DNA from: Opitutia bacterium
GTDB taxonomy: Bacteria > Verrucomicrobiota > Verrucomicrobiia > Opitutales > Opitutaceae
Direction: 5' to 3'
Assembly: GCA_947472765.1 (NCBI GenBank)
Contig: CANJCM010000033.1
Coordinates: forward strand, 1-47,180
DNA: 47,180 bases
Positions within the stretch are counted from its first letter, which is position 1; every line of letters starts with the position of its first letter. The position numbers and the translations under genes are program-made. This document shows, piece by piece, positions 1 through 47,180 of the stretch. The notes under the pieces were generated by a model, which was not told the origin of the DNA, ran no database searches, and was given only the letters and a program-made list of their open reading frames with translations.

Positions 1-17
1 CGAGGTTTGAGCGAAGC

Positions 18-137
18 TCACGTCGTTTCTCCGCGCCCGGGCGCGCAGCCAATAATGCTGCTAATCGCGCTAATAATGGCGGGCGTGAGAATCATGACGA
101 GGAGCGGAGAAAAGGTGCCGGGCGGGGCGTTGTCCAT
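18..137 (-). CDS. possible 39-residue hydrophobic peptide or gene remnant
   Basis: A short open frame starts at an ATG at 137 and stops at a TGA at 18-20. The product has a polar N-terminus (MDNAPPGTFS), one hydrophobic stretch rich in Ile, Leu and Ala (about residues 11-30), and a short Gly/Arg tail. The hydrophobic stretch vaguely recalls the first membrane segment of DUF2721-type proteins, so this may be a truncated remnant. A second minus-strand frame, open to the window edge, reads on with a charged Arg/Glu-rich segment, so a frameshifted or differently started gene crossing the edge is also possible. The palindrome at 32-45 lies inside it. It may not be a gene. Confidence 0.22.
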   Translation of the reverse strand: MDNAPPGTFSPLLVMILTPAIISAISSIIGCAPGRGETT

Positions 138-170
138 CCTGATTTTGGGTCGGGAATTGGCGGCTCATCG

Positions 171-239
171 TAGGGCTGCCGCTCGTCGGCACGCCTCAAT
201 CTCATTCGGAAGAGGCCCGGCGAAGAGCGCCGGCCCTAC
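171..239. repeat. two-hairpin inverted element (TAGGGC type)
   Basis: Two facing arms of about 26 nt, starting TAGGGC on the left and ending GCCCTA on the right, are separated by about 17 nt. The right arm can fold by itself (CCGGCG / CGCCGG). The same layout recurs at 34438-34509, with a single arm at 42918-42944. It lies just beyond the 3' end of thrC. Confidence 0.7.
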
Positions 240-271
240 AAATTACTCCGCGTCGAAACGCCATCCCCGTC

Positions 272-1636
272 CTACTTCGCCACCGCGTGACGCTCGATGA
301 AGTCGCGAATTGCGGCCGGCTCGGCCTTGAGCCGGTGCTTCACGATCGGCTTCGACTTCAGCGCTTCCAAACTCGGATCCGTCGGCTCAATGCCGATGGC
401 TTCGCGGATCGTGTCGGGAAATTTCGCCGGACTCGCGGTCGCCAGCACGACATTGACGCGATCCGCGCTGAGTTCCTTGAAGCCGCAGGCGGTGTGGGGA
501 TCGGCCACGTAGCCATAATCCTTGTGCACGCGCTGGATGATTTGGCGAATCTCGGCGTCCGTCGTCCGCGAGGCCGTGAAGGTGTCGCGATCGAAATTCG
601 GGAAGCGATACGCGCCGGTCTGCTTGAAGGTCGCCATGACGTCGCGGACCTTCGCCGGGTCGCGGCCGACGGCGAAGTAGATGAACCGCTCGAAGTTCGA
701 GGCCACCTGGATGTCCATCGACGGCGCGAGACTCGGATGCACGTCGCCAACGCGATACTCACCGGTCGTGAACAGCCGGTAGAGAATGTCGTTCTGGTTC
801 GTCGCGACGCGGAAACCCCGAATCGGCACGCCCATTTTCTGCAGCATCCAACCCGCAAGCACGTTGCCGAAATTGCCCGTCGGCACCACGAACTCGACAT
901 TGCCCCGCTCCGACACCGGCAACCGCAGCCACGCCCACAGATAATAGACGCACTGCGCCAGAACCCGGGCGAGATTGATGGAGTTGACCGCCGACAACCG
1001 CAGCCGGAGTCGGAAATCCTGATCGGCGAAGATTTCCTTCAATGCGGACTGCGCGTCATCGAAAGTGCCATCGACCGCGAGGGCAAAGACGTTGTCCGCA
1101 CCGGTGCAGGTCATCTGCCGCTCCTGCAGCGGCGAGACGCGTCCATCCGGATAGAGAATGAAAATGGCGGTACCCGGCCGGCCAAGCAGGCCGTGAATGG
1201 CGGCTGCGCCGGTGTCGCCCGAGGTCGCCCCAAGCACGTTAATCGTCTCCTGCCGCACCTGACACTGGTTCGCGTAGAGGTTGCCGAGCAGCTGCAGCGC
1301 GAAGTCCTTGAACGCGAGCGTGGGGCCATGAAACAACTCCAGCACGTAGAGGTTCTTCCCGAGCGGGCGCAGCGGCGCGATCGCTGGATCGGAGAAGCGC
1401 GTGTAACTCTTCGCCACGATTCCGCGCAGCGTCTCCGTCGGAATGTCCGTGGCGAAGACCCGCAGGAATTCGAAGCACAGCTCCGGATAGGAAAGCTTCT
1501 CGAAGCCCGCGAGCTGGCCGCTGAAGTCCGGCAGCGTTTCCGGCAGGAAGAGTCCGCCGTCGGGCGCGAGGCCCGTGGCCACGGCATCCGAAAAACTGAG
1601 CGCGGGCGTCTGGCCGCGGGTGCTGAGGAATTTCAT
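272..1636 (-). CDS. thrC: threonine synthase
   Basis: Makes L-threonine and phosphate from O-phospho-L-homoserine, the last step of threonine synthesis; PLP enzyme, cytoplasmic. The 454-residue length fits the family. The PLP lysine is K110 in HGPTLAFKDF, and the phosphate-binding loop SGDTGAAA is at about 139-146. The N-terminus (STRG...ALSFSDAVATGLAPDGGLFLPE) is typical of the long form of threonine synthase. The ATG at 1636 begins MKFLSTRG, right at the conserved N-terminus. It is downstream of lysC and hom on the same strand, so the pathway from aspartate to threonine is nearly contiguous. A CT-rich 7-bp-periodic array occupies the leader at 1648-1682, and no clear Shine-Dalgarno site is seen. 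No leader peptide or riboswitch is evident. Function is secure from motifs. Confidence 0.97.
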   Translation of the reverse strand: MKFLSTRGQTPALSFSDAVATGLAPDGGLFLPETLPDFSGQLAGFEKLSYPELCFEFLRVFATDIPTETLRGIVAKSYTRFSDPAIAPLRPLGKNLYVLELFHGPTLAFKDFALQLLGNLYANQCQVRQETINVLGATSGDTGAAAIHGLLGRPGTAIFILYPDGRVSPLQERQMTCTGADNVFALAVDGTFDDAQSALKEIFADQDFRLRLRLSAVNSINLARVLAQCVYYLWAWLRLPVSERGNVEFVVPTGNFGNVLAGWMLQKMGVPIRGFRVATNQNDILYRLFTTGEYRVGDVHPSLAPSMDIQVASNFERFIYFAVGRDPAKVRDVMATFKQTGAYRFPNFDRDTFTASRTTDAEIRQIIQRVHKDYGYVADPHTACGFKELSADRVNVVLATASPAKFPDTIREAIGIEPTDPSLEALKSKPIVKHRLKAEPAAIRDFIERHAVAK

Positions 1637-1647
1637 CAGGATGGCGA

Positions 1648-1682
1648 GGAGTCAGAATGCAGGAGCCAGGAGTCAGGAGGCG
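1648..1682. repeat. degenerate heptanucleotide array (GGAGTCA units)
   Basis: Five consecutive 7-bp units read GGAGTCA, GAATGCA, GGAGCCA, GGAGTCA, GGAGGCG. They sit 11 nt upstream of the thrC start codon, so on the thrC sense strand the leader is a CTCC-rich pyrimidine tract. Related 7-bp arrays with other units are at 2991-3118, 31161-31196, 34669-34703 and 45373-45545. Confidence 0.75.
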
Positions 1683-1769
1683 GAGGCGACGGCCTGTCCC
1701 CGCGGGCAGGCGGGCACTCGAGCGGTATACACTGCCACGATTAAACTGCCGCCCGCCGATCGATTCGAC

Positions 1770-2984
1770 TCACAGCTTATCCAACCCGAACGCCGCATGC
1801 GCGACGCGGGCGGCTTCGTCGGCCTTGTCCTTGGCGATCACGACCGAAATCTTGATCTCCGAGGTGCTGATGAGCTCGAGATTGATGCCGACTTTGGCGA
1901 GCGCCTCGAAGAGCGCGGCCGCAACGCCGCTGTGCGTCTTCATGCCGACGCCGACGACGGACACCTTGGCGATCTTCTCGTCGAGCGTGACCTCGCCGCC
2001 GACTTCCTTGAGGACGACCTCGAGGGCGTGGACGGCTTTTTCCTTCTCGGTGAGAGGAACGGTGAACGTCAGGTTCGCGACGCCCTGCCGGCCCACATTC
2101 TGGACGATCATGTCGACGTTGATGTGGGCGTTCGCGAGGGCCTTGAAGACCTTGGCGGCCGAGCCGGGCTTGTCGGCGATATTGCTCACCACGACCTTGG
2201 CCTGGTCCTTGTCGACCGCGACGCCGCGGACGAGGACTTTTTCCATGTAGGCGACTTCCTGTTTCACGATGGTTCCTGGGTTATTGTTAAAGGAGGAGCG
2301 GACTTCGAAAACGACGTTGTACTTGGCGGCGAACTCGACCGAGCGCGACTGCATGACCTTGCTGCCGAGCGAGGCGAGTTCGAGCATCTCGTCGTAGCTG
2401 ATCTCGGCCAGCTTCCGGGCGTCCTTCACGACGCGCGGATCGGCGGTGTAGACGCCGTCGACGTCGGTGTAGATCTCGCACTTGTCGGCCTTGATGGCGG
2501 CGGCGAGGGCAATGGCGGTGAGGTCGGAGCCACCGCGGCCGAGCGTGGTGATGTGACCGTCGTCATCGATGCCCTGGAATCCGGCGACAATGATGACTTT
2601 GCCCGCGCGGAGGTCGGCCTCGAGCGGGCCGGCGTTGATCGTCTTGATCTTGGCCTTGGTGTGGACCTTGTCCGTGAAAATACCGGCCTGCGCGCCGGTG
2701 TAGCTGACAGCCTCGACGCCGATGCCGTGCAACGCCATCGCGGTCAGCGCGATGGTCTCCTGCTCGCCGATGGAGAGGAGTTGGTCCATCTCGCGCTCGC
2801 TCGGCATCGCGCACACGGCTTTGGCCCGGGCGATGAGCTCGTTGGTCACGCCGGCGCGGGCCGAGACAACGACCACGAGTTCGTGGCCGGCGTCACGGAT
2901 CGCCTTGATCCGGGCGGCGACATTCTTGATGCGATCGACGTCACCCACGGAGGTGCCGCCATATTTTTGGACGATGCGGGCCAT
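1770..2984 (-). CDS. lysC: aspartate kinase
   Basis: Phosphorylates L-aspartate to 4-phospho-L-aspartate, the committed step to lysine, threonine and methionine; cytoplasmic. The product has 404 residues: an amino acid kinase domain with KYGGTS at 7-12 and GRGGSDLTA at about 149-157, then two C-terminal ACT domains (about 265-400), the second ending in the TSEIKISVVI segment. The length and layout match monofunctional, feedback-regulated kinases of the alpha/beta type. In that type a separate regulatory subunit starts inside the gene; here an in-frame ATG (codon 247, base 2246) lies at about the right place, so an internal beta product is possible but not shown. It lies between hom (upstream) and thrC (downstream). 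The ATG at 2984 opens MARIVQKYGG. The leader is a 7-bp-periodic array. Confidence 0.97.
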   Translation of the reverse strand: MARIVQKYGGTSVGDVDRIKNVAARIKAIRDAGHELVVVVSARAGVTNELIARAKAVCAMPSEREMDQLLSIGEQETIALTAMALHGIGVEAVSYTGAQAGIFTDKVHTKAKIKTINAGPLEADLRAGKVIIVAGFQGIDDDGHITTLGRGGSDLTAIALAAAIKADKCEIYTDVDGVYTADPRVVKDARKLAEISYDEMLELASLGSKVMQSRSVEFAAKYNVVFEVRSSFNNNPGTIVKQEVAYMEKVLVRGVAVDKDQAKVVVSNIADKPGSAAKVFKALANAHINVDMIVQNVGRQGVANLTFTVPLTEKEKAVHALEVVLKEVGGEVTLDEKIAKVSVVGVGMKTHSGVAAALFEALAKVGINLELISTSEIKISVVIAKDKADEAARVAHAAFGLDKL

Positions 2985-2990
2985 TCGGAA

Positions 2991-3118
2991 GTTGAGAGTT
3001 GAGCCGAAGTTGAGAGTTGAGGGATGAGAGTGGGGTGAAGTTGAGAGTTTGGAGTTGAGAGTTGAGAGCGGGAGCCAGCTTCGGCTCTCAACTCTCAGCT
3101 CTCAGCCCTCAACTTTCT
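2991..3118. repeat. degenerate heptanucleotide array (GTTGAGA / CTCTCAA), inverted halves
   Basis: The gap between hom and lysC is almost wholly 7-bp units. The left part has GTTGAGA, GTTGAGC, GTTGAGA, GTTGAGG, GATGAGA and more GTTGAGA copies up to 3069. The right part (3085-3118) has the complementary units CTCTCAA, CTCTCAG, CTCTCAG, CCCTCAA. A perfect 13-bp inverted pair, 3057-3069 with 3084-3096, can fold into a hairpin. The array runs from just past the hom stop codon to 6 nt before the lysC start. Confidence 0.85.
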
Positions 3119-4438
3119 CTAATCAAAATCTCCGATGCGGATGAGGAGCGGCGCCTCGAGCACGGCGCCGAGCCGGCCGAGAAGTTTCAGCGTGGCCTGC
3201 ATCGCCCGCTCGTTGCTTTGGTGCGTCGTGAGGACGAGCGAGGCGGCGCCGGCCTGCGCGGCGGGACTTTGAATCACGCTCGCGATGCTGACCTTCTGCT
3301 TTGCCATGACGGAGGCAACGCGCGCCAGCACCCCGGGCTGATCCCGGACAGTGAGACGGACATAATAACGGGAACGAATGCTCTCGGGCGGCGCGAGCCG
3401 GCAGCCGCCGCGCCCGGGCGTCGGAGCTTCACCGAGAAGGTGTCCACCCTTGCCGTGCTTGAGGAGCGCGGCGGCGTCGGCGATGTCGCTGATGACCGCG
3501 CTGGCCGTGGCGTCCTGACCGGCGCCGCGACCGCTATAGAGCGTGGTGCCGACGACGTCACCCGTGACCGAGATCGCGTTGAACACGCCGCTGACGTTGG
3601 CAATCACGTTGCCCGCCGGGAGCAGCGTGGGATGCACGCGGACGGAAAGTTCGTTCTTCGCCAGATCGCGCGTGATGACCGCGAGCAGCTTGATGCCGAA
3701 GCCGAGGGTGGCGGCGTTCTTGAAATCGTCCGGCGTGATGCGCGAGATGCCCTCGACGATCATCTGTTCGGGCTTCACCCAGACGCCGTGCGCGAGCCAG
3801 GCAAGAACCGCGGCCTTATGCGCCGTGTCCCAGCCGTCGACATCGAGCGATTCATCGGCCTCGGCGTAACCCAGCCGCTTCGCCTCGGCGAGGACCTGCG
3901 CGTAGGGCGCGTCGTGCTCCTCCATCTGCGTGAGGATGTAGTTACAGGTGCCGTTGAGGATTCCGTAGATCCGCGGAAAGCGATTCGCCACCAGGCCCTC
4001 GCGCAGCGCCTTGATGATCGGGATGCCGCCGGCGACCGAGGCCTCGAAGAAAAAGTGTCCGCCGTGCTTCTGCGCCGCCGCGATGATCTCCGGACCGTGT
4101 TCGCAGATCAGCGCCTTGTTGGCGGAGACGACGACTTTGCCGAGGCGGAGCGCCGCGAGCGTGACCTGCCGCGCGAGCGTGGTGCCGCCCATCAGCTCAC
4201 AAACGATGTGGATCGAGGGATCGTTCGCGATCGCCAGCGGATCGGAGACCAGCTTGCTCGCCGGAATCTTCACCGTCCGGGCTTTCCGTGGATCGCGAAC
4301 CGCGGCGCGGGCAAGGTTGAGCTTCACCCCGAGGCGCGACTCCAGTTCGGCGCGATTGGCGGAAAGGTGTTTCCACACCCCCTGCCCGACCGTGCCAAAG
4401 CCACAGAGTCCGATGTTCAACGTGAGAGGTTCGCTCAT
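3119..4438 (-). CDS. hom: homoserine dehydrogenase
   Basis: Reduces L-aspartate 4-semialdehyde to L-homoserine with NAD(P)H; cytoplasmic. The product has 439 residues, as usual for the ACT-bearing form. The nucleotide-binding motif GFGTVGQG starts at residue 13. The catalytic domain carries the family segments ISANKALI-like (VVSANKALI) and GILNGTCNYILTQM. A C-terminal ACT domain (from about residue 350, YYVRLTVRDQPGVLARV) suggests threonine feedback. The start ATG overlaps the stop of plsY in an ATGA arrangement, so hom is translated as part of a plsY-hom unit. The coupling of a phospholipid gene to homoserine synthesis is unlikely to be functional. Confidence 0.97.
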   Translation of the reverse strand: MSEPLTLNIGLCGFGTVGQGVWKHLSANRAELESRLGVKLNLARAAVRDPRKARTVKIPASKLVSDPLAIANDPSIHIVCELMGGTTLARQVTLAALRLGKVVVSANKALICEHGPEIIAAAQKHGGHFFFEASVAGGIPIIKALREGLVANRFPRIYGILNGTCNYILTQMEEHDAPYAQVLAEAKRLGYAEADESLDVDGWDTAHKAAVLAWLAHGVWVKPEQMIVEGISRITPDDFKNAATLGFGIKLLAVITRDLAKNELSVRVHPTLLPAGNVIANVSGVFNAISVTGDVVGTTLYSGRGAGQDATASAVISDIADAAALLKHGKGGHLLGEAPTPGRGGCRLAPPESIRSRYYVRLTVRDQPGVLARVASVMAKQKVSIASVIQSPAAQAGAASLVLTTHQSNERAMQATLKLLGRLGAVLEAPLLIRIGDFD

Positions 4439-5112
4439 GTTTTGGAAGCGGCACTCTGGCCGATTTTACTTTCGGTGCCGGCCAGGAGACGGCCGATGTT
4501 GGCGCGATGCCGAAGAATGACGAAGGCTGCGACCGCCGCGGAAGCGACGATCATCACCGGCGACGGCCGGAGAAACCAGGCGCTCACCGGCAGCGACACG
4601 GCCGCGACGATTGAGGCGAGCGACACATAGCGGTAGATGCCGGCGACGGCGACCCAGACCAGAAGCGCGATCAAAGCGCCCTGCGGAAACACAACGGTGA
4701 AACCACCGGCGCCGGTGGCGACGCCCTTGCCACCGCGAAACTTGGTGAAACACGAAAAACTGTGTCCGAGCAGCGCGCCAACGAGCCCGGCCACACCCAT
4801 GGTGACCCAGCCATCACCGGAGACGTGGAAATTGAGGAAGGCCTGGCCCTCATCGAAGGAACCGGAGGCGGCGGCGCTGGACCGCAGCCGAAGGAGCGCC
4901 CAGGACGCGGCGACGGCCCCTTTCAACGCGTCGAGGACCAGGACGAGATTGCCGGGTCCGCGACCGAGCACGCGACGGACGTTGGTCGCGCCTGGATTAC
5001 GGCTGCCCACCTCGAAGATGTTCACGCCGCGCGCGCGCGCGACGAGGTACCCGAACGGCAGCGAGCCGAGCAGGTAACCCACGACGACGGCGATGAGCAG
5101 CGGGATGAGCAT
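4435..5112 (-). CDS. plsY: acyl-phosphate:glycerol-3-phosphate acyltransferase
   Basis: Transfers an acyl group from acyl-phosphate to sn-glycerol 3-phosphate to start phospholipid synthesis; inner membrane. The product has 225 residues, close to the family norm of about 200-220, with several hydrophobic segments. The three conserved loops are visible: VGSRNPGATN near residue 37, the FRGGKGVATG segment near 130, and a charged RHRANIGRLLAGTE segment near the C-terminus that is typical for PlsY. The ATG at 5112 opens MLIPLLIAVVVGYLLGSLPFGY, a standard PlsY beginning. It overlaps hom by 4 nt downstream and lies 68 nt below serA. Confidence 0.96.
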   Translation of the reverse strand: MLIPLLIAVVVGYLLGSLPFGYLVARARGVNIFEVGSRNPGATNVRRVLGRGPGNLVLVLDALKGAVAASWALLRLRSSAAASGSFDEGQAFLNFHVSGDGWVTMGVAGLVGALLGHSFSCFTKFRGGKGVATGAGGFTVVFPQGALIALLVWVAVAGIYRYVSLASIVAAVSLPVSAWFLRPSPVMIVASAAVAAFVILRHRANIGRLLAGTESKIGQSAASKT

Positions 5113-5180
5113 GAATTACGAAGCCGTGACCGGGCCCGCGGCGGAGAGGGACGGAATCCGGCGTGGCAGGCCGGCCGCCT

Positions 5181-6770
5181 TCATAGCTGGATGAACTTCG
5201 CGAGCTTAATGGCGGCGTGGCCCTTGATCTCCTTGCGCGCGGCCTCGCTCGGCTCGCTGTCGACCCGCACCACCATGTAGGCCGTGCTGCCGGGGCTGAG
5301 ACGGCTGAGCGACATGTCGGCGATGTTCACCTTGTCGCGACCGAGAATGGTGCCCACCTCGCCGACCATGCCGGGCCGATCGAGATTTTCGAGCACGAGC
5401 AGCTTGCCCTCGGCGAGCACCTCGACCTCGCGGCCGTTGATGTTCACGATGCGGGGCTCGTTGCTCTTGCCGATCAACGTGCCGGCGGCGGAGAACTTCT
5501 GGCCGTCGGGCGTGATCGCCTCGACCTGGACCAAGTCGGTGTAACCCGAGTCGTTGGTCGCCTTGATGACTTGCGCCTTGATGCCGAGCCGCTCGAGCCG
5601 GGCCGGGGCATTGACGAAATTGACCTCGTCCCCGGCGATCCGGCGGAGGAAACCGCGCTCGATCGAACGCGTGACCGCGTTGGCATCGAGGTCGACGAGT
5701 TTGCCCCAATAAGTGATCGAAAGCATCGAGATCTGCTGCGGCGCGATCTGCTGGACCAGCGTGCCGAGCTTGGTGCCGAGATCGAGATACGGCCCGAGGA
5801 CGCGCATCGTGGCGGCGTCGATCGAGGGCACGTTCACCGCATTGCGGATGACGCCGCCGTTCAAGACGTCGGCAATTTGCTCGGCGATTTCGATGCCGAC
5901 CGATTCCTGGGCTTCCGCGGTGGAGGCACCGAGATGAGGCGTGAGCACGACGTTCGGCAGGGAGCGGAGTTCGCTGTCCTTCGCGAGGGGCTCGTCCTCG
6001 AACACATCGAGACCGGCGGCGGCCACATGACCGCTCTTCAGGGCGGCGATCAGGGCGACTTCCTTGATGATTCCACCGCGGGCGCAGTTGAAGAGACGGA
6101 CACCTTTCTTGCACTTCGCGAGGGCAGCCTCGTCGATCATGTGCTTGGTGTCGTCCGTCATCGGCATGTGGACGGTAATATAGTCCGACTGCGTGAGCAG
6201 CTCCTCGAGGGTCACGCCCTCGACCTGCATCGCCTTGGCCCGGCTGGGGGCCAGATACGGATCGTAGGCGAGCACGCGCATGCCAAAGGCTTGGGCACGC
6301 TTGGCGACCTCGCTGCCGATTCGGCCGAGGCCGACGATGCCGAGGTTTTTGCGGAAAAGCTCGATGCCGGAAAACGACTTCCGGTCCCATTGGCCGGCCT
6401 TCATGGAGGCGGCCGCCTGCGGCACGGGGCGTGCTCCGCAGAGGATATGCGTAAATGTCAGCTCCGCCGTCGCGATCGTGTTACCCGCCGGGGTGTTCAT
6501 GACCACCACGCCGCGTTCGGTGGCGGCCTCGACGTCGACGTTGTCCACGCCCACGCCGGCCCGGCCGACGACCTTGAGCAGGGGCGCGGCGGCGAACACG
6601 GCCGCGGTGATCTTGGTCTCGGAGCGCACGGCAATCGCGTGCACGTCCTTTACCAGTTCGAGCACCTTTTCGGGCGAGGAGCCGTAGGCCTCGACAACCT
6701 CAATGCCCGGCTGCTGACGCAGAAAGGCAACTCCCTTGGGTGATATCTTGTCGGCGACGAGGACTTTCAT
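5181..6770 (-). CDS. serA: D-3-phosphoglycerate dehydrogenase
   Basis: Oxidises 3-phospho-D-glycerate to 3-phosphohydroxypyruvate with NAD+, the first step of serine synthesis; cytoplasmic. I start it at the ATG at 6770 (MKVLVADKIS), because the 16 residues in front lack family character; this gives 529 residues, the long form with an extra substrate-binding (ASB) domain and a C-terminal ACT domain. The NAD motif GIVGLGRIGSEV is at about 144-155. The catalytic triad of D-2-hydroxyacid dehydrogenases is visible as R231 (NCARGG), E260 (FEDEP) and H279 (TPHLGAS). The ACT domain (LLVLENLDRPGMVGEVGTIL) suggests serine feedback. It heads the minus-strand run serA-plsY-hom-lysC-thrC and diverges from the efflux operon. 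Confidence 0.97.
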   Translation of the reverse strand: MKVLVADKISPKGVAFLRQQPGIEVVEAYGSSPEKVLELVKDVHAIAVRSETKITAAVFAAAPLLKVVGRAGVGVDNVDVEAATERGVVVMNTPAGNTIATAELTFTHILCGARPVPQAAASMKAGQWDRKSFSGIELFRKNLGIVGLGRIGSEVAKRAQAFGMRVLAYDPYLAPSRAKAMQVEGVTLEELLTQSDYITVHMPMTDDTKHMIDEAALAKCKKGVRLFNCARGGIIKEVALIAALKSGHVAAAGLDVFEDEPLAKDSELRSLPNVVLTPHLGASTAEAQESVGIEIAEQIADVLNGGVIRNAVNVPSIDAATMRVLGPYLDLGTKLGTLVQQIAPQQISMLSITYWGKLVDLDANAVTRSIERGFLRRIAGDEVNFVNAPARLERLGIKAQVIKATNDSGYTDLVQVEAITPDGQKFSAAGTLIGKSNEPRIVNINGREVEVLAEGKLLVLENLDRPGMVGEVGTILGRDKVNIADMSLSRLSPGSTAYMVVRVDSEPSEAARKEIKGHAAIKLAKFIQL

Positions 6771-7092
6771 GAAGACAAAATTGCCTCGGAGGGAAGTCTT
6801 CCGGTCCTTCGCTAGCAAGGAAAAGCTTTGGCTATGACCGTCGCTGCGGCGAAAAAAATTTGCCCGCGTCGCGGACAGGAGTTGCAGGCCGCCAAACGGC
6901 TTTCCATCGTGCCGTGGTTATCGGCCCCGCTCCCCGGCTCCCCCAGCCCCCCGCTCCAAGGTCCAACCAGTTGACTGGCTTCGTGTTTTCGGGATTCGCG
7001 GCCATCCAACATCTTCGTCGCAACCTCCCTCGGGGCGAGCCGTCCAGCTTCCGCTTCGCCCTGACCGAAATTTCGCGTTTCGCCCCCTTTCC
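6771..7092. other. divergent intergenic region between serA and the efflux operon
   Basis: This 322-bp gap must hold the promoters of both serA and the RND operon. No convincing gene is seen; the frames that cross it look like shadows. The only small signal I can point to is the dyad at 6967-6978. No Shine-Dalgarno sequence precedes the adaptor start. Confidence 0.6.
6967..6978. promoter_or_regulatory. short dyad over a TTGACT -35-like box
   Basis: CCAGTTGACTGG has arms CCAGT and ACTGG around a central TG, and contains TTGACT (6971-6976), which resembles a -35 box for the efflux operon about 115 bp downstream. A good -10 hexamer at 17-bp spacing is not evident. It could be an operator for a local repressor, but no regulator gene is adjacent. 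Weak. Confidence 0.2.
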
Positions 7093-8316
7093 ATGATACT
7101 TGTGTCCGCCTTCCTCCGCTCCTGCCGCCGTCATCTCGTAATCGCTGGTCTTGCGCCACTCGTCATCGCGCTGGTCGGTTGTGGAGCCAAAGGCGGAGCC
7201 GGCACCGCCAAAGGGCGAAAGGGCGGCGGACCAGCACCGGTCGTTGTCGGCAAGGCGATCCGCAAGGTCGTGCCTCTCGAAATCGAGGCCATCGGCACCG
7301 TTGAAACCATCCGGGGCGCGAACGTCCGCTCGCAGGTCACAGGGGTGGTCCAGAAAATCGCGATTCAGGAAGGCCAGGACGTGCAGGCCGGCGATCTGCT
7401 GCTCGAAATCGATTCGCGGCCGTTCCGCAATGCGCTCCGGTCCTCCGAGGCCGACAACGAAAAAATCCGCGTCCAGCTGGAATACGCCCGTGGCCAGGTC
7501 GCGCGATACCGGACCCTCAGTTCCGACTCGATGGTCTCGAAGGAGCAGTTCCAAAAGATTCAGGACGACGCCCGCGCCCTCGAGGCCCAGTCGATGGTGT
7601 CGGAGTCGGCCGTCGCCAACGCCAAGCTGCAGCTCGAGTATTCCTCCATCCGCGCTCCGCTGTCGGGCCGCTCGGGTAACATCAATGTCCGCGAGGGCGA
7701 CCTCGTCCGGGCCAACGAGGCCGGCATTGCCCTGCTGACGATCAACCAGCTCTCGCCCATCAACGTCACGTTTGGCGTGCCGCAGCAGTATCTCTCGGAA
7801 ATCAACCGCTACCGCACCAAGGCGACGCTCGCGGTCAAGGCCGTCCCGCCCGGCCTCGACCCTGCGCCCGAAATCGGCGAGCTGAGTTTCGTCGACAATA
7901 CGGTCGATCCCGCGACGGGCACGATCAGGTTGAAGGCCACGTTCCCGAATTCCAGCCACCGACTCTGGCCGGGGCAGTTCAGCACCATTAGCATCACGCT
8001 GACGGCGCCCGAGGTGCTCGCGATCCCCGCCAGCGCGGTCCAGACCTCGCAAACCGGCCAGCACGTCTTCGTGGTGCGTGAGGACAAGACCGCGGAACGC
8101 CGCGAGGTGGTCGTCGAGCGCTCGCTCCGCGGCGATGCGGTCATCTCGAAAGGCCTGAAGGAAGGCGAGGTCGTCGTGACCGAGGGTCAGCTTCGCGTCA
8201 TGCCGGGCGGCGCCCTCGAGATTCGTTCCGCCAACGGTGAACTTGCCCCCGGCGGGGAAGGCAAGGCCAAGTCGAAGTCCAAGACCAAGGAAAAGGAGAA
8301 GGAGAAAAAGACATGA
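7093..8316 (+). CDS. RND efflux periplasmic adaptor (membrane fusion protein), lipoprotein
   Basis: Links an inner-membrane RND pump to an outer-membrane channel. The product has 407 residues. The N-terminus has a basic start, a hydrophobic core and a lipobox LVGC with C30, so it is predicted to be a lipid-anchored adaptor facing the periplasm. Family segments follow: a barrel-sandwich half (VRSQVTGVVQKIAIQEGQDVQ, about 77-97), a coiled-coil hairpin, the second lipoyl half (APLSGRSGNINVREGDLV), and beta-barrel domains. It resembles MdtA-type adaptors. The C-terminus is a Lys/Glu-rich tail, part of whose codons form the ribosome site of the next gene. It overlaps the permease gene by 4 nt (ATGA), which fixes their partnership. 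The substrate is unknown. Confidence 0.92.
   Translation: MILVSAFLRSCRRHLVIAGLAPLVIALVGCGAKGGAGTAKGRKGGGPAPVVVGKAIRKVVPLEIEAIGTVETIRGANVRSQVTGVVQKIAIQEGQDVQAGDLLLEIDSRPFRNALRSSEADNEKIRVQLEYARGQVARYRTLSSDSMVSKEQFQKIQDDARALEAQSMVSESAVANAKLQLEYSSIRAPLSGRSGNINVREGDLVRANEAGIALLTINQLSPINVTFGVPQQYLSEINRYRTKATLAVKAVPPGLDPAPEIGELSFVDNTVDPATGTIRLKATFPNSSHRLWPGQFSTISITLTAPEVLAIPASAVQTSQTGQHVFVVREDKTAERREVVVERSLRGDAVISKGLKEGEVVVTEGQLRVMPGGALEIRSANGELAPGGEGKAKSKSKTKEKEKEKKT
8301..8304 (+). promoter_or_regulatory. Shine-Dalgarno site for the RND permease
   Basis: GGAG lies 8 nt before the ATG at 8313, within a purine-rich run that also encodes the Lys/Glu tail of the adaptor. It is one of the few clear ribosome sites in the window. 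Confidence 0.6.
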
Positions 8317-11300
8317 ACATCCCCGAGCACTTCATTCGCCGGCCGGTGATGACGACGCTGGTGACGGCGGGCATCACCATTTTCGGCTGGATGGCCTACC
8401 TCACCCTCCCGGTGAGTGACCTCCCGAACGTCGACTATCCGATTCTTCAAATCTCCGCCAATCTTCCCGGGGCCAGCCCGGAGACGATGGCGTCCGCCGT
8501 TGCCACGCCGCTCGAACAGGGCCTCGCGACCGTGCCTGGCATCGAGTCGATGACCTCGACGAGTTCGACGGGCAACACGTCGATCACGGTTCAGTTCACC
8601 CTCGACCGCAACCTCGACGCCGCCGCTCAGGACGTCCAGTCCGCCATTTCCTCTGTTTTGCGCCGGCTGCCGCAGGACATGCCAAACCCGCCGTCGTTTC
8701 GAAAACAGAATCCATCGGACGACCCCATCCTGCTCCTCGGGTTGAGTTCCTCCACGCTGCCGTTGTCCGAGGTGAATGAATATGCGGAGGAAATGATCGC
8801 CCAGCGGATTTCGACCATTGAGGGCGTGGCGGCCGTGAACGTCATGGGGGCGCAAAAGTACGCGGTTCGCGTGCGAGTGGATCCCCGGGCCCTCGCCGCC
8901 CGTGGCATTGGCATCGATGAGGTCCGCACCGCCCTCAACACGAACAATGTCCAGCTCCCCGCCGGCACCATCCAAGGCGATCAAAAGTCCATGACCCTGC
9001 GGGCCACCGGTCAGCTTCGGAGCGCCGAGGGTTTCAGCAAAGTGATTGTGACCTATCGCAACGGCGCCGCCGTCCGGCTCGCGGATGTCGCGGAAGTGAT
9101 CGACAGCGTTGAGAACAACCGCGCGGCCGGCTGGTACAATCAGGAGCGGGCCATCATTCTCTACATCCGGCGGCAGCCGGGCAGCAACACGATCAAGGTT
9201 GTGGATCAAATCAAGGATCTACTCCCTGGTTTTCGCGCCCAGATGCCGGGATCGGTCAATCTTGAGATTCTTGCCGACCGCACGGTTTCGATCCGCGAGT
9301 CCGTCGCCGACGTGAAGTTCACCCTCGTCCTCGCAATCTGCCTCGTCGTCCTCGTCATCTTTCTCTTCCTCCGTTCGATCCCCGCGACCGTCATCCCCAG
9401 CATCGCGATGCCCATCGCGATCATCGGCACGTTCGGGGTGATGCACTTCTTCGACTACAGCATCGATAACCTGTCGCTGCTGGCCCTGACCCTCTCGGTC
9501 GGATTCATCGTCGACGATGCGATCGTCATGCTGGAAAACATCGTCCGGCACATCGAGAACGGCGAACCCGTGATGTCCGCCGCCCTCAAGGGCTCGAAGG
9601 AAATCAGCTTCACCCTGATTTCGATGACGATCTCGCTGGTCGCGGTGTTTATCCCCGTGCTGTTCATGAGCGGCATCCTCGGCCGGCTCCTCCGCGAGTT
9701 CGCCGTCACCATCAGCGCGGCCGTCCTCGTGTCGGGCTTCATTTCACTGACCGTGACCCCGATGCTCGCTAGTCGCTTCCTCAAACCCATCCAGCATGGG
9801 GCCAAGCACGGCTGGCTCTACGAGTTCATCGAACGTCTGTTCCAGGGTAGCCTCAACTTTTACCGCCGTACGCTAGCTTTCTCCCTGCGCTACCGGGCTC
9901 TGATGATGGTGCTCGCCGCCGGCATGATCGGCCTGAGCATCTGGCTCGTCATCCTCGTCCCGAAGGGCTTCGTCCCCACCGAGGATACCGGACGGTTGAA
10001 CGTCACGATGGAGGCAGCGGAGGATATTTCCTTCGACGGCATGGTCCGGCTGACGCGGCAGGCCTCGGCCATCGTCGGAGCCAATCCGTACGTTGATCGC
10101 TTCTCCGCGTCCCTCGGCCAGGGCCCCGGAGCCCAGGTCGCCAACCAGGGCCGCATGAACATCACACTCAAGGACCGCAAGGAGCGCCCTGCGGCCGACG
10201 TCATCGTCGCCCAACTCCGCGCTGATCTCGCGCACATCCCGGGACTCCGGGCCTTTCCTTCCGTCCCGCCGAGCATCCGCGTCGGTGGCCGGACGACCTC
10301 CTCGCTCTACCAGTACACGTTGTACGGAACCGATATCCAGGAGCTCTACAGCGTCATCCCGGGATTCATGGAGAAGATTCGCGAGATTCCCGGCCTGATC
10401 GACGTGAACACCGACCTCCTCATCACGAGCCCTCAACTCGTGGTCGAGATCGAACGCGACAAGGCGTCGTCGCTCGGTCTCAACGCCCAGCAAATCGAGG
10501 ACGTGCTCTACAGCGCCTTCGGCTCGCGGCAGGTGTCCACCATCTACACTCCGTCCAATCAGTACTTTGTCATCCTGGAGATTGCGGAAAAATACCAAAA
10601 GGATCCGAGCGCCCTCGCCCTGCTCTACCTCCGCAACAAGGAGGGCAAGCTCATCCCCCTGGAAGCCGTCACCAAGATCAAACAAACGGTCGGACCGCTC
10701 ACCGTCACCCACATGGGCCAGGTTCCCTCCGTCACCGTCACCTTCAACCTCGCCCAGGGCGTCTCACTGAGCGAAGTCACCGGACGCATCGAGGAACTGG
10801 GCCGGACCGAATTACCCGCGACGATTAATGCGAGCTTTCAAGGCACGGCCGCGGCGTTCACCAGCTCACTGCAGGGACTCGGGATCATGCTGCTCGTAGC
10901 CATCCTCGTCATCTACCTCGTGCTCGGGATGCTCTATGAGAATTTCATCCACCCGATTACCATTCTCTCCGGCCTGCCGGCGGCGACCTTCGGCGCGCTG
11001 CTCACACTTCTGATCTTCAAGGAGGAGCTCAACATCTACGGCTACGTCGGACTGATCATGCTCATCGGCATCGTGAAGAAGAACGCGATCATGATGATCG
11101 ACTTCGCGCTCGATGCCACGCGGACCCGCGGCAAGAAGGCCGAGGAGGCCATCTTCGAAGCCTGCATCGTCCGGTTCCGGCCGATCATGATGACCACGTT
11201 CGCGGCCCTGGCCGGCACGCTGCCGATCGCACTCGGCCACGGCGCCGGGGCCGAGACCCGCCGCTCCCTCGGACTGGCCGTCATCGGCGGATTGATCATC

Positions 11301-11432
11301 TCTCAGTTCCTCACGCTCTACATTACGCCGGCGTTCTATATCTACCTCGACAAGTTCACGAAGTACCTCTCGCCGAAGCCGGCGCACGAGATTGAGGCCG
11401 AGGCCGCCGCCGCGGCGGGCATGGCGAAGTAA
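8313..11432 (+). CDS. RND multidrug efflux permease (MdtB/MdtC-like)
   Basis: Proton-driven inner-membrane exporter of the hydrophobe/amphiphile RND class. The product has 1039 residues, the full family length, with the two expected six-pass repeats and large periplasmic loops. The N-terminus (IRRPVMTTLVTAGITIFGW) is typical, and the segment PVSDLPNVDYPILQIS followed by LPGASPETMASAVATPLEQG is strongly like MdtC/MuxC. The proton-relay acidic pair is D401-D402 in GFIVDDAIVMLEN. The gene is translationally coupled to its adaptor. Unlike enteric mdtABC there is a single permease gene, so the pump is probably a homotrimer, and no TolC-family channel gene is next to it. Confidence 0.93.
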   Translation: MNIPEHFIRRPVMTTLVTAGITIFGWMAYLTLPVSDLPNVDYPILQISANLPGASPETMASAVATPLEQGLATVPGIESMTSTSSTGNTSITVQFTLDRNLDAAAQDVQSAISSVLRRLPQDMPNPPSFRKQNPSDDPILLLGLSSSTLPLSEVNEYAEEMIAQRISTIEGVAAVNVMGAQKYAVRVRVDPRALAARGIGIDEVRTALNTNNVQLPAGTIQGDQKSMTLRATGQLRSAEGFSKVIVTYRNGAAVRLADVAEVIDSVENNRAAGWYNQERAIILYIRRQPGSNTIKVVDQIKDLLPGFRAQMPGSVNLEILADRTVSIRESVADVKFTLVLAICLVVLVIFLFLRSIPATVIPSIAMPIAIIGTFGVMHFFDYSIDNLSLLALTLSVGFIVDDAIVMLENIVRHIENGEPVMSAALKGSKEISFTLISMTISLVAVFIPVLFMSGILGRLLREFAVTISAAVLVSGFISLTVTPMLASRFLKPIQHGAKHGWLYEFIERLFQGSLNFYRRTLAFSLRYRALMMVLAAGMIGLSIWLVILVPKGFVPTEDTGRLNVTMEAAEDISFDGMVRLTRQASAIVGANPYVDRFSASLGQGPGAQVANQGRMNITLKDRKERPAADVIVAQLRADLAHIPGLRAFPSVPPSIRVGGRTTSSLYQYTLYGTDIQELYSVIPGFMEKIREIPGLIDVNTDLLITSPQLVVEIERDKASSLGLNAQQIEDVLYSAFGSRQVSTIYTPSNQYFVILEIAEKYQKDPSALALLYLRNKEGKLIPLEAVTKIKQTVGPLTVTHMGQVPSVTVTFNLAQGVSLSEVTGRIEELGRTELPATINASFQGTAAAFTSSLQGLGIMLLVAILVIYLVLGMLYENFIHPITILSGLPAATFGALLTLLIFKEELNIYGYVGLIMLIGIVKKNAIMMIDFALDATRTRGKKAEEAIFEACIVRFRPIMMTTFAALAGTLPIALGHGAGAETRRSLGLAVIGGLIISQFLTLYITPAFYIYLDKFTKYLSPKPAHEIEAEAAAAAGMAK

Positions 11433-11454
11433 GTTCCCGCCGCTCGCCGATTCC

Positions 11455-11525
11455 TGGAGGGCCGGTGTCCACACCGGCCACCGCGGAGCGCTACGATCAA
11501 GGCGGGTGACGACACCCGGCCTCCA
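11455..11525. repeat. two-hairpin inverted element (TGGAGG type)
   Basis: The left arm begins TGGAGGGCCGGTGTC and the right arm ends GACACCCGGCCTCCA; these match at 13 of 15 positions when folded. The left arm carries its own hairpin (GGCCGGTG / CACCGGCC). It lies between the convergent efflux permease and receiver genes, and may serve as their shared 3' end structure, although no T-run follows. Confidence 0.7.
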
Positions 11526-11556
11526 ACCGCGGACAGGGCGCCGGCGCCGGCCGTCT

Positions 11557-11976
11557 TCACCGCATCACTGCTTCCACCGCTTCCAGCAGTTGGGTGCAAT
11601 TGAAGGGCTTCAAGAGCACACGGTCAGCACCCACGCCCTGCGAAATCCGCAGGCACTCGGCCGCCACCATGTACTTGCCGCCGCCGGAAATCGTGAGAAT
11701 CCGCGTGGGCAGGTTCTCGCGCTTCACGGCGAAGATAATATCGAGGCCGTCACCGTCGGGCATCAGGACGTCCGCGATGACTAGATCACACTGCTGCTTT
11801 GCCAGGAGCCGGATGACCCCGGAACCCGAGCCGGCGCAAGTGACGTGGTGTCCCGCAGTCGTGAGGCACGTGCTCACGAGTTGCTGAATTTCCTCCACAT
11901 CATCCGCAACGATGATGGAGAGCGCTTTTCGGGCGGGAGCGGGCTCCGTGACGGTCTGGGGCGAGAAGGTTTCCAT
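11557..11976 (-). CDS. stand-alone receiver-domain response regulator
   Basis: A 139-residue CheY-like protein with no output domain. After a 17-residue leader, the receiver fold shows the acidic pair D25-D26 (VADDVEE), the phospho-acceptor D69 in VIADVLMPDGDG, T95/S97 at the switch position (ILTISGGG) and K123 in LLKPF. It would pass a phosphate on or signal by protein contact rather than bind DNA. No kinase gene is adjacent; the only kinase in the window is about 18 kb away. It is convergent with the efflux permease. Confidence 0.9.
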   Translation of the reverse strand: METFSPQTVTEPAPARKALSIIVADDVEEIQQLVSTCLTTAGHHVTCAGSGSGVIRLLAKQQCDLVIADVLMPDGDGLDIIFAVKRENLPTRILTISGGGKYMVAAECLRISQGVGADRVLLKPFNCTQLLEAVEAVMR

Positions 11977-12130
11977 GCGCGTCGTGTGCGATAAACACGC
12001 GAGCGGGCAGAATCTGACCCGGCCCTCCGCCCGGCAGAAGCGGTCCGGCTACCGGATTTCCGGTAGTCTACGGGAAAACGCGTAGCGGCAGAGCCGACCG
12101 GTCCGATGGCGGACCAAGGCAGCCGCCGCC

Positions 12131-13330
12131 TCACGACTGCGCCGCCATCTGCCGCGCAATCTCCTCGCCGATGGTCAGCGACGCCGTCGCCGCCGGGCTC
12201 GGCGCGTTCAGCACGTGGAGCGCCCGCCGGCCGCGGACGAAACTGAAATCCTGCACGAGCGTGCCATCCGGCGACATCGCCTGCGCCCGCACGCCAGCGC
12301 CGCCAGTCTCGAGATCGTCGACGCGCACGTCCGGCACAAGGCGTTGCAACGATCGGCAGAACAGCTCCCGGCTGAGCGAACGGCGGAGTTCGTCCCAGCA
12401 CATGCGCTTGTGCCGGCCCAGGAATTTCCAAAGGCCGCCAAAAGAAAGCGCATCGTAGAGATCGCCCGGGCTGAAGTCGGTCTTGCGATAGCCCTCGCGC
12501 TTGAAGGCCAGCACCGCGTTGGGCCCGGCCTCGACGCCGCCCTCGATCAAGCGCGTGAAGTGCACGCCGAGGAACGGGAACTGCGGATCCGGCACGGGGT
12601 AAATCAGGTGCCGCACCAGATGCTGCCGGCTCGCCCGCAACTTGTAGTACTCGCCGCGAAACGGCACGATGCGCACGTCGCGTTTCTCGCCCGCCAGTTC
12701 GCTGACCCGGTCGCTGTGCAGGCCGGCACAGTTGACGATAAAGTCCGCCTCGTAATCACCCACGGAGGTTGCCGCGACCCAGCCGGTGGCCGTCGCCTGC
12801 AACTTCGTCACCTTCGCCTCGGTCACCACCCGACCGCCCTGCGCCGCGATCACCTTCAGCATCGCCTCGCATACCTTTGGATAGTCCACGATCCCTTCCT
12901 GCGGCACCCGCAGCGCCGCCACGCCGCCCACGTGCGGTTCGATCTCGAGCATCTCGGAACGCGTCAGCCACTTCAGGCCCTGCAATCCGTTCTGACGGCC
13001 GCGTTCCTGCAGGTCGCGCAACCGCTGCACCTCGGTGTCGTCCACCGCGACGACCAGCTTGCCGCAAATTTCGTGGGGAATCGCATGCTCGCGGCAGAAC
13101 GCGATCATCTCCTGCACGCCTTCCACTGCCATGCGCGCCTTCACCGAGCCCGGCTTGTAATACAGCCCCGCGTGCAACACGCCGCTGTTGTTTCCGGTCT
13201 GGTGGCGGCCAACCTGCGCCTCCTTCTCGAGGACCGTGATCTGCGCCGCCGAAAATTTCCGGCCGAGCTTGATCGCAGTCGCCAAACCGACAATGCCGCC
13301 GCCGACGATGATGATGTTCTGCTGGCTCAC
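12131..13330 (-). CDS. lhgO: L-2-hydroxyglutarate oxidase / dehydrogenase
   Basis: FAD enzyme that oxidises L-2-hydroxyglutarate to 2-oxoglutarate. The frame is open much further upstream, but the protein begins at the FAD-binding beta strand, so I choose the GTG at 13330 (VSQQNIIIVGGGIVGLATA), giving 399 residues, near the usual length of about 400. The dinucleotide motif GGGIVG is at about 10-15. Further family segments are HQTGNNSGVLHAGLYYKPGS and FVRGRRALHVLNAPSPAATA near the C-terminus. It is divergent from the BNR protein gene. It may clear 2-hydroxyglutarate produced as a side product of central dehydrogenases; no operon partner is seen. Confidence 0.92.
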   Translation of the reverse strand: MSQQNIIIVGGGIVGLATAIKLGRKFSAAQITVLEKEAQVGRHQTGNNSGVLHAGLYYKPGSVKARMAVEGVQEMIAFCREHAIPHEICGKLVVAVDDTEVQRLRDLQERGRQNGLQGLKWLTRSEMLEIEPHVGGVAALRVPQEGIVDYPKVCEAMLKVIAAQGGRVVTEAKVTKLQATATGWVAATSVGDYEADFIVNCAGLHSDRVSELAGEKRDVRIVPFRGEYYKLRASRQHLVRHLIYPVPDPQFPFLGVHFTRLIEGGVEAGPNAVLAFKREGYRKTDFSPGDLYDALSFGGLWKFLGRHKRMCWDELRRSLSRELFCRSLQRLVPDVRVDDLETGGAGVRAQAMSPDGTLVQDFSFVRGRRALHVLNAPSPAATASLTIGEEIARQMAAQS

Positions 13331-13528
13331 AGGCTGCTGACGCAAGCGACCCCGGCCACGCGGGGCAACTCCATGCTTTCGCGGCCCGTGTCCGAACCGT
13401 TGACAGGGGCGGCACCCTTTTCTCCGCCGACACCGGCCTGAAATCCTCTTTGCTTCCACCCCACCCGCCTTCGACGCACTCGCCGTCGGTCTGGCCGAGC
13501 CCCGTTGTCGTTGCCGTCCCTCCCCGCC

Positions 13529-14653
13529 ATGCCCCTCCCGCGCCACCTCGTTCTCATCCTCGCCGCTCTTGCCTCGCTCGCTGGCGGTCCCTTCGCCAGC
13601 GCCGCCGCCCCGCTCCTTGAACGCGGCATTCTTGCCCCGGCCACGGCCGAGTATCCTCATCCGCGCTACGTGAGCCTGGCCCGGATGAACAACAACGACC
13701 TCCTCGCTCTCTACGCCGGCATGTCGGATGCCAGCCCGGATCGGGCGGCCATCCTGTCCAGTTACTCCACCGACCACGGTCGCACGTGGTCGCGGCCCGT
13801 CGTCGCGGTCGACAGCCCCGAAACGATGGACGCCGATCCGAGCATCGTGGTGGCGAAGGATCGCGTCCTCGCTGTCGCCACCACGCGCAAGGCCAACGAA
13901 CTAATCTGGACGAAGTTTCCCTTTGCCACCTCCACCGACCACGGCCGCACCTGGAAACCCAGCGGTGAGATCAACCACTTTCACAATTACAGCAGCGGCA
14001 AACTGCAGGCCGCGACGCGGCTCCGCACCGGCCGGCTCCTCCTGCCGTATTGCTTCGATCAGATTCTCGAGACGAAGGGTGCCGCCATCAAGGAGCAGGC
14101 CGAGCGGAACATGATCTCGGTCGCGTCGGTGCTTTACTCGGACGACGACGGCCACACTTGGAAGCCCGGAGGTGACCTCGACATCAAGGGCGTCCCGGGT
14201 GGCGGCGGCATCAACGGCCTCGACGAAATTTGTCTTACCCAGCTCGCCGACGGATCAATTTACGCCCTGTGTCGCACCGGCGTCGACCGGCTTTACGAGG
14301 CGCGCAGCACCGACCAAGGCCTGACGTGGACAAAACCACAGCCCAGTGCGCTCGTCGCCTCCAACGCCCCCGCGAGCATGATCACGCTCAGCCGGTCCGA
14401 CGGCGCGGTCGTGGTGATTTGGAACGAAACGGCGAAGAACGATCGCAAGCCGCTCGCCGTGGCCTACTCCACCGACGGCTGCCGCACCTGGTCGAAGTCA
14501 CGCGTCGTCTTCGAGGACTATTCGCCGTACCCGAGCATCGTGCAGGCGGCCGACGGCACGATCGTCGTCTCGTGGTTTCAACGCGCCGCCGACAAGACCA
14601 CGTCGATCGGCTTCGCCCGCTTCAACTGGGAGTGGCTCACCAGCGGCAAGTGA
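13529..14653 (+). CDS. secreted sialidase-fold (BNR repeat) protein
   Basis: A 374-residue exported protein with a six-bladed-propeller signature. I start it at the ATG at 13529 (MPLPRHLVLILAALASLAGG), which gives a standard signal peptide cleaved near ASA. Five Asp-box motifs (S-x-D-x-G-x-T-W type) are visible: STDHGRTW twice, SDDDGHTW, STDQGLTW and the variant STDGCRTW. An RY motif (HPRYVSLARM) after the leader resembles the exo-alpha-sialidase-like proteins common in Planctomycetota and Verrucomicrobiota. Activity on sialic acid is not implied; many of these act on unknown glycans. It is upstream of, and on the same strand as, the lactonase-dehydrogenase pair (gap 157 nt), and may supply their substrate. 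Confidence 0.85.
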   Translation: MPLPRHLVLILAALASLAGGPFASAAAPLLERGILAPATAEYPHPRYVSLARMNNNDLLALYAGMSDASPDRAAILSSYSTDHGRTWSRPVVAVDSPETMDADPSIVVAKDRVLAVATTRKANELIWTKFPFATSTDHGRTWKPSGEINHFHNYSSGKLQAATRLRTGRLLLPYCFDQILETKGAAIKEQAERNMISVASVLYSDDDGHTWKPGGDLDIKGVPGGGGINGLDEICLTQLADGSIYALCRTGVDRLYEARSTDQGLTWTKPQPSALVASNAPASMITLSRSDGAVVVIWNETAKNDRKPLAVAYSTDGCRTWSKSRVVFEDYSPYPSIVQAADGTIVVSWFQRAADKTTSIGFARFNWEWLTSGK

Positions 14654-14658
14654 GCGAA

Positions 14659-14728
14659 TTAGCGCCGGTGCCGGACCGGCAAACGTCGCCTGCGGTTTTC
14701 TGCACTCCGCCAAGCGGAGTCCGGCGCC
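14659..14728. repeat. inverted GCGCCGG element
   Basis: Just after the BNR gene stop, TTAGCGCCGGTGCCGG leads a self-folding arm, and about 40 nt later the sequence GGAGTCCGGCGCC forms the facing arm. The left end (TTAGCGCCGG) is shared with the element over the DUF3892 gene end at 19224. Match between arms is partial. It could end transcription, but no T-run follows. Confidence 0.45.
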
Positions 14729-14810
14729 ACTTGCGGTCCGACCCGGCCCTCCTGTACAAACCCACGCCCTTGACGCCCCCTCGCGCCCTTCCCCAACTCA
14801 CCCCGTGCGC

Positions 14811-15755
14811 ATGAACCGTCGCGATTTTCTCCGCACCGCTACCGCCGCCGCCGTCCTCCCCTCCATCGTCCGCGCCGCCGACGATGAATCGCCGATCCCG
14901 GTCATCGATACCCACACGCACTTCTACGACCCCACCCGGCCGGAAGGCGTACCGTGGCCCCGACCGACGGAGTCAGAAATCTATTCCACTCATCTGCCAA
15001 CGGCCTTTCACAAGGCCTTTGGCGCGATCCCGGTACTCGGCACCGTCGTCGTCGAGGCCAGTCCCTGGCTCGAGGACAACCAGTGGTTGCTGGATCTTGC
15101 GCGGAGTAATTCCGATATCGTCGGCATCGTGGGCAGCCTGAAGCCCGGCGAGCCCGAGTTCGCCCGGCAGCTCAAGCGCTTCGCGGCGAATCCGCTTTTC
15201 CGCGGCATTCGGATCGGTGCCGGCACCGTCACCACCGTCGGACAGGCCGCCGTCATGACCGACCTTGGACGGCTCGCCTCGGCCAATCTGTCTCTCGACG
15301 TGATCGGCCGCGGTCCGATCGTCGAGGGCACGCAGCAAATCGCTCGGAAGTGGCCGAACCTGCGGATCATCGTGAACCACCTCCCGTTTCCCGAGTGGGA
15401 TGGCAATGTGCCGGCGCTCCGCGAAGGACTGGCCGGCCTCGCCAAACAACGGAATGTCTTCGTCAAAGTCTCCGCCGTCGTGCGCCGGGTGGACGGCAGG
15501 ATCGTCGATGACCCCGAGTCTCATCGCCCGGCGCTCGACGCGCTGTTCGAGTTGTTCGGCCCGGACCGACTGGTCTACGGCTCGGACTGGCCCGTGTGCA
15601 ACAAGGTCGCGCCGTACGGTACCGTCCACCGAATCGTCGCGGAGTACTTCGGTACTCGCGGCCGCGTCGCGGCTGAGAAATATTTCTGGCGCAACTCCCA
15701 CGCCGCCTACCGCTGGGTCCCGCGCGGACCCGCCGCCCTGCTTCACCTCGGATGA
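14811..15755 (+). CDS. Tat-exported amidohydrolase (sugar-lactonase-like, COG3618 type)
   Basis: Predicted metal-dependent TIM-barrel hydrolase of the amidohydrolase-2 group, whose studied relatives hydrolyse sugar lactones such as L-fucono-1,5-lactone. The product has 314 residues from the ATG at 14811; a GTG two codons earlier (14805) is also possible. The N-terminus MNRRDFLRTATAAAVLPSIV is a twin-arginine signal (R3-R4), so the enzyme is folded and probably loaded with metal before export. The metal motif H-x-H is H35/H37 (IDTHTHFYD), a later His lies in VNHLPFPEWDG, and the late metal Asp is D259 in YGSDWPVCN. Its stop overlaps the start of the dehydrogenase fusion (ATGA), which strongly suggests consecutive steps: oxidation of a sugar to a lactone, then ring opening. 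Confidence 0.85.
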   Translation: MNRRDFLRTATAAAVLPSIVRAADDESPIPVIDTHTHFYDPTRPEGVPWPRPTESEIYSTHLPTAFHKAFGAIPVLGTVVVEASPWLEDNQWLLDLARSNSDIVGIVGSLKPGEPEFARQLKRFAANPLFRGIRIGAGTVTTVGQAAVMTDLGRLASANLSLDVIGRGPIVEGTQQIARKWPNLRIIVNHLPFPEWDGNVPALREGLAGLAKQRNVFVKVSAVVRRVDGRIVDDPESHRPALDALFELFGPDRLVYGSDWPVCNKVAPYGTVHRIVAEYFGTRGRVAAEKYFWRNSHAAYRWVPRGPAALLHLG

Positions 15756-18700
15756 AATCCCCCCTCCGCCCCGCCCTGGTCGCCTGCTGTCTTCTCGCCT
15801 TCCTCGTGCCGCCCCGGCTTCGAGCGGCGGAAACCCCACCAGCGCCACCGCCGGCGGGTGCCACCAGCGTGACGCGGGACTCAGCGGCGAATTTCTGGGC
15901 GCTCGCGCCCACGGCGGACGGCAAGCGCGAGCTCGTGGCAATGTTCGCGCAGGATCCGACGACATGGAGGCCGGTCGTGATCGAAAATCTCGAGCCCGGC
16001 GAATGGCAGTCGCTGCGCACCACCCCGGACCGCACGGTGGTTGTGACCGGACCGAAGGGCAGTCGGGAATTCGACTTTCGCTATCCCGATCGTGGCGCCG
16101 CTCCCGCCCGGCCGCCGGCCCCCGCCGCGGCGGAGACTCCGTGGCGGATGACTGCGCGAATGCCGGCGAGCAATCATGACATTTCCGCCGCCGTCGTGAA
16201 CGGCCGCATCTACGTCGCCGGCGGCCACACGCACAACTGGGGCTACCCGAGCCGCGACCATTTCTTCGACGAACTTTGGGAACTCGATCCCGCGACTTGG
16301 ACTTGGAAGGTTGCCGCCAAGCTCTCCCGGACCCGGGTGTACTGCGCCACGGTCGCATTCGGTGACCGCGTCTGGATCGTCGGCGGCGACGTCTTCGACG
16401 ACGGGAACCAGCGTGTCTCCACCACACTCGTCGAATCTTACGATCCCCGCACCGGCCAGATGACGCGCGAACCCGATCTCCCGGTCGCGGTCCCGGTGCC
16501 GTTGACCGGCGTGGCCGCCGGCCGGCTCTGGATGGTCGGCTCGCGTGACCGGCAGGAACCCGCGCGCTTCGCCAGCATTGGGCCCGGCGAAAAGACCTGG
16601 CGCACCGAATCCGACGCCCTGCCCGCGATGTGGGCTCTCTCCGGCGCGGCGTTGAACGATCGTCTCTACGCCTGCGTCCCTAACACCGGACTCGCGGAAT
16701 TCGATCCGGCCACGAATCGCTGGTCTGTCATTCCCGGCCCATCGAAGCCGCGCTCTTCCCAGGTCGCTGCGTGGCGCGGCGAGCTCTGGCTCGTCGGCGG
16801 CTGCGATCTCGCCAACTGGGGTGAGGTCTCGATCTACAATCCCACCACGCGCACCTGGCGCCGCGGACCCACGCTGCCGATTCAGGTCGCCTGGGGCGCC
16901 GCCGCGGTGGTGAACGATCAACTCGTCGTCATGGGTGGCGCCGGGGTCCATCCGACGCCCTCCGCCCGCGAATACGATTTCAGTGATCGCACCTTCGTCC
17001 TGCCCGCGTCTGCGATTCCACCCGCCCCGCCAGCGCCGGAGGCCAGCTCCCTGCCGCGTTGGAACGACTCGAAGTTGAGCGGTACTGGCGCCGCCGGCTT
17101 TCCGTTCACGACCGAGGAATTGTTTCCCGGCCTGAAGTTCACGCAGCTCGCCTCGATCCTCCGGCTGCCCGGCTCCACTTCCGGCGCGCCTGAGCGCTGG
17201 CTCATCGCCGAGGTGAACGACGCGGTGTGGACCGTTCCCAGCGGACCGGGCACGCCGAAGCGCGAGCCGTTCCTCAACCTTCCGGCGCGCTCGAAACGCC
17301 CGACGCACACGATGGCGCTGGCGCTCCATCCCAAATATCCGGCCGAGCCCTACGTCTACGTGCTCTACAATCTCCGGCAGCCCAAGCCCGCGGAAAACAT
17401 CGTCTCCCGCTTCACGGTCGAGCTCTCCGACCCGCCGCGGGTGCGCGAGGACAGCGAGCAGGAACTGCTCCGGTGGCCGAGCGACGGCCATAACGGCGGC
17501 GATCTCCAGTTCGGTCCCGATAGCTATCTCTATATTTCCGTCGGCGACCGCAGCGCGCCCGGCGATCCCAACGACCTCACGCAACGCCTCGATATGATCA
17601 CCGGCGGCATGCTGCGGATCGATATCAACAAGACTTCACCCGGGAAAAATTACGCTGTCCCCGCCGACAATCCGTGGGTCGGACAGGCCGGCATCCTCCC
17701 CGAGTTCTGGGCCTACGGTCTGCGTAATCCATGGCGGATGCATTTCGCCCCGAATGGGGATCTCTGGGTCGGCGACAACGGCGACGACAGCTGGGAGATG
17801 ATTCACCTCGTCAAGAAGGGGCACAACTACGGCTGGAGCGTCTTCGAGGGGGCGCACCCGTTCAAACGCCAGCGCCAGCTCGCCGGCCCGACTCCGGTGC
17901 ACACGCCGCCCGTGATTGAGCTGCCGCATTCGGAGTCCCACTCGGCCATCGGCGGACTCGTCTATCGCGGTCGCAAGCTGCCCGAACTCGTGGGCGATTA
18001 TGTGTTCGGCGACTACGTCAACGGCGTCATGTGGGCCTTCCGCTGGGACGGCAAGGCCCCGCAGAATTTCCGCAAGATTGCCGACACCCGCAGCGCCATC
18101 CTCTCTTTCACCGAGGATCGCGATGGCGAGATCGTCATGGTCCGCACCGACGGCCAGGTGCACCGGCTCATCGCCGCACCGCCCGTCGTCGGACCGAAAG
18201 CGCCCTTCCCCACCCGGCTCAGCGAAACGGGATTATTCTCGGCCACCGGCGGTCATGTGCCCGCGCCCGGCGTAATTCCCTATGAGGTCAACGCCGGCGT
18301 TTGGTCCGATGGCGCGATCGCCCGCCGGCTGCTCGCCGTTTCGCGGCCCAACGCAGCGCCCGCCACCGACGCGGCCGGGGCGCTCGATTTGCCGGATGGC
18401 ACCGCGGTCCTGCGCACCCTCGAACTGCCCACCTCCAACGGTCCCCGCCGGATCGAGACGCAACTCATGTATCGCGAGCACGAGTCCTGGCGGTTCTACA
18501 CCTACGCCTGGAACGAGGCGCAGACGGATGCCGAACTCGTCCGCGAGGACGGCGAGACGCGCCCCGTGCCCGGCATCGCCAACCGCCAGTGGAAATTCTC
18601 CAGCCGCGGCGAGTGCACGATCTGCCACTCGACGCAGACCCATTTCACCAACGGTCTGAACCTCGCGCAGCTCAATCGCGACGGCGACTTCACGTCCGTC

Positions 18701-19138
18701 GGCCGCCGCGTCGAGAACCAGATCGGGGTGCTGGCGGGAGCCGGCATCATCGCCCTGCCCGCGGGCAAGGCGCCGGCGGATCTGCCGCACAAAGTGGATC
18801 CGTTCGATCCGAGCCAGCCTCTCGCCACGCGGGCCCGTTCCTATCTCGATGCGAACTGTGCCCACTGTCACCGCCTCGGCGGCGTCGGGGGCCGTGCGGG
18901 CTTCCAGTTTCTGGAATCCATTCCGATGGCCAAGGCCGGCATCATCGATGGCAAGCCGCTCGTGCCGTTGCTCGGTGCCGACTCGCGTGTCGTGACGCCG
19001 GGACGTCCCGACCGATCAGAACTCTATCATCGGATCACGCTCGAAGCCGGCGGCCGCATGCCGCTGATCGGCAGCGAGCAGACGGACAAGGCCGGCGTCG
19101 ATCTGATCCGCCAGTGGATCGAGCAGCTTCCGCGCTGA
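15752..19138 (+). CDS. exported Kelch + glucose/sorbosone dehydrogenase + di-heme cytochrome fusion
   Basis: A 1128-residue exported protein. After a signal peptide (cleavage near residue 24-26) comes a spacer of about 100 residues. Next is a Kelch-type propeller (about 130-420; repeats such as [34 protein letters not shown]). Then follows a six-bladed glucose/sorbosone dehydrogenase domain (about 455-800) with family segments [31 protein letters not shown] and [11 protein letters not shown]. The C-terminal 300 residues match the HNE_0200-type domain ([11 protein letters not shown]...[14 protein letters not shown]) and hold two heme-c sites, CTICH (955-959) and CAHCH (1036-1040). Expected role: PQQ-dependent oxidation of a sugar in the periplasm, with electrons passed to its own hemes. 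It is coupled to the lactonase by a 4-nt overlap. The Kelch addition at the N-terminus is unusual; it may bind a glycan or the BNR protein. Confidence 0.85.
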   Translation: [1128 protein letters not shown]

Positions 19139-19223
19139 AGTCGTCGGGCGCGCCCTCGCCGTTCAATCGGTTCCCCAACCTCGAGGACTCACGCCCCGCG
19201 CGTGAGCGCAGAGGCCGACCCTT

Positions 19224-19255
19224 TTAGCGCCGGCGACGCGCCGGTGCCGGGAGGG
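19224..19255. repeat. GCGCCGG palindromic element overlapping a gene end
   Basis: Starting at the stop codon of the DUF3892-like gene, TTAGCGCCGG is followed by a hairpin CCGGCG-ACG-CGCCGG (19230-19244). It encodes the last residues of the protein (an Arg-rich tail), so the gene appears to run into a repeat. The left end matches the element at 14659. Confidence 0.5.
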
Positions 19256-19574
19256 CAACGATGACCCGTGGCGTCGGCGCCGGGCCCGCCACGACGAGAT
19301 TCAACAGGTCGTCCGGGTGTGTTTTCTCGCGCTCGCTCTGAAGGTATTTTTCTCCGCCGCGGGTGACCACAACCACGCGCACGTTCTCCTCGCCCTGCCG
19401 GAAGATGAATTCGTCCGTGCCTTTTTCGATCAGGGCAACCGCCGCCGGCTGACTCAGGCTCCACCGCGTCTGATCGGAATTAACGCCTCCAATGGTGGCC
19501 ACGCGTTCGAGCGGATCTCGGCTGTAGGCCCGGGCGACTTGGGAGATGGTGCGGCGACGAAGATGAGTGGCCAT
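19224..19574 (-). CDS. DUF3892-like small protein
   Basis: A 116-residue, probably cytoplasmic protein of unknown role. The central part (about 25-95) has the DUF3892 pattern: an R-V-A-T-I-G-G-V-N start, RWSLSQPAAVALIEKG, a strand rich in Val (VRVVVVTRGGEKYLQS) and a closing D-D-L-L-N-L segment. The N-terminus is basic (MATHLRRRTISQVARAYS). The C-terminal Pro/Arg tail is encoded by a palindromic repeat and is probably not conserved. It lies on the opposite strand to, and convergent with, the dehydrogenase fusion gene, and 200 nt below the small-protein gene. Family match is from memory of the pattern, so moderate. Confidence 0.65.
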   Translation of the reverse strand: MATHLRRRTISQVARAYSRDPLERVATIGGVNSDQTRWSLSQPAAVALIEKGTDEFIFRQGEENVRVVVVTRGGEKYLQSEREKTHPDDLLNLVVAGPAPTPRVIVALPAPARRRR

Positions 19575-19774
19575 GGTTGATGATCAGTCGATGTGGTGTT
19601 GAGGCGGAAGAACCAACGTAGTGCGGTCGTGGATGCGACGCGACTTATTTACGCCGGCCACGTCGCGAAGCGTGTCCAGGGCGGCGGGTTAGACCGCGAA
19701 TGCCCGGCGGCGGCGGGCGTGGGAGGCGGAGAAAAGCGGCGCGGTGCGCCGCACCGCCTTCCTCACTCCTCCGG

Positions 19775-19996
19775 CTACGCGACCAGCACGAATTCCTCGC
19801 GCAGGAATTTATCCAGGGCGGCGAGATCAGAGACCTCGTTCTCGCCGAGTTCATAATTCGATCCGGTGACGCGCTGAATAAATCCCTCGAGCCAGCTGAC
19901 GAGGTCAGCGCGCCGGGGAAGCCAGACGGCCGGCGAGTCCATGATGGCAGCCTGGAGGGAACGCGCGTGGAGGAGATGTACGTTGTGTTTGTTCAT
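19775..19996 (-). CDS. small protein of unknown function, coupled to membrane protein
   Basis: A 73-residue acidic protein starting at the ATG at 19996 (MNKHNVHLLHARSLQAAIMD). It has no membrane segment or signal. It looks helical and carries several Leu/Trp positions (SWLEGFIQRVTG, LAALDKFLREEFVLV). I recognise no family. The start overlaps the stop of the upstream membrane-protein gene by 4 nt, so the two are translated together; the small protein may be a cytoplasmic partner of that membrane protein. The longer frame upstream is a shadow of the membrane gene. Confidence 0.55.
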   Translation of the reverse strand: MNKHNVHLLHARSLQAAIMDSPAVWLPRRADLVSWLEGFIQRVTGSNYELGENEVSDLAALDKFLREEFVLVA

Positions 19997-20631
19997 ATTT
20001 TTGAAAGTGGCGCCGCCTGCCGGCCAGTGTCGTTCCGGGTCGGGACCTCCAGCGTACTGCCGGTGACCAGGCCGGCGATGATGGGCAGCGCCAACGACCC
20101 TGCCGCCGCTCCGATCCAGCCCGCGCCGGCCCCGAGAGCCGCGCCGAGCAGACACACCGCCACGAAGGCAAAGGCGAAGAACGCCTGGAGATGGCGCAAG
20201 GCAAAGAGCCCAACCATCCCCGTCACAATCGTGAGCAGCCCCACCGTCCAGGGCGTGAGCCCACCGACCACCCCCGCCACAAATCCGACCGGGGCCAGCA
20301 GGACGCGTCCGTCACCGCGTCGCGTCACGGTCTGGCTCAGCACACCGGCCGCGAGAATGCCCAGCAGCAAAGCGTATTGCGGCTTGGGCGTCAGCTCCCA
20401 CGTCTCGGCGGAGATGTCCACCGCCCCGCGGAGCAGCAGAGTGCCCAGCAGTCCACGCCACGGATCGAGCCAGAGCCCCGGCACCCACCACCACGGCCGG
20501 TGCCGCGGACTGTTCACCAGATTCTGGAAACTCTCGAAACTCCGCAATTCCACGCGCGACGAGAGCAGCCGATCCGCTGGAAAAAGCAGCAGCAACACGG
20601 CGGGCACAAGCAGACTCCAGTGGATTGTCAT
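19993..20631 (-). CDS. uncharacterised polytopic membrane protein
   Basis: A 212-residue inner-membrane protein. A TTG four codons earlier is possible, but the ATG at 20631 follows a GGAAAG ribosome-site-like sequence and opens MTIHWSLLVPAVLLLLFPAD, a clean first membrane segment. A soluble basic stretch with RPWWWVPGLWLDPWRG follows, then about five more hydrophobic, Gly/Ala-rich segments from about residue 85 to 195 and a short polar tail. No catalytic motif is seen and I do not recognise the family. It is coupled to the 73-residue protein gene by a 4-nt overlap. Confidence 0.65.
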   Translation of the reverse strand: MTIHWSLLVPAVLLLLFPADRLLSSRVELRSFESFQNLVNSPRHRPWWWVPGLWLDPWRGLLGTLLLRGAVDISAETWELTPKPQYALLLGILAAGVLSQTVTRRGDGRVLLAPVGFVAGVVGGLTPWTVGLLTIVTGMVGLFALRHLQAFFAFAFVAVCLLGAALGAGAGWIGAAAGSLALPIIAGLVTGSTLEVPTRNDTGRQAAPLSKI

Positions 20632-20927
20632 GGAACTTTCCAATTATCGCCCACCCAACCTTCGAAGTCCACGGCCATCGCCCGCGCCGGCCGCGGGATG
20701 GCGAAAGGGATGCTGCGGGCGCGCTTCGGATGAAATGAGCGGCGCGCAACGGGACTAAATCCGATTGGTCCTTGTGTTCGGTCGGAATTGAGCGACGGTG
20801 GCGGCTCGTAATAGCGTTAGATGACAGTGGTTGGTGGGTCTTCAAGTGAGCTTCCGGTTCCGTGATGATTCGAAACCCGATTTCCGGGAACGCGCTGACA
20901 GCAGACGAGGCTACGATAATCATCACC

Positions 20928-21260
20928 ATGAATTCCAAACTCTACGTTGGGAATATGTCCTTCAAAACCACCGAAGCCGATCTCCGGACCGCCTTCAGCC
21001 AGTTTGGCAGCGTCACCGACGTGTATATCGCCAATGATCGCGAGACGGGTCGCCCGCGCGGCTTCGCCTTCGTGACCTTCAGCACCGACACCGAGAGCAA
21101 GCTCGCGGCGGAGAAAATGAACGGGACCGATCTCGATGGCCGCGAACTCACGGTCAACGAAGCCAAGCCGAAGGAAGAGTCCGGCGGCGGCGGCAGCCGC
21201 AACTACGGCAGCCCGGATCGCCGGGCCGGCGCCTTCCAGGCCCGCGGCAACCGCTACTAA
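20928..21260 (+). CDS. RRM-type RNA-binding protein
   Basis: A 110-residue cytoplasmic protein with one RNA recognition motif and a short Gly-rich tail, as in the cyanobacterial-type Rbp proteins also common in Verrucomicrobiota. The start is the ATG at 20928 (MNSKLYVGNM). RNP2 is LYVGNM (5-10) and RNP1 is RGFAFVTF (44-51), both with the aromatic residues that stack on RNA bases. The C-terminal tail (about 82-110) is rich in Gly, Arg and Ser. The gene stands alone, between divergent and convergent neighbours, and has a strong terminator 22 nt downstream. Related proteins respond to cold; no such signal is provable here. Confidence 0.93.
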   Translation: MNSKLYVGNMSFKTTEADLRTAFSQFGSVTDVYIANDRETGRPRGFAFVTFSTDTESKLAAEKMNGTDLDGRELTVNEAKPKEESGGGGSRNYGSPDRRAGAFQARGNRY

Positions 21261-21282
21261 GCGATTCCCGTTTGTCACTCTC

Positions 21283-21312
21283 GGCGAAGCGCCCCGGCGC
21301 TTCGCCTTTTTT
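21283..21312 (+). terminator. rho-independent terminator of the RRM gene
   Basis: A perfect 11-bp stem (21283-21293 with 21296-21306) around a CC core is followed by six T residues. It is the strongest terminator in the window. Confidence 0.9.
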
Positions 21313-21324
21313 GTGCCCAAGTCC

Positions 21325-21663
21325 GAACCGCTAATTCTCGCTAGGCGTGAGCTCCGGAGATTTTAACCACTCATCTTCACTCACCAGACACTAATTTCCA
21401 ACCACTCCTCTCCGGATCGGATTAGCGACCCATTAGCGTCAATTAGCGGTTCCCAGGCTCCGGATTTTTTGAACCGCTAATTGACGCTAATCGGACGCTA
21501 ATGCCGGAGCAGAAAAGCCCGACCAAGTTAGTGAAAAGTTAGTGCCGGTTAGTGGTTTTATTTGGCGAATTTCCTCACCACTAACTCTCACTAACGGGAC
21601 ACTAACCCCGAAACACCAGCACCTGGCTCGAATGAGTGTCCGATTAGCGCCAATCAGTGGTGC
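21325..21663. repeat. TTAGYG triple-hexamer repeat block A
   Basis: The block holds at least seven modules of three TTAGCG or TTAGTG hexamers (or their complements CGCTAA/CACTAA) spaced 11 and 10 bp. Forward modules begin near 21418, 21527 and 21640; reverse modules near 21325, 21366, 21471 and 21577. Forward 21432-21452 and reverse 21471-21491 are perfect inverted copies of 21 bp around an 18-nt loop. A second pair, of the TTAGTG kind (about 21536-21556 with 21577-21595), is nearly as good. The block resembles a BIME/REP cluster in placement, but the sequence matches no family I know. Confidence 0.85.
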
Positions 21664-21674
21664 CCGGATTCCAC

Positions 21675-21709
21675 AAAAAATGCCGCCACCCCCGAAGGCG
21701 TGGCGGCAT
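21675..21709 (-). terminator. rho-independent terminator of the TonB receptor gene
   Basis: Read on the minus strand, ATGCCGCCACGCC pairs with the later GGGGGTGGCGGCAT across a short TTC loop (21680-21709), followed by six T residues (21675-21680 on the plus strand as A). Confidence 0.88.
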
Positions 21710-21734
21710 CGCGCTGGAGTTCCGAACGTCCATT

Positions 21735-24700
21735 TTAGAAGCTCATCTTCGCCGTCAGCATATAGCTCCGGGGCGGCGTGAAGTTGTAGGTTCCCGGTAT
21801 CGTCATGATTCCCGGATTCGAGATATCGTTGTTCCGCGCCACCGTGACGGTGCTGTTGGAGGTCGAGTTCGGGGCATTCTCGATGATGGGCCGGCTCATG
21901 TTGAACAGATTGTCGATCGCCAGATCGAACTGGATGGTTTTGGGTGCCAGCCGACGGCCGGCCTCCTTCAATGTGACGGTATAAGACACATTGGCCGAAG
22001 CTTTGGTGTACCCGCCGGCAAAGACGTAGTTGGTCGCACCGCGCGTCGGATCAGCAATCGCCAGATTCGGATTGTTGGGATCAGGGATGGTGTCCGCCGT
22101 CCGCCCGCCGAGCACCTGCCGGCCGCGATAATTCAGCGCCAGCCCGGCGCGCACGCCCCTGGCCCAGCCGTTCGTGAAACGGTAATCGGTGGCAATGTTC
22201 GCGGTCAGGGCGGGCCCACCGCTTTGCCGGAAAGCCGTCGTGGTGGTGGCCTCAATTCCGGGCAGCGTCGTGTTCACATAGCTGTTCCAGGCGTCAACCA
22301 CTGCCTGAACGCGGAGTTGATTAATTTTGGTCGGATCATTCAGGGCCGGGTTAATCGAGGCCTGATTTTGGGCGTTAAGAATGATGCCTGTATCAGTCAG
22401 GATCTGGCGCAACAAGGGATCCTTCTCCTTCACCCAGCCGGTGAGCTCGGGCCAGGCATCTTTCTGCACCGGTTTGTTGTTGGCGGCATTGATAATGAGC
22501 CGCCAATTACGGGTGAGATTTGCCGTAAGCTCCGCCTCGTACCCCATCGTTTCGCTGGTGAGGGTGGAATAGACATCGCGGCCCGGGAGCACGGCCAGGC
22601 CCCTGACGTTGCCGCCCGCATCCTCGCTGAGGTTCCCGATCGAGGGTGCGCTGGCGATCCGGTTGACGTTGGCCATGAAGCTGAAGCCGACACTGTTGAG
22701 CTGTCCCTTCTGGTGGGCCTTGTACCAGCCGAGAGAGAGGTACATTTTTCCGTTCGGTTGGGTCAGGCGGATGCCGGCATCATAGCTTTGGGACGACGTC
22801 GGCGGGATGAGCTGCACGTAGGCGTTCAAATTGCCCGCGTTCAGATCGAAGGTGGTGCTGTTGTTGGCATAGACGCCGAGCCAGGAGGTCAGGTTCACGA
22901 CCGCACCGTACGTGCGGGTGTTGACGCCACTCACCACGTCCGGGGGACTGGTGTCGTCCTGGAATCGATCATTGGCGTACTGCGCAAGCGGGACGTTCAC
23001 GCCGTTGACGGCGGTCCTCGGCCGGGTGGCGGCGGGAATCGGGGCAGAGATGGCCTTTCCAGTCGCATCCTTCGGCGTATAGAACAGGCCGTAATAGCCC
23101 GGTCCCGCCTTGGGCCGATGTTTGACGTAGGATCCGTCCCAGTCGGCAGGCATGTCATCGGCCAGCAGGAACTGGTCGTCGACCAACCGGGTGAGATCGC
23201 GGCGCACCGCGGCAATCAGCACGAGGTGGTTCTTGAACAGGTTCAGATTCACGGCGGCCTGGATGAACTTGTATTTCTTCGCGAGATCATCCGAGAACCC
23301 CGGGCGGCTCGGCTGAATATACCAGCGCGGCGTGAGCACGTTCTTCGTCCCCAACGTGGGGTCGGCCACCAGCATCGAGGTCTGCGTGGGATGCCGGCTG
23401 GGCAGCTGGCCGCGCAGGTCGGTATACTGCCGGGTGTACACGGATTGAGCGTTTTGGTCGGCCTGGCCAAAAAAGGAGCGAAAGTCAGCGCCCGGGATTA
23501 CCCCGTTCTGCAGAGGCAGGATGAAGAAAAACTGACGGCCGGCCTGTTCCAGATTTTGGATTCCGGCCAGCACTCCCGCCTGCAGCTTGCCCCAGCGCGT
23601 GTCTTTTACGTAAGCGATCTGCAGATTTGCATTATTGTACTGGGGCTCCTTGACGAACGAGAAGCCGGAGTTGTCGGAATAGGGATGCAGGAAATAGGGA
23701 TTCGGGCTGCCGTCCGGCTTGTTCCGATTGATGTCGAGCAGCATGTTGTACATGCCGCCAGTCGCCGTGTATTCGGTCCACCGTTCCACCTTATTGTAAT
23801 TGCCTGAAAGTTCGGCAAAAAATCCCTCAAACGGCCGATAGGTAAAATAGACGGCCAAATCTTTGGCCCGCTCCCAGCCAACGGGAAACTTCCGGTCCAA
23901 GTCCCAGAGCGGCGTGAAGTCGCGGTCGGGCACCTTGAAGAAGGGCGAACCGGCGGTGGCGGCCGCAAAACGATCGGGGTTGTCCCAGACTTCGGTCATA
24001 CCCGTGTTGGAGAGATTGAAGCCCACGCTCTTGATCGGCTTGCCGTTGAGATAATTCGTCGCAGTCGCGCTGTGGGCGGCGCCCTTCGTCTGAAACATAT
24101 TCAGGACGTTGAAGATCCGGTCGGGATTCTCCGCGTCACGGACGAAGCGGCGCGGGGAGCGCTGGACGCCCGCCACGGCCATCTGATTCGTCGTCATGGC
24201 CAGGTCGATTCCGGACGGTTTGAATTTTCCATCCCACGCGGAGGTGTTGTCCCGCGAATGATTGCTGCCGGATGACTTGTCGGTCGTGCGGAATTCAAAT
24301 TCGCCGCGAACCGAGAACTTGGGCGTGAGGTTATAGGTGGCGGCCAGATGCACGCCCTTGCGGTCCTCCCATTCACGTTCCCGCCAGGTTTCCGCGTTGG
24401 ACCACAGCACGTTGGCCCGCACCGCGGCCTTGTCGTTGAGCGGCTGATTGAAATCAGCCGTCAAACGATACGTGTTGAAGCTGCCCACCTGGGCCCGCAC
24501 CTCGCGAATCGTCTTCGACGTCAGGGCCTGCTTCGTGACGGTATTCTGCGTTCCCGCCGATCCACCCGCGCCGAAGAGCGAAGCGTTGGCCCCGCGCGCG
24601 AAGTCAATGCGATCAATATTATAGCTGTCGCCCGCGATCGCATAGGGGAAGAAATTATGCGCCGGGGTATTGGCATTCTGGCCGCGAATCCGGACCCGGA

Positions 24701-25061
24701 CAAAAGTGGGTCCGTCCGTGCCCTGCAGGCCGTCACTGGTGAATTGGGTGCTATTGACCGAAAATTCGGCGGCCTTGCCGGCGTCGTTGATATTGAAGGC
24801 CTCGAGAAATTCCGACGTCAGGACGGAATACGCCACCGGCGTATCCTTCAAGGCGGTGGTCATGCGGCCACCGGCCAGGGAATTGGCGGCGACGAAGCCC
24901 ACATCGGAATTGGCGCTGACGTTGAAGGGATCGAGTTTAACCGCGGTGTCTTCCTTGGCGGAACTCGAATTGGCCGCCGCCTGGCCGAACAGCGGCGGCA
25001 AGCTGAAGCCGATTAGCGCAGCCGTTGCTGCGAAGCATAACTTTACAGGGGTTGGTATCAT
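21735..25061 (-). CDS. TonB-dependent outer-membrane receptor
   Basis: Outer-membrane gated channel for TonB-driven uptake of a large nutrient, probably a carbohydrate or siderophore; the ligand is unknown. I start at the ATG at 25061 (MIPTPVKLCFAATAALIGFS), which gives a signal peptide ending near GQA and 1108 residues. The TonB-box-like segment and plug domain follow (VKLDPFNVSANSDVGF..., then ALKDTPVAYSVLTSEFL and the DRIDFARGANASLFG plug end near 170). The beta barrel ends in the outer-membrane signature, RSYMLTAKMSF with C-terminal Phe. The style (DPF-V box, long barrel) is that of the large Verrucomicrobiota receptor family. It is a single-gene unit with its own terminator. A nine-G tract and a small dyad lie upstream. 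Confidence 0.92.
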   Translation of the reverse strand: MIPTPVKLCFAATAALIGFSLPPLFGQAAANSSSAKEDTAVKLDPFNVSANSDVGFVAANSLAGGRMTTALKDTPVAYSVLTSEFLEAFNINDAGKAAEFSVNSTQFTSDGLQGTDGPTFVRVRIRGQNANTPAHNFFPYAIAGDSYNIDRIDFARGANASLFGAGGSAGTQNTVTKQALTSKTIREVRAQVGSFNTYRLTADFNQPLNDKAAVRANVLWSNAETWREREWEDRKGVHLAATYNLTPKFSVRGEFEFRTTDKSSGSNHSRDNTSAWDGKFKPSGIDLAMTTNQMAVAGVQRSPRRFVRDAENPDRIFNVLNMFQTKGAAHSATATNYLNGKPIKSVGFNLSNTGMTEVWDNPDRFAAATAGSPFFKVPDRDFTPLWDLDRKFPVGWERAKDLAVYFTYRPFEGFFAELSGNYNKVERWTEYTATGGMYNMLLDINRNKPDGSPNPYFLHPYSDNSGFSFVKEPQYNNANLQIAYVKDTRWGKLQAGVLAGIQNLEQAGRQFFFILPLQNGVIPGADFRSFFGQADQNAQSVYTRQYTDLRGQLPSRHPTQTSMLVADPTLGTKNVLTPRWYIQPSRPGFSDDLAKKYKFIQAAVNLNLFKNHLVLIAAVRRDLTRLVDDQFLLADDMPADWDGSYVKHRPKAGPGYYGLFYTPKDATGKAISAPIPAATRPRTAVNGVNVPLAQYANDRFQDDTSPPDVVSGVNTRTYGAVVNLTSWLGVYANNSTTFDLNAGNLNAYVQLIPPTSSQSYDAGIRLTQPNGKMYLSLGWYKAHQKGQLNSVGFSFMANVNRIASAPSIGNLSEDAGGNVRGLAVLPGRDVYSTLTSETMGYEAELTANLTRNWRLIINAANNKPVQKDAWPELTGWVKEKDPLLRQILTDTGIILNAQNQASINPALNDPTKINQLRVQAVVDAWNSYVNTTLPGIEATTTTAFRQSGGPALTANIATDYRFTNGWARGVRAGLALNYRGRQVLGGRTADTIPDPNNPNLAIADPTRGATNYVFAGGYTKASANVSYTVTLKEAGRRLAPKTIQFDLAIDNLFNMSRPIIENAPNSTSNSTVTVARNNDISNPGIMTIPGTYNFTPPRSYMLTAKMSF

Positions 25062-25103
25062 CGAGGGCACAGGTCTTTGGTTTGGGGCTCCCATCCCGGA
25101 AAT

Positions 25104-25121
25104 GGCGTGCATGCGCACGCC
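25104..25121. promoter_or_regulatory. dyad in the TonB receptor leader
   Basis: GGCGTGC and GCACGCC are perfect 7-bp inverted arms around ATGC. The dyad lies about 43-60 nt upstream of the chosen receptor start, so it may be an operator or a leader hairpin. Confidence 0.35.
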
Positions 25122-25161
25122 GTCGCCGGGATCGACTCACCTGGGGTTGCGTGCTTCGTTT

Positions 25162-25170
25162 GGGGGGGGG
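25162..25170. repeat. nine-G homopolymer upstream of the TonB receptor
   Basis: A run of nine G (C on the receptor sense strand) lies about 101-109 nt upstream of the receptor ATG, in an otherwise mixed sequence. Homopolymers of this length slip readily and, in promoter spacers, can switch outer-membrane protein genes on and off. Whether it lies inside a promoter is not shown. Confidence 0.7.
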
Positions 25171-25333
25171 CGAAGCAGTTGAGGGGTGCAGCAGGAGTAG
25201 ACCCGGCGATTCGAAGTTCAAGAACCAACCCGGAAAAAAGAAGAGAGTTAAACCAGTGGAATTGAGAAACCACGGACATCGGCCTTGCCTAAGCCAGTAC
25301 CTTCATCGCTTCGCCCGCCTTCAGCGCCCGCCT

Positions 25334-25801
25334 TCAGCGCCCGGCCAGCGCGGCGCCAGCCGGAGCCAGCGACCAAGCCTGCAGGATGGCTCGATCTCCC
25401 GCCGAGAGCCGTGCTTCCGGGTGAATCGGCAGGTAGAACCACATCGGCATCTCCCCTTCTTCAACCTCCTTCCAGCTTTCGCGCCGGGCCTTGTTCTGCT
25501 GATTCGGCGCCAGCCGATTCCAGGTGGAGAAGTTCAGCTCCTTGCGGCCCTCGTGCACATCGCGCGCGACCAGCCAGGAGATCGGTGCAACGCGACTGTA
25601 CCAAGGCCACACGCTCTCGTTCGAGTGACAATCGTAGCAGGCCCGGCGCAGGACCGCCCGCGCCTCCGCCGTGGCGGGAACCTCGGTTTCCACCGGTGGA
25701 TTCCGCCGATCGACGGGCACCAGCTGAATCGCCAGCAACCCGACGGGGAGCGAAACCGCCATCCATCGCAACAATCGCCGGAAGGGTTTTATCGGTGTCA
25801 T
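25334..25801 (-). CDS. heme-binding domain protein (CxxCH)
   Basis: A 155-residue protein with one N-terminal membrane anchor or signal (about 12-30, WMAVSLPVGLLAIQLVPV) and a periplasmic domain. It has a single heme-c site, CYDCH (C55, C58, H59), followed by the characteristic SNESVWPWYSRVAPISWLV and the GRKELNFSTWNRL segment of the Haem_bd family. A later Met (EMPMWFYLP) is a plausible heme ligand. The frame is open upstream, but the ATG at 25801 begins the conserved domain architecture. Its role is probably electron transfer or heme handling. It sits between the TonB receptor (same strand, downstream) and a divergent secreted protein gene. Confidence 0.85.
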   Translation of the reverse strand: MTPIKPFRRLLRWMAVSLPVGLLAIQLVPVDRRNPPVETEVPATAEARAVLRRACYDCHSNESVWPWYSRVAPISWLVARDVHEGRKELNFSTWNRLAPNQQNKARRESWKEVEEGEMPMWFYLPIHPEARLSAGDRAILQAWSLAPAGAALAGR

Positions 25802-26021
25802 GCGTTGAGCGTAAGCCTCCCAGGGCAAAAGGTCAAAGCAGGGACCCGTCCTCGCCAGTTCCGGTTTGTCGGTGGCGGGGTTCCTGCAACCGTGACCGTT
25901 CACCAGTGCCAATCCACGGCTGCTGGTTTCGCGTCGGTTTGGGACCCGATCGGAAGGGCCCGATTCAAGATCAGGCCCGGGTGCGATTGACGCGAGACGG
26001 GCGCAGTCTGCGAATATCGGA

Positions 26022-26867
26022 ATGAAACTCCCTCCCTTCGCCAAAATCGCGTTTACCTTTTTCTGCCTCGGCCTTGGTGCGGCGACGAGTTTTGCCCAAC
26101 CACCCGTGCTTTCGGAGGACTTTGAGTCGGGACGGATCGATTTGACGAAATGGGAAGTCCGTACCCTTAGGCCCGATACCAAGGTCGGGATGAAGGTCGT
26201 CGAGGGCGGCGCGCATGGACGGTATGCGCTGCAGGTACATTATCCCGCAGGAACGGAGCGAAGTGGCTTTGCCAGCCTCGTGGCCAGCCATCTCCCCGAA
26301 TCCGTCCGCGGACATCTTTTCGGCCGCGCCTATATCAAGATCCCCGGTGGCCTGCCGCTCGCGCACACTCAACTGGTGTTCGCCGGCATCCCCGGATATC
26401 CGAAAGCGAAGTATCAGGAGATCGGGATCAACCTGCCCGTCCGTCGTTCCGCGGACGGCACGCCACCGCCGGCACCCGACCCGGCCACGATTCAGCCGCG
26501 CTGGGTCTTCATTTATCAGCAGAACCTGGCCGCGACACCCGCCGAGGGGCGCGGCGAGGATGTGCGATCGGCCGACGCGAGTCCCTACGGCAAGTGGATG
26601 CTGCTTGAGTGGGAATTCAACGACGACCCGACGACGACGCGCATCTGGCTCGACGGTCAGCCCGTGGCCGCGAAGGAAGGCGACAAGGAGGTGGAAACCT
26701 TCTCCTTCAAATGGCCGAAGAACACCCCGGAAACGCGCCACCTCGTGGGCGGCTACCAGGAAGCGGGTTTCGGCGTGCGGTCATTTTCGCCGGGCGTCAC
26801 CAAGGACTTTGACGTCCTGTTCGACGACCTTGCGATCGGTACCGAGAGACTCGGACCAGTGAAGTAA
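26022..26867 (+). CDS. secreted protein, concanavalin-A-like / polysaccharide-lyase-like fold
   Basis: A 281-residue exported protein; the signal peptide is MKLPPFAKIAFTFFCLGLGAATSFA. The mature part begins SEDFESGRIDLTKWEV, a pattern found at the start of jelly-roll carbohydrate-binding or lyase domains, and ends in FDVLFDDLAIGTERLG, the matching closing strand. In between it has WVFIYQQN and an LLEWEFNDDPTTTRIWLDG segment like the polysaccharide lyase 14/20-type and LamG-type folds. No catalytic site can be named. It probably binds or trims a polysaccharide outside the cell. It is divergent from the heme-binding protein gene. Confidence 0.75.
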   Translation: MKLPPFAKIAFTFFCLGLGAATSFAQPPVLSEDFESGRIDLTKWEVRTLRPDTKVGMKVVEGGAHGRYALQVHYPAGTERSGFASLVASHLPESVRGHLFGRAYIKIPGGLPLAHTQLVFAGIPGYPKAKYQEIGINLPVRRSADGTPPPAPDPATIQPRWVFIYQQNLAATPAEGRGEDVRSADASPYGKWMLLEWEFNDDPTTTRIWLDGQPVAAKEGDKEVETFSFKWPKNTPETRHLVGGYQEAGFGVRSFSPGVTKDFDVLFDDLAIGTERLGPVK

Positions 26868-26917
26868 GCGCGAGCCAGGCACGGTCGCGCGGGCCGCGAC
26901 CGCAACAGGAGTTCGCG

Positions 26918-27130
26918 TCACTTCAATTCGATCGAACTATAGGGGCGGGATAGCTCCAGAATCTTCGGCCACCATGAACTCTCCTCGGCCGGCAGTCCCC
27001 GCAGCCGCCTTCTCAAGCGGCGGGCCCAACGCAGACCGCAATCCGACAGCCGGACGAACGGCGGGACTTTCATCGACGTCACGTCGAGAACCGTGTTGCT
27101 GCCACCGAATATCCAGTCTGGAACCCTCAT
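26918..27130 (-). CDS. possible 70-residue basic protein downstream of the VIT gene
   Basis: The frame starts at an ATG 4 nt below the VIT stop codon. The product is basic with an Arg-rich centre (RWARRLRRRLRGL) and a Trp pair, and has no signal or membrane segment. I recognise no family. Close spacing argues for translation with the VIT gene; the composition could equally be chance in GC-rich DNA. Confidence 0.3.
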   Translation of the reverse strand: MRVPDWIFGGSNTVLDVTSMKVPPFVRLSDCGLRWARRLRRRLRGLPAEESSWWPKILELSRPYSSIELK

Positions 27131-27134
27131 GGTC

Positions 27135-27824
27135 TCAGGGTGCTGCTCCGAACATCGCCCCGACCCCGGCCGTCAGTGCCATCGCCAGTGCGCCCCAAAA
27201 CGTCACCCGCGCGACGGACTTGCCGACCGGCGAACCACCGGCACGAGCAGCCAGCGAACCCAGGAGCGCGAGAAAGAAGAGCGAACTGCCGGAGACGGTC
27301 CAGACGAGCGCGCGCGCCGGAACAAAGAGGACCAGCAGGAGTGGCATGACCGCTCCGACCGCGAACGTGCCCGCCGACGCCATCGCCGCCTGAACGGGCC
27401 GCGCACTGAGCGTGTCCGAGATGCCGAGTTCGTCGCGGGCATGGGCACCCAGGGCGTCGTGCGCCGTCAACTGCGTCGCCACCTGCCTGGCCAGCTCGGC
27501 ATCGAGTCCCCGTGTCACATAGATGGCGGCCAGCTCCGCGTGCTCTTGCGCCGCGTCCGACGCCAACTCGCCCCGCTCTCGATCCAGGTCAGCCTGCTCC
27601 GTATCGGATTGGGAGCTGACCGAGACATACTCGCCGGCGGCCATCGACATCGCCCCGGCCACGAGGCCGGCCACGCCCGCGATCAAGATACTCGCGCGAC
27701 TGGCATCGGCCGCCGCCACGCCGACAATCAGGCTGGCCGTGGAGACGATCCCGTCGTTGGCGCCCAGCACGGCCGCGCGCAGCCAGCCAACGCGGTGCGT
27801 ACGATGTTTCTCGGCATGACTCAT
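27135..27824 (-). CDS. VIT1/CCC1-family iron/manganese transporter
   Basis: A 229-residue inner-membrane protein of the vacuolar iron transporter family, which moves Fe2+ or Mn2+. The first membrane segment carries the family motif LGANDGIVSTASLIVGVAAA (about 18-37), and the second is GVAGLVAGAMSMAAGEYVSVSSQ, with the metal-site Met and Glu. A soluble Glu-rich helix hairpin (TEQADLDRERGEL...) precedes the last three membrane segments. In bacteria these proteins often protect against metal or oxidative stress. The upstream DUF2306 gene is 160 nt away with a hairpin between. Confidence 0.92.
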   Translation of the reverse strand: MSHAEKHRTHRVGWLRAAVLGANDGIVSTASLIVGVAAADASRASILIAGVAGLVAGAMSMAAGEYVSVSSQSDTEQADLDRERGELASDAAQEHAELAAIYVTRGLDAELARQVATQLTAHDALGAHARDELGISDTLSARPVQAAMASAGTFAVGAVMPLLLVLFVPARALVWTVSGSSLFFLALLGSLAARAGGSPVGKSVARVTFWGALAMALTAGVGAMFGAAP

Positions 27825-27941
27825 GGAGTGAACCCGGCTGGGTGGTGCTGAACCTCGCCCGCAATCCTCGGAGAATTTGCTGCGAGAGCGGCCTCGGGGA
27901 GCGACATGTCACTGGAGTATCCTAAAGTATGACGCCTGACT

Positions 27942-27962
27942 AGCAGGTCTTCCGGACCTGCT
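27942..27962. promoter_or_regulatory. hairpin between the DUF2306 and VIT genes
   Basis: AGCAGGTC and GACCTGCT form a perfect 8-bp stem with a 5-nt loop. It lies 22 nt past the DUF2306 stop and 118 nt before the VIT start. There is no T-run, so it is either a weak 3' end structure or an operator for the VIT gene. Confidence 0.45.
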
Positions 27963-27984
27963 CCATCGACACTCCTTTGCCCGC

Positions 27985-28623
27985 TCATCCACCCGCTGGT
28001 CGAGACATTGGCGACGCCCGCTCGCCCGGTGTTTTCCACCCCCACTCTGCGACGATCAGATTGGGCACCCAACAGAGCCATGCGACGGCGGGATAAAACT
28101 GCTCGAAGGGAACACCGGCCACCACCGATAGCGGGAGGTAGATTCTCAGCGTGACTGCCGCCAGACTGAGCGCGAAGTTCCGGATCATCCAAGTCCGGTG
28201 TTCTGCATACCTTCTCCGTTTCGCGCTCAGGAGGGCCATGAAGCCAGTGAAGAGCCAAAGGCAGCCGAGGAGGCCGAAGCCGGCGTGGGAAACGAATCCA
28301 CCGAAGGAATGCCGCGCGAGCAGCACGCCAGTGCTTCCTCCCACCCCGACTCCCAGCACAAGATACAAGTAGCCCGCGAGTCGATGGGCGCGCGGCGCTC
28401 GCGCCCGCCACGCGTCGAGGAACTGGGTCGGCCCCAGCAGCAGCGCGATCGACGCGGCTACCGCGTGCACCGTAATCAAAACCCGGTGCGCATCGAAGGC
28501 GTCCACCATGTCAGGATGAACCGGCACCCGCTGCACGCCCCCTCCATACGCCCAGATCGCATAGCCGGCGACGCCGACACAAAAGAAGGCCGTCAGGCCG
28601 AACCGCCATGATTTCGCACGCAT
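27985..28623 (-). CDS. DUF2306-type membrane protein
   Basis: A 212-residue polytopic membrane protein. It shows the DUF2306 pattern: a first helix after a basic start, an outer loop with His (HPDMVDAFDAHRVLITVHAVAAS), GPTQFLDAWRARAPRAHRLAGYLYL with the typical R-x-H-R, then further helices and the RRRYAEHRTWMIRNFALSLAAVTLR segment. The conserved His residues suggest heme or metal binding, but no function is established. It lies 31 nt below the small membrane protein gene, so the two are probably cotranscribed. Confidence 0.8.
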   Translation of the reverse strand: MRAKSWRFGLTAFFCVGVAGYAIWAYGGGVQRVPVHPDMVDAFDAHRVLITVHAVAASIALLLGPTQFLDAWRARAPRAHRLAGYLYLVLGVGVGGSTGVLLARHSFGGFVSHAGFGLLGCLWLFTGFMALLSAKRRRYAEHRTWMIRNFALSLAAVTLRIYLPLSVVAGVPFEQFYPAVAWLCWVPNLIVAEWGWKTPGERASPMSRPAGG

Positions 28624-28654
28624 CTCAGTTTCCGGATCGGTTATCTCATCTGCG

Positions 28655-28873
28655 TCAGCGGTGCACGCGTTCCGCTTTCTTCCGACTCTTGAACCAGCCG
28701 ACAGTCGTCAGGATTACACCCGGCCAGAAAGTCAGGAACGCCAGAATACCGGGCCCGATCGGATTCGGATTTGGATCTTTGGTAAGATGCAAAGCCGCGA
28801 GGGCAATAATCACCACCAGCGGGCCGCTCCCCAATCCGAGCAGGGCCACGCCAGTCCAGAATAGCTTCGACAT
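28655..28873 (-). CDS. small two-pass membrane protein
   Basis: A 72-residue protein with two hydrophobic segments (about 5-28 and 40-60) joined by a Pro/Asn-rich turn (KDPNPNPIGPG) and a basic C-terminal tail (FKSRKKAERVHR), so both ends are probably cytoplasmic. I recognise no family. The helix-turn-helix layout, the positive-inside tail and its spacing (59 nt from the EthD gene, 31 nt to the DUF2306 gene) support a real gene. Confidence 0.6.
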   Translation of the reverse strand: MSKLFWTGVALLGLGSGPLVVIIALAALHLTKDPNPNPIGPGILAFLTFWPGVILTTVGWFKSRKKAERVHR

Positions 28874-28932
28874 CGATTGAACCGTGCAAAAGGACCGCGT
28901 TGCTCTTGTCTCAGCTCAGAGCTGCGCGGCAC

Positions 28933-29244
28933 TCACACTTTGATTTCACTGATCTGAATGATCGGCTCGATCGACGTGTACTTGGGAATGTCCGCCATGA
29001 TCTCCTGAGCGTGAGGTCCGAATGCCGCTTGAAATGCCAGCACGGAATCAAAGACGAAACTGGCCGTTGCCACATAGGGGGCGGGCGTACCGGGAGCACC
29101 GCCGCCGATCCCTTGATCGATACTCGTGGCCTTGGCCGCGGCCCCAAATTTTCGGGCGACCATCGGCACATGCGTGCCAAGATAGTAAGTCCAATCGAAG
29201 TGGGCTCCTGCCGTGTGGGGATAGAGAACGCTGACGCGAATCAT
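28933..29244 (-). CDS. EthD-family protein
   Basis: A 103-residue cytoplasmic protein with the ferredoxin-like EthD fold. The start is the ATG at 29244 (MIRVSVLYPHTAGAHFDWTYYLGTHVPMV), the standard N-terminus of this family; the upstream extension is not conserved in character. The conserved H-x-P (THVPM) and the closing FGPHAQEIMADIPKYTSIEPIIQISEI are present. EthD-type proteins take part in ether or polyketide-like oxidations, but stand-alone copies have no settled role. It heads the minus-strand group EthD - small membrane protein - DUF2306 - VIT. Confidence 0.85.
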   Translation of the reverse strand: MIRVSVLYPHTAGAHFDWTYYLGTHVPMVARKFGAAAKATSIDQGIGGGAPGTPAPYVATASFVFDSVLAFQAAFGPHAQEIMADIPKYTSIEPIIQISEIKV

Positions 29245-29492
29245 GGATATTATGGATTGAGGGCTGAACGGGGAAATTTGCGGCGGAAACCAGCCGTGAG
29301 CCACGCGAGGGCGGGCGACGACGTGCCTTCCGGCTCGAGCCGCCTGCTTAAAATCCTGGAGCACGGCTCTCAAGAAACTTCCCTCGAAAAAAAAGGGGGT
29401 TTTCGAGTGAGTGCGCCACGCCGGGTCTACGGATCGTTGGATTGTTCAATCTCGTCACGTCTTGGCGTGAGGACCTTGCAAGTGCTTCCGCT

Positions 29493-31157
29493 CTACTCCG
29501 CCGGTGACACGACAAACCGTAGGAGCAGTCCGCCGTGGGGAGCAGACGTCATCTGCAGATCCCCACCGATTTCGCGGGCACGTGCGGCGAGGTTGCCGAG
29601 GCCACGACCAAGTTCGACTGAGGGAGTGCGGTCCAGGCCGCCGCCGTCCTCGATGACCTCGAATACCCAGCCCTTCCCGGCCCGCGCGAGCCGGAGCAGA
29701 AGCCGCGGTGAATCGCCGTGGCGGACACTGTTGCTCACCGCTTCGCGGGTAATCTGAAGCAGATGCAGGCGTTGCGCTCCCGTGAGCGTCGCGGCCAGGG
29801 CGTCGTCGACTTCCCAGGTCACGGCAACCACGCGCACGCCCTGCATGAGTTTTACGATCGACTGCATGGCCTCGCGGAGCGGTTGCTGGCCGAGCGGCTC
29901 CGGCTCGAGCCCCTGGATGAAATCGCGGAGGCTGCGAATCGTCACATTCAACTCCTGGCGAGTGTCATCGAGGATCCGCTCAGCCTCGGCAGGTTGTTGG
30001 CGCACGGCGGCCCGCGCGCCGGCGAGGCTCATGCCGGCGGCGAAGACGGTTTGAATCACGCCGTCGTGCAGTTCGCGACCAAGGCGGATGCGGTCCTCGA
30101 TCAGGCCCTCCAGTTCAGCGCGTTGCTCGAATGAAGTCTGCACAGCTTGGGCGACGCGGCCCAGTTCGTCGCGGCGGGCGAGGAGCGGCACGATCGCGGC
30201 GGGATCGCCGGTCTCAAGGCTTTCTCCCACCACCTGCACCGGCCTCACGATCCAGTGAAAGACGAAGTACACGGCGGCGGCGAGGCCGACCAGGAACAGG
30301 CCGGCGAAGAGCCAGAGTTCGGTGCGCTGGGAATGGGAGGCGATCGCGAGTTCGCTGGAACGAATGGTGTAGAGCAGATGGGCGGCCGGCCGGCCGTCGT
30401 ATCCCGGCAAGGCATGCAGCAGGCTGATCTCGTGCGGCTGCGCCGCCGGCGCGGGCTGACCGGGCGAGGCAACGCGGAGTTCGCATTGAATGACCTCGGC
30501 AATCAGGGCCTGCACGGGTTCGTCCCAATTCCTGGCGGCGACCAGCCACCCACGGGCGGCGGTCTTGCGGTCGGTGTCGCCCGACGGGCGCACGGGGGAG
30601 ATGCAAATCTCGCTCAGTCCCTCCGCTGTCTGGACGAAGAAGCTGCGTGATACTCCGCCGGCCAGCACGCCGGCGAGTTCAGCCGGACTCAGCGGGAGCG
30701 ACGGCGGCGTGGTCGTGCCGGGGCCGCGCGTGGCGTAGACGACGGTACCCTCGGTGCGGAGCACCCAGGCCGCGGCGAGATTGAAGTTCTTGAGCGAGGC
30801 ATCGACGTTGATCTCCGCCCACTCAGGGCGCGGCGTGGCGACAAACGTCACCATGTCATCCCATTGGGCGTAATCGTAGGTGAAGTCGCGCAAGGACTGG
30901 CCCGTGAGCTCGACGAGCCGCCCGAGCATGGTCGAGCGTTCACGGGTTTCGGAGGCGAGCAGCTCGGCCAGGGAATTGCGCTGCGTGCGCTGCACCAGCA
31001 GGAGCGCAGCCAGGGCAACGCCGAAGATCACCGCGACGAGCAGGGCAAACTTGACGCTCAGATGATTACGGTGGGCGACGGTGCTGGCCACAGACCAAGT
31101 TTCGGAGCGGGGCGGATGGCGGGCAATGGGAAACGTCTCGGGCCGGGACCGGCCCAC
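29493..31157 (-). CDS. CHASE4-type sensor histidine kinase (NarL partner class)
   Basis: An inner-membrane sensor kinase of up to 554 residues. The listed start is GTG (31157); a second GTG at 31091 is equally possible, and neither changes the domains. Order: membrane segment (about 36-56), periplasmic CHASE4-like sensor with LRDFTYDYAQWDDMV, a second membrane segment (about 283-303), HAMP-like linker (WIVRPVQVVGESLETGD), HisKA_3 dimerisation helix with the phospho-acceptor H364 in LGRELHDGVIQTVF, and a C-terminal ATPase domain with N-box EAVSNSVRHG and G-box GRGLGNLAARAREIGG. Such kinases usually pair with an adjacent NarL/LuxR-type regulator; none is next to it. It is divergent from the beta-helix protein gene. 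Confidence 0.92.
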   Translation of the reverse strand: MGRSRPETFPIARHPPRSETWSVASTVAHRNHLSVKFALLVAVIFGVALAALLLVQRTQRNSLAELLASETRERSTMLGRLVELTGQSLRDFTYDYAQWDDMVTFVATPRPEWAEINVDASLKNFNLAAAWVLRTEGTVVYATRGPGTTTPPSLPLSPAELAGVLAGGVSRSFFVQTAEGLSEICISPVRPSGDTDRKTAARGWLVAARNWDEPVQALIAEVIQCELRVASPGQPAPAAQPHEISLLHALPGYDGRPAAHLLYTIRSSELAIASHSQRTELWLFAGLFLVGLAAAVYFVFHWIVRPVQVVGESLETGDPAAIVPLLARRDELGRVAQAVQTSFEQRAELEGLIEDRIRLGRELHDGVIQTVFAAGMSLAGARAAVRQQPAEAERILDDTRQELNVTIRSLRDFIQGLEPEPLGQQPLREAMQSIVKLMQGVRVVAVTWEVDDALAATLTGAQRLHLLQITREAVSNSVRHGDSPRLLLRLARAGKGWVFEVIEDGGGLDRTPSVELGRGLGNLAARAREIGGDLQMTSAPHGGLLLRFVVSPAE

Positions 31158-31160
31158 GGC

Positions 31161-31196
31161 GGATTTGAGATTTGAAATTTGAGATCTGAGACGGCT
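31161..31196. repeat. degenerate heptanucleotide array (AATTTGAGA type)
   Basis: 7-bp units ATTTGAG, ATTTGAA, ATTTGAG, ATCTGAG lie in the divergent region between the kinase and the beta-helix gene. The 15-nt end ATTTGAGATCTGAGA occurs again at 45374-45388. Confidence 0.7.
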
Positions 31197-31228
31197 GTCG
31201 TCTCAGTGCGCAAAGAATCCCCACCCCG

Positions 31229-33178
31229 ATGCACTCCTTTCTTCGTGCGTGTTTCCTGAGTTCCATTCTCGTCGGTGCCGCGCGGGCGGACGATGCCACG
31301 GAGGCGGGCGCGCTTCTCGTCGAGCATCCCACGCTCGAGAACCTCGGCTTCCAATGGGCCATCACGGGCGATGCCAACCGCAATGCGACCGTGGCCGTGC
31401 AGTATCGCGCGGTGGGCGAAGCGGCCTGGCGGCCGGCGCTGCCGCTGCTGCGGATCGGCGGCGAGAGGGTCTACCGGGCGCGCGAACATCTCGACTACAC
31501 CGTGCCCGACGGTTTCGCCGGCAGCGTGCTCGGGCTGAATCCCGATACGGAATACGAGTGCCGGCTCGAACTTACCGACCCGGACGGCGTGAAGGGCGAG
31601 GCGGTGCACGCGGTGAAGGTCCGGACACGCGCCGAACCGAAGTCTTTTCAGGGTGGCCGCGTGTTGCATGTCTACCCGTCGGATTACAAGGGGACGAAAC
31701 AGGAACCGAATTTTACGAGCTTGCTCGAGGCATACTATGGCGCGGGGCTTGGCGACTGGAGCGTGGTGTGGGAGCGACGCGCGCAGCCGGGCGATACGAT
31801 CCTGCTGCACGCGGGGCTCTACAAGTCGGAGCGGCGGAACTACGTCGATCCGATGATGACTCCGTTCGACGGGTCGATGTCGCTCGCGCTGAAAGGCACG
31901 CGGGAGAAGCCGATTACCATCAAGTCCGCAGGCGACGGCGAAGTGATCTTCGATGGCGACGGCAACCACCGGCTCTTCGACGTGATGGCGTCGGAGCATC
32001 ACATCTTTGAGGGGCTCACGATCCGGAACACGGATGTCGGCATCTTCGCCGGCCAGAAGGAAGTCGCCGGAGCGGTCGGGCTGGTCGTCCGCAACTGCCG
32101 GTTTGAGCAGGTCGGGCTCGGCGTGTGGACGGAGTCGGCGAACTCCCGCGACTTTTATATCGCCGACAATCTGTTCATCGGCCGCGACGACCGGTTCCGG
32201 TTGATCGGCTGGGCGGCGGCGGGCTCACCGGCCGTGGGCGCGTATGGGTCGCACCAAGTGGTGAGCTACTACGCGATCAAGGTGTACGGCCCGGGCCACG
32301 TGATTGCGCGCAACGCCATCGCGTACTTCCACGATGCCATCGGAATCTCGACCTATGGCACGCCGGAGAAGGATCCCGAGCGTCAGCCGTCATCGATCGA
32401 CATTTACGGGAACGACATTCACCTCGTGAACGACAACTTCGTCGAGGCGGACGGCGGCATGCACAACATCCGCGTATACGGGAACCGTGGCATCAACGTG
32501 TCGCAGGGCGGCTACAGTGCGCAGCCGGTGTTCGGCGGTCCGGTGTATTTCATCCGCAACCTACTCTATCACGTGCCCTCGGGCGTGGCGTTCAAGTTCA
32601 TGGGCAAGCCGGCCGGGATTCTGGTTTATCACAACACGATCATCGGCGAGCAGGTGTCGCGGGATCCGTATCCGAACGCGCATTTCCGCAACAACCTCTT
32701 CCTCGGTCGCGACACGCCGAACCGTGAGATCATGTCGTGGGCGTTCGCGACGAGCGCCTACAGCACCGACTACAACGGCTACCGGCCGAATCGCGGCGTG
32801 AAGGAGCAGTATGTCTGGCTGGCGCCGGCGCCGGGCGGGACCATGTACACGCCGAAACCGACCGACTGGCGGAAGTTCGCGACGCTCGCGGAGCTGGCCG
32901 CGGCGACGGGCCAGGAAAAGCACGGCGTCGAACTCGACTACGACATCTTCGAGCACCTCGTGGCCCCGAATCCAGCGCAGCGGCATGCGGTGTATCACGC
33001 GATGGATTTGAATTTCCGGCTCAAGCCCGGGAGCAAGGCGGTGGATGCGGGCGAAGTGTTGCCGACGGTGAACGACGGCTTCACCGGGCGCGCGCCGGAT
33101 CTGGGTGCGATGGAAGTCGGCGCGCCGGAGCCGAAATACGGACCGAGGTGGATTACGTGGCAGCCGTTCTACCGCTAG
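31229..33178 (+). CDS. secreted right-handed beta-helix protein
   Basis: A 649-residue exported protein with a short signal peptide (MHSFLRACFLSSILVGAARA). An N-terminal fibronectin-III-like part (about 25-130, with the VLGLNPDTEYECRLELTDPDG closing strand) is followed by a pectate-lyase-like parallel beta-helix (about 135-500). Repeated rungs include the SAGDGEVIFDGDGNHRLFDV, HHIFEGLTIRNTDVGIF and YIADNLFIGRDDRFR segments. A tail of about 140 residues ends with the common LKPGSKAVDAGEVLP and GFTGRAPDLGAMEVG signature. Most likely it binds or cuts an acidic polysaccharide; the active site cannot be named. The TAG stop lies in the terminator stem. It is upstream of a secreted esterase, separated by 323 nt. 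Confidence 0.85.
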   Translation: MHSFLRACFLSSILVGAARADDATEAGALLVEHPTLENLGFQWAITGDANRNATVAVQYRAVGEAAWRPALPLLRIGGERVYRAREHLDYTVPDGFAGSVLGLNPDTEYECRLELTDPDGVKGEAVHAVKVRTRAEPKSFQGGRVLHVYPSDYKGTKQEPNFTSLLEAYYGAGLGDWSVVWERRAQPGDTILLHAGLYKSERRNYVDPMMTPFDGSMSLALKGTREKPITIKSAGDGEVIFDGDGNHRLFDVMASEHHIFEGLTIRNTDVGIFAGQKEVAGAVGLVVRNCRFEQVGLGVWTESANSRDFYIADNLFIGRDDRFRLIGWAAAGSPAVGAYGSHQVVSYYAIKVYGPGHVIARNAIAYFHDAIGISTYGTPEKDPERQPSSIDIYGNDIHLVNDNFVEADGGMHNIRVYGNRGINVSQGGYSAQPVFGGPVYFIRNLLYHVPSGVAFKFMGKPAGILVYHNTIIGEQVSRDPYPNAHFRNNLFLGRDTPNREIMSWAFATSAYSTDYNGYRPNRGVKEQYVWLAPAPGGTMYTPKPTDWRKFATLAELAAATGQEKHGVELDYDIFEHLVAPNPAQRHAVYHAMDLNFRLKPGSKAVDAGEVLPTVNDGFTGRAPDLGAMEVGAPEPKYGPRWITWQPFYR

Positions 33179-33206
33179 GACCGGGCTGCGCCCGGTCCTA
33201 TTTTTG
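33177..33206 (+). terminator. rho-independent terminator of the beta-helix gene
   Basis: The stem AGGACCGGGC with GCCCGGTCCT, 10 bp around a TGC loop, is followed by ATTTTTG. Its left arm shares bases with the stop codon of the gene. Confidence 0.88.
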
Positions 33207-33501
33207 ATTGGGCACGCCGATGACCGCCGGCCTTGGGAACGTGGTGTTTCGGACGTTTTTTGCCGCTGGCATCCGTCCTCGCCATCAACCGTCTCGCTCC
33301 GTCGCCTTGCTCCGCGTCTCCGCGGCTCCGCGTGAGCCTGCCTTGGCACGGGTCCTTCGCGGCTTGGCGTCTTAGGGCTTAATCTCCGGTCGAACGAAAG
33401 GCAGACTGGAACGCTTTTCGCCGGTGGTCCGGCATCCGCCCCCGTCTTCGGCCGTCCGCGGGGCCGTTGACTCCGGCGCTCCCCGGCGCCGAATCTCACG
33501 C
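33179..33501. other. gap with terminator and CTCCGCG array
   Basis: Between the beta-helix and esterase genes I see the terminator at the left end, a roughly octamer-periodic CTCCGCG-rich array at 33310-33384 that recurs at 34545-34614, and about 110 nt before the esterase that must hold its promoter. No gene is seen. Confidence 0.65.
33310..33384. repeat. CTCCGCG-type dispersed repeat, copy 1
   Basis: Units close to CTCCGCGT are repeated about every 8 bp, followed by a tail of the CCTTCGCGG / CTTGGCGT type. Bases 33350-33373 are identical to 34580-34603 (24 nt). The two copies flank the esterase gene in the same orientation. Confidence 0.8.
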
Positions 33502-34434
33502 ATGCCCCGCTTCCTACCCCTTGGCGTTTGCTTGTGCGCGCTCTTCGCCAGCGCGTCGCTTTCCGCGGCTGAATCCCGGCCGCGTCCGCATTTCGACGAA
33601 CAGTATGTGCTCGGTCCCGACTCGCAGCCGCAGCCGGGCGTGCCGCAGGGAAAGGTCATGGAGTTCGACCTCGACGACTCGAAGACCTACCCCGGCTTCA
33701 AACGGAAGTGGTGGCTGTACATTCCGCCCGGCTACGACGGAAAAATGGCGCTGCCGGTGATGGTGTTTCAGGATGGCGGCGGCTACGTCACCCGCGACGG
33801 CGCGTGGCGCGTGCCGGTCGTGATCGAGAACCTGATGGCGAAGAAGCAACTCCCGACGATGGCGGCGATCTTCGTCAACCCGGGCGACACTCCCCTCGCC
33901 CCCGGCGAGCCGCCGCGGAAACGCGCGGACGGCCGGCCAGCATCGGCGCGCAACCGCTCGGTCGAGTACGACACGGTGAGCGACAAGTATGCGACGTTCC
34001 TGCTCGAGGAGATTTTCCCGCTCGCGCGGAAGCACATCGTGATCACCGACGATCCGGCGGGCCGCGGGATTTGTGGCAGCAGCAGCGGTGGCATCTGCGC
34101 GTTCAGCGTGGCGTGGCACCACCCGGATCAGTTCCGGAAGGTTTATACGACGATCGGCTCGTTCACAAACATCCGCGGCGGAAACGTGTTTCCCGATCTC
34201 GTCCGGGCGGCGGCACCGAAGCCCATCCGCGTGATCCAGCAGGACGGCTCGCACGACCTGCTGAACCAGTTCGGATCGTGGCCGGAGGGCAACAAGCAGA
34301 TGGCGTCAGCACTGCAGTCGAAGGGCTACGACCACCAGTTCATCTTCGGCGAAGGCACGCATAATTCGAGTCACGGGGCCTCCATCCTGCCCTATGCGCT
34401 GCGGTGGCTGTGGTACGATTATCCCTCGAACTGA
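33502..34434 (+). CDS. secreted esterase (alpha/beta hydrolase, esterase D / feruloyl-esterase-like)
   Basis: A 310-residue exported serine hydrolase. The ATG at 33502 gives the signal peptide MPRFLPLGVCLCALFASASLSA. The alpha/beta core shows WWLYIPPGYDGK, the nucleophile elbow GSSSGG with S194 as likely nucleophile, an acid in QQDGSHD and a late His in GTHNSSHGASI. This is the putative-esterase (PF00756-like) group that removes acyl groups from plant or algal polysaccharides or from siderophores. It is flanked by two CTCCGCG repeat copies. Its likely partner is the upstream beta-helix protein, as both are secreted. Confidence 0.88.
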   Translation: MPRFLPLGVCLCALFASASLSAAESRPRPHFDEQYVLGPDSQPQPGVPQGKVMEFDLDDSKTYPGFKRKWWLYIPPGYDGKMALPVMVFQDGGGYVTRDGAWRVPVVIENLMAKKQLPTMAAIFVNPGDTPLAPGEPPRKRADGRPASARNRSVEYDTVSDKYATFLLEEIFPLARKHIVITDDPAGRGICGSSSGGICAFSVAWHHPDQFRKVYTTIGSFTNIRGGNVFPDLVRAAAPKPIRVIQQDGSHDLLNQFGSWPEGNKQMASALQSKGYDHQFIFGEGTHNSSHGASILPYALRWLWYDYPSN

Positions 34435-34437
34435 TTC

Positions 34438-34509
34438 GTAGGGCTGGCGCTCGTCGCCAGGCCTGATCTTTCGTTCGAATAGAGGCCCGGCGGTGAACGC
34501 CGGCCCTAC
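34438..34509. repeat. two-hairpin inverted element (TAGGGC type)
   Basis: GTAGGGCTGGCGCTCGTCGCC faces GGCGGTGAACGCCGGCCCTAC across about 25 nt. It starts 3 nt after the esterase stop codon. Same family as 171-239. Confidence 0.75.
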
Positions 34510-34544
34510 GAAGCCGGCCCCGTCCACCTGCCTCCGTCGGCTTT

Positions 34545-34614
34545 CTCCGCGTCCCCGCGACTCCGCGTGAACCTGGTTCGGGTCCTTCGCGGCTTGGCGT
34601 CTTTGTGCTTAATC
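34545..34614. repeat. CTCCGCG-type dispersed repeat, copy 2
   Basis: Second copy of the element at 33310-33384, in the same orientation, on the other side of the esterase gene. It shares a 24-nt identical core and the end GCTTAATC. Confidence 0.8.
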
Positions 34615-34668
34615 AGGACTGAAGCGGGAAAGGTTGTTCCTAAGGCCTTTCGCCGGCCGGAGACCGGC

Positions 34669-34703
34669 CTACTCACTACCCGCTACTCGCTACTGTCTAC
34701 TTC
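34669..34703. repeat. degenerate heptanucleotide array (CTACTCG units)
   Basis: Five exact-length 7-bp units: CTACTCA, CTACCCG, CTACTCG, CTACTGT, CTACTTC. The last unit contains the stop codon of the glutathione peroxidase gene, which is on the minus strand. Confidence 0.85.
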
Positions 34704-35239
34704 TGCGCCAGCGCGGCTTCGACCGCCTTCACCATTTCGCGCGAATCGGGTTCCACGTCGGAATCGAAGCGGCGGAGGATCTTTCCGTCGCGGCCAATGA
34801 GGAACTTCGTGAAGTTCCAGCCGATGTTCCCCGGGAACGGCGAACCCTTGCCGGCGAGCGCAGCATAGAGCGGATGACGCCGCGAACCGTTGACCTCGAT
34901 TTTGTCGAGTAGAGGGAAGGTGACGTGAAAGGTCGACGAACAGAAGGTTTTGATCTCTGCGTTCGTGCCGGGCTCCTGGCCGCCAAACTGGTTGCACGGT
35001 ACACCGATCACCGTGAGGCCCTGCTTCTGGTACTTGTCGTAGATTGCCTGGAGCCCCTGATACTGCGGGGTGTAACCGCACTCCGAGGCCACGTTGACGA
35101 TGAGGAGCACGCGGCCCTTGAAGGTCGCGAGCGAGCCGTCGTTGCCGTCGATGTCGCGGACCGGAATCTCGAGGAGGGATTGGGCGGAAGCGGACACGGT
35201 GAGAAGCGCACACAGCGCCAAGAGCGGGAAGAAGCGCAT
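34697..35239 (-). CDS. exported glutathione peroxidase (Cys type)
   Basis: Thiol peroxidase of the glutathione peroxidase family, which reduces hydroperoxides; bacterial Cys forms often use thioredoxin. The ATG at 35239 gives a signal peptide (MRFFPLLALCALLTVSASA), so the enzyme acts in the periplasm, unlike most bacterial homologues. The mature part has the active Cys C54 in NVASECGYT, Q88 in FNQFGG-type context (NQFGGQEPG) and the late WNF of the catalytic tetrad (IGWNFTKFLI). The product has 180 residues, the family length plus the signal. The longer upstream frame starts in non-conserved sequence. It is divergent from the dehydrogenase-aminotransferase pair. Confidence 0.92.
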   Translation of the reverse strand: MRFFPLLALCALLTVSASAQSLLEIPVRDIDGNDGSLATFKGRVLLIVNVASECGYTPQYQGLQAIYDKYQKQGLTVIGVPCNQFGGQEPGTNAEIKTFCSSTFHVTFPLLDKIEVNGSRRHPLYAALAGKGSPFPGNIGWNFTKFLIGRDGKILRRFDSDVEPDSREMVKAVEAALAQK

Positions 35240-35428
35240 GCCGAAGGCTGGTCCCGCTCGGCCCGGCCTGTCAACGAACGGGTCCATTTGCATCATCCGA
35301 GAAATGGATTTCCGTCGGTTCTTCATGGTGTCCGGCGCGCTGACGCACGACTGTGCTGCTCGCGGCCATTTATCAGTTTGCTTCTCCAATCCCGCGCACA
35401 GTAATCAGACCTCTCCTTTTTTGTACCC

Positions 35429-36712
35429 ATGGACGGCACCATTAAAATCGCATTGATTGGCGCAGGAATGTTCGGGGGCGACGTGCACGCCCGCGCTTAC
35501 GCGGACCTGCAGCGGGCCGGCATCGCGCCGCAGCTCGGACGCGTCGGCCTCGACGAGTGGACCCGCCAGTTCGCCAACATCAAGTTCGAGCTCGTCGCCG
35601 TCGCGACGCGTTCTGAAAAATCGGCCAAGCTGGCGCAGGATAACTTCCGCACCTGGACGGGTTACACCCCAAAGGCCTACTTTGGCGCCACGCCGTGGAT
35701 CGATGTGCTCCGTGATTTCCCGGACCTCGACGTGATGGCCGTCGCCACGCCGGACAACCTCCACACTGAGGTCGTGCTCGCAGCCCTCGAGAAGGGCGTA
35801 CACGTCATCACCGAGAAGCCGATGTGCCTCTCGATCGAGGAGGCGGATCAAATCATCGCGACCGCGAAGAAGAAGAACCGCGTCGTCGCGGTCGACATGC
35901 ACAAGCGTTACGACCCGGATCACCTCCGGATTCGTGACGACATCCAGAACCGGATCGGCGCCCCACTCTACGGCACCGCGTATCTCGAGGAGCCGCTCGA
36001 AGTCTCACTCAGCACCTTCAAGTGGGCCGAGCAAAGCGATCCGTTCAGCTACGTTGGGCCTCACTGGACCGACCTCATTTACAGCTACTACAAGAGCAAG
36101 CCTGTCTCCCTCTCCGCCGTCGGCCAGAAGAAGCGGCTCGTCCGCAGTGGGATCAACGCCTACGACGCCGTCCAGGTGCGCGTGGAATTCGAGAACGGGA
36201 TGAGCATCAACTTTCACAACAACTGGGTCACGCCGTCCGACTTCGAGGGCCCGGTCAACCAGGGCCACGAAATCGTGGGCGCCGACGGCAAGGTCGAGAG
36301 CGACCAGCAGTACCGCGGGTTCCGTTTCTGGAGCAAGGGCGGCGGCAGCCGGACCTCGAACAACCACTTCACGCGCGACGTGAAGCGGCCCGACGGCTCC
36401 AAGGTCTATGTGGGCTACGGCGTCGACAGCCTGACCGTTGGCCTCGTTGCGATTTGCCGGATGAAGTACCTGCAGGAGTCGCGCGATGCCGTCGCCGCAA
36501 TTTATCCGACGGCCGAGGAAGGCCGCATCACCGTCGCGCTGGTCCACGCCGCCGCCATCGTACGCGATCTCAACTTCAAGTACCTCTCCGAGGGCAAGGG
36601 CGCCCCGGTCACCGCGCGCTTCGGCGCCGACGGCATCACCATCGTCGATCCCTGCCGGGCGGCCGAAGGCATCGACAAGGTGTTCCAGAACATCTATCGC
36701 CAGCCCATCTAA
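35429..36712 (+). CDS. Gfo/Idh/MocA-family dehydrogenase
   Basis: NAD(P)-dependent sugar or cyclitol dehydrogenase; cytoplasmic, with no signal. The product has 427 residues. The Rossmann motif is IALIGAGMFGGDVHA (about 6-20), the catalytic Lys motif EKP is in GVHVITEKPMC, and a KRYDP segment follows (VVAVDMHKRYDPDHLRI). The C-terminal beta-sheet domain has WTDLIYSY and NFHNNWVTPSDFEGP. It is 45 nt upstream of a class III aminotransferase on the same strand, suggesting that a hydroxyl is oxidised to a keto group and then aminated, or the reverse in breakdown of an amino sugar or amino cyclitol. The exact substrate cannot be told. Confidence 0.88.
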   Translation: MDGTIKIALIGAGMFGGDVHARAYADLQRAGIAPQLGRVGLDEWTRQFANIKFELVAVATRSEKSAKLAQDNFRTWTGYTPKAYFGATPWIDVLRDFPDLDVMAVATPDNLHTEVVLAALEKGVHVITEKPMCLSIEEADQIIATAKKKNRVVAVDMHKRYDPDHLRIRDDIQNRIGAPLYGTAYLEEPLEVSLSTFKWAEQSDPFSYVGPHWTDLIYSYYKSKPVSLSAVGQKKRLVRSGINAYDAVQVRVEFENGMSINFHNNWVTPSDFEGPVNQGHEIVGADGKVESDQQYRGFRFWSKGGGSRTSNNHFTRDVKRPDGSKVYVGYGVDSLTVGLVAICRMKYLQESRDAVAAIYPTAEEGRITVALVHAAAIVRDLNFKYLSEGKGAPVTARFGADGITIVDPCRAAEGIDKVFQNIYRQPI

Positions 36713-36757
36713 GCCGCCCTCTCATTCGTATCTTCAGTTCAAGCACTCCACTTCGCC

Positions 36758-38137
36758 ATGGGTAAAGAATTCAGCATCACTCCGACCAACGTTCCGAAGG
36801 TCGAAACGAAATACCGCCGCATCGCCACCGCGATCCCGCATCCGGACTCGGTTCCCACGCTGGAGAAGCTCCGGCAGTTCGAGCCCATCTCCATGCGCGG
36901 CCAGCCCCCAATCGTGTGGGATCGCGCCGAGGATGTCTCGATCTACGACAAGTACGGCAACAAGTGGCTCGACTGGAGCTCCGGCGTGCTCGTCACGAAC
37001 GCGGGCCACGGCCCGGTGGAGATTCGCCAGGCCATCATCGACCAGGTGAACAGCGGCTTGCTCCACAACTACGTTTTCCCGAGCGAAGAACGCTCCCAGC
37101 TCGCCGAGATGCTCGTCGGCCTCGCCCCGCAGGGCCTCCAGAAGGTGTTCCTCCTCTCCACCGGCTCCGAGGCCACCGAGTGCGCCATCAAGCTGGCGCG
37201 CACCTACGGCATCAAGCAGGGCGGCAAGAAGAAGATCGGCATCGTCGGATTCGAACGCGGCTTCCACGGTCGCACCCTCGGCTCGCAGCAGGCCGGCGGG
37301 ATGGCCGGCCAGAAGTCGTGGATCGTCAATGAGGACCCCGCGATCATCAACGCACCCTTCCCGGACGGCTTCTGGCAGCAGGATGTCAGCTTCGACACCT
37401 TCCTGAAGTACCTCGCCTCGCGCGGGCTCGAGCCTCAGAACGTCGCCGGCATCATCATGGAGTCGTACCAGGGCGTCGGCCCCGACTTCGCACCCGTCGC
37501 CTACGTGCAGCACATGCGCCGCTGGTGCGATGAGAACAAGGTCGTCCTGATCATGGACGAAGTGCAGGCGGGCTTCGGCCGCACCGGGAAGTTCTGGGCC
37601 TTCGAGCACTACGGCATCACCCCGGACATCATCTGCTGCGGCAAGGGCATCAGCAGCTCGCTGCCGTTGTCCGCTGTGATCGGCCGCACCGAGATCATGG
37701 ACCAGTACCCGCCGGGCTCGATGACGAGCACGCACACCGGCAACCCGGTCTGCGTCGCGGCCGCGATGGCGAGCCTGAAGAAAATCACCAAGGAAAATCT
37801 CACCGCCAACGCGGCGAAGCTCGGCGCGATCCTCCTCCCGGCGCTGCAGGCGCTGAAGGCGAAATATCCGCAGGTCATCGGTCACGTCACCGCGACCGGC
37901 CTGGTCGGCGGCCTCCAGATCACGGTCCCCGGCAAGAAGGAGCCGAACCACGATCTCGCCCACCTGATCATCGAAAAGTGCTACCAGAAGGGACTGCTCT
38001 TCTTCGCGCCGGTCGGCGCCTGGGGCCAGACTGTGAAGATCTCCCCTCCGCTCACGATCACCGAAGAGGCGCTCCGCGACGGTCTCGCGGTTTTGGCCGA
38101 AGCGATCGCCGAGGCGGTGGCGGCGGCCAAGGTCTGA
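36758..38137 (+). CDS. class III PLP aminotransferase
   Basis: Transfers an omega-amino or similar group to a keto acid; cytoplasmic. The product has 459 residues, as in GABA/ornithine-type aminotransferases. Visible are YDKYGNKWLDWSSGVLVTNAGH, the PLP phosphate loop STGSEATECAIK, FERGFHGRTLGSQ, the Asp motif LIMDEVQAGFGRTG and the PLP lysine K296 in CCGKGISSSLP. It is most like GABA-type or sugar-keto aminotransferases of the class. It forms a pair with the upstream Gfo/Idh dehydrogenase. A GC-rich hairpin follows 29 nt after the stop. Confidence 0.9.
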   Translation: MGKEFSITPTNVPKVETKYRRIATAIPHPDSVPTLEKLRQFEPISMRGQPPIVWDRAEDVSIYDKYGNKWLDWSSGVLVTNAGHGPVEIRQAIIDQVNSGLLHNYVFPSEERSQLAEMLVGLAPQGLQKVFLLSTGSEATECAIKLARTYGIKQGGKKKIGIVGFERGFHGRTLGSQQAGGMAGQKSWIVNEDPAIINAPFPDGFWQQDVSFDTFLKYLASRGLEPQNVAGIIMESYQGVGPDFAPVAYVQHMRRWCDENKVVLIMDEVQAGFGRTGKFWAFEHYGITPDIICCGKGISSSLPLSAVIGRTEIMDQYPPGSMTSTHTGNPVCVAAAMASLKKITKENLTANAAKLGAILLPALQALKAKYPQVIGHVTATGLVGGLQITVPGKKEPNHDLAHLIIEKCYQKGLLFFAPVGAWGQTVKISPPLTITEEALRDGLAVLAEAIAEAVAAAKV

Positions 38138-38166
38138 CGTCCCGTCGGTTCGACGTCTGCCAATTG

Positions 38167-38192
38167 CGGGCCGGCCTTGGCGCCGGCCCGTT
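38167..38192 (+). terminator. terminator-like hairpin after the aminotransferase gene
   Basis: CGGGCCGGC pairs with GCCGGCCCG across CTTGGC and is followed by only three T, so termination may be partial. Confidence 0.55.
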
Positions 38193-38213
38193 TCGCGAAG
38201 GCAGGCCGCAATA

Positions 38214-38315
38214 GACGGTGCGGGCACCGTCCCGCCATGGATTGCTTCGGGAGAGGACGAGAAAACGGATTCGGAATGATCCGCCGACCATGGAGGGCGG
38301 GTGCCCTCACCCGCC
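38214..38315. repeat. two-hairpin inverted element (CCATGGNGGG type)
   Basis: The left arm (38214-38240) holds the hairpin GACGGTGC / GCACCGTC and ends CCGCCATGG. The right arm (38288-38315) starts CCATGGAGGGCGGGTG and folds with CACCCGCC. The arms face each other across 47 nt. The layout matches the elements at 171, 11455, 34438 and 45397. Confidence 0.7.
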
Positions 38316-38443
38316 GTTTTCGTTCCAACCGCCCGGGGTGTGTTCGCACGGACAGAGTGACCTCGCTTCGCTGTCTTTTGCCTCCCGCCGGGCCTTCACC
38401 AAAAATCCGTTGCGCCGTCCACTTCCGCCCAATTCGATGCGCC

Positions 38444-38947
38444 ATGGCCATGCGCTGTTTACCGTTGCTCGCGATCGCGGCCGGCCTGTTTGTCACCGCG
38501 GGTTGCCACACGAAAACAAAGGTTCCAAACGACAGCGGGTACGCGGTGCCCGCCTCGGGAGCGGAAGTGGCGACGATCACGGGCTCCCGCCGCCGGCCCG
38601 GCTTCCTCGCCGAGGATCACCTCGGTTACGTGCTGCTCGTGGATAGCAAATTCGTCGGCGACGCGGCGAAGGCCTGGAATCAACCGCTGAAGATTGCCGC
38701 GGGCCGCCGCATCATCACCGCCGAATACCGCAATGGCACCTTTACCGCCCGGGCTGACCTCGTGCTCGAGGCCAAGCCCGGCGCCACCTACCAATTGAAA
38801 ATCGTGAATGGCACCGAAGGCGGAGAAGGGAAACGCTTCAACGACTTCTGGATCGTCGACGCCCGCTCCGGCGGGCTCGTGACCGACGTCTACCACGCGG
38901 AAATCTCCGGGAACACGGCGCCGTACAACCCGTTTTCGGTGTACTGA
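38444..38947 (+). CDS. lipoprotein of unknown function
   Basis: A 167-residue predicted lipoprotein. The ATG at 38444 (an ATG two codons later is also possible) gives MAMRCLPLLAIAAGLFVTAG followed by Cys in a TAGC lipobox. The mature domain is rich in beta strand, with segments LGYVLLVDSKFVGDA, AAGRRIITAEYRNGTFTAR and KPGATYQLKIVNGTEGGEG that recall a PEGA-like or carboxypeptidase-regulatory-like beta sandwich. I recognise no named family. The tail FSVY is at the extreme C-terminus. It is monocistronic as far as can be seen. Confidence 0.75.
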   Translation: MAMRCLPLLAIAAGLFVTAGCHTKTKVPNDSGYAVPASGAEVATITGSRRRPGFLAEDHLGYVLLVDSKFVGDAAKAWNQPLKIAAGRRIITAEYRNGTFTARADLVLEAKPGATYQLKIVNGTEGGEGKRFNDFWIVDARSGGLVTDVYHAEISGNTAPYNPFSVY

Positions 38948-39004
38948 CGCCATCGTCCGGGTCGAAAAAGCCCCGGACGGACCCGCCGACCGACCGCCTT
39001 CTTG

Positions 39005-39850
39005 ATGTCCCAGCCCCTCTCCGAACTCTTCCGCACCGCCTTCGTCACCGGGGCGGGCACCGGGCTGGGCCGTGCGTTCACCGAGATGCTGCTGGCGGAC
39101 GGCGTCCGCGTCTGGGGCACCTCGCGGGATCCCTCCCGGCTCGCTCCCCTAGCGACGGCGTCCGACGACCGGTTCACCCCGGTCGCGCTGGAACTCGCCG
39201 ACGGCGCGGCGGCGGAGGCGACTCTGCTCGCGGCGGATCAGGCGGCGGGCCGATTCGATCTCGTAATCAACAACGCGGGCTACGGCGTATTCGCAGAGTT
39301 CGCGACCGCGGACTTCGCGGTCTGGCAGCGCCAGCTCGAGGTCATGCTGATCAACACGGCGCGGCTCTCGCATACGGCGATTCGGCGGTTCCGCGACCCG
39401 GTGCGCGCCGGGCGGCCGGCCACGCTGGTGAACATCTCCTCGCTGGCGGCGCAGTTTCCGCTGCCGTTTCAATCCGCGTACAACATGTGCAAGGCGGGGC
39501 TCTCCGCGCTGAACGAGAGTCTGATCGATGAGCTCAAGGGCACGGGCATCGTGGTGATCGACTTCCGGCCCGGCGATTACCGGACGGATTTCGAGGGCTC
39601 CGTGCAGCGTCCCCAGCGAACGACGACGCCGGCCATGCAGCGCGCCTGGGCGGCGTTCGAGCGGATGATGGCGAGCGGACCGGAACCGGCCGGAGCGGCG
39701 GGGGATCTGCGGCGCGCGCTGCTGCGGCAACGGAGCGGAACCGTGCGGACCGGACGTTTCTTCCAGGCGACGGTGGCTCCGTTCATCGCGCGGCTCGGAT
39801 CGTCGGGCCTCCAGCGGCGGATTCGCGCCCGCTATTTCGATCTCCCGTGA
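39005..39850 (+). CDS. short-chain dehydrogenase/reductase
   Basis: A 281-residue cytoplasmic NAD(P)-dependent oxidoreductase of the classical SDR type. The start ATG at 39005 follows a TTG; the protein opens MSQPLSELFRTAFVTGAGTG. The cofactor motif TGAGTGLGRA is at about 16-25, NNAGYG at about 89-94, the active Ser lies in NISSLAAQF, and the active pair Y159-x3-K163 is in YNMCKAG. The last residues overlap the next gene (GTGA), so it is translated together with a glycosyltransferase of the diacylglycerol-sugar type. It may reduce a lipid or sugar intermediate for that enzyme. Confidence 0.88.
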   Translation: MSQPLSELFRTAFVTGAGTGLGRAFTEMLLADGVRVWGTSRDPSRLAPLATASDDRFTPVALELADGAAAEATLLAADQAAGRFDLVINNAGYGVFAEFATADFAVWQRQLEVMLINTARLSHTAIRRFRDPVRAGRPATLVNISSLAAQFPLPFQSAYNMCKAGLSALNESLIDELKGTGIVVIDFRPGDYRTDFEGSVQRPQRTTTPAMQRAWAAFERMMASGPEPAGAAGDLRRALLRQRSGTVRTGRFFQATVAPFIARLGSSGLQRRIRARYFDLP

Positions 39851-41085
39851 CCGTCCCCGGCCTGCCCAAGATTCGCATCCTCGTCCTCACGTCCAGCACC
39901 GGCGGTGGTCACGATGCGCGCGCGGAGGCCTTCGCGGAGTGGTGCTTCCAGTTGTATCAGCACAACGTGGACGTCCGCATCGAGCAGATGCTCGAGAAAT
40001 CCTCGGTGGTGAACCGGGCCGGCGTGCGACTGTACAACCGACTCCAGCTTTCCGCCCCCTGGGTGCACAAGGTTTTCTACGCGGTGGTGGAGTTGCTGAG
40101 TTACCTCAACCGGCGGCGGGTCACGTTCGGCGCGGAGTATTATGTGCAGGTGCTCGAGGAGTACCGGCCGCATCTCGTGCTCAGCGTGCACGACTGTCTG
40201 AACCGCGGATACTTTCAACTCGCGCGCGAGGTGCTCGGAGCCGACCAGGTGCGCTGCGCCACCTATTGCGGCGAGTTTTCCGGCGGCTGGGGCTATTCGC
40301 GCAACTGGATCGAACCCACGGTCGATCGCTACTTCTCGCGCACGCCGACAGCGAACGACTACGCCGTGAAGAAAGGCATCGCCCGCGAGAAGACCCGGGT
40401 GCGCGGCTACCTCATGCTGCCGAAGGCGCACCTCGAGGAGTTCTCGATTCCGGAGCGGCGGGACTTCCGGGTGAAGCAACTCGGCCTCGATCCGGATCGG
40501 TTTACGGTGTTCCTCGCGACCGGCGGGAACGGCGCGAACAACCATCTCGAACTCCTTCCGGTATTGCTGAAGCACGCGGCGCGCGTTCAGGCGATTATCA
40601 TCTGCGGCAAGGACAAGGAGACCTACAACAAACTCGTCCACTGGCGGGCGACGCACCCGGAGTTCACGTGTCACCTTGAGGGGTATTCCGACATCGTCCA
40701 CCTGCTGATGCAGGCCAGCGATGCGATCGTGACCCGTGGCGGCACGACGACCTGCGCCAAGGCGCTGCACTTCCAGTGTCCGATCATCTTCAACGCCTTC
40801 GGCGGCATCATGCCGCAGGAGGAACTGACGTGGAAATTCTTCCGCAACGGCGCGGACTCGCAGAAGATTGAAAATGCCGGCGACTTCGCGCGAATCATCG
40901 ACGGCTGGCTGGCGGACCCGGCGGGCTATAGCCGGGCGAGGGAAAAATTCCTCGCGCTGCGCTACGTGGAGGATCCGACCGTGCTAATCGAGGAACTCGT
41001 GGGCCTCGCCGGCGAAGTCGGTGGCGGCACCGTCCCCGCGCGGCCCTTCCCACGTGGGCCCGTGGGCTCGCCGAGACTGTGGTGA
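39847..41085 (+). CDS. GT28 / MGDG-synthase-like glycosyltransferase
   Basis: Predicted membrane-associated transferase that moves a hexose from a UDP-sugar to a lipid such as diacylglycerol. The product has 412 residues. The N-terminal domain opens with ILVLTSSTGGGHDARAEAF, the glycine-rich signature of the MGDG-synthase/UgtP group. The C-terminal nucleotide-binding domain shows FLATGGNGANNHLELL, YSDIVHLLMQASDAIVTRGG and a CPIIFNAFGG segment, with the MurG-like TRGGTTTCAKA. The start codon is GTG at 39847, inside the stop of the upstream SDR gene. A repeat block follows the stop codon. The sugar and the acceptor are not known. Confidence 0.88.
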   Translation: MTVPGLPKIRILVLTSSTGGGHDARAEAFAEWCFQLYQHNVDVRIEQMLEKSSVVNRAGVRLYNRLQLSAPWVHKVFYAVVELLSYLNRRRVTFGAEYYVQVLEEYRPHLVLSVHDCLNRGYFQLAREVLGADQVRCATYCGEFSGGWGYSRNWIEPTVDRYFSRTPTANDYAVKKGIAREKTRVRGYLMLPKAHLEEFSIPERRDFRVKQLGLDPDRFTVFLATGGNGANNHLELLPVLLKHAARVQAIIICGKDKETYNKLVHWRATHPEFTCHLEGYSDIVHLLMQASDAIVTRGGTTTCAKALHFQCPIIFNAFGGIMPQEELTWKFFRNGADSQKIENAGDFARIIDGWLADPAGYSRAREKFLALRYVEDPTVLIEELVGLAGEVGGGTVPARPFPRGPVGSPRLW

Positions 41086-41111
41086 TCGTCCGACCGCTGA
41101 GTCCGGAGACT

Positions 41112-41301
41112 GAACCGCTAATTGACGCTGATGGGACGCTGATTTCGGCAATCTCCCAACCTTTGAACCACTAACTTCCACTAACCAGACACTAACTTCG
41201 AACTACGAGCCCTCGGCTCGGATTAGTGAAAAGTTAGCGCCAGTTAGTGGTGCCCCGGCTCGGGATCGGATTAGCGACCCATTAGTGCCGATTAGCGGTT
41301 C
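41112..41301. repeat. TTAGYG triple-hexamer repeat block B
   Basis: Second block of the family at 21325-21663. Reverse modules start near 41112 (CGCTAA kind) and 41164 (CACTAA kind); forward modules start near 41219 (mixed TTAGTG/TTAGCG) and 41267 (TTAGCG kind). The outer pair (41112-41132 with 41281-41301) and the inner pair each face one another, so the block is a nested inverted repeat. It fills the gap between the convergent glycosyltransferase and hydrolase genes. Confidence 0.85.
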
Positions 41302-41322
41302 ACCTCATCCGCCCATCAGCGG

Positions 41323-42846
41323 TCACTTCTTCGGCAAGGCCTCGACGAGGAGCGCCAGGGCCTTGTTTAGATCCACGGCACCGGGCGTCGCACCCTTGAA
41401 GTGACCAAGACGCACCACGACGAGATCGTGAGCGGGATCGATCAAGGTGATCTGCCCGCCCGCGCCGGCCATGTAATAGACATCCCGCGGCAGCGGGAAC
41501 CGATCGTCGGAATTGATCCAGAAAAGTCCGCCGTAGTTCGGCCGCAGGTCGGCGACCCACGCGGGCGCCGCGGTGCGGGAAAACTTCACGAAGCCCTCGG
41601 GCAGCATCCGCTGGCCGTTCCAGACGCCGTCCTGCAGATAGAGATTCGCCAGCCGCGCCCAATCACGGGCCGAGCCGTAGTCATAGCCCTGCGTGAGAAA
41701 ATTCCCCCACGGGTCCGTCTCAATCAGCATCGAGCGGATGCCGATCTTGTCGAAGAGAGCTCGCTGCGGGTACGAGAGGTATTCCTCGCCGCGCTTTTCC
41801 ACCGCGAGCCGGATGAGATAATTCACCAGCACCGGATCCGTGTTGTGATAGCGCCCGACCGTCGCCGGCGGCCACTGCAGCGGCCGGGTCGCCGCGTATT
41901 TGAACGCGTTGATCGCACCCGTGTAGAGATAGACGTGATCCGGATAAGGACCGTTCGGGTCGAAATCGGGATCCTGCGGCGCGCGGATGCGCAGTCCGCT
42001 CGACATGTGCGCGAGGTCGGCGATGCGGATCTTCCCGCGCGGATCGCCCGCCGCCTGCCACTCGGGAATCGGCGCCGGCTGCCAGAGGTCGTACACGCCG
42101 TCCTTGATCAGCAGACCGAGCAAAGTCGCAGCGAGGCTCTTCCCCATCGACCACGCCTCGAGCGGTGTGTCCAGGTTCACGCGGTCACCGTAGCGCTCGG
42201 CGATGAGCCGGCCCTTCCATGTCACCACGAACGCGGCGGTCAAGCTCTCGGGATTGGCAAACGCGGCATCGACGGCCCGCGCGAGTTTCGCCGCGTCGAG
42301 TCCGTCCGGCAGCGGCTCCTTGGGCAACACGTCGCCCATGGGCCAGGGCTGCGTCATGGGATCAGGCAGGTTCTTCTTCACCTTCACCGGCGCGAAGAAG
42401 ATGCCATCCTCTTTCTCCGGAATTGTGACCGCGCCCTGATCGCCGAAGAACCGCGCGACGCGGACCTTGCCGTCTGGCAGCGCGACGCTCACGGATTTGG
42501 TCTTATAGTCGACCACCGGCTTGCCGAGTTTCGCGCGCTCCGCGTAGGGGCTGGTGAAGTAGCCGAGATTTTCGACCGCAAAGTCCACGTCGAAGCCGGA
42601 GATGAAGACGGCGGAACACACGACCTTCGCGAGTCCGGCCGCGTGATGGGACAGCGGGTCTCCCGGCGGCGGCACGTAAGGCGTGGGCAGCTCAAGCGCC
42701 TTGGCACGGGCCCGCAACGTCTCGTTGGTGGCCGACGGTACCGCCGGCACACCGGCTCCACCGGTCGGGAGCGGCGTTTGGGCCAGCAGAGAAGTGCTCA
42801 AAGCCATGACGGAAAAAATCACACCGGGGATGAATCGAATTTTCAT
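41323..42846 (-). CDS. secreted class-C-beta-lactamase-fold serine hydrolase
   Basis: A 507-residue exported hydrolase. The ATG at 42846 gives a signal peptide (MKIRFIPGVIFSVMALSTSLLA). A roughly 150-residue N-terminal part precedes the beta-lactamase/DD-peptidase domain. The active-site motifs are S233-x-x-K236 (SMGK), Y333-H-N335 (YxN, as in class C) and a late glycine-rich strand (YYMAGAGGQITLI) in place of the K-T-G box. These proteins (EstB/PBP-like) are usually esterases or peptidases, not resistance enzymes. No signal to suggest antibiotic breakdown is seen. It is convergent with the GT28-type gene and divergent from the GT4 gene. Confidence 0.88.
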   Translation of the reverse strand: MKIRFIPGVIFSVMALSTSLLAQTPLPTGGAGVPAVPSATNETLRARAKALELPTPYVPPPGDPLSHHAAGLAKVVCSAVFISGFDVDFAVENLGYFTSPYAERAKLGKPVVDYKTKSVSVALPDGKVRVARFFGDQGAVTIPEKEDGIFFAPVKVKKNLPDPMTQPWPMGDVLPKEPLPDGLDAAKLARAVDAAFANPESLTAAFVVTWKGRLIAERYGDRVNLDTPLEAWSMGKSLAATLLGLLIKDGVYDLWQPAPIPEWQAAGDPRGKIRIADLAHMSSGLRIRAPQDPDFDPNGPYPDHVYLYTGAINAFKYAATRPLQWPPATVGRYHNTDPVLVNYLIRLAVEKRGEEYLSYPQRALFDKIGIRSMLIETDPWGNFLTQGYDYGSARDWARLANLYLQDGVWNGQRMLPEGFVKFSRTAAPAWVADLRPNYGGLFWINSDDRFPLPRDVYYMAGAGGQITLIDPAHDLVVVRLGHFKGATPGAVDLNKALALLVEALPKK

Positions 42847-42917
42847 GGGGTATCCACGTGGACCACGGATTGAGCGGAGCCACCGTGCCAAGGTGAAAAG
42901 TCGGACGAAGGTACGCA

Positions 42918-42944
42918 AGGCCCGGCGGCGAGCGCCGGCCCTAC
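42918..42944. repeat. single arm of the TAGGGC element
   Basis: One arm, AGGCCCGGCGGCGAGCGCC followed by GGCCCTAC, with its own hairpin. Facing arm absent. It lies in the 296-bp divergent region upstream of the hydrolase gene. Confidence 0.65.
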
Positions 42945-43142
42945 ATTTTGTCGACATCGTTCCGGAATCACCGGGTTCGACTCCCAGCTTCCTGGTTTCC
43001 GGCTCAATCCGGTTTGGAGCCTGAAGCCAGGAATCCCCGAGATAAGGCGCCCGGCCCCCGCCATTAGTGGATTTCCTCCCCTTCTCCATTGTCCGCAATC
43101 CGCTTGGCCGAACGCCGAACGGCCCGCTAGCGTCCGTTCACC

Positions 43143-44360
43143 TTGTCCGCCGAGCCGCCTGTCATCGCGTACTTCTTCACCACGTTTCCGAAAACCACGG
43201 AATCCTTTCTGCAGCGAGAGATTATCGCGATGCGCGCGCTCGGGGTGAACCTCCGCATCTACTCGCTCTGGGGCGGAGGCGGAAAATTTCGCGGCGTGCC
43301 CGTGACGTCCTTCAACAAGTGGCGGCTGCTGACGCTGCTTTGGCTGATCCCGATGGAGTCGTGGCGCCGACCTGCGGTCCTCCGCGAACTGCTGCGTGGA
43401 CTCGTGACCCGGCGTCCGCCGTCGTGGCTGAACTTCTGGGAGAACATGCTCGGCGCCGGCTTCGCGTGCATCTTCGCGCGGGAGTTCCGCCGCGAGCCGC
43501 CGAGTTGGGTGCATGCCGCGTGGGGCGGCGCCCCGGCGACCGCGGCCTGGCTGCTCTGGCGATTGAATGGGACTCGTTACAGTGCCGCGGCCCACGCGTA
43601 TGACCTTTACGAGCACGGCGGCGACTGGTGGCTGAACGAAAAGCTCGGACCGGCCGTTTTCATCCACACCTCGACGGAAATGGGGAAACGCTCGTTGCTC
43701 GAACGTCGTCTGCCGCGCGAACAGATCCTCTGCATCCGGCGGGGCCTCGACCGTTTGCCGGAATTCAAGCCGTTGCGCCGTTCCCGCGCGCCGCTGCACC
43801 TGCTCTGCATTGCGCGGCTGGTCGAGAAAAAGGGCCTCGCGCACCAAATGCGAATCTACGCGGCGTTGCGCACGGCCGGCGTGCCGTTCGCCGCCCGGAT
43901 TGTGGGCGACGGTCCGTTGCGGCCGGAACTCGAGCGCCTCGCGGGGCATCTCGGAATCGCCGCCGATGTCACGTTCACCGGCCATCTGCCACAGCACGAG
44001 GTCTGGAACCAGCTCGCGTGGGCCGATGTGCTTCTGCACACGGGAATCGTCGCCGCCAGCGGCGATCGCGACGGACTGCCCAACGTGATTCCCGAAGCGA
44101 TGTCCATTGGCGTGATCGCCATCACCTCGCCCGCCGCCGCCACGACCGAGGCGATCACGCACGGCGTCACCGGCCTCGTCGCCCGCGTCGAGGATCCCTC
44201 CGAGTGGGTCGATGCGTTGCGCCGGCTTGGACACGACGACGCCTTTGCCGAGAAGCTCCGCACCTCCGCCCGCCGCTGGGTGGAGGAGAACTACGACGCG
44301 CACCGCAATGCCGCGCGGCTGCTCGCGCAGTTCCGCACCGCGATCGCCACCCCGGCGTGA
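43143..44360 (+). CDS. GT4-family glycosyltransferase
   Basis: Cytoplasmic-face glycosyltransferase of the GT-B/GT4 class, of 405 residues, probably adding a sugar to a surface polysaccharide or lipid-linked glycan. The only start that keeps the conserved N-terminus (VIAYFFTTFPKTTESFLQREI) is the TTG at 43143; no ATG or GTG is available before it. The sugar-nucleotide domain shows LLCIARLVEKKGLAHQ, ARIVGDGPLRPELE, VTFTGHLPQHEVW, and the E-x7-E motif region (GLPNVIPEAMSIGVIAI). Its stop overlaps the next gene by one base (TGATG), so it is coupled to a GT9 transferase. Confidence 0.88.
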   Translation: MSAEPPVIAYFFTTFPKTTESFLQREIIAMRALGVNLRIYSLWGGGGKFRGVPVTSFNKWRLLTLLWLIPMESWRRPAVLRELLRGLVTRRPPSWLNFWENMLGAGFACIFAREFRREPPSWVHAAWGGAPATAAWLLWRLNGTRYSAAAHAYDLYEHGGDWWLNEKLGPAVFIHTSTEMGKRSLLERRLPREQILCIRRGLDRLPEFKPLRRSRAPLHLLCIARLVEKKGLAHQMRIYAALRTAGVPFAARIVGDGPLRPELERLAGHLGIAADVTFTGHLPQHEVWNQLAWADVLLHTGIVAASGDRDGLPNVIPEAMSIGVIAITSPAAATTEAITHGVTGLVARVEDPSEWVDALRRLGHDDAFAEKLRTSARRWVEENYDAHRNAARLLAQFRTAIATPA

Positions 44361-45379
44361 TGAGCACCTCCGAACTCAGGTCCGTTGTCATTGTCCGGCC
44401 TGACCGGATCGGCGACGTTGTCCTATCCTCGTCCTGCCTCGCCCCAGTCCGCGCCGCCCTCCCCCAGGCGCAGATTCACTGGCTCGTTCAACCGCCGCTG
44501 CGTCCGCTGTTTCATCGGCATCCCGCGATCGCCGGATTGCTGAGTCCCGGGACCGGCCCGCTCTGGTCACGCGTCAACGATCTCGCCGCGGAGCTCCGCC
44601 GACTGCGCCCAGACGCGATCGCGTTGCTCCAGCCGAATCGCACGGTCGAACTCGCCGCGTGGCGCGCGGGGATTCCGATTCGGGCCGGTTTCGCGCGTCC
44701 GCGCTGCTGGCCGCAGTTTCTCACCCACGCGGTGCCGTACCGGAAGAGCGAGGGCGCGGAGCCGGAGGCCGCGATGAACTTTGCGGTGCTGGCGCTGCTC
44801 GGCGTGAGCCAACCCGGGAAGCTGGTGGCGCACGTGACACCGGATCCATCGGGCCGCGCCAGCGTTCACGCCCGCTTCGGGGCCGCCGTGGCGCGCTTGC
44901 CGCAGACCGCGATTTTTCACCTCGCCGCGCACGGACAGAAACAGCGCGTGCCACTGCCGGTCTTCGCCGAACTCGCGGGCTGGTTGCATAGCGAGTGCGG
45001 GCTGACAATTGGACTCGTCGGCCTCGAGACCGAACCGGCCGCAGCGGAGTTCGCGGCGCTCGCGGGCCTCGGCGCCGATGCGTTACTGGACCTGCGCGGC
45101 CAGACCGACCTCGTCGAAACGGCGGCCGTGCTGGAGCAAGCGGCGCTCTGCGTGGCCCGTGATAGCGGCCCGGCGCATCTGGCGGCGGCCCTGGGTTGTC
45201 CGACCCTGACGCTGTTTCCTGATCTGCGTCCGCTGGCGGGACCAACGCGCTGGACGCCGTTGGGACCGCGCGTGGAGGCGGTCGCAATCGGTGAAGGTGG
45301 GTTTCGCGCGGAGGAACTGCGAGCGGCGGCCTTGCGACTGCTGGCGCCGCGTGGGCGCGGCACAGCGCAGCGCATTTGA
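44360..45379 (+). CDS. GT9 heptosyltransferase-like glycosyltransferase
   Basis: A 339-residue transferase of the lipopolysaccharide heptosyltransferase group; it adds heptose or a related sugar to the core. The start ATG (44360) is shared with the stop of the GT4 gene. Visible are VVIVRPDRIGDVVLSSSCLA at the N-terminus and the C-terminal VARDSGPAHLAAALGCPTLTLF, both typical for GT9. The nucleotide-sugar site residues fit ADP-heptose users, but the sugar cannot be fixed. The stop codon lies inside a heptanucleotide array. With the GT4 gene it makes a two-gene envelope-glycan unit. Confidence 0.9.
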   Translation: MSTSELRSVVIVRPDRIGDVVLSSSCLAPVRAALPQAQIHWLVQPPLRPLFHRHPAIAGLLSPGTGPLWSRVNDLAAELRRLRPDAIALLQPNRTVELAAWRAGIPIRAGFARPRCWPQFLTHAVPYRKSEGAEPEAAMNFAVLALLGVSQPGKLVAHVTPDPSGRASVHARFGAAVARLPQTAIFHLAAHGQKQRVPLPVFAELAGWLHSECGLTIGLVGLETEPAAAEFAALAGLGADALLDLRGQTDLVETAAVLEQAALCVARDSGPAHLAAALGCPTLTLFPDLRPLAGPTRWTPLGPRVEAVAIGEGGFRAEELRAAALRLLAPRGRGTAQRI

Positions 45380-45545
45380 GATCTGAGAGACGGAGCGGTG
45401 GCACGAGTCTCCTGACCCGTGGTTGAATATCCGAACGGCTTACACGGGTCGGGAGACCCGTGCCACCCTCCTGGACCTCCGCCATCGGAGGTTAGAACGC
45501 CATTCGACCGCCGAATTCGCCACTCGGAATTCGCCACTTGCCCAT
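45373..45545. repeat. heptad arrays and a two-hairpin element at the GT9 gene end
   Basis: At 45373-45389 lies the TTTGAGA TCTGAGA array tail, which contains the GT9 stop codon. At 45397-45467 is an inverted element with GGTGGCACG on the left and CGTGCCACC on the right. At 45476-45491 is a small hairpin (CCTCCG / CGGAGG). At 45497-45545 is a 14-bp-periodic run, made of alternating GAATTCG and CCACTCG 7-mers. No gene lies in this gap. Confidence 0.75.
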
Positions 45546-45553
45546 CCCAACGA

Positions 45554-46240
45554 TCACTTCGGCGTGGGCGGCGGGAGGCCCTTCGGGATCGGCGGCGCTG
45601 TGGCGGTCGCGGCGGCGGCGGGGCTGCCGGGATACTTCGCCTCGAGGGTTTTGATCGCCGCGTCGCGGATGGCCGCGATGGCGGGTGAATTGTGCGGGAC
45701 CTCGACGGTCGTCTCGAGGTGGGTGTCCGCGGCAAGATAATTGACCGCGACGGAACAGAGCAGCGGCATCGCACCTTCCAACGGGCTGCCGGGGTTCAGG
45801 CCAAGCACGGCAACGCGGACATCCCACATTTCACCGCCGGTCGGCCTCGTCAGGGAGCGCTCGGGATTAGCCCGCGCGGACAACTGAAGATAGGTTTCCC
45901 GCGCGGCGGGATCTATTCGCGGCGCTCCGTCAGTGCCGAAGCCGACCTCGATGAAGATGTCCGAGGGAGCATTCTCAGGCGCCTCGAACATCCCGGCTCC
46001 GGCGAGTGCCACGTTGATGCAGGCGGCGATGATGGGCATCTGGACCGGGGTGCGATTCACCACCGCTGGTTTCGCCACCAAGCGGTACGACTGCCCCTGC
46101 GGTTTCGGGGCGTCCGGGGCACTGATCGAGTCCACCAGCACCTTGTACTTCGCGATGAACGGATTGCTGCACCCATTCGCGAACAGAAGTGTGGCAGCCA
46201 GGAACCCGAGGAGACGCGACGTGGACCGGGAGAAATTCAT
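45554..46240 (-). CDS. lipoprotein, DUF4136-like
   Basis: A 228-residue predicted lipoprotein. The signal MNFSRSTSRLLGFLAATLLF leads to an ANGC lipobox with Cys at about residue 24. The mature part (about 30-200) contains KYKVLVDSISAPDA, SYRLVAKPAVV, IFIEVGFGTDG and WDVRVAVLGLN, in the order seen in DUF4136-type outer-membrane lipoproteins, with a Pro/Ala-rich tail. Its role is unknown. It is downstream of ptsI (73 nt apart) on the same strand. Confidence 0.75.
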   Translation of the reverse strand: MNFSRSTSRLLGFLAATLLFANGCSNPFIAKYKVLVDSISAPDAPKPQGQSYRLVAKPAVVNRTPVQMPIIAACINVALAGAGMFEAPENAPSDIFIEVGFGTDGAPRIDPAARETYLQLSARANPERSLTRPTGGEMWDVRVAVLGLNPGSPLEGAMPLLCSVAVNYLAADTHLETTVEVPHNSPAIAAIRDAAIKTLEAKYPGSPAAAATATAPPIPKGLPPPTPK

Positions 46241-46293
46241 GCAATGCTCGTAAGGGCAGATATGCGGAGCCTCAAAATTGGCAAATGGCGCCG

Positions 46294-46311
46294 GGTAACG
46301 AGCCTGTTACC
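46294..46311. promoter_or_regulatory. hairpin between ptsI and the lipoprotein gene
   Basis: GGTAAC and GTTACC form a 6-bp stem around a 6-nt loop, 3 nt beyond the ptsI stop. No T-run follows, so termination is doubtful. Confidence 0.3.
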
Positions 46312-46313
46312 GC

Positions 46314-47180
46314 TTACTCCATCTGGACGCGGGAGCGGAAGAAGTTGTCACACCGGGCGTAAATTTCCTTCGGCGATGTCAGCGTGAGCGCCTCGGTCGC
46401 CAGGGCCCGCGCGTCATCCATCGTCATGTTGCGCACAATATACTTCACCGAAGGGAGCCAGGTCGGCGAGAGGCTGAGGCTGTCGATCCCGAGGCCCAGC
46501 AGCAGCGGCGCAAAAATCGGGTCACCAGCCATTTCGCCGCAGACACTGACCGGGAGATTCTGGCGATGCGCCTCCTCGACCACGTGCTTCAGCGTCCGCA
46601 GCACGGCCGGGTGCGTCGGCTCGTAAAGGTGGGCAATGCGATCGTTCACGCGGTCGATCGCGAGGAGGTATTGGATGAGATCGTTGGTGCCGATGCTGAA
46701 AAACGTGCACTGCCTGGCCAGCAGATCGGCCGTCGTCGCCGCGCTGGGGATTTCGATCATGATGCCGATTTCGAGGGACTCGTCGAACGGCACACCCCTG
46801 GCCTTCAACTCGGCCCGGCACTCGGCGACGATCGCGTTGGCGCGGGCGAGTTCCTCGACGCCGCTGATCATCGGATACATCATCTTCACCTTGCCGTAGA
46901 CGCTCGCCATCAGGATGGCACGGAGCTGCTCCTTGAAGATGTCCTGATGCTCGAGGCAGAAGCGGATCGCCCGGAAGCCCATGAAGGGGTTGTTTTCCTT
47001 CGGGAAGAGTTCGGTCTTGCCGGCCATCAGCTTGTCGCCGCCGAGGTCGAGCGTGCGGATCGTCACGGGCAAGGGCGCCATCGCCTCGACGACCGACTTG
47101 TAAGCGACGAACTGCTCCTGCTCCGTGGGGAAGCGCGCCGCGTTGAGAAACAGAAACTCGGTCCGGTAAAGCCCGATGCC
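46314..47180 (-). CDS. ptsI: phosphoenolpyruvate-protein phosphotransferase (PTS enzyme I), C-terminal part
   Basis: Starts the PTS phosphate relay by moving phosphate from PEP to HPr. Only the C-terminal 288 residues are in the window; the gene continues past 47180, and the frame is open to the edge, opening GIGLYRTEFLFL. The visible part is the PEP-binding TIM barrel: TIRTLDLGGDKL, FMGFRAIRFCL, IMIEIPSAATTADLL, FSIGTNDLIQYLLAIDR and the active Cys region VSVCGEMAGDP (Cys codon at 46539-46541). HPr and sugar EII genes are not in view; in Verrucomicrobiota the PTS is often only regulatory. Confidence 0.95.
   Translation of the reverse strand, partial: GIGLYRTEFLFLNAARFPTEQEQFVAYKSVVEAMAPLPVTIRTLDLGGDKLMAGKTELFPKENNPFMGFRAIRFCLEHQDIFKEQLRAILMASVYGKVKMMYPMISGVEELARANAIVAECRAELKARGVPFDESLEIGIMIEIPSAATTADLLARQCTFFSIGTNDLIQYLLAIDRVNDRIAHLYEPTHPAVLRTLKHVVEEAHRQNLPVSVCGEMAGDPIFAPLLLGLGIDSLSLSPTWLPSVKYIVRNMTMDDARALATEALTLTSPKEIYARCDNFFRSRVQME

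Follow-up and report, generated by a model that had tools for sequence, protein, structure and literature searches.

A possible oxidation module of Opitutaceae: an exported amidohydrolase–Kelch core with a fused GSDH-type propeller and di-heme domain

Introduction

The closest described counterparts of the protein fusion analyzed here are sGDH and YliI/Asd of Escherichia coli (PF07995), which share with it a six-bladed GSDH propeller, the catalytic His and the Arg-Asn pair. The fusion differs from them in that it is without the PQQ anchors of the Lys377/Arg406/Arg408 type and is joined to a Kelch and a di-heme domain. The AA12 quinohemoproteins, such as PDH of Coprinopsis cinerea, also combine a GSDH-like propeller with a cytochrome domain, but, compared by their description in the accessible part of PMC6881789, they are fungal and their cytochrome is a cytochrome b. 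The C-terminal domain with two CxxCH motifs is common to the fusion, the SO2930-type diheme cytochromes (TIGR03806) and the GSDH-diheme fusions of relatives, among which the Kelch form alone is found coupled to the amidohydrolase gene that is termed LAC here. LAC itself shares its family and its HxH, His, Lys and Asp residues with L-fucono-1,5-lactonase and COG3618 (NF052480, PDB 4dlf), but it is exported and carries Glu where 4dlf and distant homologs carry Gln, and most of its relatives have Asn for Asp. The acido-empty-quinoprotein group A and the PQQ alcohol dehydrogenases (TIGR04528, TIGR03075) are heme-carrying quinoproteins of the same type as the partner of LAC in Acidobacteriota. Unlike the GSDH part of the fusion, these Acidobacteriota quinoproteins are eight-bladed (by family), non-homologous to it and found in other genomes; they score below the TIGR04528 cut-off of 650.

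Our literature search returned no paper joining Kelch, PQQ-dependent dehydrogenase, cytochrome c and Verrucomicrobia, and nothing on acido-empty-quinoprotein. Kelch and sorbosone dehydrogenase were found together in work on propeller evolution alone, the accessible part of which names them as separate families.

Gene Organization and Domain Layout

The window, i.e., the whole 47,180-nucleotide stretch of Opitutaceae DNA that was analyzed, contains the following features:

14811-15755, forward strand: LAC, a Tat-type exported amidohydrolase (PF04909, COG3618-like), which comes closest to L-fucono-1,5-lactonase among the NCBIfam models but stays far under the cut-off
15752-15755, forward strand: 4-nt ATGA overlap of the LAC stop and the fusion start
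15752-19138, forward strand: fusion protein of 1128 aa with a secretory signal peptide (residues ~1-26, by eye)
15842-16126, forward strand: N-terminal beta-rich extension of the fusion (residues ~31-125)
16139-17011, forward strand: six-bladed Kelch propeller of the fusion (residues ~130-420; Pfam, structure model)
17057-18187, forward strand: GSDH-type propeller of the fusion (residues 436-812; PF07995)
18209-19129, forward strand: di-heme domain of the fusion (residues 820-1126), with CxxCH at 955-959 and 1036-1040 and an invariant Met1103

The open reading frames and Pfam matches bear out that an exported amidohydrolase gene overlaps that of an exported 1128-residue fusion by 4 nt. LAC starts at the ATG at 14811, with an in-frame GTG also at 14805, and its stop ends at 15755. 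The ATGA overlap suggests translational coupling of the two genes, and since the pair is kept in relatives, the arrangement does not reflect chance open reading frames. Domain searches confirm the Kelch propeller, the GSDH propeller and the two-CxxCH domain outlined in the preliminary description, which omitted the N-terminal extension. In the model of the full fusion, confidence is good for residues ~31-420 alone (blocks mostly 73-94, two at 62-64), while the GSDH and heme parts contain long stretches below 50 (mean 65.3, pTM 0.43).

The Kelch part matches Kelch_1 with 77.2 bits and is a six-bladed propeller by Pfam and model. Its model superimposes on the Kelch domain of NS1-BP with a Z of 31.2 and an rmsd of 2.1 over 268 residues, and on Keap1 with a Z of ~30. 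Residues N141, H142, D143, R195, Y197, C198, R221, R334, Q337 and W381 are invariant in 13 Kelch sequences from two phyla; judged from the repeat rather than from the model, they would lie on the pocket side. The N-terminal extension accompanies Kelch, being also present in three standalone Kelch genes of Acidobacteriota, and is missing from several Opitutaceae fusions. A sugar mutarotase of the NanM/YjhT type was considered for the Kelch part and rejected: the mutarotase models match weakly (27.4 against 256.35 bits), and the hhalign alignment to E. coli NanM spans 110 columns of repeats only. For vertebrates, PMC8141875 describes the Kelch relatives of NanM as being without its catalytic region. 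NanM is not among the best 50 matches of the Kelch structure comparison, which is uninformative on kinship.

The two heme sites claimed at the outset are present in the sequence. The C-terminal domain scores 194 bits with the SO2930 diheme model TIGR03806 (cut-off 313.3) and contains the two CxxCH motifs of that domain type, at 955 and 1036, whereas the model of PVC-type heme-binding CxxCH proteins, TIGR02604, gives 19.8 bits against 122.2. GSDH-diheme genes are frequent among relatives, and all 43 Kelch-less copies retain both CxxCH motifs and Met1103.

The GSDH Propeller and Its PQQ Site

The GSDH propeller scores 117.4 bits with PF07995 (cut-off 25) and 57.5 bits with the gdhB-type sGDH model TIGR03606 (cut-off 434.55). 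Among proteins of solved structure, hedgehog-interacting protein matches its sequence best (68.9 bits), with GSDH enzymes reaching at most 57.9 bits. In an alignment that counts one gene twice (as L028 and L049) and does not include the PF07995 proteins L002, L007 and L008 of the window's own genome, the columns of the catalytic His144 and of Arg228/Asn229, which belong to the PQQ quinone site, are kept in 8/8 Kelch fusions, but the PQQ-carboxylate anchors are nearly all gone: Lys377 is found in none of the eight (Val in all), Arg406 in one and Arg408 in none. No sGDH sequence is included, and the columns were located through YliI motifs; the sGDH numbers given to them are presumptive, above all Arg406, whose column we take to be that of the arginine shared by AA12 and bacterial enzymes. 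The comparison with AA12 covers this column and follows the same presumptive numbering. Even in solved enzymes the Lys377 column is variable, with Ala in 7cdy and Arg in 2ism and 3a9g. The roles of His144, Arg228 and Asn229 in sGDH are described in the accessible part of PMC6881810, and PQQ binding by AA12 enzymes is reported to do without the contacts that Lys377 and Arg408 provide in sGDH (PMC6881789, accessible part).

Neither pqqE nor pqqC was found above cut-off. PQQ could be scavenged from outside, given that its import by non-producers is documented, including five Verrucomicrobia with an importer and without synthesis genes (accessible part of PMC12124388). The window's own genome also holds a canonical GSDH (L001) that retains both arginines, which suggests that imported PQQ could be in use there.

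These results bear on the classical cascade of the preliminary description, in which a PQQ aldose dehydrogenase would make a lactone for a true lactonase, both outside the cytoplasm; PQQ would then be imported. The PF07995 fold, the retained His, Arg and Asn, the canonical L001, the documented import and the AA12 precedent speak for it. The missing pqqE and pqqC, the TIGR03606 and NF052480 scores far below their cut-offs and the lost anchors speak against it, the last including the presumed AA12-shared arginine, which is absent from 7/8 fusions. Taking these together with the active site of LAC discussed below, we regard this cascade as unlikely.

Conservation of the LAC–Kelch Neighborhood

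With the fusion as query against 142 genomes and at most five candidates per genome, LAC is found directly upstream of Kelch in 10/10 loci, among them one in Opitutaceae genome G017 (L146) where Kelch stands alone beside LAC. The expected neighborhood of a lactonase-like gene and the Kelch fusion thus holds in relatives. In contrast, LAC is found at 0/42 Kelch-less GSDH-diheme loci; these are a selection of the best-ranked Kelch-less matches, several have flanks that end at contig ends, and one (L048) shares its contig with a Kelch-LAC locus ~14 kb away. LAC therefore goes with Kelch rather than with the dehydrogenase and does not accompany dehydrogenases of this type in general, contrary to the initial view of a lactonase paired with a dehydrogenase. 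LAC-Kelch pairs without the fusion are found in G017 and in three Acidobacteriota (L153, L160 and L209). Kelch genes are rare in that phylum (3/396 genomes, two of these already known), and the Kelch loci L153, L157, L160 and L209 were found through LAC, so that their gene order adds no independent support for adjacency. In a set of 80 LAC loci, the remaining Kelch-holding ones of Opitutaceae come from the same genomes as the fusion-query set. Comparison of these predicted genes shows that LAC and Kelch form a conserved core in Opitutaceae (Verrucomicrobiota) and a few Acidobacteriota, and that in Opitutaceae the Kelch part mostly continues into a GSDH-type propeller and a di-heme cytochrome domain within one protein.

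The association has limits. Within 4 kb, 51 of the 80 LAC loci, some of these truncated by contig ends, lack any Kelch match and any CxxCH protein, and G446, a distant Kelch relative, has no LAC in 19 kb. The structure model of a 700-residue neighbor of other LAC genes has a mean pLDDT of 43.3. C-heme proteins are enriched beside LAC, making up 12/63 adjacent co-directional genes versus 11/424 genes at least two positions away (p = 3.5e-6), or 7/58 adjacent genes once five Kelch fusions are subtracted (p = 0.003), as counted at 64 of the 80 loci (the LAC gene was not recovered at the other 16). The BNR propeller gene upstream of LAC (13505-14653, PF13088), which had been suggested to free the sugar, is real but lies outside the conserved unit: searches at E 1e-10 or E 1e-6 gave no relative next to any other Kelch-LAC locus examined, and it was rejected as a part of the system.

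In L160, the gene order is quinoprotein-cytochrome c, LAC and Kelch, with a 4-nt overlap between the first two. The quinoprotein-cytochrome c is eight-bladed and not homologous to the GSDH-diheme half of the fusion. Similar proteins adjoin LAC in L177, L187, L192 and L193, where no Kelch was seen, so that the quinoprotein and LAC-Kelch occur together at the single locus L160. Of the five quinoproteins from Acidobacteriota, two score high enough to count as ordinary PQQ alcohol dehydrogenases by the cut-off of that family. The pqqC model had no match in six Acidobacteriota genomes, which does not establish absence; the same model exceeds its cut-off in 6 of 288 genomes. Because an unrelated quinoprotein-cytochrome c overlaps LAC in a LAC-Kelch operon, the heme dehydrogenase looks, from gene order, exchangeable beside the LAC-Kelch core, and this supports an exported oxidation module.

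The same loci permit another reading, in which Kelch and the amidohydrolase are the functional unit, for instance binding and converting one periplasmic sugar derivative, and the GSDH-diheme part joined them in Opitutaceae with a different or merely anchoring or electron-relay role. The standalone Kelch genes adjoining LAC, the Kelch-less loci without LAC and the lost PQQ anchors are consistent with it. The overlap of LAC with a c-heme quinoprotein-type gene in L160, although non-homologous to the GSDH-diheme half, points the other way, and so do the His, Arg and Asn invariant in the eight fusions and the two heme sites retained in all seven that reach them, a conservation that one would not predict if this half were merely carried along. 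This reading too seems unlikely to us.

The Active Site of LAC

LAC begins with the twin-arginine motif MNRRDFLR; TAT_signal matches weakly (19.2 bits, cut-off 22.7). It scores 121.7 bits with PF04909 and 107.1 bits with the L-fucono-1,5-lactonase model NF052480, far from the equivalog cut-off of 400; NF052480 is the sole model listed for 15 LAC members at E 1e-5. LAC possesses H35 and H37 of HxH, E82, H190, K219 and D259, and thus has HxH, His190 and the beta-8 Asp, which we take to define COG3618-type lactonases. Glu82 is found in 81/81 LAC homologs, as are HxH, His190 and Lys219, while the beta-8 Asp (259) is replaced by Asn in 61/81; LAC of the window and its nearest relative keep Asp259. 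In a second, overlapping set of 33 homologs, all 11 distant members (26-34% identity) carry Gln82 with Asp259, and Asn259 is confined to the Glu82 background (61/81; 15/33). Loss of the beta-8 Asp would be expected to stop hydrolysis. Lactonase activity of LAC is uncertain because its subfamily has a rearranged carboxylate.

For the cascade of aldose dehydrogenase and true lactonase, the beta-8 Asp of LAC counts in favor, and the prevailing Asn at beta-8 and the Glu in place of Gln at 82 in its subfamily count against. With the PQQ anchors lost, neither pqqE nor pqqC found and the active site of the LAC family altered, a plain PQQ sugar dehydrogenase with a lactonase is not upheld, although the His, Arg and Asn of the PQQ site are. 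The rearrangement could instead mean that the amidohydrolase no longer hydrolyzes and, its carboxylate having moved from beta-8 to position 82, works as an isomerase, lyase or dehydratase on an oxidized (keto) sugar. The universal Glu82, the Gln82-Asp259 pairing of the distant homologs and the restriction of Asn259 to the Glu82 background fit such a shift. Asp259 in the window and its nearest relative, and the unchanged HxH, His190 and Lys219, argue against it; we hold this reading to be quite unlikely.

A more far-reaching proposal, which we hold to be quite unlikely, is a previously undescribed exported oxidation system with a Kelch-amidohydrolase core, whose redox partner would be exchanged between two unrelated quinoprotein folds, one having lost the usual carboxylate anchors of the PQQ site and the other the vicinal Cys pair. 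Sugars would be oxidized by means of a cofactor that is not conventionally bound PQQ, and Glu82, as a relocated carboxylate, would serve a new reaction on the oxidized product.

As for the substrate, two Kelch loci have a gene of the sugar-acid dehydratase type nearby, namely UxuA in L041 and, in L047, a member of the enolase superfamily whose start looks Tat-like by eye, and an alpha-L-fucosidase gene lies 3' of Kelch in L153 and L227, which are close relatives (fucosidases 88% identical). No GH29 fucosidase match was found in the window's own genome or in G004, G015 and G017. L-fucose is a possible substrate: the nearest model of LAC and the two fucosidase genes speak for it, the lack of a GH29 match in the window's own genome against it.

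Proposed Function and Significance

Our preferred reading, which we advance tentatively and at somewhat less than even confidence, is that the two genes encode an exported oxidation module built on the amidohydrolase-Kelch core. The propeller-heme part would oxidize a sugar or sugar-like alcohol outside the cytoplasm, and its two c-hemes would hand the electrons on to the respiratory chain. The oxidized product would then go to the amidohydrolase, whose simplest role would be to open a lactone, and Kelch may bind the substrate or product, or dock the amidohydrolase onto the dehydrogenase. Its cofactor may be PQQ that is scavenged and bound in a modified manner, or another compound.

The locus offers a hint to the role of exported bacterial Kelch proteins and of the GSDH-like/heme fusions of Verrucomicrobiota, for neither of which we found a known function. 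The fold of the latter suggests a PQQ sugar dehydrogenase, yet the PQQ anchors are missing, a warning that 'PQQ-dependent dehydrogenase' should not be read from fold alone. The apparent swap of the heme dehydrogenase beside the LAC-Kelch core would bring a common role in oxidation within reach of tests on a few purified proteins.

Gene pair and protein architecture

LAC, a gene for a predicted Tat-exported lactonase-like amidohydrolase whose closest named relatives, in Opitutaceae/Opitutae assemblies, point to Verrucomicrobiota as the phylum of this contig, shares ATGA at its end with the start of the gene for an exported 1128-residue fusion.

13505-14653, BNR/sialidase-like exported protein, ending 157 nt upstream of LAC
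14811-15755, + strand, LAC, PF04909 amidohydrolase with a twin-arginine start
15752-19138, + strand, fusion with a signal peptide, a beta-rich N-terminal extension, a Kelch domain, a glucose/sorbosone dehydrogenase (GSDH)-type propeller and a C-terminal domain

Both CxxCH motifs of the fusion (955 and 1036) lie within its C-terminal domain. The overlapping gene pair, its export signals and the two heme sites reported in the preliminary description are all present. By structure comparison, the modeled Kelch domain matches Keap1/NS1-BP-type propellers (Z 30-31, rmsd about 2) and, like them, is predicted to be six-bladed. The BNR/sialidase-like protein, which had been proposed to free the sugar, is not part of the conserved unit: the other Kelch-LAC loci that were examined showed no relative of it.

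Elsewhere in the window, a 1127-residue TonB-type receptor (21735-25118) adjoins a Haem_bd (PF14376) protein with one CxxCH (25334-25903, - strand). A 649-residue protein without a Pfam match (31229-33178), judged by eye to be a parallel beta-helix, is 12 kb from the LAC-fusion pair; its 73% identical copy is 43 nt 3' of the fusion in the relative G004 (L040:55-2004) and its 53% copy is about 4.5 kb from LAC in the relative G097 (L083:655-2649).

Association of LAC with Kelch

When 142 related genomes were searched with the whole fusion and up to five candidates were scored per genome, the Kelch part was found at 10 loci in nine genomes, with LAC directly upstream on the same strand at all 10. 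Seven of the loci encode the full fusion; at two in G001 the contig end is reached inside the heme domain (contig C57) or inside Kelch (contig C416), and in G017 Kelch stands alone behind LAC, without GSDH or heme domain. Kelch-less GSDH-diheme proteins are common among the relatives, but no LAC relative was found (E 1e-4) when 42 of their loci, with 43 gene copies, were examined together with the flanks. LAC therefore goes with Kelch: the predicted neighborhood of lactonase-like gene and Kelch fusion holds in relatives, whereas a dehydrogenase-lactonase pairing as such does not. Two Kelch relatives at a greater distance (33-36% identity) came from 384 genomes sampled within the class; one has no LAC within 19 kb, and the other begins at a contig end.

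Directly upstream of LAC, and coupled to it, a conserved protein (about 700 residues; 71-77% identity between copies) is encoded at five Opitutaceae loci in four genomes:

L145:6004-8004
L152:4304-6463
L155, end near 7895
L157:5803-8004
L085:1619-3799

It has no Pfam or NCBIfam match where scanned, its first half is helical and its second half beta in a poor model, and it is perhaps a polysaccharide lyase.

LAC loci in Acidobacteriota

The LAC alignment was scanned against named genomes. Among the best 80 of 511 loci, LAC is followed by Kelch-GSDH-heme at eight and by a standalone Kelch at four, namely one in Opitutaceae (L146, the G017 locus) and three in Acidobacteriota (L153, L160 and L209), where Kelch also carries the N-terminal extension of the fusion. 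The LAC-Kelch core is kept in two phyla. At L160, the gene for a protein of 777 residues, which has two CxxCH motifs and a PQQ-type propeller, overlaps the LAC start by 4 nt, in the order quinoprotein-cytochrome c, LAC, Kelch; in this one operon the partner beside LAC-Kelch is a heme quinoprotein non-homologous to the GSDH-diheme half. Similar proteins adjoin LAC at four more Acidobacteriota loci (L177, L187, L192 and L193), where Kelch was not seen. The best NCBIfam model of all five is acido-empty-quinoprotein group A (257-525 bits, below the cut-off of 650, the lowest score belonging to an ORF that a contig end truncates), and two of them pass the PQQ alcohol dehydrogenase cut-off. PQQ alcohol dehydrogenases usually have a vicinal Cys pair, which is lacking in all four complete quinoproteins. 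LAC of L164, also from Acidobacteriota, is followed by a PVC-type heme protein.

Across the 64 usable LAC loci of these 80, c-heme proteins account for 12 of 63 adjacent co-directional genes and, at a distance of at least two genes, for 11 of 424 (p = 3.5e-6), or 7 of 58 adjacent genes without the five Kelch fusions (p = 0.003). LAC has other settings too, since neither Kelch nor a CxxCH protein occurs within 4 kb at 51 of the best 80 loci, and the LAC-Kelch pair is rare in Acidobacteriota, because 396 genomes drawn from this phylum yielded three Kelch orthologs, two of them already known. A four-CxxCH protein with an FGE-sulfatase-like match is directly upstream of LAC at two Acidobacteriota loci (L165:7006-8004 and L191:633-2492).

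Amidohydrolase active site

Residues H35, H37, E82, H190, K219, S221 and N295 (window LAC numbering) are invariant across 81 LAC homologs, while the Asp of the GSDWP motif (D259) is kept in 20, including that of the window, and replaced by Asn in 61. A further set of 33 sequences, which overlaps the first, includes 11 distant homologs (26-34% identity), all with Gln82 and Asp259; Asn259 occurs there solely with Glu82 (15 sequences). From these sequences, the active-site carboxylate looks to have shifted from one strand to another. On the LAC tree, the Kelch-associated LACs fall into one group of 25 with support 100/98, where L209 sits on a long branch. Just three of this group, including that of the window, have Asp at the motif.

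Cofactor site and PQQ supply

The GSDH domains were aligned with four solved GSDH-type enzymes (YliI, 7cdy, 2ism and 3a9g), and numbers of soluble PQQ glucose dehydrogenase (sGDH), whose own sequence was outside the alignment, were placed via YliI motifs; one column we take to be Arg406. As in sGDH, the His144, Arg228 and Asn229 columns are His, Arg and Asn in all eight Kelch fusions. Unlike in sGDH, the Lys377 column is Val in all eight, and Arg is found in one at Arg406 and in none at Arg408. The catalytic columns of the predicted PQQ site are kept and its PQQ-carboxylate anchors nearly all lost. The Kelch-less proteins (24 rows, 23 genes) likewise have no Lys or Arg at the Lys377 and Arg408 columns and one Arg at Arg406. 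Roles of His144, Arg228, Asn229, Lys377 and Arg408 are described in PMC6881789 and PMC6881810. Because AA12 enzymes bind PQQ via a partly different residue set, according to PMC6881789, PQQ may still be bound despite the loss of these anchors. A plain PQQ dehydrogenase-lactonase cascade, as first proposed, would fit the retained columns and the LAC-fusion neighborhood; given the lost columns and the Kelch-less loci without LAC, we consider it unlikely.

The best PqqE score in the own genome is 63 bits (cut-off 381), and PqqC exceeds its cut-off in none of 57 relatives, all nine Kelch genomes included; it was also not found in six Acidobacteriota genomes, where a negative search is not proof of absence, while over the phylum the same search exceeds the cut-off in 6 of 288 genomes. 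Verrucomicrobia with PQQ importers but without synthesis genes are described in PMC12124388, and import could be the source for this system. A canonical GSDH of the own genome (L001, G000:C126:2518-6489; one CxxCH in its frame) keeps both PQQ-site arginines. Since searches for pqqE and pqqC both came up negative, this enzyme may use scavenged PQQ.

A possible oxidation system

We tentatively propose that the propeller-heme part may oxidize a sugar-like substrate, that the electrons would pass through the hemes of the fusion, that LAC would convert the oxidized product and that Kelch may serve as a binding or docking part; as a whole, this scheme is possible but somewhat short of probable. Weak hints at the substrate come from sulfatases and sugar-acid dehydratases near Kelch/LAC loci and from a fucosidase near LAC-Kelch in two related Acidobacteriota genomes; GH29 has no match in the own genome. 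The LAC-fusion pair is real and conserved, and is kin to heme-linked propeller dehydrogenases with lactonase-like partners. What is new here is the LAC-Kelch core, together with a heme partner that looks exchangeable and cofactor sites that have eroded.
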